Of a stretch of 34,477 nucleotides of DNA, positions 1 to 34,477 are shown in pieces. Source of the DNA: an uncultured Opitutia bacterium (lineage in GTDB: Bacteria; Verrucomicrobiota; Verrucomicrobiia; Opitutales; Coraliomargaritaceae); assembly GCA_937136395.1 (NCBI GenBank), contig CAKZOI010000014.1, forward strand, positions 1 through 34,477, given 5' to 3'. The notes below the pieces were generated by a model. That model saw nothing but the letters and a program-made list of their open reading frames with translations, was not told the origin of the DNA and ran no database searches. Each line of letters opens with the position of its first letter. Positions within the stretch are counted from its first letter, which is position 1. Made by a program: the position numbers and the translations under genes.

Positions 1-77
1 CGTTTTCTTTCAAACGATAGTCTGATGTGGTTAGATAAGAAACACTACTCGTTGAATTTTGCCTAATCGACCCAATT
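1..77. repeat. terminal direct repeat, left copy (circle closure)
   Basis: These 77 bases are identical to 34401-34477. They lie inside the coding sequence of a fibre gene and the reading frame continues perfectly across the join. This is what a circular assembly with a k-mer overlap looks like, rather than a biological terminal repeat. The unique genome length is therefore 34,400 bases. Confidence 0.95.
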
Positions 78-1117
78 GTATTTCCACCATAACCAAATCC
101 CATATACAAAGAGTTATTAGATGAACCACTACTAGAGTGGTTGACGTAAATTCTTGAGTTATTTAGCCCAGATGCCTCAATAGATGTTGAAATGCTATTG
201 CTAATGCCAGCAGTCGTCGTCCCCACCAGCACATTGCCCGAACGGTCGATGCGCATACGCTCCGTCGCCGCCGTATTGTATTCGGCACTGCCGAAGACTA
301 AAGCACCTGACAGGCTAGTCCCACCAGCCTCACTTTCATTCAGAATAAATCCAGTTTCGTGTTTGCCAATGCCAGAGGTATCATCAGAGAAAAACGAAAC
401 ACGGGCAATGTCATCGCCACTTGCCCAATTACCGGTTTGGCTGCTAGTCAGACGAAGTGTTGGGCGTGTGTCTTTTATCTCAAGCCTTGTTGCTGGGGCA
501 GGCTCGCCAATGCCCACATTGCCCGAACCGTTGATGCGCATACGTTCTGAGCCTGAACCAGAACCAGTCGTAAAGGTCATAGTGGCAGACGATGTTGCCG
601 TATTGGAGATGTCAAAGTTTGTGCCAGAGTGCTCTATACGCCCTACAGACGCACCAGCACCATCATACATACGAATACGAACGTCAGAGCCATCGCCGTT
701 AATATCTAGTTCTTCTGATGGTGTTGCATCATTTATCCCAACCCGATTATTCGTGCTGTCTACAAACATTGTGTTTGTGTCTACAGTCAAATCGCCGCTG
801 AGTGTGGTAGCACCACCAACTGTAACGTCCTGACTAAACTCGCCAGAGAAAACAGAGAACGTGTCAAAGGCCAGCACTTCAAGAATGTCATCAACGGCAG
901 CACCCTCATCCAGCACAATGCTTGTGCCGCTGGTGGCTGTGTAGTCAGACTTGTCCAGCTTCACACCGTTCAGGAATACGTCAGTAAACTCCGCATCGGT
1001 ATAGCTGAGTGTCCGGCTGTGATCGTCAGTGCCGCTGAACGTAGTCTGCCCGGCAGTCGCAGTGTAGATAAAGCGATTACGAATACCAGAGCTAGGAGTT
1101 TTACCGATGTATGCCAT
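1..1117 (-). CDS. tail fibre with S74 chaperone domain, N-terminal part (gene spans circle junction)
   Basis: Starts at ATG 1117-1115, overlapping the stop of the upstream 92-aa gene (TAATG), and runs leftward through base 1 into 34400. The complete protein is 495 aa. The first residues (MAYIGKTPSSG) are the phage fibre opening type. Residues about 20-95 look like a tail-attachment domain. Then come repeated beta-structured segments with two copies of an ERMRI-x-x-SGNV motif (DNA near 232-265 and 518-551). The middle is rich in Ser, Gly and Asn, as in trimeric fibre shafts. No stop codon occurs before the window edge. Receptor-binding structural protein by family and context; the ligand is unknown. 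Confidence 0.9.
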   Translation of the reverse strand, partial: MAYIGKTPSSGIRNRFIYTATAGQTTFSGTDDHSRTLSYTDAEFTDVFLNGVKLDKSDYTATSGTSIVLDEGAAVDDILEVLAFDTFSVFSGEFSQDVTVGGATTLSGDLTVDTNTMFVDSTNNRVGINDATPSEELDINGDGSDVRIRMYDGAGASVGRIEHSGTNFDISNTATSSATMTFTTGSGSGSERMRINGSGNVGIGEPAPATRLEIKDTRPTLRLTSSQTGNWASGDDIARVSFFSDDTSGIGKHETGFILNESEAGGTSLSGALVFGSAEYNTAATERMRIDRSGNVLVGTTTAGISNSISTSIEASGLNNSRIYVNHSSSGSSNNSLYMGFGYGGNTIGSIRQNSTSSVSYLTTSDYRLKEN

Positions 1118-1395
1118 TAGATACTCGCTTGATTATCCATAAATGTTTCGTAGGCAGTCTTCACTGCGGCTGTCCACACAGCGTTGCACACAGCCTGAAC
1201 CGTGCTGTCTTCGCCACTAATGTCCGTGTCTGCCCAAGTGCCGTTTGACTTATCACGGCAGTGCAGAACGTGGCGGTGGTATGTGCGGCTCACTTCTTCG
1301 TCACCGTCTTTGATGATGGTGCATTTGCGAACTTGGACGTTTTTATGTTCGCCCCTTACTTCGCAGTCATATTCAAATTCTTTAGTTAGTGCCAT
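1117..1395 (-). CDS. conserved small phage protein, 92 aa, unknown function
   Basis: Begins MALTKEFEYDCEVRG with a good ribosome site (AGGAG, 5 bases before ATG). Its stop overlaps the start of the S74 fibre, so the two are translationally coupled. It has three Cys and a compact alternating charged/hydrophobic pattern, and no signal or membrane segment. It looks like the small beta-rich proteins that sit next to fibre genes in marine podoviruses; a fibre accessory or assembly role is an inference from position only. Confidence 0.75.
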   Translation of the reverse strand: MALTKEFEYDCEVRGEHKNVQVRKCTIIKDGDEEVSRTYHRHVLHCRDKSNGTWADTDISGEDSTVQAVCNAVWTAAVKTAYETFMDNQASI

Positions 1396-1415
1396 TTTTA
1401 TCTCCTGTGTTTATC

Positions 1416-1456
1416 GTGGCTGGCTGCCACCTGTCCGACCCATCTTCCAGACGGGT
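1416..1456 (-). promoter_or_regulatory. tandem hairpins between fibre genes
   Basis: In the 60-base gap the - strand RNA can fold two hairpins. One has an 8-bp stem (1438-1445 with 1449-1456, one G-U) closed by three bases. The other is a GTGGC/GCCAC hairpin (1416-1430). Neither is followed by a T-run, so they are not clear terminators. They may protect or process mRNA ends or modulate read-through. Confidence 0.35.
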
Positions 1457-2217
1457 TAATCTGTAAGATAGCTAACTGTAACGAATAAATTAGATGAAGT
1501 GCTGCTTAATTGATTATGTCTGACGTGGACATAATTTGCGTTGTTTAACACCGCATATATTTTCAAACTAGTGGAGTTACTTTGAGCGTAGGCTACAATC
1601 GAATCCCCACCCGCATTTATAAATCTCGCCATAATACCTTGAGAAGCCCACGAGTTTCCCGCAACTTGGAATGGCAAGCCAGTAAAACTTATATTATTAG
1701 ATGAAGTTCTGTCACTAAAAGTGTTTATATTTGCGTGAACAGTAACTAAACGACCAATTTTTGTATAGTAAGAATTATGGCTTATAGTTCCTGCGCTGGG
1801 GGTTGGCGTCCAAGTGCCTTCCTCATAATCGTCCAGATGGTTTGCTGAACCCGTGCCGCCGAGATATACGCCGCCTCCGAGATAAAGGTCTTTGAAGCGT
1901 TGGCTGGCTTGTCCAATATCATTAGCATTGTCTGTTCTTACAGTTGGGTCGCCAGTAGTTGGATTAATGTTTGCACCATTAAAATATATACCAGATGATG
2001 CACCGCAGTAAGATGTGCTATTGGAGAAAGCTCCAATCGACCCGACAGTTGAGTTGTCTTTTTGTAAGTCTACAATCGTGCCATCTGTGCTTGCCCTGTC
2101 AAACACTGCTGTAGTCGCATCCAAATCGCCACCAACATTCAGGTCATCCGTCACAGTCATAGACTGCGACTGCGTTACATCAGTATGGTCAATAGGCTTT
2201 TTACCGAGGTAAGGCAT
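1456..2217 (-). CDS. tail fibre / tail-associated structural protein, 253 aa
   Basis: Opens with MPYLGKKPIDHTDV, the short N-terminal opening common to small phage fibre proteins, here similar in style to the S74 fibre start. A mid segment (about residues 105-130) reads FKDLYLGGGVYLGG then DDYEEGTWTPT and YTKIGRLVTVHANI, a pattern I know from phage tail and appendage C-terminal domains with a jelly-roll-like fold. No S74 motif is present. Start ATG 2217 overlaps the stop of the upstream gene (TAATG). Probably a second, short receptor-binding or decoration fibre. Confidence 0.8.
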   Translation of the reverse strand: MPYLGKKPIDHTDVTQSQSMTVTDDLNVGGDLDATTAVFDRASTDGTIVDLQKDNSTVGSIGAFSNSTSYCGASSGIYFNGANINPTTGDPTVRTDNANDIGQASQRFKDLYLGGGVYLGGTGSANHLDDYEEGTWTPTPSAGTISHNSYYTKIGRLVTVHANINTFSDRTSSNNISFTGLPFQVAGNSWASQGIMARFINAGGDSIVAYAQSNSTSLKIYAVLNNANYVHVRHNQLSSTSSNLFVTVSYLTD

Positions 2218-2558
2218 TAGGGGGTAATCTCCAGAACACTCAATGTAGTATCAGCACTATTGGCTGCGTTGCTTTGCACCTTCAATACGTCTGATGCTTC
2301 CATCACAACTTTCTGATCGCCACCAACCGGGACAAACGCGCTGCCCACCGGAACGGGCGCATCCTTAATCAAGAACACATTATCGCCGTCACTGTTCTCC
2401 AGCTTAACATCGACGTTGATTTGCGACGCTGTAAGGTTGGAGATGGTCATGCCGATGATGGTAGTCTGCGTGCTTGCCGGGCAGGTATAGACAGTCATGT
2501 CTGTATCTGCGGCGGTCGAAGAACCATCAAATGTTTTTACCTTAAATGTATTAGCCAT
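2217..2558 (-). CDS. small beta-rich virion-associated protein, 113 aa
   Basis: MANTFKVKTFDG start with a plausible ribosome site (GGGAT) nine bases upstream. The sequence is rich in Val, Thr and Asp with a DVKLENSDGDNVFLIKD segment followed by PVPVGSAFVPVGG. This is a beta-sandwich-like pattern seen in small phage proteins encoded beside tail fibres. No catalytic motif. It lies between two fibre genes with no gap to the next. A tail-fibre connector or adhesin accessory is the best guess. Confidence 0.75.
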   Translation of the reverse strand: MANTFKVKTFDGSSTAADTDMTVYTCPASTQTTIIGMTISNLTASQINVDVKLENSDGDNVFLIKDAPVPVGSAFVPVGGDQKVVMEASDVLKVQSNAANSADTTLSVLEITP

Positions 2559-2562
2559 TGTC

Positions 2563-3936
2563 TTATCCCAATGCGATTGCTAGTGCGACAGCAGTGCCAG
2601 CCGGATCAACTTCTAAGTTGGCTTGCGCCGCTGCTGCGGTTGTAGCACCCGTGCCGCCTTGTGCAACTGATAGTGCCGTAGTTAGTCCCGAAAGGGAAGT
2701 AATATCCGAGTTAGCCCCGGCGTTTGCTTTAGATGAAATTGTGCCGATATTATCAGCAAGCGTTTGAATGTCGGCGCTATCACCAGCAACGGTTGTGACA
2801 TCACTACTGATACCAGCCACCGTCGTTACGTCAGAGCTGATACCTGCCACCGTTGTGACGTTGGCGTTGTTTCCGGCAACGGTCGTTACGTTAGCGCTGA
2901 TACCCGCAACGGTTGTCACGTTGGCACTGATACCAGCGACGGTTGTGACGTTGCTGCTATTATCGGCCACAGTCGTGATGTCGCTGCTGACGGCAGCAAG
3001 CGTGTTCATATCAGCCACAGCATCCGCCGTGCCCAGAGTGTTCAGGTCAGCCACAGCGTCGGCTGTGCCCAAGCGTCCAATCTCAGTTGCCTTACCCGCT
3101 ACAGCGCCAATGTCTGTTGCATCACCTGCAACGGCAGTAACGTCGGAGCTGATACCAGCCACTGTGGTGACGTTGCCGCTGATACCGGCAACGGTGTTGA
3201 CGTTAGATATGTTGGAGGCAACCGTTCCAATGTCAGCCTCGTCACCGGCAACGGTTGTTACGTTGGCGCTGATGCCAGCCACGGTTGTTACGTTGCCACT
3301 AATACCTGCGACCGTTGTCACGTTACCACTGATACCGGCAACAGTCTGAATGGCGTCGGTTGCGTCTGTGCCGTCTTCAATGTCGGCAAGAGTAGCGATG
3401 TCGTCAGTGATGTCGACGAGCGTGTTGACGTCGGTGGTTGTTGCACCGGCTTCCGGCGCACCGGTCGTTGAGTTAAACGCAAGGTATCTACCTTTCCGGT
3501 CATCAACAGCCGGGATGGTGTAATCAAGGTTCAACGGATCGGAGAAGTTACCTTTAAGAGAGCGGTCAACCTTCTCGTCAATCTGCTGCGAGAAGATAAC
3601 CTGCGCATCAAACTCTTCGTTAAGTGACGTAGCGCGCAAGTCGCCAGCTGTCACGAAGTCAGTCGTGCGCTCAATAGAGCGAGAACCAAGCAGCGTGATG
3701 TCGTCAGACGCTGTGGGCGTCGACGGGACGGAGCCGCCAGTAACAATGTTGACGGAGCCAGTGCCATCGGCGCTGATGCTGACGGTGTAATCAGTCGTCT
3801 TGGTCAGCAGGGTCGTGTTGAAGTATACGGCGATGTCGTCATCGTCGAGCAACTCAAACGTAAAGGAGTATGGGCCAAGGCCCGCACTGCCTGTATATAC
3901 AACCCTCCGGGTTCCTGCTGAAATATCAATCGTCAT
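2563..3936 (-). CDS. T7 gp17-type tail fibre protein with 11-residue repeat shaft, 457 aa
   Basis: Residues 1-150 match the phage T7 tail fibre N-terminal domain, which anchors the fibre to the tail tube: an RRVVYTGSAGLGPYSF-like opening, then DYTVS, then LLGSRSIERTTDF, then LNEEFDAQVIFSQQIDEKVDRSL. From about residue 195 to 395 the protein is a tandem array of about eleven-residue units of the NVTTVAGISA type, interrupted by TADAVADLNTLG units. The C-terminus ends in a GGTGATTAAAAQANL tip motif common in fibre proteins. There is no large receptor head; the downstream small proteins may supply it. AGAGG precedes the ATG. Confidence 0.9.
   Translation of the reverse strand: MTIDISAGTRRVVYTGSAGLGPYSFTFELLDDDDIAVYFNTTLLTKTTDYTVSISADGTGSVNIVTGGSVPSTPTASDDITLLGSRSIERTTDFVTAGDLRATSLNEEFDAQVIFSQQIDEKVDRSLKGNFSDPLNLDYTIPAVDDRKGRYLAFNSTTGAPEAGATTTDVNTLVDITDDIATLADIEDGTDATDAIQTVAGISGNVTTVAGISGNVTTVAGISANVTTVAGDEADIGTVASNISNVNTVAGISGNVTTVAGISSDVTAVAGDATDIGAVAGKATEIGRLGTADAVADLNTLGTADAVADMNTLAAVSSDITTVADNSSNVTTVAGISANVTTVAGISANVTTVAGNNANVTTVAGISSDVTTVAGISSDVTTVAGDSADIQTLADNIGTISSKANAGANSDITSLSGLTTALSVAQGGTGATTAAAAQANLEVDPAGTAVALAIALG
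2754..3355 (-). repeat. 33-bp coding minisatellite in fibre shaft
   Basis: About eighteen degenerate 33-bp units encode the NVTTVAGIS(A/G/S) eleven-residue repeat, and two 36-bp units encode the TADAVADLNTLG variant. The nucleotide core of the unit (gcaacggttgtgacgttggc in various spellings) recurs with synonymous changes. This fits protein-level selection with some recombinational shuffling. Confidence 0.85.
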
Positions 3937-3955
3937 CTATGTTACCTCTGGTTGT

Positions 3956-3982
3956 ATTATACACGATTTACTGCGCACTCAA
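3956..3982 (-). promoter_or_regulatory. weak candidate sigma-70 promoter before the gp17-type fibre
   Basis: On the - strand TTGAGT (3982-3977) and a perfect TATAAT (3961-3956) are separated by 15 bases, shorter than the usual 16-18. They overlap the 3' end of the 956-aa gene and point at the fibre start at 3936. The -10 is excellent but the spacing is poor, so confidence is limited. Confidence 0.35.
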
Positions 3983-6838
3983 AATCTTCTCGTTAAGCAC
4001 GGCGTCTTCTTGGCGCAATAAATTCAGTGCCATCGATTTCTTTTCGCTGGCGATGTTTCTCAGCAGGCGCAGCCTGTCTTGGTTAAGCTCCAAGTCCAAG
4101 TAGTCCGGCGACTCGATTAAAATCATCATGCTGTCGAGCATTGTCTGCCCCGGCCTATATCCAATGTTGCCGGGCAGGTTGCTGTTGTTGTCTACTTCGT
4201 TCATATAAGTCAACAGCTTGTTATATTGCGTAGCGTTAAGCAGAACGCCAGCCTCCTTCTTTTTAGGCATCGGGATGCCCTGACCCAAGGCAACCAGCTC
4301 CTCGTCGACCGGCGCGTATTTGGTGTTTCTAATACGGATAGGAGAGAACATCTCCCAACCGGCACCAGTGCCCGCCATCATCTCTTCGCCCCACAGGTTT
4401 AGGCGCGGAGGCAGGTCGCCGTTAAACAGCGGGTTGCGTGACTTAGCACGTTGCAGCGCAGTGTAGAAACCACGAACCGCAGCCGGTGTCGTTGTCGGGT
4501 CTTCACCGAAGAGACCCTCTTCCGGCAACATAGTGCTGCGCATAGTCGGGTCTTGCATACGGGCAATACCGGCACCGAAGGCAGACTGCAACGGCACAAA
4601 GGACAAGACCGCCTCGGTGCCTTTCTGGGAAAGCAGTTCTGTAAAGGCTTCAAACTGACCCTTGCCGTCCGGCTGGTTCAGGACGCGGCCCAAGTCTTTG
4701 ACTGCGTCAAGCATAGGCAGCTCTTGCATATAGCCAGCGATGCCGACCACGGCAGCGGTGGCCAGAGTATCGAGCACCGCTGCGTCTTCCTCGTGCTGCG
4801 CGTAGTAAGCAAAGTCTGCGGCCATAGCCAGCATACCCGAGATTGGATCGAGGCGCGAATACGTCACTGACTTATATGTGCCGTCTTCCTGCTTAAAGTT
4901 GATGGAGTAGGGTTGGATGCCACGACGCATCAGCGCCTGACGCGCTGTGCGTTCGGTCGGCCCAGAACCCATAATGATGACGTTCTTGTCTGGGTCATCA
5001 ATACCCATAGCTTGATACGCAAACGTCGTCATGAGAGCAGAGCCGGTTGCAACTTGTGCAAGTGCAAGGTCTGCTTCACGCCCACCGGCCATCAGGGTTT
5101 TGTAAAACTTAGGATTAGCCAGCATGACTGGGCTTCTAGTCAGCGTCTCCCCCATCACGTTAACAGGTGTTTTGAAAAACGGCACAAACAGCTTGGCAAC
5201 AGGGTGACTAAGAGCGCTTTGCATGTTTCCTAAGAAACCACCTAAGTCACCTTGGAATGTCATTGTGCGTGCCGCTTCTTGCGCGTCAGTAACAATACCT
5301 ACAGGCGGGTTATTTAGGATGCGCACCTCTTCGGCAACAGCAGCGGCTTTAGCCTCCTCAACGGTTTTGCCTGCATCGATGGCTGCATCATACATATCAG
5401 CGCCACGCAGTGACGCCATAACGCGCAGCTCACTACGGTAGGCAATACCCTTAAAAAATTCGTCTTCCGCCAGCAGTGCTCGGCCACCCATACGAGCCGA
5501 GATGCCCAGCATGTTTACAAACCCAGCGCCCACATTACCTTCGCGGATTTGCCTTGTCACTTCAATCAAGTCACCGGACGTGCCAATGGCGCGCCGGTTA
5601 CGCACGTCAATCTTAGACGTAATGTCTGATGGCTCCTCAGTCACAGCTGTGCGACCGGCGACAAGCAATGCATCTTTGTAGCTTTCACGGATAGCGTCAA
5701 GACGAACCAGCGCCTCGCGGAAGCGAACCCGGTCTGTGCTGCCGGTAATCGCGGTGCGAACTTTACCAATGCCGCTGGCAACCATAGTCTCCGCAATGCG
5801 TGTCGCCATAAAGATGCTGTTGCCCGCAATGTTTACAGCGTGTGTCGCTGGGTGCGTCAGGATAGAGTTAATCCACACCTCAGTGATGACGTCCATAGAT
5901 TTGGACAAGATGCCTTGCTGCACAAACTTTGCCTTACCGGCGCGTGTCGGGATTGCCATATACAGCTCGCCCAAGAACTCTACGTCCTGCACGTCGTCCG
6001 CCCCGAACAGGGCGTTAAGCTCTCCAGCTCGGCGACCCAGAACGCCGTCGCTTAGTTTGCTTGCCATATACAGCGTGCGGCCTGCTTCACTAACAGACCC
6101 GGACAGGTTAGCGTAAAGGTTCGCCTCAACTGTCATCAGCTTGAAAAACTTGCTGAACGCTTCATCGCGCTCTGCGCCTTCGGGCAGCGCACGAGCCGCG
6201 GCCAAGGCCTCAACAGTTTCGTCTGTTACTTGGCGGGCAGCGATAAGACCGGCCAGAACTTTCTCGGCAGTCTCGCCGGTTCCGGGCGTGCGCCCAAGCC
6301 ACTCAGCCACAATGTTGTCCATACCCTGCTGGGCGGCCATCTCTTCTAGCTTCTCTATATTTAAGACACCGCGACGCTGGGCCTCAAACAAGCCAGCGTT
6401 TGCGTCTTTGACCTTAGCCAGATGATCACCAACATCGTAACCGTCAATGTTGTCGCCAATGCGCACGACGTTTAGGCCTTTGGTGTATTCACCACCAATA
6501 GCGTCGGCCAGCTCGGCGACCTCTTCGGTCGACGCCTCGCGCACAACCATACTGCCGCCGATTTGCTGAACCGGCTCGTCAGGGATGGGTGGCACAACTT
6601 TTTTCTCTGCGTCGCTCATGCGCTTGGCAACGCCGACAATGACATCCTTTAGACCGGCAACCTGAATTGGTTCCGGCTCTTGTGCGTCGACAATCTCGGT
6701 CTCCTCGACCAAACCTTCATACGGGTTGGGGTCGGTCGGAGACGGCTCGGCAGGCGTCTCGAACTGCACGTCGTTCAGCTCTTCTTGCGTGCCCAGCTCG
6801 TCAATACGTTGCCCAAGAGTGTCCTTAGAGATTGCCAT
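3968..6838 (-). CDS. large internal virion / DNA ejection protein, 956 aa
   Basis: The largest gene in the genome, located where T7 has gene 16 (between tail tubes/internal proteins and the fibre). The N-terminal 90 residues are acidic and Pro-rich. Around residues 324-340 there is an NSILTHPATHAVNIAGN motif. I recognise this from large phage ejection-type polypeptides, but I cannot name the family with certainty. A later segment (about residues 540-620) contains FFKTPVN and several Ala/Gly-rich hydrophobic helices that could insert into membrane. No lytic transglycosylase motif is obvious, unlike T7 gp16. Start overlaps the stop of the 54-aa gene (TAATG), so it is probably coupled. Confidence 0.8.
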   Translation of the reverse strand: MAISKDTLGQRIDELGTQEELNDVQFETPAEPSPTDPNPYEGLVEETEIVDAQEPEPIQVAGLKDVIVGVAKRMSDAEKKVVPPIPDEPVQQIGGSMVVREASTEEVAELADAIGGEYTKGLNVVRIGDNIDGYDVGDHLAKVKDANAGLFEAQRRGVLNIEKLEEMAAQQGMDNIVAEWLGRTPGTGETAEKVLAGLIAARQVTDETVEALAAARALPEGAERDEAFSKFFKLMTVEANLYANLSGSVSEAGRTLYMASKLSDGVLGRRAGELNALFGADDVQDVEFLGELYMAIPTRAGKAKFVQQGILSKSMDVITEVWINSILTHPATHAVNIAGNSIFMATRIAETMVASGIGKVRTAITGSTDRVRFREALVRLDAIRESYKDALLVAGRTAVTEEPSDITSKIDVRNRRAIGTSGDLIEVTRQIREGNVGAGFVNMLGISARMGGRALLAEDEFFKGIAYRSELRVMASLRGADMYDAAIDAGKTVEEAKAAAVAEEVRILNNPPVGIVTDAQEAARTMTFQGDLGGFLGNMQSALSHPVAKLFVPFFKTPVNVMGETLTRSPVMLANPKFYKTLMAGGREADLALAQVATGSALMTTFAYQAMGIDDPDKNVIIMGSGPTERTARQALMRRGIQPYSINFKQEDGTYKSVTYSRLDPISGMLAMAADFAYYAQHEEDAAVLDTLATAAVVGIAGYMQELPMLDAVKDLGRVLNQPDGKGQFEAFTELLSQKGTEAVLSFVPLQSAFGAGIARMQDPTMRSTMLPEEGLFGEDPTTTPAAVRGFYTALQRAKSRNPLFNGDLPPRLNLWGEEMMAGTGAGWEMFSPIRIRNTKYAPVDEELVALGQGIPMPKKKEAGVLLNATQYNKLLTYMNEVDNNSNLPGNIGYRPGQTMLDSMMILIESPDYLDLELNQDRLRLLRNIASEKKSMALNLLRQEDAVLNEKILSAQ

Positions 6839-7002
6839 TACTTCTGCCTAACTTCTTCTGGTAACTCAAGCTCTTGCTCTGCGGTTAACTCCTCCGGCAC
6901 GTCGCCAAAATAAGCTAGGCCGAGGTAGTTTTCCCTAGTCACCGGTATGTTGTATTTCTTCAGCGCATCGACGATGATGTCGCTACTTCCAAGTTGGCTC
7001 AT
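6838..7002 (-). CDS. small acidic protein, 54 aa, in the internal virion cluster
   Basis: Short ORF with an excellent ribosome site (AGGAGG, 6 bases before ATG 7002-7000). The protein begins MSQLGSSDIIVDALKKYNIP, continues through a NYLGLAYFGDVPEEL segment and ends in an acidic helix. The start lies 20 bases inside the 3' end of the 642-aa gene and its stop overlaps the ATG of the 956-aa gene. It fills an otherwise empty 140-base gap. Function unknown; perhaps a small partner of the ejection proteins. Confidence 0.8.
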   Translation of the reverse strand: MSQLGSSDIIVDALKKYNIPVTRENYLGLAYFGDVPEELTAEQELELPEEVRQK

Positions 7003-8911
7003 TTATACCTCCTGCAAACTGCTCAACTGCGTCTCTCGTTTCATCGAGCGTGGCTTCGCCCTTACGGTATTTAAGCCACATATCATTTATAGCACCTACA
7101 TTTGACTTTGTTTTAAATTTATCTGTAAACAAGCCCCGTGCAGCTTCCCAAGTGATAGATTGCATTTCCCTCGGAAGGACGCCGCGCTCTGCCGCAGCAC
7201 GACGGTATGCCTCAGCGAAGATGCCATACGTTCCTTGCACACCGGTTTTAGATGAATTTTTCGCAGCGCCAAACCAGTCAGCGCCCCTTTTGTTTTTTGC
7301 CGGTGAGCTGCCAAAGTTGTGATAGACTTCTGTTGAATTGCCAGACAGTGGGCGCAGTAAGCCAGCCGCAACAGCGTGCGTGTCAATGGTGACGTCGCCG
7401 TAAATCCCGTTGGGATCTAGGATGTTGTTGTAGAAGTTTCGCACCTTGTGTTTGATACCCATCAATGGCGTCAGCTTAGATTTGTCGCCGCTCGCCTCAA
7501 TGCTGTCAATCGCCTTACCAATTTCAACAAAGCTACCCCAGCTAATCTTCGCTGGTTCGCCCTTGTCTGTCATAGCCACTTCAAGCGGCTGCCCCTCTGG
7601 GGATATGATGCGATACTGCCTGTCGTTGTATACCTCATCATACACGCGCAGCCAAAGGGCTTTATCAAACGTGCTGTCAAGCTCTGAATATTTCTTACCA
7701 GCAATGGCATCGATAATTGGCTTATATCTGTCTAGCGAGAATGTTTTGTTCTGCGCTGCCATCTTTGCTGACTGCTCGTTAACCCATCCGAGCATTTCAT
7801 CATTGAAAACTTCATCTGCTTTTTCGTGGTGGATAGACATAACGCGCTTGGCTAAGTCCACGTTTTTATACCAATCCATTTGTGGCGACAAAGCGGCGAG
7901 AACACCGGATACAGACGTATCCGGTAAATCGTATTTCGTAGACAGCTCGTCTGCTATGTTGCGAGCTCCGTCATACCAGAGCTTAGAACGCTGCCTTGTG
8001 TCTTCCGGCACCCTATCATGCACCCAGAGAAGGTTATCTTTGACGTGCTCTATGAAGCTCTCGGCTGCCTCATCAACGGGAAGTTGAGCGTCGGCGTCGG
8101 TCATGTTTGGGTAGTTTCGGATGATGTCTACATTCGCCTCAAATACTTTCGGGTCGCGCTTGGTTTCCTCTAAGCCAATCACAAGGGGCTGTTCCACAGG
8201 GTCTTCGTCTATAACCTTAGCTGTCGGCAGTCTGGTTGATATGCGGCCTTCATGAGAGACACCGCCCGGAACACCCTTACCTTGTGCCAACACGTCATCC
8301 AAGTCACCGGCAGCACCCATTTGTGAGTAGGGGCTGTCCTGTGCCTCTTGTATTTTTTCGGCAACTTTAGTGATACCTTTGGCAGCAGCCCTACCCGCTC
8401 CGGGTAGGCCGCCGATTTCACCAACGAGTTGCGCTTGCTCTGTCATCTCTTTGGCGTATTCGTCGCCCTCAGGTGCCAGCTCTAAAAAGCTAGGCGCAAT
8501 AGAGCTGAGAAAATCGGACACGGCATCCGTTCCATACTTGCCCGCAAACTCTTCAACGCCCGATGTAAATGCATTTAACCGATCACCATCGTCAGCAGCA
8601 ACCACACGACCAAGGCCGAAGGCCAGACTTGCAACGTCACCCGGAAGGCCTGCAAGCTGTGAGACAGCGCCTTTGCCTACAGCGCCAAGAGTGCGTGCAA
8701 TGTCGGCAGGGATTTCTGACGGGTCACGCTCGCCGGTTGCATACGGTGACTGAGCTTGGCGCATCGGCGCGCGTAGCTTTGTAATCTCCTCAGCGGTGGG
8801 CATAACCAGTTGCGCACGCAACGCGCCGGTGTCGTCGCGCACCATCTCCATCTCTTTGCCGGTAGAGTATAAGTCGTGGGTGTTGATAAATTCGTCTCTC
8901 AAGCTACTCAT
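6983..8911 (-). CDS. internal virion protein with glycosylase-like C-terminal domain, 642 aa
   Basis: Residues about 65-105 form a Gly/Ala-rich amphipathic stretch typical of phage ejection proteins. Residues about 335-600 form a distinct domain: AALSPQMDWYKN (339-350), KHKVRNFYNNIL (487-498), VTIDTHA (507-513) and QSITWEAARGLF (584-595). The order LSxQ, then K-x2-N, then DTH, resembles the HhH-GPD base-excision glycosylase fold (family knowledge; a catalytic Asp lies in the DTH motif there). The helix-hairpin-helix lysine is not evident, so activity is unproven. Position between two other internal virion genes suggests it is packaged or ejected. Start overlaps the previous stop by one base. 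Confidence 0.75.
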   Translation of the reverse strand: MSSLRDEFINTHDLYSTGKEMEMVRDDTGALRAQLVMPTAEEITKLRAPMRQAQSPYATGERDPSEIPADIARTLGAVGKGAVSQLAGLPGDVASLAFGLGRVVAADDGDRLNAFTSGVEEFAGKYGTDAVSDFLSSIAPSFLELAPEGDEYAKEMTEQAQLVGEIGGLPGAGRAAAKGITKVAEKIQEAQDSPYSQMGAAGDLDDVLAQGKGVPGGVSHEGRISTRLPTAKVIDEDPVEQPLVIGLEETKRDPKVFEANVDIIRNYPNMTDADAQLPVDEAAESFIEHVKDNLLWVHDRVPEDTRQRSKLWYDGARNIADELSTKYDLPDTSVSGVLAALSPQMDWYKNVDLAKRVMSIHHEKADEVFNDEMLGWVNEQSAKMAAQNKTFSLDRYKPIIDAIAGKKYSELDSTFDKALWLRVYDEVYNDRQYRIISPEGQPLEVAMTDKGEPAKISWGSFVEIGKAIDSIEASGDKSKLTPLMGIKHKVRNFYNNILDPNGIYGDVTIDTHAVAAGLLRPLSGNSTEVYHNFGSSPAKNKRGADWFGAAKNSSKTGVQGTYGIFAEAYRRAAAERGVLPREMQSITWEAARGLFTDKFKTKSNVGAINDMWLKYRKGEATLDETRDAVEQFAGGINEPTWK

Positions 8912-10530
8912 TATTCTGCCACCAATCCAAGTGTGCGCAGGTAGCGCATTTGCCTACGGTAGTAAGCCTTGTTGTTTATTTGGGTCTGGACATAAGCGAT
9001 GAATTCGTCGTCCGTCTCAATGCCCTGCACTTCTTTAGCAGCGTCAAGGCTGACCCGAGCTGCGGCTTTGGCCTGCTCGACCTCTTCTTCCATTTTGCTG
9101 TCGACGTAATCACGCGCCCAAGCAATGCGATTGATTGTCGGGTCTGCCTTGGCCGCAAGGTTTAGTTCGTTCTCGAATTTAGCTAGGCGAGCGCCCTTCT
9201 CCTTGTCTACCGTCAATGCATTTTTAGGTATCCCCAAGGTTGCGCGCGCCAAGTCCAAGGCGACGTTGTGGTCGTCATTGCGGCGAGCGTCCACTGCGCC
9301 GAGCAAATCCTTAAACGTCGAGGCACTCATGTCGCCACGAGCACCGACCACGTCACTCAAAGTAATCGTGCCTTGCGCTGACTTAACCCTTAGCGCGTCA
9401 ATAACATCTGGGTTGTCTATGCCGCCCTCTTTTCTAAAGCCAGTTTCCAGCTTGTTTGCTTCATCAGGGTCTATGTCTCTTAACGCCGCCAACTGCGCGT
9501 CGCGCTCCTCTGGGTCGTTGGCAAGCGCAGCTTGCGTAGCTAAGGATGAGTGCTTGTCTGCGACAATCTTGTTCTTGCGCTCAATGCTGTCATACAGATT
9601 TTTCTGGATGACTTCGTTTTCTTCAATCTGCTTAGACGCAGCCAGCACGACCTCTCGGCGGTCTTCCGGCGGCAAGCTATTCAGAAGGATGGCGACGTTG
9701 GGGTCGTCGACCTCACCGGTCAGTATCTGGGTAACGTGCTCGGTCGGCTTGTCCAAAATCCACTCACCAACGCGCTGCTCAATAACCAGCTTCTTTCGTA
9801 GTTCAGCCTCAGCAACCAGCCCCTTCTTTTCGGTGGCGCTCAGGTGAGGACGGCCATAAATCTCTTTGATTTCGTTCTCGATAATCTCAACCGGAGACGT
9901 GACGTTGCCATCCGCCCCAACGACAGCTCCGCCCTCAATGATGGTCGAGAACGTGTCCATAGTGTTGCGAGCACCGGCAAATTCCGTTGCTCTGTTGTCT
10001 TCGATTTGCTGGTCGACTATGCGCTTGTTAAAAGCGTTTAGCTTGTTGTTATATACCGTTGACATCTTGGCGCGGAACTTTGCACCGGCGGCCTTTGTGC
10101 CATACTCGTCCAACACCGAACCCATACCGTCAATGATGGAGTTAAGTTCGGTCGCATACTCAGCTGGCGTCAGGCTGGCCGTCTTAGGGTTTGCGTCCAG
10201 CGACCTAACCTGATCCTGTGCTGCAATTTCCAAGCGACTGTTAAGAACAGCAAGAGCTGACGCGCGTGCAATGTCACCCTCAGGCAGACCCAAGTCGGTT
10301 CCGCTGGCTCTCGCCTGCATCGCTTGCTCCGCCGTCGGCGCGTTTTCAACGCCATACTGAACAGCCTCTTTTTTTTCTGCCTCAAAGGCAAACTCGGCCA
10401 TCTGGTTAAGAGCGCCAGATATGCCTCGAGCTGCCTGCATTTGTGCGCGGCCCGCAGAAACGAAATCAACGCTAGGGACGTCTGCTAATTGCAGCGGGCG
10501 GCGACGGTATCTTTGTAAACGATCTACCAT
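8911..10530 (-). CDS. internal virion protein (T7 gp15 position), 539 aa
   Basis: I take the ATG at 10530-10528 (MVDRLQRYRRRPLQLADVP) rather than an upstream alternative codon inside the neighbouring gene, because that extension would overlap the upstream gene by 80 bases and is low-complexity. The protein is mostly helical, acidic, with a conserved-looking N-terminus (VDFVSAGRAQMQAARGIS) and many coiled-coil segments. It has no enzymatic motif or membrane helix. It follows the gp14-like gene and precedes the other core proteins, matching T7 gp15, a component of the ejected core. Confidence 0.75.
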   Translation of the reverse strand: MVDRLQRYRRRPLQLADVPSVDFVSAGRAQMQAARGISGALNQMAEFAFEAEKKEAVQYGVENAPTAEQAMQARASGTDLGLPEGDIARASALAVLNSRLEIAAQDQVRSLDANPKTASLTPAEYATELNSIIDGMGSVLDEYGTKAAGAKFRAKMSTVYNNKLNAFNKRIVDQQIEDNRATEFAGARNTMDTFSTIIEGGAVVGADGNVTSPVEIIENEIKEIYGRPHLSATEKKGLVAEAELRKKLVIEQRVGEWILDKPTEHVTQILTGEVDDPNVAILLNSLPPEDRREVVLAASKQIEENEVIQKNLYDSIERKNKIVADKHSSLATQAALANDPEERDAQLAALRDIDPDEANKLETGFRKEGGIDNPDVIDALRVKSAQGTITLSDVVGARGDMSASTFKDLLGAVDARRNDDHNVALDLARATLGIPKNALTVDKEKGARLAKFENELNLAAKADPTINRIAWARDYVDSKMEEEVEQAKAAARVSLDAAKEVQGIETDDEFIAYVQTQINNKAYYRRQMRYLRTLGLVAE

Positions 10531-10531
10531 T

Positions 10532-10981
10532 TTAAGCCGTCGGTGTTGGTGTTGTCGATGTTGAGCTAGCGCTTTTCGCAGCCCCGGCAAGCATACCAAC
10601 GGATTGAGCAAACGCGCTCATCTGTGTTGCCTTCGCCTGTGTCATGAGCTGCTCAGACTTCAGCACACCAGAACGCAGAGCAAACTCTCCGCCCTCAGCT
10701 GCTGTAACCAAGTCACCGACACCGGCGGCCAAGTTAAGGGTCGCAATGGTGTCTGCGCTACCGCTTGCTGCATCAATGCCACCAGCGCCAGCATAGGCAT
10801 TTACAGACGCAGCGTTTGCCAACATCTCGTCGAGAACCTCAAGACCCTGCTGCCGGTATTGCAGGTATTGCTGGCGAGCCTTTTGGCGCTCATGCATTGC
10901 CTGCTTGGCCATACCCTTTGCGGATTCTCTGCCGCCCGCATAGGTAACAACTGCTGCTGCGATTTGGAGATATGTGCTCAT
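10532..10981 (-). CDS. internal virion protein B-like (T7 gp14), 149 aa
   Basis: N-terminal hydrophobic helix MSTYLQIAAAVVTYAGG, then a helical QAMHERQKARQQYLQYRQQG segment, then Ala/Gly-rich amphipathic stretches ending in an AGAAKSAS tail. This architecture and size are typical of gp14-like proteins that line the ejection channel in the outer membrane in T7. It directly follows tail tubular protein B, as in T7-like genomes. One base separates its stop from the next gene's start. Confidence 0.8.
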   Translation of the reverse strand: MSTYLQIAAAVVTYAGGRESAKGMAKQAMHERQKARQQYLQYRQQGLEVLDEMLANAASVNAYAGAGGIDAASGSADTIATLNLAAGVGDLVTAAEGGEFALRSGVLKSEQLMTQAKATQMSAFAQSVGMLAGAAKSASSTSTTPTPTA

Positions 10982-13006
10982 TTATTGCCCCGCGCTTACT
11001 TTGTAGTCGATACCCAACAGCGTCATCTTGAGAGGCACTGTCTGGCCGATTGTGATTTGTCCGTCGTAAGTATAACCCAAAATGCCATTCAATGTCTTGA
11101 TGCCTGTGAAATCTTCTACATCGCCATCAAGGATACCTGCGCCGAAGTTTCTGAACGCAACTTCCTTACCGTTGATTGTAAGAGCCTGCGTTTCGAACAG
11201 CTCCGCATTGACCTCAAAGATGCGCTTCTTAAAGCCCTTTAGCGAACCGCTAGACAGCCTCGGCTCGACCGGCAGTGTCTTAACAACTGGCGTGAAGTTA
11301 AGGCCTACCTGATAGCTTGTCGTGGCCGCCTGATCAAACGTAACTGTCGACGGAGAGCCGCCTACGGTTTGATCCGGTTCCACAATGCCATCACGCACGA
11401 TTTTAACTGTCTCAGCTTCAAGATGCGGCATGTTAACTGAGCTGCCGCTGGCACCAGTCTTAGCGCAATCAAGCAATACGCTACTGTCAAATAGCTCAAC
11501 ATAATAGACAGTAGAGCTATTAACAGTGCGCTTGACCACAGTGTATATATCACTGACATCAACGCCGATATTGATGAACTCTCCATCCGTTGTCCATTCC
11601 GACGGCGCGATAACCTGCTGAGACCGCAAGATGGTGTAGCAGGCAATAGAGCCGTCATCATCGTTTACAATCAGCAGCCGGTCACCTTCGTCTGTGCCGG
11701 TAGACCGACGCACTGCCATCTCGCTAGGTGATTTTAACAGATGCGAGGACAAAAGAGAAATCTTGGCTGAGGTATAAGCGGCCACACTGTCGCTGTAAAC
11801 AAACTCTTGGATGGCTCGGCCTTGGCGCTGAATAAAAAGCGTCGAACCGTCCAAGTTCTGCACGCGGATGCCGGGCCTACAGCCAAACGATGTCTGTGCC
11901 TTCACGATAAGGTTGGTAGGCGTAACCGGCTCTTCCAAACCTTGAGGAATGTAGAACTCGCCGCCGGATGTAAAGATTTGCAGGTGACGCCCAGAATACA
12001 TATCGATGATGGCGTTGAACGTGCCGGTGTCCATTGTTGCCTCAACCGCCGCATCGTCCAGTGCCTCGCCGGGGTCGAAGTCGAAGAAGCTGCTTACGCG
12101 AGAACCCCATATGGTCGATGGCCGAGTGCTGGTGCCGCCGAAGTAAAGGCGGCCCTCGTGGAAGGTAACCGCGCGAGGCCAGCCCCGGCTGGAAGACCAA
12201 GTCTCCTCATAGCCGCGCTCAATCTCGAAGTCTGCCTTGGCGATGATTTCGGTGTCAAAAAGCGGCACCTCGGCAAAACACTCAAGCGTATGGTTGTCCA
12301 CTTTGCGCACGATGCGCAAGCGACCGAAAGGCGTTACGTTTAGATACTGCCCCTCATAGTAGCTGGCAGCTTGCGTGAATACGTTACTCTCTGAGCTGCC
12401 GCCACTTTTGTAGGCAGTGATGGTGATGTTGCCGGAGGTGGCGCTCGGCACAAGGTGGTCGAAGCTGTCGGTCGTTAGGGTCGAGCCATCAACGTATGCC
12501 AACGCAAAAGCAAAGCGCGGCACATAGCTAAAGGTTATTGTGCTGATAGTCCAATCGCTGTCGGTCGCACCGCGAACAATTTTTACCGGGGCGAGAGACG
12601 AGTGCACGATGATTACTGTGTCGGCAGATTGGATAAAATTCATTTCCGGCAAGATGGCTGACGTCAAGTCAGTCACCGTCAGGTAATCATTGCCCGACCC
12701 GTTAATGTCAGTGATTTTAACGCCGTCTTTGAACACATACATTTTTTGAGGAGTGAAGATTAGCATATAGCTGTCATCAACACTAAACTCAAACGGCACC
12801 ATTCGCGTAGCGTTGGCGGCACCGCTATCAAGCTCTGCTACAAACTTTGTGCCGTCGCGGCGCTTCGCACCACCCTGCGGCTGGATGGTTACGTTCTGGG
12901 CTGTATCAAGCCCGGAGCCATACTGCTGGATGTCGGTGCGGGCACGCAGCTTCGGATCAAGCTCGCCTGCCGTGAAATCATTTTGGATTTGAATAATCCG
13001 AGACAT
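10982..13006 (-). CDS. tail tubular protein B (T7 gp12-like nozzle), 674 aa
   Basis: N-terminus MSRIIQIQNDFTAGELDPKL followed by RTDIQQYGSGLDTAQN and GGAKRRDGTKFVAEL. This is the hallmark of podoviral nozzle proteins (a beta-propeller family). Later VTFHEGRLYFGGT and TIWGSR are also family features. Length is within the usual 650-850 aa. It forms the distal tail tube under the gatekeeper. ATG 13006 overlaps the stop of gp11-like gene (TAATG). Confidence 0.95.
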   Translation of the reverse strand: MSRIIQIQNDFTAGELDPKLRARTDIQQYGSGLDTAQNVTIQPQGGAKRRDGTKFVAELDSGAANATRMVPFEFSVDDSYMLIFTPQKMYVFKDGVKITDINGSGNDYLTVTDLTSAILPEMNFIQSADTVIIVHSSLAPVKIVRGATDSDWTISTITFSYVPRFAFALAYVDGSTLTTDSFDHLVPSATSGNITITAYKSGGSSESNVFTQAASYYEGQYLNVTPFGRLRIVRKVDNHTLECFAEVPLFDTEIIAKADFEIERGYEETWSSSRGWPRAVTFHEGRLYFGGTSTRPSTIWGSRVSSFFDFDPGEALDDAAVEATMDTGTFNAIIDMYSGRHLQIFTSGGEFYIPQGLEEPVTPTNLIVKAQTSFGCRPGIRVQNLDGSTLFIQRQGRAIQEFVYSDSVAAYTSAKISLLSSHLLKSPSEMAVRRSTGTDEGDRLLIVNDDDGSIACYTILRSQQVIAPSEWTTDGEFINIGVDVSDIYTVVKRTVNSSTVYYVELFDSSVLLDCAKTGASGSSVNMPHLEAETVKIVRDGIVEPDQTVGGSPSTVTFDQAATTSYQVGLNFTPVVKTLPVEPRLSSGSLKGFKKRIFEVNAELFETQALTINGKEVAFRNFGAGILDGDVEDFTGIKTLNGILGYTYDGQITIGQTVPLKMTLLGIDYKVSAGQ

Positions 13007-13617
13007 TAGCGCACATCCGTAAGCGGGAACTCTTGGATGGTCTGCGCCGGTCGGTCTGCGCCGTCAATGTTGATAGCAACGCGAACCAAACCGCCGCGCA
13101 TATTGTCGGAAGGTGAGCCATAGGCACGGTTATGGAAGTAATCGGCCTTGGTGATTTGGTCGGTGATAGGCTCGGCAAACTCGGCAGCCAATGCTGTTTT
13201 TAGCAGGCGCACAAAGTATTGCGGGAAGAGTGAGGCGTCAGGCCGGAACTGGTAGTCAATCCAGACCTCAGGGTAGTCAGTGTAAAAGCCACCAGAGTAA
13301 ATTTCAAAGTCACGCACTGGGCGTCCGCCTACCGCGCTTGTGTTAAACACAGCCTTGGGGTTGCCCAAGATGTCATTCGGCAAAGCATACTTGTGCTTCC
13401 ACTCATTGATAGGCGTATCGGAAAGTTGTGCCAGCTTTATTTTTTTAATCGTCCAGCTGTAGGGATACTGCATCAGCAGCGTGTCTTGGACGTCGTCATA
13501 TAAACGGTCAGCGACCTGCGCCTCGTCTGTGCCGTCGGCAAAACTCGACAGCGGCGAAGCGCCAAGCATGATGAGTGCATCAGAACAGATTGAAAGTTTT
13601 GTGTCGCCAGCAGCCAT
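13006..13617 (-). CDS. tail tubular protein A (T7 gp11-like gatekeeper/adaptor), 203 aa
   Basis: Sequence MAAGDTKLSICSDALIMLGASPLSSFADGTDEA and then the LYDDVQDTLLMQYPYSWT segment is characteristic of gp11-like adaptor proteins that dock to the portal and seal the head. Length 203 aa is normal. It is the first gene after the capsid-unit terminator (13632-13664), with GAGGG in front of the ATG. Confidence 0.95.
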   Translation of the reverse strand: MAAGDTKLSICSDALIMLGASPLSSFADGTDEAQVADRLYDDVQDTLLMQYPYSWTIKKIKLAQLSDTPINEWKHKYALPNDILGNPKAVFNTSAVGGRPVRDFEIYSGGFYTDYPEVWIDYQFRPDASLFPQYFVRLLKTALAAEFAEPITDQITKADYFHNRAYGSPSDNMRGGLVRVAINIDGADRPAQTIQEFPLTDVR

Positions 13618-13631
13618 TACGCCCTCATAAA

Positions 13632-13664
13632 TAAAAAAGGATGGGGGTGACCGAAGCCACCCCC
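13632..13664 (-). terminator. intrinsic terminator after the capsid pair
   Basis: On the - strand a GGGGGTGGC / GTCACCCCC stem (13664-13656 with 13651-13643, one G-U) is closed by a TTCG tetraloop and followed within four bases by six T (13638-13633). It lies between the 90-aa gene stop and the gp11-like start. It is a strong textbook terminator, analogous in position to T-phi of T7. Partial read-through is needed to express the tail genes because no promoter is visible behind it. Confidence 0.9.
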
Positions 13665-13671
13665 AGCCAGA

Positions 13672-13944
13672 TTAGTCGGCGTCAGCGACAGAAACTGCCG
13701 TGCCGTCGGATACGTCAACAACACCAGAGGCGTTCGAAAGAACGACTACGATGCTCATTGTCGGGGTGGCGCTATCGCGGACGAAGATAATATCGCCCAC
13801 TGCCAGAGTGCCGGACAGGTCGTTGAAGTAGCCAGAGGTGTTTACCGTCGCAATATCGTCGGCAGACACATAGGTGTAGATGCTCGGAGCGTTGCCGCTT
13901 TTCGAGGCACCAATGGTATTGAAACCGTCAGTTGAAAAAGCCAT
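13672..13944 (-). CDS. small virion protein encoded with capsid (possible head decoration), 90 aa
   Basis: MAFSTDGFNTIGASKSGNAP opening, then beta-rich sequence with GTLAVGDIIFVRDS and a short acidic C-terminus. The family is common right after podovirus major capsid genes, with no established enzyme function. It is cotranscribed only with the capsid gene between the promoter at 14921-14949 and the terminator at 13632-13664. That suggests it is needed at near-capsid levels, as a decoration or stabilising protein (inference). Ribosome site GGAG, 7 bases before ATG. Confidence 0.8.
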   Translation of the reverse strand: MAFSTDGFNTIGASKSGNAPSIYTYVSADDIATVNTSGYFNDLSGTLAVGDIIFVRDSATPTMSIVVVLSNASGVVDVSDGTAVSVADAD

Positions 13945-13955
13945 TACAAGTCTCC

Positions 13956-14789
13956 TTACTCGGTTGTGCTAACTTTAACAATGCCTTCGTCGTCAATGGC
14001 AACGGCACCAGCCGAGAACATTGAAGAAACCAAGAAGCTGGTTTTTTCCGGGACATAGTTAACTTCGCTGCGTTGGTTCATGCCAATGCCCATACCAACT
14101 GCATCTTTGTGGAAGAAGAAGTTAGTGCGGGTTGACGGAAGCGGCAGACCACCCTCATCACGATCACCAAGAGTGATGAACTTGAAGCCGAGGAATGTGT
14201 CGATTTCACCGCGAACCAGAGCCTTAACAGAAGCAAAGTCAGAAGACGTTACTTCGGTTTCGTCCAGCAAAGACGACAAGCCGTTTGCGTGGATTACTGC
14301 GCAGCGGCCTTCGCTCGGCACGTTTTTCGTGTCGAGAGCTTTTTTGGCAGCCAGCAGTTTGGCGAGGTTCAGGTTTGTGCCTGCACCACCTACAGAGGTA
14401 GCAACAGTTGACGGGCTTGAAGCAGCGTTCAGGGCGTCGATAACAACTTGGTCCATTTGACGGCCAATTGCGTTACCAACAACTTGAACCAGCTCACGAC
14501 GCTCGTCGAAGTTGACTTTCTGTTGGTGGAAAATGTCGCTGTATTCAGCAGCGATATAATCAGTCATGCTGGCGCTAACTTGCGAATAAGTTACGTTCAG
14601 CGGGGTTACGTCTGTTTGCGGAACGCGAACAGTTGCTTGGCCTTTCCCGATTTTCGGGAATTTGACCTGATTGCCTTCGACGTTGCTACGCTCGCGGGTC
14701 ACACCGGCAAGGCTGCGACCAGCCTGATAAGCCTGTTTGACTTCTGCATCGAACAACTGAACGAAAGCGTTTGAAATGCCAATAGCCAT
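13956..14789 (-). CDS. major capsid protein, 277 aa
   Basis: Starts MAIGISNAFVQLFDAEVKQAYQ with RSLAGVTRERSNVEGNQVKFPKIGKG and then VTPLNVTYSQVSASMTDYIAAEYSDIFH. This N-terminal pattern is well known from HK97-fold capsid proteins of small podoviruses. The remainder (DQVVIDALNA, then KALDTKNVP, then GFKFITLGDRDEGG, then FFFHKDAVGMGI) fits the P- and A-domains. Shorter than T7 gp10 but normal for this group. AAGGA precedes the ATG by 7 bases. Expressed from its own promoter (14921-14949). Confidence 0.95.
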   Translation of the reverse strand: MAIGISNAFVQLFDAEVKQAYQAGRSLAGVTRERSNVEGNQVKFPKIGKGQATVRVPQTDVTPLNVTYSQVSASMTDYIAAEYSDIFHQQKVNFDERRELVQVVGNAIGRQMDQVVIDALNAASSPSTVATSVGGAGTNLNLAKLLAAKKALDTKNVPSEGRCAVIHANGLSSLLDETEVTSSDFASVKALVRGEIDTFLGFKFITLGDRDEGGLPLPSTRTNFFFHKDAVGMGIGMNQRSEVNYVPEKTSFLVSSMFSAGAVAIDDEGIVKVSTTE

Positions 14790-14914
14790 TTCTAAGTCCT
14801 TTCAGAATAGGTTAATACAAAATTTTCGTCTCAGGTATCCGTTGCCGGGCTGTTACTTGGGCGCTCACGCTGCGCCCCGGAGCGGGTCTCGTCGGGCCGA
14901 ATGGTTATCCAACA
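14790..14914 (-). promoter_or_regulatory. structured 5' leader of the capsid mRNA
   Basis: About 125 bases lie between the predicted start of transcription (near 14914) and the capsid ATG. The leader RNA can form a GGGCGC / GCGCCC hairpin (14877-14872 with 14864-14859) with seven-base loop, enclosed by an outer CCGGG / CCCGG pairing. No ORF is present. A stabilising 5' structure on an abundant structural mRNA is the simplest reading; a translational operator is an alternative. Confidence 0.5.
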
Positions 14915-14920
14915 AATCAG

Positions 14921-14949
14921 ATTATAGAGAAAAAGGGCGACACTGTAAA
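14921..14949 (-). promoter_or_regulatory. near-consensus sigma-70 promoter for capsid
   Basis: On the - strand TTTACA (14949-14944) and TATAAT (14926-14921) are separated by exactly 17 bases, 11 of 12 positions matching consensus. It points at the capsid gene. Its -35 hexamer forms the loop and one arm of the terminator hairpin at 14930-14960. Confidence 0.8.
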
Positions 14950-14960
14950 CAGTGCCGCCC
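14930..14960 (-). terminator. intrinsic terminator between scaffold and capsid
   Basis: The - strand RNA reads GGGCGGCACUGU, UU, ACAGUGUCGCCC, then UUUUU: a 12-bp stem with a single G-U pair (14960-14949 with 14946-14935) followed by five T (14934-14930). It stops transcripts arriving from portal and scaffold. The capsid promoter is embedded in it. Confidence 0.85.
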
Positions 14961-14999
14961 CCGGGAGGTTAGTCATGAACAAAATAATGATACACCAGT

Positions 15000-15788
15000 T
15001 TATTGCTGGTTTCCATAAATCTGTTCAAAGAGCTTCTCGACCTTACCGCGATAGGCGGGGTCAGTCGTGTAACGTGGGTCAGCGACCATTGCGCCAAGCT
15101 CTTCTTTCGACGGAGCGCCTTCCGGCTCGCCGACACTTGTCGGCACGGTCTGGTCTCCGTAGTAGTTACGAACTTTTTGCAGAGCCTTAATACCCTGAGC
15201 TGTGCCGCCCATAATCTTAAACTCTTCGAAGTCGTCCTCGCCCCACACACCTTTGCGAACCAAGCCTTGTGCCCATTCGGTCATAGACTTGATTGTCAAA
15301 TCAGCGTTCTGGCCGAGAGCTTTGTATTCTTCCTCAAAAGATAACTGCTCTTCCGCCTCAACTTCGCCTGCAAGTTCAACAAACTTTGCGCCGAGTTCTT
15401 CAAAGGCTGCTTGGCTAATGCCATTTTCTTTTGCCCAACTTGAGTAGGTAGAGAGAAGGGGGTCGCCCTCCTCAATGTTTGCGTCACTGAAAAACTTTGT
15501 ATCGTAATTCTCTGGCGCTTTGTGTTTGCCCTGAGAAAACTTTTTCTGCAACTCAGAGTAGCTCTTGGCTAGGTTTTCAATATCCGGGCCGCTCTCGTCG
15601 TTCCAGAATTTTTCAGGGAACCATTCGTCTCGGGTGAACTCAATTTCTTCACCTTCCGCCGCTATCGTGGTGTCAGCCACGCTTGGTTGGTTATCCGGCT
15701 CAAGATGAGAAATTGCTTCTTGCTCCGGCTGTTGGTTATCCTCGCTCTCAACAGAGGCTTGGGCCATCAGGCCTTCGTCTTCGCTCAT
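15000..15788 (-). CDS. capsid assembly scaffolding protein, 262 aa
   Basis: Highly acidic and Gln/Glu-rich N-terminus, a central segment (DEWFPEKFWNDESGPDIENLAKSY) that resembles the scaffold helix region in podoviruses, helical middle, and a positively tipped C-terminus (DPAYRGKVEKLFEQIYGNQQ) as expected for scaffold binding to coat protein. Located between portal/Bbp19 and capsid, the usual place. Start ATG overlaps the Bbp19-like stop (ATGA). Confidence 0.9.
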   Translation of the reverse strand: MSEDEGLMAQASVESEDNQQPEQEAISHLEPDNQPSVADTTIAAEGEEIEFTRDEWFPEKFWNDESGPDIENLAKSYSELQKKFSQGKHKAPENYDTKFFSDANIEEGDPLLSTYSSWAKENGISQAAFEELGAKFVELAGEVEAEEQLSFEEEYKALGQNADLTIKSMTEWAQGLVRKGVWGEDDFEEFKIMGGTAQGIKALQKVRNYYGDQTVPTSVGEPEGAPSKEELGAMVADPRYTTDPAYRGKVEKLFEQIYGNQQ

Positions 15789-16060
15789 AGTTCTGATGCT
15801 CTCCTAATACGTCGCTCGATTTCTCGAACAAGTGAGTTTTGGCCTTCGCGGGCGTAACCGTGTGAGGCGTCCTCACCCGGATACCACGTCGGCTGTTCAA
15901 TCGTCAGCGACCGCAAGTGCCCTAATAGCTCCTGCCCATCATCGCTGCCGAACACGCGCAGAAACAACCGGTCGATGTCGTCCTGATTGTCCTGCTGTGT
16001 TTGTCGGACTTGCGGCTCTACTGTGCGTAGGCCATCCCATCCTTCTGTGCTTTGTGTCAT
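15785..16060 (-). CDS. Bbp19-like small phage protein, 91 aa
   Basis: Contains FLRVFGSDDGQELLGHLRS followed by PGEDASHGYAREGQNSLVREI. This matches the Bbp19-like phage domain pattern (F-x-x-VF, GQ-x-x-L, then EGQ-x-x-x-R-x-I). The family is found in podoviruses between portal and scaffold genes; function is unknown. Good ribosome site AGGAG before the ATG at 16060. Confidence 0.85.
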   Translation of the reverse strand: MTQSTEGWDGLRTVEPQVRQTQQDNQDDIDRLFLRVFGSDDGQELLGHLRSLTIEQPTWYPGEDASHGYAREGQNSLVREIERRIRRASEL

Positions 16061-16079
16061 TGTTCATGATCTCCTGAAA

Positions 16080-17615
16080 TTATTCCATCGGAGGTTCTTC
16101 CTCACCCGGTTGCTCTTGAGCCAACTCCGCCACCTGCTCCATCATCTGCTGGCGCTCTTGCGGGCTGGTTCTCAAATCAGCGGGAACGCCGAGCTTGTCG
16201 GCGATGTGGTCTGCGATGCCATCGGTCTTGATAGCCATCTGACCTTGCGGGCCAAGTGATGATGCAATCTGCACCCACTGCATGACCTTCTCGATGTCGC
16301 CCATATTCTGAGCTTGTGCGATAGGCGATACCGGCGTGACCTTTACCTCAAGGCCATTGACCCGGAGTGGCATCTCGATGATGCCGCGCTCATCCATAAC
16401 GTAAAGAACGCGAGCAACAATCGGCACCATAGTCTCAGTGATGAGGCGGCCAAAGGCTGAACCCAAATTCTGAGCCAACTCTTTCATGCGCTCGGCCACC
16501 TCAGTGGCAGAGCGTGCCGACATGTTGTCCGGCGGCAGCGTATCATCGAGCATGATTTTCTTGATGTTCATCACCAAGTCATTGATGACCAGCTGGCTAA
16601 CATTGAAGTCGCCGGAGCGTGGCAGCATACGCAAGCTCTCGCCTTGCGGCCCACCATTACGCGCGACCGGAATGATTGCACCCGGCGCGATGCGAACGGT
16701 CTGCGGGTTCAAGACCCCGTCATCAGCGGCTGTATATACGCCCGCAATGGACAGGGATGCGTTCTTGAGAAGCAACTCTTTCGTTTTGTTCAGCGTCTTG
16801 ATGTCGGGGATGGCAGTGACCAGCGGGCCACGACCATATACTTCACCGGCCACTTTCATGTAGCGGGCAACAATCCAAGGGCTGGATTTCATGCGGCGCA
16901 TCAGCAGCTCGGCTTTTGCTTCCGGCCAGATAACGTGGTAGCAGAAGTCGCCCTTGTCGGCGTCATACAATGTAGCTTCAAGCAGCTCGACCTCTTCGGT
17001 CGGCTTGTCTTCAATCATGCGCGCGAGGCGATCAGGAATTTCTGCGTCTGACCAGTGCTGCTTGATTGCTTCGGCCTTCATGCGCATCCGGCGATAGACA
17101 TTGTCGACCTTGCCGTGTGCACCCTCTTCAATGGCGACCAGATATTGCGGCACGGCAGTGAAGCGGATTGGGGTTACATCATCGCCCGGCTGCACCAACA
17201 TAACGGCAGTGCCGACGGCCAAGTCCATCAGGAACTCACCCATAGCCAAGTCAAAGTTTGTTTGGCGCAAAAGCGCGAACATTTTCTCGCTGTAAATATC
17301 CAAGGCGGCCTGCGCTTCGATGCGGCGCTCTTCGGGAATATCCGGCCCCGGCTCCAACCGGCACCACGAACCATAAGGTGGGAACAGGCCAGACTGGATA
17401 CGGTTGGCAAAGCGTTGTGTCGCGTTAATCGCGGTGCTGTCAAATACGCGAGCCATTTTGTTCTGACCCGGTGCGCCACCGCCCTCGTAGTAACCGTCGT
17501 AAAGGTTACGCTGCGGCAAGGCATACTCGTAGCAGTCTTCGTAAATCTGACGCCAGTTGTCTTTGCGCTGTTGCGCGAGCGCGTGGCGCTTCATGATTTG
17601 CTCTACACTATGCAT
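16080..17615 (-). CDS. portal / head-to-tail connector protein, 511 aa
   Basis: Opens with a helical region (LAQQRKDNWRQIYEDCYEY then ALPQRNLYDGYYEGG), followed by FDSTAINATQRFANRIQSGLFPPYGSW. This is the classic T7 gp8-family N-terminal signature. Further family features are GEFLMDLAVGTAVMLVQPG and a NMSARSATEVAERM helix. Length fits. The C-terminus is rich in Glu and Gln. It forms the dodecamer at the packaging vertex. Ribosome site AAGGCGA; start overlaps the 3' end of the upstream 91-aa gene by 8 bases. Confidence 0.95.
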   Translation of the reverse strand: MHSVEQIMKRHALAQQRKDNWRQIYEDCYEYALPQRNLYDGYYEGGGAPGQNKMARVFDSTAINATQRFANRIQSGLFPPYGSWCRLEPGPDIPEERRIEAQAALDIYSEKMFALLRQTNFDLAMGEFLMDLAVGTAVMLVQPGDDVTPIRFTAVPQYLVAIEEGAHGKVDNVYRRMRMKAEAIKQHWSDAEIPDRLARMIEDKPTEEVELLEATLYDADKGDFCYHVIWPEAKAELLMRRMKSSPWIVARYMKVAGEVYGRGPLVTAIPDIKTLNKTKELLLKNASLSIAGVYTAADDGVLNPQTVRIAPGAIIPVARNGGPQGESLRMLPRSGDFNVSQLVINDLVMNIKKIMLDDTLPPDNMSARSATEVAERMKELAQNLGSAFGRLITETMVPIVARVLYVMDERGIIEMPLRVNGLEVKVTPVSPIAQAQNMGDIEKVMQWVQIASSLGPQGQMAIKTDGIADHIADKLGVPADLRTSPQERQQMMEQVAELAQEQPGEEEPPME

Positions 17616-17883
17616 TTTTCTTCGCCTTGTTCCGTTTGCTAATTGCAGCAGCCTTGGCTTTTGCGTCGGCTTTGCTGGATGCGCCCCACTTGCGCAAGCT
17701 CAAAAGCAGGCGCGTGGGTTTGCCTTTGCTGTCGCGCTCCGGCCCGGACACGCCAGCCATACGCGCGAGGAAAGATGCGCGGCGCGGGTTATCGCCGGAA
17801 CTAACCGGACGCTTTACACCGTAGTGCTTGCGACCGGCATCGTTCAAGCCGCCGCTAGGGTTCTGGTGCTTCTTACTTGCCAC
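17608..17883 (-). CDS. small basic phage protein, DUF6321-like, 91 aa
   Basis: GTG start. Contains GGLNDAGRKHYG, DNPRRASFLARMAGVSGPE and KPTRLLLSLRKWG, the order typical of the DUF6321-type family found near portal and terminase genes. Very Lys/Arg-rich, so nucleic-acid contact is possible but unproven. It overlaps the upstream gene end by 11 bases and the portal start by 8 bases, leaving no space. Confidence 0.8.
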   Translation of the reverse strand: MASKKHQNPSGGLNDAGRKHYGVKRPVSSGDNPRRASFLARMAGVSGPERDSKGKPTRLLLSLRKWGASSKADAKAKAAAISKRNKAKKNA

Positions 17884-18043
17884 GAGCTGCCCGCATGTTG
17901 TCGATCAAATTAGGGTAAGGGCGACCGGCCTTTTTAGCCGCACGCATAGCGCTGCGCTTTTTCTTAGACGATAGCGCCTTCGGCTTGCCCAAGTCCTTCG
18001 GGCGCTTCTTGTCCCAAACTTCTTTTTTCTTGCCGTATGCCAT
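17873..18043 (-). CDS. small basic protein, 56 aa
   Basis: Short ORF beginning MAYGKKKEVWDKKRPKDL, Lys/Arg-rich, ending RPYPNLIDNMRAARGK. Start overlaps the stop of the next upstream gene (TAATG) and its stop runs into the DUF6321-like gene. I recognise this pattern (GKP-x-x-LS-x-KKK then AGRPYPNL-x-DN) from other alphaproteobacterial phages at the same place, but no function is known. Confidence 0.8.
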   Translation of the reverse strand: MAYGKKKEVWDKKRPKDLGKPKALSSKKKRSAMRAAKKAGRPYPNLIDNMRAARGK

Positions 18044-18198
18044 TATGCCTTGTCCTTCTTTTTCGCCATTGAGTATTTCATGCCGCCATCAACGACGCGA
18101 CCGCTATACTGCTTGGCATATTCCTTAGCCGCTTTCATGCCCGGCTTTGTGTAAGCGAAGTGACGGGTCTTGCCGTCTTTCAAAATTACTTTAGGCAT
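18043..18198 (-). CDS. small basic protein, 51 aa
   Basis: Starts MPKVILKDGKTRHFAYT and ends MKYSMAKKKDKA. ATG overlaps the upstream stop and its own stop overlaps the next ATG (TAATG at both ends), strong evidence for a real coupled gene although it is short. It has a small beta-hairpin then helix pattern; role unknown. Confidence 0.8.
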   Translation of the reverse strand: MPKVILKDGKTRHFAYTKPGMKAAKEYAKQYSGRVVDGGMKYSMAKKKDKA

Positions 18199-18662
18199 TA
18201 TCCAACACTCCTGTCGCTAGTGCCAAGTTGGTTCTTGCCGGTTCCGTCTGTGCCTCCGCCAAGGCGGGAGCTACTAACAAGCGACCGGCGACCGGCGCGG
18301 CGAGCACGACGGCGCGACGATATACGCTTTTCCATAGCGGTAGCGCGTCGAATTTCCCTCTCTTCGGCAGCTGTGTCTTTCTCAGCTGCCGCTGCCTTTT
18401 GCGCCTTCTCATATTCTCGCATTTCCTCGGCGGCAGCATCGGGCGTCTTGCCGGTAATTACGTCTTCGAGATTAGCACCAAAATCACCGATTGGCTCAAG
18501 AACCTCTTCGTCGATGTCTCGGCCAAGATTTTTTACGTCATCCTCAAGGTCTTTAAGGTTTTCGTCGGCCTGACTTACAACACGGTCAAGCTCGCGCTCG
18601 ACGTCGTCAGGAAGAAGTTTCTTCTTGACCGTTCTTGTAATCTTTCTAACTACGCCGCCCAT
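18198..18662 (-). CDS. coiled-coil protein of the head-gene cluster, 154 aa
   Basis: A basic start (MGGVVRKITRTVKKKL), an acidic coiled coil (about residues 18-60), an Ala/Glu-rich helix and an Arg-rich region leading to a RRSLVSSSRLGGG tail. The tail resembles GG-x-R-x-LLSS motifs in small proteins of podovirus head regions and recurs in the next upstream gene (GGQRILLSS). The two may be related or interact. Function unknown. Confidence 0.75.
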   Translation of the reverse strand: MGGVVRKITRTVKKKLLPDDVERELDRVVSQADENLKDLEDDVKNLGRDIDEEVLEPIGDFGANLEDVITGKTPDAAAEEMREYEKAQKAAAAEKDTAAEEREIRRATAMEKRISSRRRARRAGRRSLVSSSRLGGGTDGTGKNQLGTSDRSVG

Positions 18663-18663
18663 C

Positions 18664-18885
18664 TTACAAGTCCGGGTTCAGCGGGTCGAGGCCTGAGCGT
18701 GCTTCCGCGCCACGATCAGAAGAAAGCAGAATACGCTGTCCGCCGGTGCGACGGGCACGTTGTTTGGCGGCAAGCTGCTTGCGCTTGGAGATTTCATCTT
18801 GCTCGATGCGCGCTTCCTGCTTCTCTTGAATTTCAGCAATCTTGGGGTCGGGCGGCGGCATCTTAACTTTGAAAAGGTTACTCAT
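18664..18885 (-). CDS. small helical protein with GG-x-R-ILLSS motif, 73 aa
   Basis: Start chosen at ATG 18885-18883 because GAGGAT lies 7 bases upstream; an upstream in-frame alternative would add 15 hydrophobic residues inside the gp13-like gene. The protein is MSNLFKVKMPPPDPK, a charged helix, then RARRTGGQRILLSSDRGAEA. It overlaps the upstream gene by 8 bases. Function unknown; it belongs to the same set of small head-region proteins. Confidence 0.75.
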   Translation of the reverse strand: MSNLFKVKMPPPDPKIAEIQEKQEARIEQDEISKRKQLAAKQRARRTGGQRILLSSDRGAEARSGLDPLNPDL

Positions 18886-19369
18886 CGTATATCCTCGAGA
18901 ACATAATATAATCAGAACCGGCAGGCCCATATCGGCGCAGCAAGCCTTCTTCCTCGAATTTTAGCGCGATTGCCCACTTAACTGCAACCTCATCTTTCGT
19001 ATCACAGGTGATTTGCATTCGGTGTAATTTCAGTTCGCGCGCTACTACGTCCAAGTATCGGCGACACATCCGCGTAAGCGTTATCGGAACGCTATTAAGG
19101 TGCTTGCTTCCCAGCAACCAGCTCTCGCACACACCGTCCCAGATGACGTGTGAACCAAAGCAGGCGACCATCTTACCGTTATGCACCGCCGTGTAGCTGA
19201 ATGGCTCGCTCTCAAAATAACGCAGCGCGTTGTCGAAGTCACCCATCTGCTCGTAACAAAGCAAATCAAACGGACGCAAGTCCATCGAGCGCGGGTGATA
19301 CCATTTGAACGGCACAATTTTCAAGTTGTCACTTTTGACAATCTCGCCCAGCAGTGTGTCATTTACCAT
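18878..19369 (-). CDS. T7 gp13-like / GNAT-fold internal core-type protein, 163 aa
   Basis: Order of segments LRPFDLLCYEQMG, SYTAVHNGKMVACFGSHVIWDGVCESWLLGS, then PITLTRMCRRYLDVVAR and MQITCDTKDEVAVKWAIALKFEEEG fits the T7 gp13 / DUF2833 family, which has an acetyltransferase-like (GNAT) fold but no proven acetyltransferase activity. In T7 gp13 affects head morphogenesis. It overlaps the terminase stop by 7 bases. Confidence 0.8.
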   Translation of the reverse strand: MVNDTLLGEIVKSDNLKIVPFKWYHPRSMDLRPFDLLCYEQMGDFDNALRYFESEPFSYTAVHNGKMVACFGSHVIWDGVCESWLLGSKHLNSVPITLTRMCRRYLDVVARELKLHRMQITCDTKDEVAVKWAIALKFEEEGLLRRYGPAGSDYIMFSRIYDE

Positions 19370-20919
19370 ACTTCAAAATCCGTGTTTGCCTGCATCTGCT
19401 GAAACTGTGGCCGACCATTCGGGTTGCGTGTCAGCATCCGATGCTCGCCACCACCCAACATCAAATACCCGTATGCGTCGCCAACGTGCGAGTGTTCGTT
19501 CTTGTTCGGCGCATCCCGGAAGCGTTCTTGACCGGCACCAACTGCGACGCGCTTAAAATGATAACCACCAGCCAAGGCCTTCCGCGTGCGCACGCAATCG
19601 CGTGCCACGAGGAGGCCGGGCTTGCCGTCGATCAGTCGGTTCATCGGCATCGCCCCAGCCTCTCGGCGAACCATAAAATCGTTGGATGCTGTTGGTTGTG
19701 CCCGTAGTCCCAACGTGCGCAAATGCTCAAAGGCCGTGACCTCAAAAATCTCATCTCTCTTCATGCCCGCCGGGTCACCCCAGATGAACACCTCTGCTTT
19801 ACCAAACTTCTGCTGAATGTCCGCCATCAGGTGATGCGCGAAACGCTCAAGCCCCATACTAAACGCGACCAGCTCATGCACGATGTGCCAGCGCCCGTTG
19901 CGCATCTTTTGCCCAAACACAGCAGCTGGGGTCAAACCAAAGTCCAACCCAACATGCACAGGCATGTCCGGCTCAATCTCAACATCATACGACATGAGGC
20001 TATCGGAGAACTCATGCCAGACCGGCTTGCCGTCCTGCACAAAAACATACTGCGCACCGGCGTAGCATTGTATCCAGTCGAGCGACTTACCGGCCAGCTG
20101 CTGCTCGTAGTAACCGGGCGGCAGGTTGTTCGTGTTCTCCGCCTTCGGATTGTTAATCCAATACTTGTTCGCGGAGTAAATCGCATCCTTATGCTCTTTG
20201 GTGCCTTCGGTGACACCGCCGGGTTGCTTGTAGAACTTCCAAGGATACTTGCCCCGGATGGGATTTTTCTCCGCCAGCTCATGCCACCAGTGGTCACTAT
20301 CCATCGGGTTGGTAGACATCCACACGCCGCGCCACGGACAACCGCCGTGCTTTTTCGTCGGGTAACGACCGACACGCGACGTCAGGCCATCGACCACCGC
20401 CTTGGGTAGCTCTCGCGCCTCGTCAATAAAACCGCCGGTCAATTCAAGCGACAGCAACTTGCGCACGTCGCGCGGCTGATCAAGCGCCAAAAATATAACT
20501 TCACAATCAAGACCCGGCACGCCATCGCGCTCCGGCAGCTGTATGTGATGCGTAATCGGTGGCGACCACCGCATCGACCCCCAAACATTCTCAGGAAAGA
20601 TTTCCTGCCACGTCTTAATCGTCGTGGTGCGCAGCTCAGGATACGAGTTACGAATAACAGCGAAGCGCGTATAGCGCACATTATCGACCGGCGACGGTGG
20701 CTGCTTCGCGGCACGCAACATAACCTCGGCAAGCGAAGCAAACGTCTTGCCGGAACCGACCGGCCCCATCAAACCACGCACAAAGCTATCATCGTTCAGG
20801 AACTGCCACGTTGTCGGGCTTTCCGAAAAATCCAAGTTAAGCCCACTCAGGGCATCCGTGGCCGCTTGGCCGCGCTTCCGGCGCGGCGAGCGGTCGCGCG
20901 CCTTACTCGCTCTCGCCAT
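19363..20919 (-). CDS. terL: terminase large subunit, 518 aa
   Basis: Start at ATG 20919 (MARASKARDRSPRRKRG); an upstream in-frame extension would overlap the zinc-ribbon gene by over 110 bases. Walker A GPVGSGKT at residues 52-59, Walker B GGFIDEARELP, and a C-terminal RNase H-like nuclease domain beginning HVGLDFGLTPAAVFGQ and containing IWGDPAG. Packaging motor and nuclease that cuts and loads phage DNA into the prohead. Length is normal. It overlaps the upstream gene by 17 bases. Confidence 0.95.
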   Translation of the reverse strand: MARASKARDRSPRRKRGQAATDALSGLNLDFSESPTTWQFLNDDSFVRGLMGPVGSGKTFASLAEVMLRAAKQPPSPVDNVRYTRFAVIRNSYPELRTTTIKTWQEIFPENVWGSMRWSPPITHHIQLPERDGVPGLDCEVIFLALDQPRDVRKLLSLELTGGFIDEARELPKAVVDGLTSRVGRYPTKKHGGCPWRGVWMSTNPMDSDHWWHELAEKNPIRGKYPWKFYKQPGGVTEGTKEHKDAIYSANKYWINNPKAENTNNLPPGYYEQQLAGKSLDWIQCYAGAQYVFVQDGKPVWHEFSDSLMSYDVEIEPDMPVHVGLDFGLTPAAVFGQKMRNGRWHIVHELVAFSMGLERFAHHLMADIQQKFGKAEVFIWGDPAGMKRDEIFEVTAFEHLRTLGLRAQPTASNDFMVRREAGAMPMNRLIDGKPGLLVARDCVRTRKALAGGYHFKRVAVGAGQERFRDAPNKNEHSHVGDAYGYLMLGGGEHRMLTRNPNGRPQFQQMQANTDFEVW

Positions 20920-21130
20920 TATCCGCCTCAAAATTAATACCGCCGGACTCGGTATAAAATTCAAAAAACGCAGAACCACAAGCGCCGCACTCAATCTGCT
21001 GCGCACCGTCATAAACACGACCCCGTGTCAGCTGGCCGCAAAAATCGCACTCCACAAAATCATCATAGAAGCGCACATAGTCCCGCTTGGGGAAATCAAC
21101 CACATTGCTGTTCGGTAAATCCTTACTCAT
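20903..21130 (-). CDS. zinc-ribbon protein, 75 aa
   Basis: ATG 21130 chosen because a long Shine-Dalgarno stretch (AGGAGGAGG) sits just upstream. Cys28-x2-Cys31 and Cys48-x2-Cys51 form one zinc ribbon. The acidic C-terminus overlaps TerL. Placed between the two terminase subunits, it may be a DNA- or protein-binding packaging accessory; that is inference from position. Confidence 0.8.
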   Translation of the reverse strand: MSKDLPNSNVVDFPKRDYVRFYDDFVECDFCGQLTRGRVYDGAQQIECGACGSAFFEFYTESGGINFEADNGESE

Positions 21131-21530
21131 CACTATCCTCCTCCTTGACCTCATAAGTCGTTGTCTTAGGGCCGGTCACATTGATACCAATCATGCTTGG
21201 CTTGTCACCGTCCGAGTTAGGCTCAAGCAAACCTCTGTGCTTGGCCAGAAGTCGCAACGCAGACAGTTTGTCATGCATCTCAACCTCAATCTGATTGCCG
21301 TGCTGGTTCGGCGTAATCTTGACCTTCTTAATCGAACGCCGCGCCCGGTCGGACAATCTATCCGACGCCATCACGCCGACATTGCCCATCTCGTCCCAGC
21401 TCAATACATCCGTAATCTCACCAGCTGCGATAGCCTCCAGCTCCTGCACCACCGCCTCGCGCTTGTCAGCGTCAGGCGATGCCAATGCGGCACGCTGTTC
21501 TCTAATCGTCATATTCGTCTTGTCGGTCAT
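21123..21530 (-). CDS. terS: terminase small subunit, 135 aa
   Basis: Predicted from position directly upstream of TerL and from the C-terminal segment MHDKLSALRLLAKHRGLLE. This is the conserved end of the small-subunit oligomerisation region in many phages. The N-terminal part has an AAGEITDVLSWDE helical region. ATG at 21530 with GGAGA upstream is preferred over an adjacent TTG. It would recognise the packaging site. Confidence 0.8.
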   Translation of the reverse strand: MTDKTNMTIREQRAALASPDADKREAVVQELEAIAAGEITDVLSWDEMGNVGVMASDRLSDRARRSIKKVKITPNQHGNQIEVEMHDKLSALRLLAKHRGLLEPNSDGDKPSMIGINVTGPKTTTYEVKEEDSDE

Positions 21531-21783
21531 CAACTATCTCCGCACCGCACGCCGCGTAGCCAGCTAAGTCGAGCCAGCTATCTTCGTGATCGGGTGATTG
21601 TATCAGCCGCGCCATCTTTACGCCAGCCATACATAACGCAACCTGTTCGGGCGTTACCTTCTTTTCCAACACCACCGACCATATGTCCGCAATGCGCTGA
21701 TGGTTTTCCAACATGCTGCCGTAGCTCTTGCCGCGCTGTTTTAGCGTAGCACCTAGGTTTTGTATTAGCGTTCTTGCTTTCAT
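21502..21783 (-). CDS. DUF6378-like phage protein, 93 aa
   Basis: Sequence features R-x5-YGSM (about residue 20), VTPEQVALCMAGVKMARLIQSPDHEDSWLDLAGYAACG match the DUF6378 family, common in phages and of unknown function. Its DSWxDxAGYAA motif is reminiscent of MazG/nucleotide pyrophosphohydrolase-associated helices, but that is speculative. AGGAG lies 7 bases before ATG 21783. The stop overlaps terS. Confidence 0.85.
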   Translation of the reverse strand: MKARTLIQNLGATLKQRGKSYGSMLENHQRIADIWSVVLEKKVTPEQVALCMAGVKMARLIQSPDHEDSWLDLAGYAACGAEIVDDRQDEYDD

Positions 21784-21915
21784 GATTTAGCTCCTAAAAT
21801 TTTGTGCGACACCCCCATACGTATAGGGAAGGGGGGCGGGGGGAAGGGGGTCGGTTTCTGCGGGATTGGTGCTGGCGCAGGCAGGGGTGTATAAAAGCAT
21901 ACGTCGGTTTGCATG
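21784..21915. promoter_or_regulatory. gene-free control region before terminase genes
   Basis: No gene fits here. The region contains a long G-rich stretch on the + strand (21826-21850), a perfect ATACGTAT palindrome flanked by C and G runs (21812-21828), and one arm of a 9-bp inverted repeat (see 21886-21924). No convincing -35/-10 pair is seen. It precedes the DUF6378-like, terS and terL genes on the - strand, so a packaging-site or regulatory function is plausible. Confidence 0.5.
21826..21850 (+). other. G-quadruplex-forming tract
   Basis: On the + strand four runs of three to six G are separated by AA, C and AA, which fulfils the G3+N1-7 rule with very short loops. The + strand is the template for leftward transcription, so a quadruplex here could slow RNA polymerase, or mark a replication or packaging signal. 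Confidence 0.7.
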
Positions 21916-21924
21916 TTATACACC
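21886..21924. repeat. 9-bp perfect inverted repeat at end of winged-helix gene
   Basis: GGTGTATAA (21886-21894) and TTATACACC (21916-21924) are exact reverse complements separated by 21 bases. The right arm contains the stop codon of the winged-helix gene. No T-run follows on either strand, so an operator or protein-binding dyad is more likely than a terminator. Confidence 0.6.
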
Positions 21925-22602
21925 TAGCGCCTCGGCAACGTCGCGCAGCGTAGGCACCCCCTGTCGCTTGGCAAGCCTTGCCCTGCTGACCTCAAGCGTG
22001 GCCTTGGTTATGGCATCAGTGCTGATGTCGGCTGGCATCTGACGCGCGTGGTTGATGACGTTGTCGAACAACACCACCTGACCGGTCGCCGCCTGCAATG
22101 CCCGCATGTAGGCATGAGCTATTTGCGAATGATTATCATTCTCAGACCTCTGGATTTGCGCTCCAGCCCGCGTGTCAGAGAGCGGTTGTGCATCCCCCAG
22201 ACCCCCTTTACTTTCAGGTATGTCATCCTGATCACGCACGAGCTGCAATGGCTTGGCAATATGTATCTCTTCCAAGCTAGGCAGCGCCATATCTACTTCC
22301 CACAGCACCTGATAGCGGTTGTTCTTCCAGCCGGTCTTAGTCTTCTGATAATCCTTCGGCTGTAGCTGGCGCACATACTTGAGACGCTTGAGCTTCTTCA
22401 CAGCGTTGTGGATGCTGCTGCGAGACTTGAGGTCTGTCAGCTCCATCATTGTCGCCATAGAAGGCCAACAGACGCCTGCACGATTGGTGAAGGCAGACAG
22501 TGCCATCAGCACGCGCAAGTCCGTCTCATTGAGCTGTCTGTCCTTTGCAGCACGCATTGGGCACACACTGTATGGCCGCTTGAATTCAGATAAACTTGAC
22601 AT
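21916..22602 (-). CDS. winged-helix (HTH_36-type) replication-associated protein, 228 aa
   Basis: Residues about 15-90 read as a winged helix: NETDLRVLMALSAFTNRAGVCWPSMATMMELTDLKSRSSIHNAVKKL. The WPS then S-R-S-x-I-x-x-A-V-K-x-L pattern is the HTH_36 / Rep N-terminal type. A flexible middle leads to a helical C-terminus (GVPTLRDVAEALGV). Such proteins can be replication initiators or regulators. It lies downstream of the repeat patch at 23356-23462 and upstream of another dyad, so it may bind one of them. AAGGAG precedes the ATG. Confidence 0.8.
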   Translation of the reverse strand: MSSLSEFKRPYSVCPMRAAKDRQLNETDLRVLMALSAFTNRAGVCWPSMATMMELTDLKSRSSIHNAVKKLKRLKYVRQLQPKDYQKTKTGWKNNRYQVLWEVDMALPSLEEIHIAKPLQLVRDQDDIPESKGGLGDAQPLSDTRAGAQIQRSENDNHSQIAHAYMRALQAATGQVVLFDNVINHARQMPADISTDAITKATLEVSRARLAKRQGVPTLRDVAEALGV

Positions 22603-22771
22603 TGTCTCGCTCCTTGTTCTTGTCGTAGCAACTGTGGCACCAATGCTCGAACGCCACGGGTTCTGTTTTGACTACAGCGGTGACGAAGTCATGCCGCTTG
22701 TCATCGCATATGGCGCACACCGTTCCGGCGCTTGACCACTGCATCTGAGCTTTAGAACGGGAGTTCGTCAT
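22586..22771 (-). CDS. small zinc-finger protein, 61 aa
   Basis: Cys19-x2-Cys22 and Cys45-x2-Cys48 (VCAICDD and WCHSCYD) form a zinc ribbon. GAGGTG precedes the ATG 22771. It overlaps the upstream gene by 20 bases and the winged-helix gene by 17 bases, typical of a coupled small gene. Function unknown; a replication or transcription accessory is possible. Confidence 0.75.
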   Translation of the reverse strand: MTNSRSKAQMQWSSAGTVCAICDDKRHDFVTAVVKTEPVAFEHWCHSCYDKNKERDNVKFI

Positions 22772-23330
22772 TGAACACCTCGTCTTGCTTCTCGGTTACA
22801 TTCACAACCTCGGCACCCGGAAAGACGTGCTTTGCCATAGTCACGGCCTTGTGGCCTTCCCAGTTGGCGAGGATGTTTGCCACCTCTTCAATGCAATACA
22901 CAACCATATCCCGGTTCTCACGCGATACCTTGTGCTGCTCGTCAAACGTGCGGGTGATAGCCAGCACCTTACCGTCCGGCATAGCTGCTTCCCAGAACTC
23001 ACCGGTCAGCTCCTTATGCCCGGCAGAGAGCGCCGCCTTTTCCAACGCCGCATAAGCACGCGCCATAATCTCGGCCTCGGTCTTAACCTCACTGCCCACG
23101 TCCTGCGTGATTGCTCTGTTCAACCGGTCGAGCTGTTCTTCGAACCTGCCACGCAAGTTATCATCTACAAGCTCGGGCAATCGGTCGATGCCCCATCGCG
23201 CCTCATAGTCCGACACAACCTTATCAAGCTCGACCAGTGCCGACCGCACCTTGCGGCTATTCACGCTATCACCATCTCGCTGTAGCATCTTATCGACGCC
23301 TCGTTTTGGCTTTGGTGTTCTTTTAGCCAT
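22752..23330 (-). CDS. replication-region protein with SSB-like acidic tip, 192 aa
   Basis: ATG 23330 is preferred over ATG 23339 because the AGGA ribosome site touches the latter but is nine bases before the former. A basic N-terminus (MAKRTPKPKRGVDK) is followed by a helical region (residues about 30-90). The rest is mixed and ends in DEVFNDELPF. That tail imitates the C-terminal tip of bacterial SSB (DDDIPF), which recruits replication proteins. The body does not look like an OB fold to me. First gene after the putative origin patch. Confidence 0.75.
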   Translation of the reverse strand: MAKRTPKPKRGVDKMLQRDGDSVNSRKVRSALVELDKVVSDYEARWGIDRLPELVDDNLRGRFEEQLDRLNRAITQDVGSEVKTEAEIMARAYAALEKAALSAGHKELTGEFWEAAMPDGKVLAITRTFDEQHKVSRENRDMVVYCIEEVANILANWEGHKAVTMAKHVFPGAEVVNVTEKQDEVFNDELPF

Positions 23331-23355
23331 TTTGTCCATTCCTATCTTAAAACCG

Positions 23356-23462
23356 TGTGATGTGAAGTATGTGATGTGATTAGTGAACCCCCTATAGGGG
23401 GTTTCACATCACACACACACAATGTGATTATCACATAATGTGTGAAATAAAGTTTTCACACA
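23356..23462. repeat. TGTGA/TCACA repeat cluster, candidate replication origin or operator
   Basis: This 107-base patch contains: TGTGATGTGA at 23356-23365 and again at 23370-23379 (14-bp period); its exact reverse complement TCACATCACA at 23404-23413; a CCCCCTATAGGGGG palindrome at 23387-23402 inside near-perfect GTGAA/TTTCAC arms; the dyad TGTGAT-T-ATCACA at 23423-23435; and a 9-bp inverted repeat TGTGTGAAA / TTTCACACA at 23439-23447 and 23454-23462. No gene fits; the last arm overlaps the end of the primase-helicase gene. Position between primase-helicase and replication-region genes supports an iteron-like origin. Confidence 0.65.
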
Positions 23463-25276
23463 TCAGTTAAGTCCTTGTTTATAAACACAATACCCTCATC
23501 AATGTAAATCACACGTTTGCTCTGTAACGCCGCTCTGGCATCCCTACGCTTACCCGCTGTCATGTCCGGAGTTTTCACACGGTGTTCTACTTTCCATCTC
23601 TCTATGTCACACTTTCCGCTCTTCTCTTTAGCCAGCACATTCTGCAATGCTTGCAGTGCAATATGCTGATCATTGGTAAGGCGTGCCCTGCGAATGTCCT
23701 TTTTGTTCTCCGGTTGGCTCAATTGTATCACGACTGAGCTGTCGCCGAGCATCGCCACCGGCACCATATCAAAGGTCATGTCGTCGAATGGTTCGGCATC
23801 CTTTTGCTTCTCACAATGCACCGTGAAGCTGTCCTCGTCTTTCTTGACACGCAACGCCGCATCGACCGCACCGAGGAGTGCTGTGCTGCCACGCATGCCC
23901 CTGCTGGCATCCTTACCGGCGTGATGCACACCGACCACAGCACCGTTAATGTGCCGCTGCACTGCATTACATGCCGACACAAACATACCCATATCTGAGC
24001 TGCTGTTCTCGTCGCCTAGGAGGCTCCTAGCAACCGTGTCGACGACACACAGGGTAAACTGCTGCCCGAGGCTATCAATCGTGCGTAGGAGCTTCTCTAC
24101 GTCCTCTTGCTCGGTCATATGCACCGCCATAGGCAGCACATACATAGGTGCGTCGGCTTCGATACCGACGTGCTGTTGCCACGCCTTGACACGCTTGCCG
24201 AGACCGCCAACGCCTTCACCGGCAATATACAGAACCGCGCCTTGCTTGACTGGGTTGCCGTGCCACGACCGGCCATAAGCAACCGACATAGCAATATCTA
24301 TGCTCAGGAAACTTTTGCCTGCGCCCGGTTCGCCATAAATGACCCCAAACCCGTGCTCTGTGAGCAGGCCATCCACCAACCATTTGACCGGCGGCATGTT
24401 GCGTAGATAGGACAAGTTATAGGTCGGATACACATCCGGGCCGTCTTCGACCTCGATGACCTCACCATCTGGCGTAACAACTTCTGTAGTGCAATCTGCA
24501 TTACTTACAAGCTCACGCAGCTCATCAGGTGTATGACCGGCCTGTAGCCAATCGTAAACGTCCTGCTTTTCTGACAGCCCCGGCAGGTCAACGACCTTAA
24601 CCTCTTTGGCTACGTCAATGAGATGGCTTGTCACCACCTGCGCGTGCTTCTGACCCGCTTGGTCGGCATCTGGCAAAATGACCACGCGCCGCCCTTCGAA
24701 GAACTTGTTGAGTTCTGCCTTCCACTTGCCTGCGCCGCCGTGTGACGTAGTAGCGACCGCTCCAAGTTCGATAAGTTTGTCTGCACATTTCTCGCCCTCG
24801 ACAATAAAAATGGTTTTGTCAGGCCGGGACAAGACGCCGTGCAAATTATATGGCAACGCCTCGACGTCCTGCATGTTGTAAATCCAACCGCCATTGCCGT
24901 CAGGCCGACGCTGCCGGAATGTCTTTGGCTCGAACCGCAACACCTGATAGCGCAGCTCGCCCTGCTGATCGACGTAGTTGTATACCTTGCTGAGAAACTG
25001 TGCCGGTTGGATAGACTTCTGCGTCTGCTTTGGTATGCCGAACTTACGTTCCAACACATCCGGGATACCGGCGAGCTGCGCGCCCTCGTGCTGACGCACA
25101 AGGTCGACTACGCCGCCGCCTTCGTTGTTCTCAAAATCAAACCAAGTGCCTTTGCGGAGGTCTACCTCTTTGGAGCCGCGATTGCCCCAACGCAAAGTGT
25201 GGCCGCGCCGTTCTTTTGGCTCGCCCCAATAATGTTTAGCGACTGTCTCTATGTGAGCGCCGATGTTGTTTGTCAT
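23456..25276 (-). CDS. TOPRIM primase - RepA-type helicase fusion, 606 aa
   Basis: ATG 25276 chosen: GGGAG lies seven bases upstream, and an upstream extension would run into the terminator hairpin. Residues 1-100 are a primase-type N-terminal domain without zinc cysteines (TWFDFENNEGGGVVDLV). TOPRIM follows with VEGEKCADKL (159-168) and LPDADQAG (201-208). The RecA-like helicase half has Walker A GEPGAGKS (315-322), Walker B LCVVDT (409-414) and a VVGVHHAGKDASRG motif (447-460). Primes and unwinds DNA for phage replication; with no phage DNA polymerase visible it probably loads host polymerase. The C-terminal 70 residues resemble a winged helix. Confidence 0.9.
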   Translation of the reverse strand: MTNNIGAHIETVAKHYWGEPKERRGHTLRWGNRGSKEVDLRKGTWFDFENNEGGGVVDLVRQHEGAQLAGIPDVLERKFGIPKQTQKSIQPAQFLSKVYNYVDQQGELRYQVLRFEPKTFRQRRPDGNGGWIYNMQDVEALPYNLHGVLSRPDKTIFIVEGEKCADKLIELGAVATTSHGGAGKWKAELNKFFEGRRVVILPDADQAGQKHAQVVTSHLIDVAKEVKVVDLPGLSEKQDVYDWLQAGHTPDELRELVSNADCTTEVVTPDGEVIEVEDGPDVYPTYNLSYLRNMPPVKWLVDGLLTEHGFGVIYGEPGAGKSFLSIDIAMSVAYGRSWHGNPVKQGAVLYIAGEGVGGLGKRVKAWQQHVGIEADAPMYVLPMAVHMTEQEDVEKLLRTIDSLGQQFTLCVVDTVARSLLGDENSSSDMGMFVSACNAVQRHINGAVVGVHHAGKDASRGMRGSTALLGAVDAALRVKKDEDSFTVHCEKQKDAEPFDDMTFDMVPVAMLGDSSVVIQLSQPENKKDIRRARLTNDQHIALQALQNVLAKEKSGKCDIERWKVEHRVKTPDMTAGKRRDARAALQSKRVIYIDEGIVFINKDLTDV

Positions 25277-25290
25277 TTTATTCTCCCGAT

Positions 25291-25342
25291 AAAAAGGTGT
25301 CGGGGTGCGCCAGCTGTAGGAGGGTATAAGACGCACCCCGAC
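25291..25342 (-). terminator. intrinsic terminator between SSB-like gene and primase-helicase
   Basis: On the - strand GTCGGGGTGCG (25342-25332) pairs perfectly with CGCACCCCGAC (25309-25299) across a 22-base loop and is followed by ACC and five T (25295-25291). It lies a few bases after the SSB-like stop. It would make the SSB-like mRNA more abundant than primase, or act as an attenuator. Confidence 0.8.
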
Positions 25343-25351
25343 GGACGCTGG

Positions 25352-25960
25352 CTAGAATAGTGGGTTATCGTCACTCGCCACTTCTGCTACCGGCTCGGGA
25401 GTAGCTGCCGGTGCAGTGCCTGCGTCAAACATATCAGGCCGGTCAGTCCAGCCCTCAATTTTCCAATTAGGTGCTTTGAAGCGAAGCTCGCCCTCTTTGC
25501 CCTGCATCTTGATGGTTTCTACACCCTCAAAATTTACGATAGGGAACTTGCCGGGGTTCGCTGCTTTCTCCGCAAGGTAGCTGCTGTGCAGCTCATCCAT
25601 TGCGCGCAACACTGTCTTGGCGCTGTGGCTAAACTCACGCAGCCCCAAATCCTTCGAACCAACACGCAGGCGGAACGCTTGCTTGTGTTCGTCGCTTGGT
25701 TTGGCTGGCATAGGCTCGCCAATCTTAGCCATCACGAAGTCAGGCCGACCACCGATGAAGGCCATCCAGCCCACCTCGATGTTCTCCAAGTCCATACCCA
25801 AGTTAATGGGCAGAGCAATCTCTTGCTCGTCCTTGACCCACTGCCCGTCATCGGACTGTGTGCGATTGACCGCGATGAAGTCGCCGCCCTTCGCATCGTA
25901 TTTTACGATTGGCAGAATGTCCCCTGCCGATTTAGTTTCAGTATCAAATCCTAACGCCAT
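25352..25960 (-). CDS. putative ssDNA-binding protein, 202 aa
   Basis: Beta-rich body (ILPIVKYDAKGGDFIAVNR, then EIALPINLGMDLENIEVGW, then RLRVGSKDLGLREFSHSAK) and an Ala/Pro-rich flexible linker ending in an acidic SDDNPLF tip. The acidic tail with terminal Phe is the hallmark of SSB proteins and of T7 gp2.5. It immediately precedes the primase-helicase in the operon, and a terminator behind it would raise its level, as needed for a stoichiometric coat protein. The fold assignment is inference; no classical OB signature is readable by eye. Confidence 0.65.
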   Translation of the reverse strand: MALGFDTETKSAGDILPIVKYDAKGGDFIAVNRTQSDDGQWVKDEQEIALPINLGMDLENIEVGWMAFIGGRPDFVMAKIGEPMPAKPSDEHKQAFRLRVGSKDLGLREFSHSAKTVLRAMDELHSSYLAEKAANPGKFPIVNFEGVETIKMQGKEGELRFKAPNWKIEGWTDRPDMFDAGTAPAATPEPVAEVASDDNPLF

Positions 25961-25994
25961 AACAATATCCTTTCATAAACGCTATTCATGCAAC

Positions 25995-26417
25995 CTAGAG
26001 TTCGTTGAACTCACTCACGGGGATGTAAAAACAAATGTCCCGATCCTTCGGGTCACCCCGGTCGAACCGTCCACCGATCCCCATATTCCACTTCTCCAAT
26101 CCTGCAAACGGGATGAAGCCAGTGAAATCCGTCCAGCGCACAACCAGAAAAGCCTGCCGTCCAAACGACTGCAAAAGATAGTTTGCAGACGCGACCTTGT
26201 GCGCGTTAATCATCATCGTGTCGTATTTGTCCCGCTTGAATGTGCGGCACTTAATTTCAAAGAAGCTCGACACGTCGCCGTCACGCAAGCCCGCATAGTC
26301 GAGCCGGTAGACCGGGTTCAGCTTCTCCATAACCAAGCCGTGCTTCTCGCCAATGAACGCAGCAACCGCTTGCTCATTGGTTAAGTCGTTTTGGTTTTCA
26401 TACTTGGGCACGTTCAT
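25995..26417 (-). CDS. PD-(D/E)XK nuclease-like protein, 140 aa
   Basis: Contains the nuclease core RLDYAGLRDGD (Asp40) followed by FFEIKCRTF (Glu54-x-Lys56) and a helical NAHKVASANYLLQS, then AFLVVRWTDFTGF. This order is characteristic of the PD-(D/E)XK superfamily. Overlaps the methyltransferase 3' end by 20 bases, so the two are cotranslated. Could be a recombination or DNA-degradation nuclease, or a restriction-like partner of the methyltransferase. Confidence 0.7.
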   Translation of the reverse strand: MNVPKYENQNDLTNEQAVAAFIGEKHGLVMEKLNPVYRLDYAGLRDGDVSSFFEIKCRTFKRDKYDTMMINAHKVASANYLLQSFGRQAFLVVRWTDFTGFIPFAGLEKWNMGIGGRFDRGDPKDRDICFYIPVSEFNEL

Positions 26418-27267
26418 ACCTCATAATTGTCTTGCCAATTATTTCTGGGATTTGCGGGACGACCGCGTTACCCAGTGCTTTAATTCTGTGTGACCGATTG
26501 GAAACCCCATTAACCACTCGACCCACGTCGGGTTCAGTTGGCCATCCGTTTCCGAAGTCCGTGCCGCTTCCCTCAGATTGCTGCGATATGTCTCCGAACC
26601 CATATACCTGTTCAGCACCGCTCCCTTGTGGTCGCTGGCTGCCGGGGTCGGCCACATCTTGTGCGGCGGCGGATAAGCCACCTGCTCTCTTAGTGTTGAG
26701 TGGCTTGTCCTGCCCTTCCGATTTCTCTGGTATTGCTTCTTCAACGCCTCCTCGCTGCGCGCTGGGAGCGCGTCCATCGTGTTGGGAGTTAGCCACAATC
26801 CAGACCCGGTCTCGTTTGTGCGGGGCATCGACACTGCACGCTGGAATAACAAACGGCCAGACGGTGTATCCTTCAGCCTCCAATGTAGACAATACTTCGT
26901 CGAGACCGAGTTTAATGTGTCCACTAACATTCTCGCAAATGACCCATCGTGGCCGCAACTCTCGTATAAGTCGATGCACTTCTGGCCAGAGATGTCTTTC
27001 GTCTTCTTCGCCTCTTTGACGACCTGCGACACTGAAAGGTTGGCACGGGTATCCGCCGACAATGACGTCGGGAAAAATTCCATCTGCTCGGAGTTGCTCT
27101 CCGGTGAGTTGTTTGACATCACGATAGATTGGTGTGTCTGGCCAATGCCTTCTAAGGACTGCCCTTGGGTAGTCTTCGATTTCGCAGAACGCGACTGTTT
27201 CAAATCCGGCTTCTTCAAGTCCAAGGCTAAATCCTCCTATGCCGCTGAATAAATCAAGCACTTGCAT
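26398..27267 (-). CDS. DNA (cytosine-5) methyltransferase, 289 aa
   Basis: Motif I DLFSGIGG (5-12) for SAM binding, motif IV GGYPCQPFS (71-79) with catalytic Cys75, motif VI ENV (112-114), motif VIII-like RDRVWIVA (152-159) and motif X-like ALGNAVVP near the C-terminus. Short target-recognition region (about 165-250), rich in Ser, Gly and Gln. Length is at the low end for the family. GGGAG before the ATG. Likely protects phage DNA against host restriction; the sequence specificity cannot be read from the sequence. A long second-frame ORF is nested within it. Confidence 0.95.
   Translation of the reverse strand: MQVLDLFSGIGGFSLGLEEAGFETVAFCEIEDYPRAVLRRHWPDTPIYRDVKQLTGEQLRADGIFPDVIVGGYPCQPFSVAGRQRGEEDERHLWPEVHRLIRELRPRWVICENVSGHIKLGLDEVLSTLEAEGYTVWPFVIPACSVDAPHKRDRVWIVANSQHDGRAPSAQRGGVEEAIPEKSEGQDKPLNTKRAGGLSAAAQDVADPGSQRPQGSGAEQVYGFGDISQQSEGSGTDFGNGWPTEPDVGRVVNGVSNRSHRIKALGNAVVPQIPEIIGKTIMRYERAQV
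26439..27224 (-). CDS. nested overlapping ORF in second frame of the methyltransferase gene, 261 aa
   Basis: A 786-base open frame lies entirely inside the methyltransferase gene, shifted by one base. It starts with TTG (27224) eight bases after a perfect AGGAGG; later ATG starts also exist. The predicted protein has family-like stretches: CLHWRLKDTPSGRLLFQRAVSMPRT, then GLWLTPN, then MWPTPAASDHKG, then LNPTWVEWLMGFPIGHT near the end. From memory, similar proteins recur in phages and bacteria next to or over C5 methyltransferase genes. They may be real dual coding, or database translations of a conserved enzyme in the wrong frame. Confidence 0.45.
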   Translation of the reverse strand: MDLKKPDLKQSRSAKSKTTQGQSLEGIGQTHQSIVMSNNSPESNSEQMEFFPTSLSADTRANLSVSQVVKEAKKTKDISGQKCIDLYESCGHDGSFARMLVDTLNSVSTKYCLHWRLKDTPSGRLLFQRAVSMPRTNETGSGLWLTPNTMDALPARSEEALKKQYQRNRKGRTSHSTLREQVAYPPPHKMWPTPAASDHKGAVLNRYMGSETYRSNLREAARTSETDGQLNPTWVEWLMGFPIGHTELKHWVTRSSRKSQK

Positions 27268-27676
27268 CTAAGTTCTCCCGGATGACAGCGACGCCGTAGT
27301 CCCAGTCAGCTGCGAATGGATACAGCTCGGAGCCGGTGCCGACCCACTGAATGCCGATAGCACCAAGCGGCAAAACAATGCGAGGCTTGTGCCGGTCGTA
27401 TTTATAAATGAGACACGGCAGCAAACTTTCCTCGGCCTCAGCCGCAGTCAATACCTGCTGCCACCAATCCTCTTGGTGCCACGTCCCAGCACCGTTGACA
27501 GCGTAGGATTTGCACTCGATTACAAATGGAGGCAAGACCAAGTCGCCTTCGTCTTTGACTTGGTATTGAGACAAGTTCCGGCGCAGCGGAACGTCAAGGC
27601 CGAGGTCTTCGCTCAGGGTGTTTGCCACCCAGCGTTCAAACGCGGCACCTTTGTTACGACTTTTACGACCGGACAT
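27254..27676 (-). CDS. PD-(D/E)XK endonuclease, Holliday-junction-resolvase-like, 140 aa
   Basis: Begins MSGRKSRNKGAAFERWVANTL (Glu14), then DEGDLVLPPFVIECKSY (Asp45, Glu54-x-Lys56), then a WWQQVLTAAEAE helix and LIYKYDRHKPRIVLPL. This G-x2-FER / GDL / EIECK order is that of Hjc/RecU-type resolvases and related phage nucleases. Probably processes branched DNA before packaging or during recombination with the YqaJ-type exonuclease. Overlaps the methyltransferase start by 14 bases. Confidence 0.8.
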   Translation of the reverse strand: MSGRKSRNKGAAFERWVANTLSEDLGLDVPLRRNLSQYQVKDEGDLVLPPFVIECKSYAVNGAGTWHQEDWWQQVLTAAEAEESLLPCLIYKYDRHKPRIVLPLGAIGIQWVGTGSELYPFAADWDYGVAVIRENLDASA

Positions 27677-27830
27677 ACTTACACCTGTAAACCTTAAAGC
27701 CTGCCTCTTCGGTCACCAGACCGGCATCGAAGCACTCTTGTTGCGTTTTGAAGGGCGAGTATTTTTTCCACCGCTCTTCGTGATCGCCCCATATCAGGAC
27801 GAAGAAACTAAACAATACGACGAGCCGCAT
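27663..27830 (-). CDS. small exported or membrane-anchored protein, 55 aa
   Basis: Short ORF beginning MRLVVLFSFFVLIWG, a hydrophobic signal-like segment, followed by a polar domain with Cys34 and Cys50 that could form a disulfide. ATG 27830 lies inside the 3' end of the RHH gene and its stop inside the resolvase-like gene. The ribosome site is weak, but coupling to the RHH gene is possible. It could act in the periplasm, for example in superinfection exclusion (inference). Confidence 0.6.
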   Translation of the reverse strand: MRLVVLFSFFVLIWGDHEERWKKYSPFKTQQECFDAGLVTEEAGFKVYRCKYVRS

Positions 27831-28005
27831 CGACCAACTTGTCCAATTGTGCGCTCTGCTTTTCCAAGCGACGCTCTAATTCTACAGATAAAATTTCATC
27901 AGCAAGCGCCGCCATCGAGCGGTGCGAGCTGGCCTTTAGTTCCAGCTTGAGCGCTTCGACCGTAGTCGTGCGCAGCCGGAGCATCGTTGGTTTGAGTTCA
28001 GACAT
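27808..28005 (-). CDS. ribbon-helix-helix (Arc/CopG-type) regulator, 65 aa
   Basis: First gene of the leftward unit. PTMLRLRTTTVEALKLELKASSHRSMAALADEILSVELERRLEK has the beta-strand then two-helix order of Arc-like repressors (RLR strand, helix A, S-H-RSMAALADEIL helix B). It is followed by a basic coiled tail. GAGGAG lies upstream of ATG 28005. Likely binds the divergent control region or early operators. Confidence 0.8.
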   Translation of the reverse strand: MSELKPTMLRLRTTTVEALKLELKASSHRSMAALADEILSVELERRLEKQSAQLDKLVDAARRIV

Positions 28006-28042
28006 GCTTTCTCCTCGCTATCATTTTTATATCGTAGGGGTA

Positions 28043-28071
28043 TTGCAAACTGATTAAAATGAGATTATATA
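28043..28071 (+). promoter_or_regulatory. candidate rightward sigma-70 promoter
   Basis: TTGCAA (28043-28048) and TATATA (28066-28071) with 17-base spacing. The -35 has 4 of 6 consensus bases and the -10 also 4 of 6. Transcription would start near 28078, about 28 bases before the ATG at 28106, which has AGGAGG seven bases upstream. Confidence 0.5.
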
Positions 28072-28073
28072 TA

Positions 28074-28088
28074 GAACATCGATAGAAA
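28074..28088 (+). promoter_or_regulatory. near-match to alphaproteobacterial LexA box
   Basis: GAAC-N7-GAAA matches the alphaproteobacterial SOS consensus GAAC-N7-GAAC (the complement of GTTC-N7-GTTC) in 7 of 8 fixed positions. It lies over the predicted start point of the rightward transcript, where a bound repressor would block RNA polymerase. The same operon encodes a LexA-like DNA-binding domain. Confidence 0.4.
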
Positions 28089-28105
28089 CTGTAGGAGGTA
28101 AATCG

Positions 28106-28429
28106 ATGACCAAGAAAATCGACGACCAGCTGGTCGACATCATTAAAACCATTCACGCTGACGCTGGCGAGACACTGACCGAAGAAGAAGTTGCCATCTG
28201 GCACGACGCAATCTTGGGTGCAACCGACGAGGTCGTTGACGGATTTGTCAGAGAGATACGTTACCGCGAAGGCCTCATCGAAGATGCCCGCGAAGAAGCT
28301 GGCACTTATTATGACAGCGAGATTGGCGAGACACGCATCAACGGTTACGGCAATGAAGAATATTGCGACGCCTTGCAGTCAGAGATTGCAAGCCTCGAAG
28401 CAAAAGTCAAAACAGTCCGGGGTGAATAA
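28106..28429 (+). CDS. acidic protein of the rightward early operon, 107 aa
   Basis: MTKKIDDQLVDIIKTIHADAGETL opening; strongly acidic and mainly helical with a C-terminal coiled coil (LQSEIASLEAKVKTV). Excellent ribosome site AGGAGG seven bases before ATG. The stop overlaps the recombinase ATG (TAATG). No recognised domain. Small acidic early proteins can be anti-host factors or DNA mimics; that is only a possibility here. Confidence 0.8.
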   Translation: MTKKIDDQLVDIIKTIHADAGETLTEEEVAIWHDAILGATDEVVDGFVREIRYREGLIEDAREEAGTYYDSEIGETRINGYGNEEYCDALQSEIASLEAKVKTVRGE

Positions 28430-29070
28430 TGACTAAGTATATCGCTTACTATCGTGTATCAACCAAAGCCCAAGGCCAGTCCGGTCTTGGGCTGGAGGCA
28501 CAGCAATCACTGGTCGCGCCATACGGCGACGACATCATCCACTCATTCACGGAAGTAGAAAGCGGCAAGAATGATGGCCGCCCTCAGCTCGCTGCTGCAC
28601 TCGACATGTGCCGCGAGCTGGACGCTTCCATTCTGATCGCCAAGGTCGACCGGCTCTCGCGCGACGCTGCCTTCCTGCTGACACTGCGCAAGGCCGGTGT
28701 TGACATTGTGGCCGCCGACATGCCCAACGCTGGCACGCTTGAGTTTGGCATCCGCGCTGTCGTTGCGCAGCATGAGCGCGAAGAAATCTCACGCCGCACA
28801 TCCGCTGCACTGGCCGCCGCCAAAGCTCGCGGTGTTAAGCTCGGCTCACCCAACCCACGCGCCGGTGGCTTGGCAGCCGGTGCGGCACGTCGTAAAAAGA
28901 CACAGGCCATTGCCACGAAGGCGATGCCGGTAATCACGGCGCTGCGCGATGCTGGTGCATCGCTGCGCGCCATCGCAGCACAGCTCAATGAGATGGGCAT
29001 CCCAACCGCTACCGGCAAGAGCTGGTATGCAAAGACAGTCAGCAACATGATGGAGACTTGCAATGCATGA
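28429..29070 (+). CDS. serine recombinase (resolvase/invertase family), 213 aa
   Basis: YYRVSTKAQ at the N-terminus with catalytic Ser11, then GLGLEAQ, IAKVDRLSRDAAFL and RREEISRRTSAALAAAKARG-type sequence in the E-helix region. The C-terminal helix-turn-helix is about residues 165-210 (SLRAIAAQLNEMGIPTATGKSWYAKTVSNM). Size is that of resolvases/invertases, not of large serine integrases. It cuts and rejoins DNA at short sites through a phosphoserine link. Possible roles are circle resolution, an inversion switch or integration. Confidence 0.9.
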   Translation: MTKYIAYYRVSTKAQGQSGLGLEAQQSLVAPYGDDIIHSFTEVESGKNDGRPQLAAALDMCRELDASILIAKVDRLSRDAAFLLTLRKAGVDIVAADMPNAGTLEFGIRAVVAQHEREEISRRTSAALAAAKARGVKLGSPNPRAGGLAAGAARRKKTQAIATKAMPVITALRDAGASLRAIAAQLNEMGIPTATGKSWYAKTVSNMMETCNA

Positions 29071-29188
29071 TTGGAAAGAAACTATCGTAGACCTCATCGC
29101 TTTGGTCTGCATCTTCGGCGTGGGGTATCTTGCCCTATGCTTCGCACCCGGCCTCGACGCCGCAATTATAGAAATGAAAGGTCAATAA
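29063..29188 (+). CDS. small single-helix membrane protein, 41 aa
   Basis: Short ORF starting ATG 29063, inside the recombinase end, with GGAG 7 bases upstream. Protein MHDWKETIVDLIALVCIFGVG and onwards has one transmembrane helix (about residues 8-28) and a short cytoplasmic or periplasmic tail. It ends one base before the exonuclease start. Function unknown. Confidence 0.7.
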   Translation: MHDWKETIVDLIALVCIFGVGYLALCFAPGLDAAIIEMKGQ

Positions 29189-29189
29189 A

Positions 29190-30149
29190 ATGGTTGGCAA
29201 ACTTACCCCTGATAATATGATTTCGGCTTCGGTCGTTCCGGCACTGTTAAATGCAAGCCCCTACCAGACGCCCAACGATGTGCTGCACAAAGCCATCGCC
29301 GTTGAGGAAGGCACCTACGTCGATACATTCAAACAGAACGAGGCGATGAGCTGGGGCGACGCCCTCGAGCCGGTCATCCTAGCACGCGCTGCTGATCGCC
29401 TCGGTGTAACCGACACTAAGTTCGATTACGACAAAGCCTTCTTTCATGCCGACCTGCCGCTGGCTTGTTCGCTTGATGGCTCCGGCGTAGGCAGCGGTAT
29501 TGTTAAGACTGACACCGACAAAGGCATCTACTGCATCAACGCTGAGGAAATCGACATCACCGGTCGTGGCGTGCTTGAGGCAAAGAACACCGGCAACCGG
29601 CCTGAGATTGTCCCGGCGCCGTATCGTGGCCCGCTGCAATTGCAGGCACAGATGATGTGCACCGACGCCAAGTGGGGTGCGGTCTGCGTCCTGTATGGTG
29701 GCAACGAGCTGCGCATCTTTGTCTATCAGGCACAGGCCGAGACACAGCAGATGATTGCTGATGCCATCCTCGACTTTGAGCAACGCAAGAAAGACTTTGA
29801 CTGGTATCCAATTCTGTCCAGCGGCGACGGCAACACTGCCTATCCCCGCGTCGATAGTGGCGCGCCAGAGCTGGAGCTGGACGACACCGAGGCGCTCTCC
29901 TACCTCGAAGATTTGGTCGAAGCAAAAAAGCAGAAAAAAATTGCCGAACACAAAATCAGTGAGGCCGAGGCCGGTCTCAAAGAGTTTCTCGGCAGTCACG
30001 AGAAGGCGACCGGTCTGGTGGGTAACACTCTTTACCGTGTGGCTTGGCCGATGCGCACCAAGAAAGCGTCGCCAGAAAAGGTAACACCGGCACAGCCCGA
30101 GACGCGCGTGCGTCAAAGCACACTCACCATCCGGGAGCTGTCGACATGA
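29190..30149 (+). CDS. YqaJ/lambda-exonuclease-type recombination nuclease, 319 aa
   Basis: The alpha/beta nuclease core shows WGDALEPVILA (Glu60), CSLDG (Asp96), LEAKNT (Glu130-x-Lys132) and RGPLQLQAQMMCT. This is the order of the YqaJ viral recombinase family. The C-terminal third is a coiled coil (about 235-265) and a basic tail. Degrades one strand of dsDNA ends to feed strand annealing; no annealing protein (Beta/RecT/Erf) is recognisable nearby, so the SSB-like or an unrecognised protein may do that. Confidence 0.85.
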   Translation: MVGKLTPDNMISASVVPALLNASPYQTPNDVLHKAIAVEEGTYVDTFKQNEAMSWGDALEPVILARAADRLGVTDTKFDYDKAFFHADLPLACSLDGSGVGSGIVKTDTDKGIYCINAEEIDITGRGVLEAKNTGNRPEIVPAPYRGPLQLQAQMMCTDAKWGAVCVLYGGNELRIFVYQAQAETQQMIADAILDFEQRKKDFDWYPILSSGDGNTAYPRVDSGAPELELDDTEALSYLEDLVEAKKQKKIAEHKISEAEAGLKEFLGSHEKATGLVGNTLYRVAWPMRTKKASPEKVTPAQPETRVRQSTLTIRELST

Positions 30150-30352
30150 GTGGATTGACAGCTAAGCAAGCTGAGATGCTGCGCGTTATAAAGCAGTTCA
30201 GTGAGGAGAATGGTTACACGCCATCCATCCGAGAGCTGGCGGAGTTGACCGGCAGGACAACGACGCCGACGCACACGATGATTGAGAACCTCATCAAGCG
30301 TGGCAGGCTTACCCGCATACCGGGCAGCGCAAGATCGCTTGAGGTAGTGTAA
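30146..30352 (+). CDS. LexA N-terminal-domain-like winged-helix regulator, 68 aa
   Basis: MSGLTAKQAEMLRVIKQF then NGYTPSIRELAEL and RGRLTRIPGSARSLEVV align well by eye with the DNA-binding domain of alphaproteobacterial LexA (LTRKQ-x-ELL opening and RRLPNRARALEV ending, from family knowledge). The autoprotease half is absent, so it cannot self-cleave. ATG overlaps the exonuclease stop (ATGA). Possible repressor of SOS-box promoters, including the one in the divergent region. Confidence 0.85.
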   Translation: MSGLTAKQAEMLRVIKQFSEENGYTPSIRELAELTGRTTTPTHTMIENLIKRGRLTRIPGSARSLEVV

Positions 30353-30355
30353 GAG

Positions 30356-30382
30356 AAGGGCGGCTCACTGGCCGCCCTTTTT
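30356..30382 (+). terminator. intrinsic terminator at convergence of the two units
   Basis: AAGGGCGGC (30356-30364), loop TCACTG, then GCCGCCCTT (30371-30379), followed by TTT: a 9-bp perfect stem with a T-run on the + strand (30378-30382). It terminates the rightward unit. On the - strand the hairpin is followed by a poorer T/C-rich stretch, so termination of the leftward unit is weaker. The T-run overlaps the stop codon of the converging 44-aa gene. Confidence 0.9.
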
Positions 30383-30515
30383 ATTTGCCTTGCCCGCGAT
30401 ACCGCTTCCAGCTCGCACGCTTTGATTTGTTGGCTGGCTTGCTGCGCACCGAGCTACCAATGCTGGTGCGCTTCTTTACCGGCTCAACCCTGACCTGTTC
30501 TTTTTGTTTAGCCAT
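30381..30515 (-). CDS. small basic protein, 44 aa
   Basis: ORF from ATG 30515-30513 with a GGAAGAGG ribosome site, ending at the terminator. Protein MAKQKEQVRVEPVKKRT and onwards is very Lys/Arg-rich, ending KRASWKRYRGQGK. ATG overlaps the upstream stop (TGATG). Last gene of the leftward unit; function unknown. Confidence 0.65.
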   Translation of the reverse strand: MAKQKEQVRVEPVKKRTSIGSSVRSKPANKSKRASWKRYRGQGK

Positions 30516-30631
30516 CACCTCTTCCCATACATCTTGCGCCACAACCAGCTGTCGAGCCGACCCAATGCGCGTGCCACTGCGTGCATAAAATCACTGCGCC
30601 ACACGTTACGCTTTACCCAATCCTTTAGCAT
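30515..30631 (-). CDS. small basic helical protein, 38 aa
   Basis: MLKDWVKRNVWRSDFMHAV followed by a Trp/Arg-rich amphipathic helix. ATG 30631 has GGAG six bases upstream and is preferred over alternative starts at 30643 and 30646. It overlaps the endolysin 3' end by 26 bases. Could be a lysis accessory, but nothing proves it. Confidence 0.5.
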   Translation of the reverse strand: MLKDWVKRNVWRSDFMHAVARALGRLDSWLWRKMYGKR

Positions 30632-31058
30632 ATCTTTCTCCATCATAGCTGAGACACTGCTTTCGGTTTTCGCCGTCGGCCCGGTAGCTGCAATGCACCC
30701 ACCCAGACGAAGGGTCTGTCTCATCATAAAATTCTAAGATGAGCTGGTCAAACTCTAGGTTGTCGCGTATCCACTCGGCGACCGCCAAGTTATCACATCC
30801 GATAACCTCGAAGTCTGCCGCCTCGCCCTTGGCGTGCTGGCTCTTGGCCGAGCTACCAATGGCCTTGCACAGCTGCACGCTACGAAAGCCACTGGACACT
30901 GTCACAGGGCGCTTGAAGTTATCTCGGACACGTTCCAGCACGTTGTCACACAAGGCCTTCATTGACGCGATATGCGCCTCTGAGGGGGTGTTGTCTATGC
31001 CGCGCCGCAAAGCTGTCTGCGACCGGGTCATCTCCTGCAAAGTAAAGTTGGCACTCAT
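30606..31058 (-). CDS. M15-type peptidase endolysin, 150 aa
   Basis: Zinc peptidase motif SQHAKGEAADFE gives His75 and Asp82, with the third ligand His122 in GWVHCSY. An SSGFRS segment precedes it, as in the M15_3 family. These enzymes cut peptide cross-links of peptidoglycan. Start taken at ATG 31058 (MSANFTLQEM); GTG 31082 or ATG 31067 are possible alternatives giving a few extra residues. No signal peptide, so it needs a holin. Follows the GTA-type holin. Confidence 0.85.
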   Translation of the reverse strand: MSANFTLQEMTRSQTALRRGIDNTPSEAHIASMKALCDNVLERVRDNFKRPVTVSSGFRSVQLCKAIGSSAKSQHAKGEAADFEVIGCDNLAVAEWIRDNLEFDQLILEFYDETDPSSGWVHCSYRADGENRKQCLSYDGERYAKGLGKA

Positions 31059-31099
31059 GTGCCCCATCGGTAGCGGTGCCACCGGCTTCGCAGGAGCTG

Positions 31100-31492
31100 C
31101 TACTTTTTTCCGCCACGACCTTTGAACATGTCGCTGGCTTTGATGCCAAACGATGCTGTCACGCAGATGTAAAGCAGGTTCTGGTAAAACGACGGCAGGC
31201 TTTCAAGAACCTGAAAGCCCTCGCGCACATAGTCGGTCAGCCCCGGAATGAATACACAGATGGCCGGGATGGTCAGCACGACGGTGAGGTATTCGTCTTT
31301 CCAGCTGCCCTTCGTGGCGTCTGCCATATTGGCTTCCCAGTCTACCTTACCGGCGGCGACCTTCTTATGCACCTCGGCTTCGGCCTTGGCCTTCTCGACC
31401 TTCACCGCTGCTTTCGCTTTGGTCTCTTGCACTTTGCCGTCGACCCAATTACCGGCGATGTCTGCCACCGGCCCAAGTAACATTCTCAGCAT
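31100..31492 (-). CDS. GTA-type 3TM holin-like protein, 130 aa
   Basis: Central segment DWEANMADATKGSWKDEYLTVVLTIPAICVFIPG and C-terminal FYQNLLYICVTASFGIKAS match the three-helix holin family described for gene transfer agent release (GTA_holin_3TM). Clear hydrophobic helices lie at about 69-84 and 103-118; the first part is amphipathic and Lys/Ala-rich. Directly upstream of the endolysin. ATG 31492 has AAGGAAG upstream and overlaps the nuclease stop. Confidence 0.85.
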   Translation of the reverse strand: MLRMLLGPVADIAGNWVDGKVQETKAKAAVKVEKAKAEAEVHKKVAAGKVDWEANMADATKGSWKDEYLTVVLTIPAICVFIPGLTDYVREGFQVLESLPSFYQNLLYICVTASFGIKASDMFKGRGGKK

Positions 31493-31914
31493 TTTCTCTT
31501 CCTTACTTTTGCTATGGCCTCGCGTATTTGCGTGGCCTCACATTCATCAAAATCTGTTGTTCGTAATGTAGTGCGCTTCGCCTCAACAGTCGATACGCAC
31601 CGGATGACACAGCGCCGGAGCGGCAGTGCAACGTAGCACACGAGATCAGTGTCTTCGGTATTGATGATGCGCTTGGACTTGCTGCCCTTGCTGGTCATGA
31701 ACTTGTAGCGCAGCCCGCCCGCACCCTGTGGGACGCTGGCGGTCTTCACCTCCACGCGATAGCTCTCGCCGCCGTCATGACCAAATATCAGTAAATCAAA
31801 GCCTTCGTGATTTACCCGGCAAGTCTTGTAAAGATTTTCTTCGAACACTGCCTCGGCGATTAACTCGCCGCACCGACCTAGTTGCACTGCATTGGGGACG
31901 GTCACATAGGCCAT
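31486..31914 (-). CDS. PD-(D/E)XK nuclease-like protein in the lysis cassette, 142 aa
   Basis: GRCGELIAEAVFEE (Glu17), GFDLLIFGHDGG (Asp40), YRVEVKTAS (Glu55-x-Lys57): the classic nuclease-fold order. It lies between two membrane-protein genes, overlapping both by one to seven bases, an unusual place for a nuclease. It may degrade host DNA late, be a mobile gene remnant, or have a packaging role. Confidence 0.75.
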   Translation of the reverse strand: MAYVTVPNAVQLGRCGELIAEAVFEENLYKTCRVNHEGFDLLIFGHDGGESYRVEVKTASVPQGAGGLRYKFMTSKGSKSKRIINTEDTDLVCYVALPLRRCVIRCVSTVEAKRTTLRTTDFDECEATQIREAIAKVRKRKC

Positions 31915-32231
31915 CAGTCCTTACGTCTCCTCGACACTGCACTGCCAGTCAGCAATGCACCAAACGAAAGGTGGAATAAACCACCTCCCTTCAATGTGAA
32001 TGGTTCGTGCTGGTGCGTCAATGGCTTGACCATCTGTCTGGCAATACTGTCACCCATCTCGTGTTCGTGTATCTGGTGCAGCCGCTCGTCGATGATGGCG
32101 TTGCTGGGTCGGTTCAAGCCAATCCATATTGGCACGACTACAAAATCAAATAGGCAAATGATTGCATAGACGGAGGCAAGCATACTCTTCCAGCCATCAT
32201 TCTCCCGCAGCCAATTAGCTGCGCGTGTCAT
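31914..32231 (-). CDS. holin-like membrane protein, 105 aa
   Basis: ATG 32231 used; an upstream TTG (32240) is an alternative. One strong helix (LASVYAIICLFDFVVVPIWIGL, about 18-39) and a second near the C-terminus (GGGLFHLSFGALLTGSAV) with a short basic tail, topology as in two-helix holins. The pattern VYA-x-ICLFDFV-x-x-PI followed by TLKGGGLFH recurs in phage lysis regions as I remember them. Overlaps neighbours at both ends. Confidence 0.7.
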   Translation of the reverse strand: MTRAANWLRENDGWKSMLASVYAIICLFDFVVVPIWIGLNRPSNAIIDERLHQIHEHEMGDSIARQMVKPLTHQHEPFTLKGGGLFHLSFGALLTGSAVSRRRKD

Positions 32232-32448
32232 CGTTTTCAATCTTATCTAACTTATCAAGGCGGCGGCGAATGAGGTCATTATAAAAGTTGAACAGCGTGG
32301 TGATTTTGCCAGCGTGTTCTTCAAGGCGCGTGTCTTGTTTATCGTTGTGCGCTTTCAGGTCGGCAATGCTTTTGCTGACCCACCAAGCCATCACAGCCAG
32401 TGCGGTAATGACAGGCCACCAGCGAAGTAAGCTATCACCGAGGTTCAT
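32215..32448 (-). CDS. membrane-anchored coiled-coil protein of lysis cassette, 77 aa
   Basis: An N-terminal helix (WWPVITALAVMAWWV, about 10-24) then a polar coiled coil (about 28-70). This is the topology of an inner-membrane spanin (Rz-type) though short. A second, lipoprotein spanin is not recognised. GAGGG before the ATG; overlaps neighbours by one and 17 bases. Confidence 0.7.
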   Translation of the reverse strand: MNLGDSLLRWWPVITALAVMAWWVSKSIADLKAHNDKQDTRLEEHAGKITTLFNFYNDLIRRRLDKLDKIENDDTRS

Positions 32449-32621
32449 TACTTGCCCTCAAATACCAACGAGAGTAAGAGTGCGATAATAAACCCAGCGC
32501 TGCCCATCATCACAACTTCCAAACGCTTTACGCGGTTGATAGTTTCAAGCCACCGTTCTGCACACACAGCCTCATGCGTGTCAATCTGGTGCTTTACATC
32601 AGTGACAGTAGGCCGGGACAT
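32448..32621 (-). CDS. XhlA-like small membrane protein, 57 aa
   Basis: ATG 32621 preferred (AAGGAT eight bases upstream) over a longer upstream frame. A coiled segment (HEAVCAERWLETINRVKRLE) is followed by a C-terminal helix (MMGSAGFIIALLLSLVF). This layout resembles XhlA-type haemolysin/lysis accessory proteins. Part of the membrane-protein group before the endolysin. Confidence 0.7.
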   Translation of the reverse strand: MSRPTVTDVKHQIDTHEAVCAERWLETINRVKRLEVVMMGSAGFIIALLLSLVFEGK

Positions 32622-32622
32622 T

Positions 32623-32772
32623 TTATTTATCCTTACGCAGATTGATCGCCAGCTTCTGAACAAAGTCATCCAGCTTGGCAAGAAACTCATTGTCCCGCAT
32701 AGAGGGTGTGACGTTAGCAATCACCGAGGCGGCTGCTACGATAGCTGTGATGTAGGTGATAATAGTTTCCAT
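32623..32772 (-). CDS. small phage membrane protein, 49 aa
   Basis: Short ORF from ATG 32772; METIITYITAIVAAASVIAN is one membrane helix, followed by TPSMRDNEFLAKLDDFVQKLAIN. I know this arrangement (membrane helix, then TP-x-x-x-D and a C-terminal helix) from small proteins in phage lysis regions. Its start overlaps the stop of the upstream 61-aa gene. Confidence 0.75.
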   Translation of the reverse strand: METIITYITAIVAAASVIANVTPSMRDNEFLAKLDDFVQKLAINLRKDK

Positions 32773-32957
32773 TAGTCAGCATCCTGTATGGTTAAAGTTC
32801 CAGCGTTTACTTGGCGCATAATTTCGTCGTAGTCAGTATTGCCAGCAGCGAGTGGCACAAACACTTCAACGCCTTCAATAGTGGCTTTGATGCAAACGTT
32901 TTGATTAAGCGCAGCGTCATAAACGTGTTGAGCAGATGTAATATTTATTCCGTCCAT
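32772..32957 (-). CDS. small conserved protein between fibre and lysis genes, 61 aa
   Basis: Starts MDGINITSAQHVYDAALN with GGAGC seven bases upstream; ends YDEIMRQVNAGTLTIQDAD. The segment FVPLAAGNTDYDEIMRQVNAG resembles short proteins that follow fibre genes in marine phages, where VP-x4-N-x-x-Y-x-E-I is recurrent. Probably linked to fibre assembly; function unknown. Confidence 0.75.
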   Translation of the reverse strand: MDGINITSAQHVYDAALNQNVCIKATIEGVEVFVPLAAGNTDYDEIMRQVNAGTLTIQDAD

Positions 32958-32959
32958 AA

Positions 32960-34030
32960 TTAAAGCTCCGAGTTAAATTCAAATTTTGCATTACCGCTGC
33001 CAGAGTCTCTAATGTGTGTTACCGTGCCCCCCGTTGAAGCAGTGCCCAAACTAAAACTTACTCTCATAAAGTTTGACCCAACAAGAGCAGCTCCAGTAAA
33101 GGTTAAAGTGCCACCAGCATTCTCACCTTGAATGCCTCCTGACGAGGTTACAGTCGGAGATGTTCTCATCCCCCTATAATCATATGCAACATGACCAGTG
33201 TTAGAAGACTCTACAGACATTGCGGGAAGAATATAATTATATGCTGCGGATGCTTTTGAGGTTCGGAAATACCTCTGACACAAAGCCAACTCTTCACCAA
33301 AGCTGCGATGCTCAAACTCAGTGGCGACTGAGCCAGCCTCAAGCTGAAGGCCAGTGATCTGCCAGTAGTCGTTTATTGCGCCGCCTACACCTAGATTGCT
33401 TACATTTCGGTCAGCGTTTACACGAGTGCCAAATGTTGTTCTGTGCGAGCCGCCTGTGAATGTGCTTCCGCTATTTCCCCAAAACAAAACCTCAAGGCCG
33501 CCAGACAAAGATTGAGCCGTGTCGCCCGAAACTGTAATGGTTTTGTATTCCCAAGTGTCAGCAGCGTTGATTGTGTATTGAGGGTGTGTTGTTCTTGTTG
33601 TTCCTGCGTTTAATAAATTTACTGAAGCGTTTCCAGTTTTATTAGACTTAACCCAAAAAGAAAGCGTCAAGTCTTTAGCTCCGCTTGTGCCAAATTCCAA
33701 ATGACCTAAATTCTGTGCTTCGAGTTTGGTGTGCGCCAGAAGAAGGTAGTCATTAGCCGAAGGAGATGCGTCTGCGACAGTGCAGAGAACCTTAAAAGAA
33801 TTAGAAAAACCAGCAGGGGCGTCAGTCTCTTGAGACACAGTCCAAGTTCCTAAAGAACCGGGTTCAAACCTAATGCGGTCAACAGTGCGATAAGCAGTAG
33901 TTCCAGAGCCACTGGTTATTCCTGTAACCTCATCGCTGCGCTGCGCCACATTCATCGCACCATTGATAATCAAATTCTTCCGACCAGTAGGCTGGGTAGG
34001 CTTTTGTGCTAGTTGTCTTGCTTTACTCAT
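32960..34030 (-). CDS. tail fibre/appendage protein with carbohydrate-binding-like fold, 356 aa
   Basis: N-terminus with GRKNLIINGAMNVAQRS, mid part with LTLSFWVKSNKTG and end of the domain with YWQITGLQLEAGSVATEFEHRSFGEELALCQRYF. This is a well-known phage structural module, predicted to form a beta-sandwich like carbohydrate-binding modules. The last 90 residues form a variable tip, presumably contacting the receptor. Follows the S74 fibre with TAATG coupling and a GGAGG ribosome site. Confidence 0.9.
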   Translation of the reverse strand: MSKARQLAQKPTQPTGRKNLIINGAMNVAQRSDEVTGITSGSGTTAYRTVDRIRFEPGSLGTWTVSQETDAPAGFSNSFKVLCTVADASPSANDYLLLAHTKLEAQNLGHLEFGTSGAKDLTLSFWVKSNKTGNASVNLLNAGTTRTTHPQYTINAADTWEYKTITVSGDTAQSLSGGLEVLFWGNSGSTFTGGSHRTTFGTRVNADRNVSNLGVGGAINDYWQITGLQLEAGSVATEFEHRSFGEELALCQRYFRTSKASAAYNYILPAMSVESSNTGHVAYDYRGMRTSPTVTSSGGIQGENAGGTLTFTGAALVGSNFMRVSFSLGTASTGGTVTHIRDSGSGNAKFEFNSEL

Positions 34031-34477
34031 TAGTCACTTGCCTCCAGTGCGGCTACTTTAGTTTCGAGCGTTTCAATCTTAGCGATTGCTTCTTGCAATG
34101 CAGCGGTCAGCAACGGCACAAGTTTAGACTGGTCAATGCCTTGATAAATTGGAATGGTGTTGCCATCGTCGTCAAGCTTGTTATCACCAGCTGATACATT
34201 AGCAGGTGCATCACCAGCATCAATCTCGTCTTGTGTCCAAGTTTCAACTTCGTTGTGTGTGCCACCAATTGCTTCTGGCACAACGGTTGCAACTTCGTGT
34301 GCCATAAAGCCATCAACAGTAGTGCTTTGGTCAGCGATAAAGTTAAAGCGTTTAGGCTGTAGTGATTTGACCCGTGTAATACCATCAGAAATAGCAACTG
34401 CGTTTTCTTTCAAACGATAGTCTGATGTGGTTAGATAAGAAACACTACTCGTTGAATTTTGCCTAATCGACCCAATT
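34030..34477 (-). CDS. tail fibre, C-terminal S74 intramolecular chaperone part (same gene as 1..1117)
   Basis: C-terminal end of the 495-aa fibre that starts at 1117. It carries TSDYRLKENAV followed by a conserved GFMAHEV segment and ends in a coiled coil rich in Leu, Ala and Glu. This is the signature of the peptidase S74 / intramolecular chaperone domain (family known from endosialidase and T5 L-shaped fibre). That domain trimerises the fibre and then cleaves itself off just before the Ser of SDYR. The catalytic Ser and the downstream Lys are present, so auto-cleavage is expected, releasing about 130 residues. The stop at 34032-34030 overlaps the ATG of the next fibre gene. Confidence 0.9.
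   Translation of the reverse strand, partial: IGSIRQNSTSSVSYLTTSDYRLKENAVAISDGITRVKSLQPKRFNFIADQSTTVDGFMAHEVATVVPEAIGGTHNEVETWTQDEIDAGDAPANVSAGDNKLDDDGNTIPIYQGIDQSKLVPLLTAALQEAIAKIETLETKVAALEASD
34401..34477. repeat. terminal direct repeat, right copy (circle closure)
   Basis: Exact copy of bases 1-77. It contains the codons for the SDYRLKEN motif of the S74 fibre. Joining 34400 to 1 restores one uninterrupted 496-codon frame. Confidence 0.95.

Follow-up and report, generated by a model that had tools for sequence, protein, structure and literature searches.

Genes A and B, which lie in overlapping reading frames of the window (the whole stretch of 34,477 nucleotides analysed here, positions 1-34477 of contig C14 in a genome of 3.18 Mb), very probably encode the two subunits of one phage C5-cytosine methyltransferase. 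Gene A, in frame 0, would provide the large catalytic domain with motifs I-VIII and X joined by a disordered linker. Gene B, read in the +1 frame from its own start, would provide the small domain, which consists of a recognition-like LPTP module and motif IX. The two chains may, like those of M.EcoHK31I, assemble into an active enzyme in which A binds AdoMet and methylates cytosine and B reads the site; expression of A alone is therefore predicted to fail. The window also encodes a terminase, a head-tail adaptor and major head and tail proteins, so A and B are part of a prophage or phage, which would probably gain protection from host restriction. The preliminary description had reported a frame of 261 codons, shifted by one base and covering 90% of A, and this frame is present at an offset of +1 (Table 1).

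Table 1. Features of the nested gene pair and its neighbours (positions in the window).
Feature	Position	Strand	Remarks
Gene A, C5-cytosine DNA methyltransferase large subunit (putative)	26398..27267	-	289 aa; motifs I, IV, VI, VIII, X; without motif IX
Gene B, nested ORF in the +1 frame of A, putative small-domain subunit (LPTP recognition-like module and motif IX)	26439..27224	-	261 aa from TTG
AGGAGG, 8 nt before the TTG of B; inside A motif I codons	27233..27238	-	sequence
A motif I (DLFSGIGG)	27232..27255	-
A motif IV (GGYPCQPFS), catalytic Cys, intact in the window	27031..27057	-
A motif VI (ENV)	26926..26934	-
A motif VIII region (HKRDRVW)	26800..26820	-
A residues 169-239, predicted-disordered filler facing the LPTP module of B	26551..26763	-	AF2 model, sequence
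B LPTP-type module MWPTPAASDHKG (WPTP in the window)	26622..26657	-
B segment RLLFQRAVSMPRT...GLWLTPNTMD, core conserved across the B family	26772..26855	-
B motif IX LNPTWVEWLMGFPIGHT	26487..26537	-	profile aligns with motif IX of single-chain methylases
A motif X (GNAVVP)	26455..26472	-
PDDEXK_15 gene, upstream neighbour of A	27254-27676	-	its end overlaps the A start by 14 nt
PDDEXK_14 gene, downstream neighbour of A	25995-26417	-	its start overlaps the A end by 20 nt

Gene A contains motifs I, IV (PCQ), VI (ENV), VIII and X of the C5-cytosine DNA methyltransferases. The preliminary description had credited A with motifs I to X, but motif IX and a folded recognition region are missing from A and are supplied by B. 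In other words, A does not carry motif IX and the TRD in the same chain as the catalytic motifs; motif IX was found in the +1 frame. The match of A to Pfam PF00145 (E 3.5e-44) covers residues 1-171 only and its TIGR00675 match ends at residue 192. The best PDB relatives are M.HhaI variants, which align over residues 2-165 (motifs I-VIII), and hhalign of A against the C-termini of single-chain methylases gave no convincing match (E 0.22). In the AF2 model the core and the last helices are well folded, and residues 169-239 and 245-263 have a pLDDT below 50. Foldseek aligned this model with M.HhaI at an rmsd of 1.4 A over 166 alignment columns; A is thus predicted to fold like the large domain alone of M.HhaI. 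The A sequence 'DVADPGSQRPQG' is the frame-A reading of the same DNA that encodes 'MWPTPAASDHKG' in B. The 'VAD' repeats in relatives of A may be readings of the LPTP codons of B, and the same origin is suggested for the low-complexity 'VAD' stretches in A.

The +1 frame is open beyond chance. When A was shuffled among synonymous codons, this frame stayed open for at least 265 codons in 1 of 20,000 shuffles, and the median longest run was 90 codons. The same test was applied to 176 unique genes out of 191 complete ones; p was 0.01 or lower for the +1 frame in 154 of the 176 related genes and for the +2 control in 1 of the 176. A chance ORF is ruled out by these shuffles. Another explanation is that B is an untranslated ORF which is open and looks conserved merely through the conservation of A. 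The negative +2 control speaks against this, as do several of the results that follow.

Stops interrupting B in close homologues would speak against a second coding frame, as the preliminary description had pointed out. The B match lies inside an open +1 frame of A in all 83 of the B-found loci listed, which comprise 80 viral contigs (the best 80), two loci of the same bacterial genome and the window (L081 is the window sequence). One of these, L082, the second copy in that genome, has one TAG inside its B match in one count. The A frame itself is interrupted in 3 of the 83 (L050, L064 and L068). Loci found with A alone show the overlap in 119 of the 120 listed, and some of their contigs are also in the B-found set. 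The exception, L162, carries the nested A/B pair twice in tandem (L162:211-1922), with the overlap in both copies; its second A copy begins to match the profile at position 77. A tblastn search with B matched 120 phage records, and B also occurs in bacterial contigs of many phyla according to record titles (best 80 kept, 330 of 373 stretches confirmed). These locus counts are samples, since several scans give the matches listed or the best 80 and not totals. The alignments A3 and A4 hold 70 and 68 hand-picked rows of B-found loci, with near-duplicates and rows with a broken A left out.

Loci were classified by motif IX, which faces the variable region of A, because, where B overlaps A motifs IV-VIII, similarity to B can reflect A instead. 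A frame-blind search for motif IX followed by a gap of 18-79 bases and motif X listed at least 239 distinct sites. Among these, motif IX is in the +1 phase relative to X in 181 and in frame in 58, and the third phase does not occur. An untranslated B would not be expected to leave motif IX solely in phases 0 and +1 among the sites listed.

Substitution patterns indicate that the second frame is constrained as protein. In 31 independent pairs (65-97% identical in A), divergence at A codon positions 1/2/3 is 0.057/0.023/0.241 outside B and 0.164/0.091/0.157 inside B. Differences at 4-fold sites of A in these pairs amount to 173/606 outside B compared with 306/2701 inside. For the window and L096, the divergence at the three positions is 0.21/0.13/0.17 over 257 codons inside B. 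Among nested genes (48 pairs), 4-fold differences number 262/805 in codons 1-40, 227/1635 in codons 75-155, 129/1236 in the TRD region, 17/439 at motif IX and 152/505 from X to the end. In the TRD region of nested genes it is A position 1, equivalent to B position 3, that changes most (0.305 vs 0.187 and 0.223, the last being A position 3); this divergence peak at the third position of B is again contrary to an untranslated ORF.

A natural control comes from TRD-only genes, in which motif IX is back in the A frame (9 pairs). Silent change in these genes is lowest in the TRD region (23/168), drops mildly in codons 75-155 (84/280 vs 60/136 in codons 1-40) and is not lowered at motif IX (25/62) or from X on (36/80). 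This shift in silent sites between nested and TRD-only genes is the strongest argument for translation of B as protein. The suppression follows the extent of B and vanishes at motif IX when IX sits in the A frame, which conservation of A alone would not explain. Selection on A alone, the other refutation that the preliminary description had named, therefore does not fit; within the extent of B, silent change in A is suppressed. Its proposal of dual coding is supported by the shuffles, the open +1 frame in relatives and this suppression. An overlapping protein-coding gene should be open beyond chance and show protein-level constraint in the second frame, and both were found for B. Judging from these patterns, B is a genuine gene nested in A and under protein-level selection. 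Three points suit an untranslated B: its profile scores over motifs IV-VIII can partly reflect A, it has no Pfam or NCBIfam family, and suppression is weak near its proposed N-terminus in the group of the window. Given the evidence above, this explanation is extremely unlikely.

The position at which B starts is less certain than its existence. The AGGAGG eight bases before a TTG that had been noted earlier is present, but its bases also encode GIGG of A motif I, and A therefore partly forces the Shine-Dalgarno (SD) match. Among B frames, 248 of 339 have a start codon with an SD match of at least 5 bases (73% vs 49% in controls), and these starts peak at A codons 50-59 (97/248), which suggests separate initiation. 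When the B frame begins at A codon 35-70 (203 genes, 49 pairs), silent change falls at the beginning of B, from 145/294 in codons 1-14 and 231/495 in codons 16-45 to 110/463 in codons 60-80 and 207/1439 in codons 80-150. In the window-like genes, with a B frame already open before A codon 20 (117 genes, 26 pairs), silent change is weakly lowered up to codon 80, with 70/185, 96/323, 79/240 and 186/821 in the same four intervals. Because the AGGAGG is in motif I and the drop before codon 80 is weak in window-like genes, TTG as the exact start of B is uncertain.

The weak suppression before codon 80 would also suit programmed frameshifting, in which ribosomes pass from A to B after motif VIII and then back, producing one chain with all motifs. 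Single-chain relatives do exist, and one +1 shift after motif VIII would complete the enzyme in nine loci described below where both IX and X are in the +1 frame. However, the class to which the window belongs would need two opposite shifts. The part of B over motifs IV-VIII would go untranslated, yet silent sites are suppressed there (227/1635 vs 262/805 in codons 1-40), and the frequency and the peak of SD-preceded starts also argue for initiation within A. Frameshifting is therefore unlikely, and a separately initiated B is preferred.

The preliminary description had left the partner protein without an identity; B is most likely the small-domain (recognition and motif IX) subunit of the same methyltransferase as A, to judge from its motif IX and an arrangement like that of M.EcoHK31I. 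B carries motif IX (LNPTWVEWLMGFP) and an LPTP module, which in single-chain relatives lies between VIII and IX. The WPTP module of B corresponds to the LPTP repeats between VIII and IX of VRedHorse, FreddyB, L335 and L413. A profile of B aligned with the C-termini of single-chain methylases over 18 columns (E 7.5e-11), covering motif IX only. Of six single-chain methylases tested, the B HMM matches five (E 3e-11 to 1e-6). A second HMM, built from 12 split second ORFs, matches B of the window (1.1e-20) and all 6 single chains (1e-51 to 2e-41). B is thus homologous to the VIII-IX-(X) region of relatives with a single chain or a split enzyme. This homology is against B as an unrelated protein. 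From its position, the LPTP module would be the part that reads the DNA target.

No Pfam or NCBIfam family matches B of the window, and a Pfam scan of 73 B members gave 8 families with one member each (best E 0.029). A PDB sequence search with B gave 0 matches at E<=10. The model of B alone has low confidence (pLDDT 61.9, pTM 0.34), and comparison of this model with known structures found no match with Z>=5. A poor fold may be expectable for a chain that needs A, yet it is no evidence of binding. B could instead be a separate functional protein, such as a regulator or an anti-restriction factor, that merely overlaps A; its function is putative and automatic family labels are no evidence. This is very unlikely, since B has the motif IX that is missing in A and is carried by C5 methyltransferases, and other relatives have this module fused to X or to the complete enzyme.

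B matches the PHROG profile phrog_1008 (E 3.5e-28), whose label 'DNA methyltransferase' is misleading for B because it has no catalytic motif. A second subunit hidden in the other frame means that annotation either misses B or names it a methylase despite the lack of a catalytic site. In Pseudomonas phage PMG1 (L094) the B frame alone is annotated, as 'DNA methyltransferase', and the catalytic A frame is unannotated. The record of Paenibacillus phage Shelly annotates a 'g55 internal gene', so its depositors noticed the ORF. Stretches of B had earlier been likened to free-standing phage proteins; in the phage records examined, they belong to nested B frames or to second ORFs of split methylases and not to genes standing on their own.

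The position of the frame boundary varies among relatives. The N-terminal half of A was found in 413 deduplicated loci out of 535, all of them relatives of the A of the window. The frames of motifs IX and X relative to I-VIII, with a relaxed motif IX, are (1,0) in 340, (0,0) in 35, (1,1) in 9 and other in 5, and they were not found in 24. A strict motif IX gives 322, 17, 4, 4 and 66, respectively. The LPTP module of the 340 nested loci is in the +1 frame in 306, in frame 0 in one and not seen in 33. In the 35 (0,0) loci it is in the +1 frame in 31, in frame 0 in two, in both frames in one and in neither in one. Since the module is still in the +1 frame in those 31, B there is the recognition module alone. 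In the nine (1,1) loci, A ends before motif X and the +1 frame contains IX and X, with the LPTP module in 6 of the 9. The mycobacteriophages Relief, Koko and Winget have (1,1)-like second ORFs that share 23, 80 and 209 nt, respectively, with the first; the two ORFs are each annotated 'DNA methylase'. The five odd-frame loci (of 413, relaxed motif) are perhaps sequencing frameshifts. L511 and L514 have IX in the frame of I-VIII and X in another frame, possibly as a result of a frameshift or as a further architecture.

The +1 frame of a relative can therefore hold the TRD only, TRD and IX, or TRD, IX and X, or everything can be in one frame. On a quick tree of 104 rows with weak support, these arrangements change 11 times among five labels (shuffled mean 43.7, minimum 4), so the frame boundary has probably moved more than once. 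Movement of the small domain between reading frames in this phage C5 methyltransferase family is well supported. The loci, whose frame boundary falls at one motif or another, are natural replicates for studying the evolution of two enzyme subunits under dual coding. Single-chain methylases are common outside the relatives of the A of the window; 1459 phage records matched a single-chain query, and in 318 the match extended over at least 80% of the query. A scan with a single-chain protein gave 2 loci, one of which was the query itself.

The gene for the small (beta) chain of M.EcoHK31I is said to have been described by Lee et al. in 1995 as nested in another frame of the large-chain gene, as is seen for B in the window. 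Two-polypeptide C5 methyltransferases on record in PMC3404938 are M.AquI and M.EcoHK31I, and the two-chain pair of the window is thus itself of a known type. M.EcoHK31I (YGGCCR) has a large chain with I-VIII and X and a small chain with IX (PMC3404938), and A and B divide the motifs in the same way. In that source the TRD of M.EcoHK31I, a predicted one, is assigned to the large subunit, whereas the recognition-like LPTP module of the window is in B; the two systems are likened by their descriptions. M.AquI is described there as two polypeptides split in the variable region, with IX and X both in the small chain. This split resembles the (1,1) loci and the mycobacteriophage pairs. The window differs from M.AquI in that A contains X and the second gene, B, is nested and not sequential; a small chain with both IX and X was found, in the +1 frame, only in 9 of the 413 loci. 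VRedHorse gp68 and FreddyB gp73, which are mycobacteriophage single-chain methylases, have the order I-VIII, LPTP module, IX and X and are homologous to the B module, but everything is in one frame. In the open-licence literature, no descriptions in print were found of the phage-wide spread, of a recognition-like module in B or of the frame-boundary series; no such case was found in the portions consulted of the GeneTack and PRFect papers.

Some relatives, in sublineages other than that of the window, have a further unusual feature in A. In certain viral contigs, motif IV is lengthened by six bases, which separate its Pro codon from the catalytic Cys codon. When the search pattern accepted any hexamer before the Cys, it gave 54 distinct sites, 43 of which are in A-type methylase frames. 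The hexamer is a stop followed by a YYN codon at 43/43 methylase sites, and a stop comes first at 0/11 other sites. Carriers include L155, L064, L068, L333, L367 and most of L546-L610. A recount from all loci collected, with a pattern that required the stop, also gave 43 sites, a largely overlapping set. In this recount the stops are TAA in 25, TGA in 12 and TAG in 6, and the following codon is CTN in 20, CCN in 16, TCN in 7 and TTN in 0. The Pro codon before the stop is CCG in 20, CCT in 14, CCA in 9 and CCC in 0; in the intact genes collected it is CCC in 57, CCT in 45, CCA in 22 and CCG in 19. Clustering of the 43 sites leaves 39 groups at 90% identity and 11 groups at 70% identity. L520 (- strand), with a CT-type motif IV outside the pattern, reads Pro-TAG-TGA-Cys and is an exception to the stop and YYN rule.

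These genes remain constrained beyond the stop. A continues for 148-415 aa in 42 of the 43 and for 41 aa in one, and beyond the overlap with B, starting at motif X, it is selected in its own frame (0.158/0.105/0.337 over 190 codons in 12 pairs). The +1 frame is open over 80 codons in 41 of the 43; 19 of the 43 have IX in the +1 frame and X in frame 0, the rest being unclassified. A quick tree of 42 such genes and 51 intact ones has 11 changes of the trait, at least 4 of them forced by well-supported branches.

The favoured reading is a candidate ribosomal hop, in which a Pro-tRNA would leave CCN, skip the stop and re-pair on YYN, joining the catalytic Pro and Cys. YYN without TTN is the set that a GG anticodon pairs using at most one G-U, which fits such a hop; true Pro codons make up 16 of the 43 landing codons. 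Rival readings are a +1 shift and readthrough, by which the Cys would be preceded by two additional residues. The stretch may also be a scar, as intein-like inserts sit at the same Pro/Cys point in two phage methylases (L544:286-2385 and L612, before position 701); these inserts are taken to be intein-like from their hallmarks. An upstream SD-like sequence is present in 28% of the genes with the stop vs 65% of intact genes, and no downstream structure was seen at the sites (mean z 0.26). Part of the Pro-codon bias may be explained by the coding needs of B. The pattern had 0 matches in 387 genomes of the phylum of the window and was absent from the five phage records examined for it. No description of a natural stop-hop was found in print in the open-licence literature. 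According to a 2016 review (PMC5009743), no natural in-frame stop-hops were known; if real, the hop would be a naturally occurring example of something for which that review had none. The combined picture, a phage C5 methyltransferase family whose small domain moved between frames of the large-domain gene and which also acquired a stop-hop in some sublineages, is tentative and somewhat less than an even prospect.

The two PDDEXK nuclease genes that flank A and B in the window were considered as a restriction partner. They were dropped, as their relatives occur in just 3 and 2 of 80 related loci (flanks of unequal length), and no conserved restriction partner was seen in the flanks of these 80 loci. 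The same bacterial genome contains a second, diverged nested methyltransferase pair (L082) at G000 contig C78:5302-5691.
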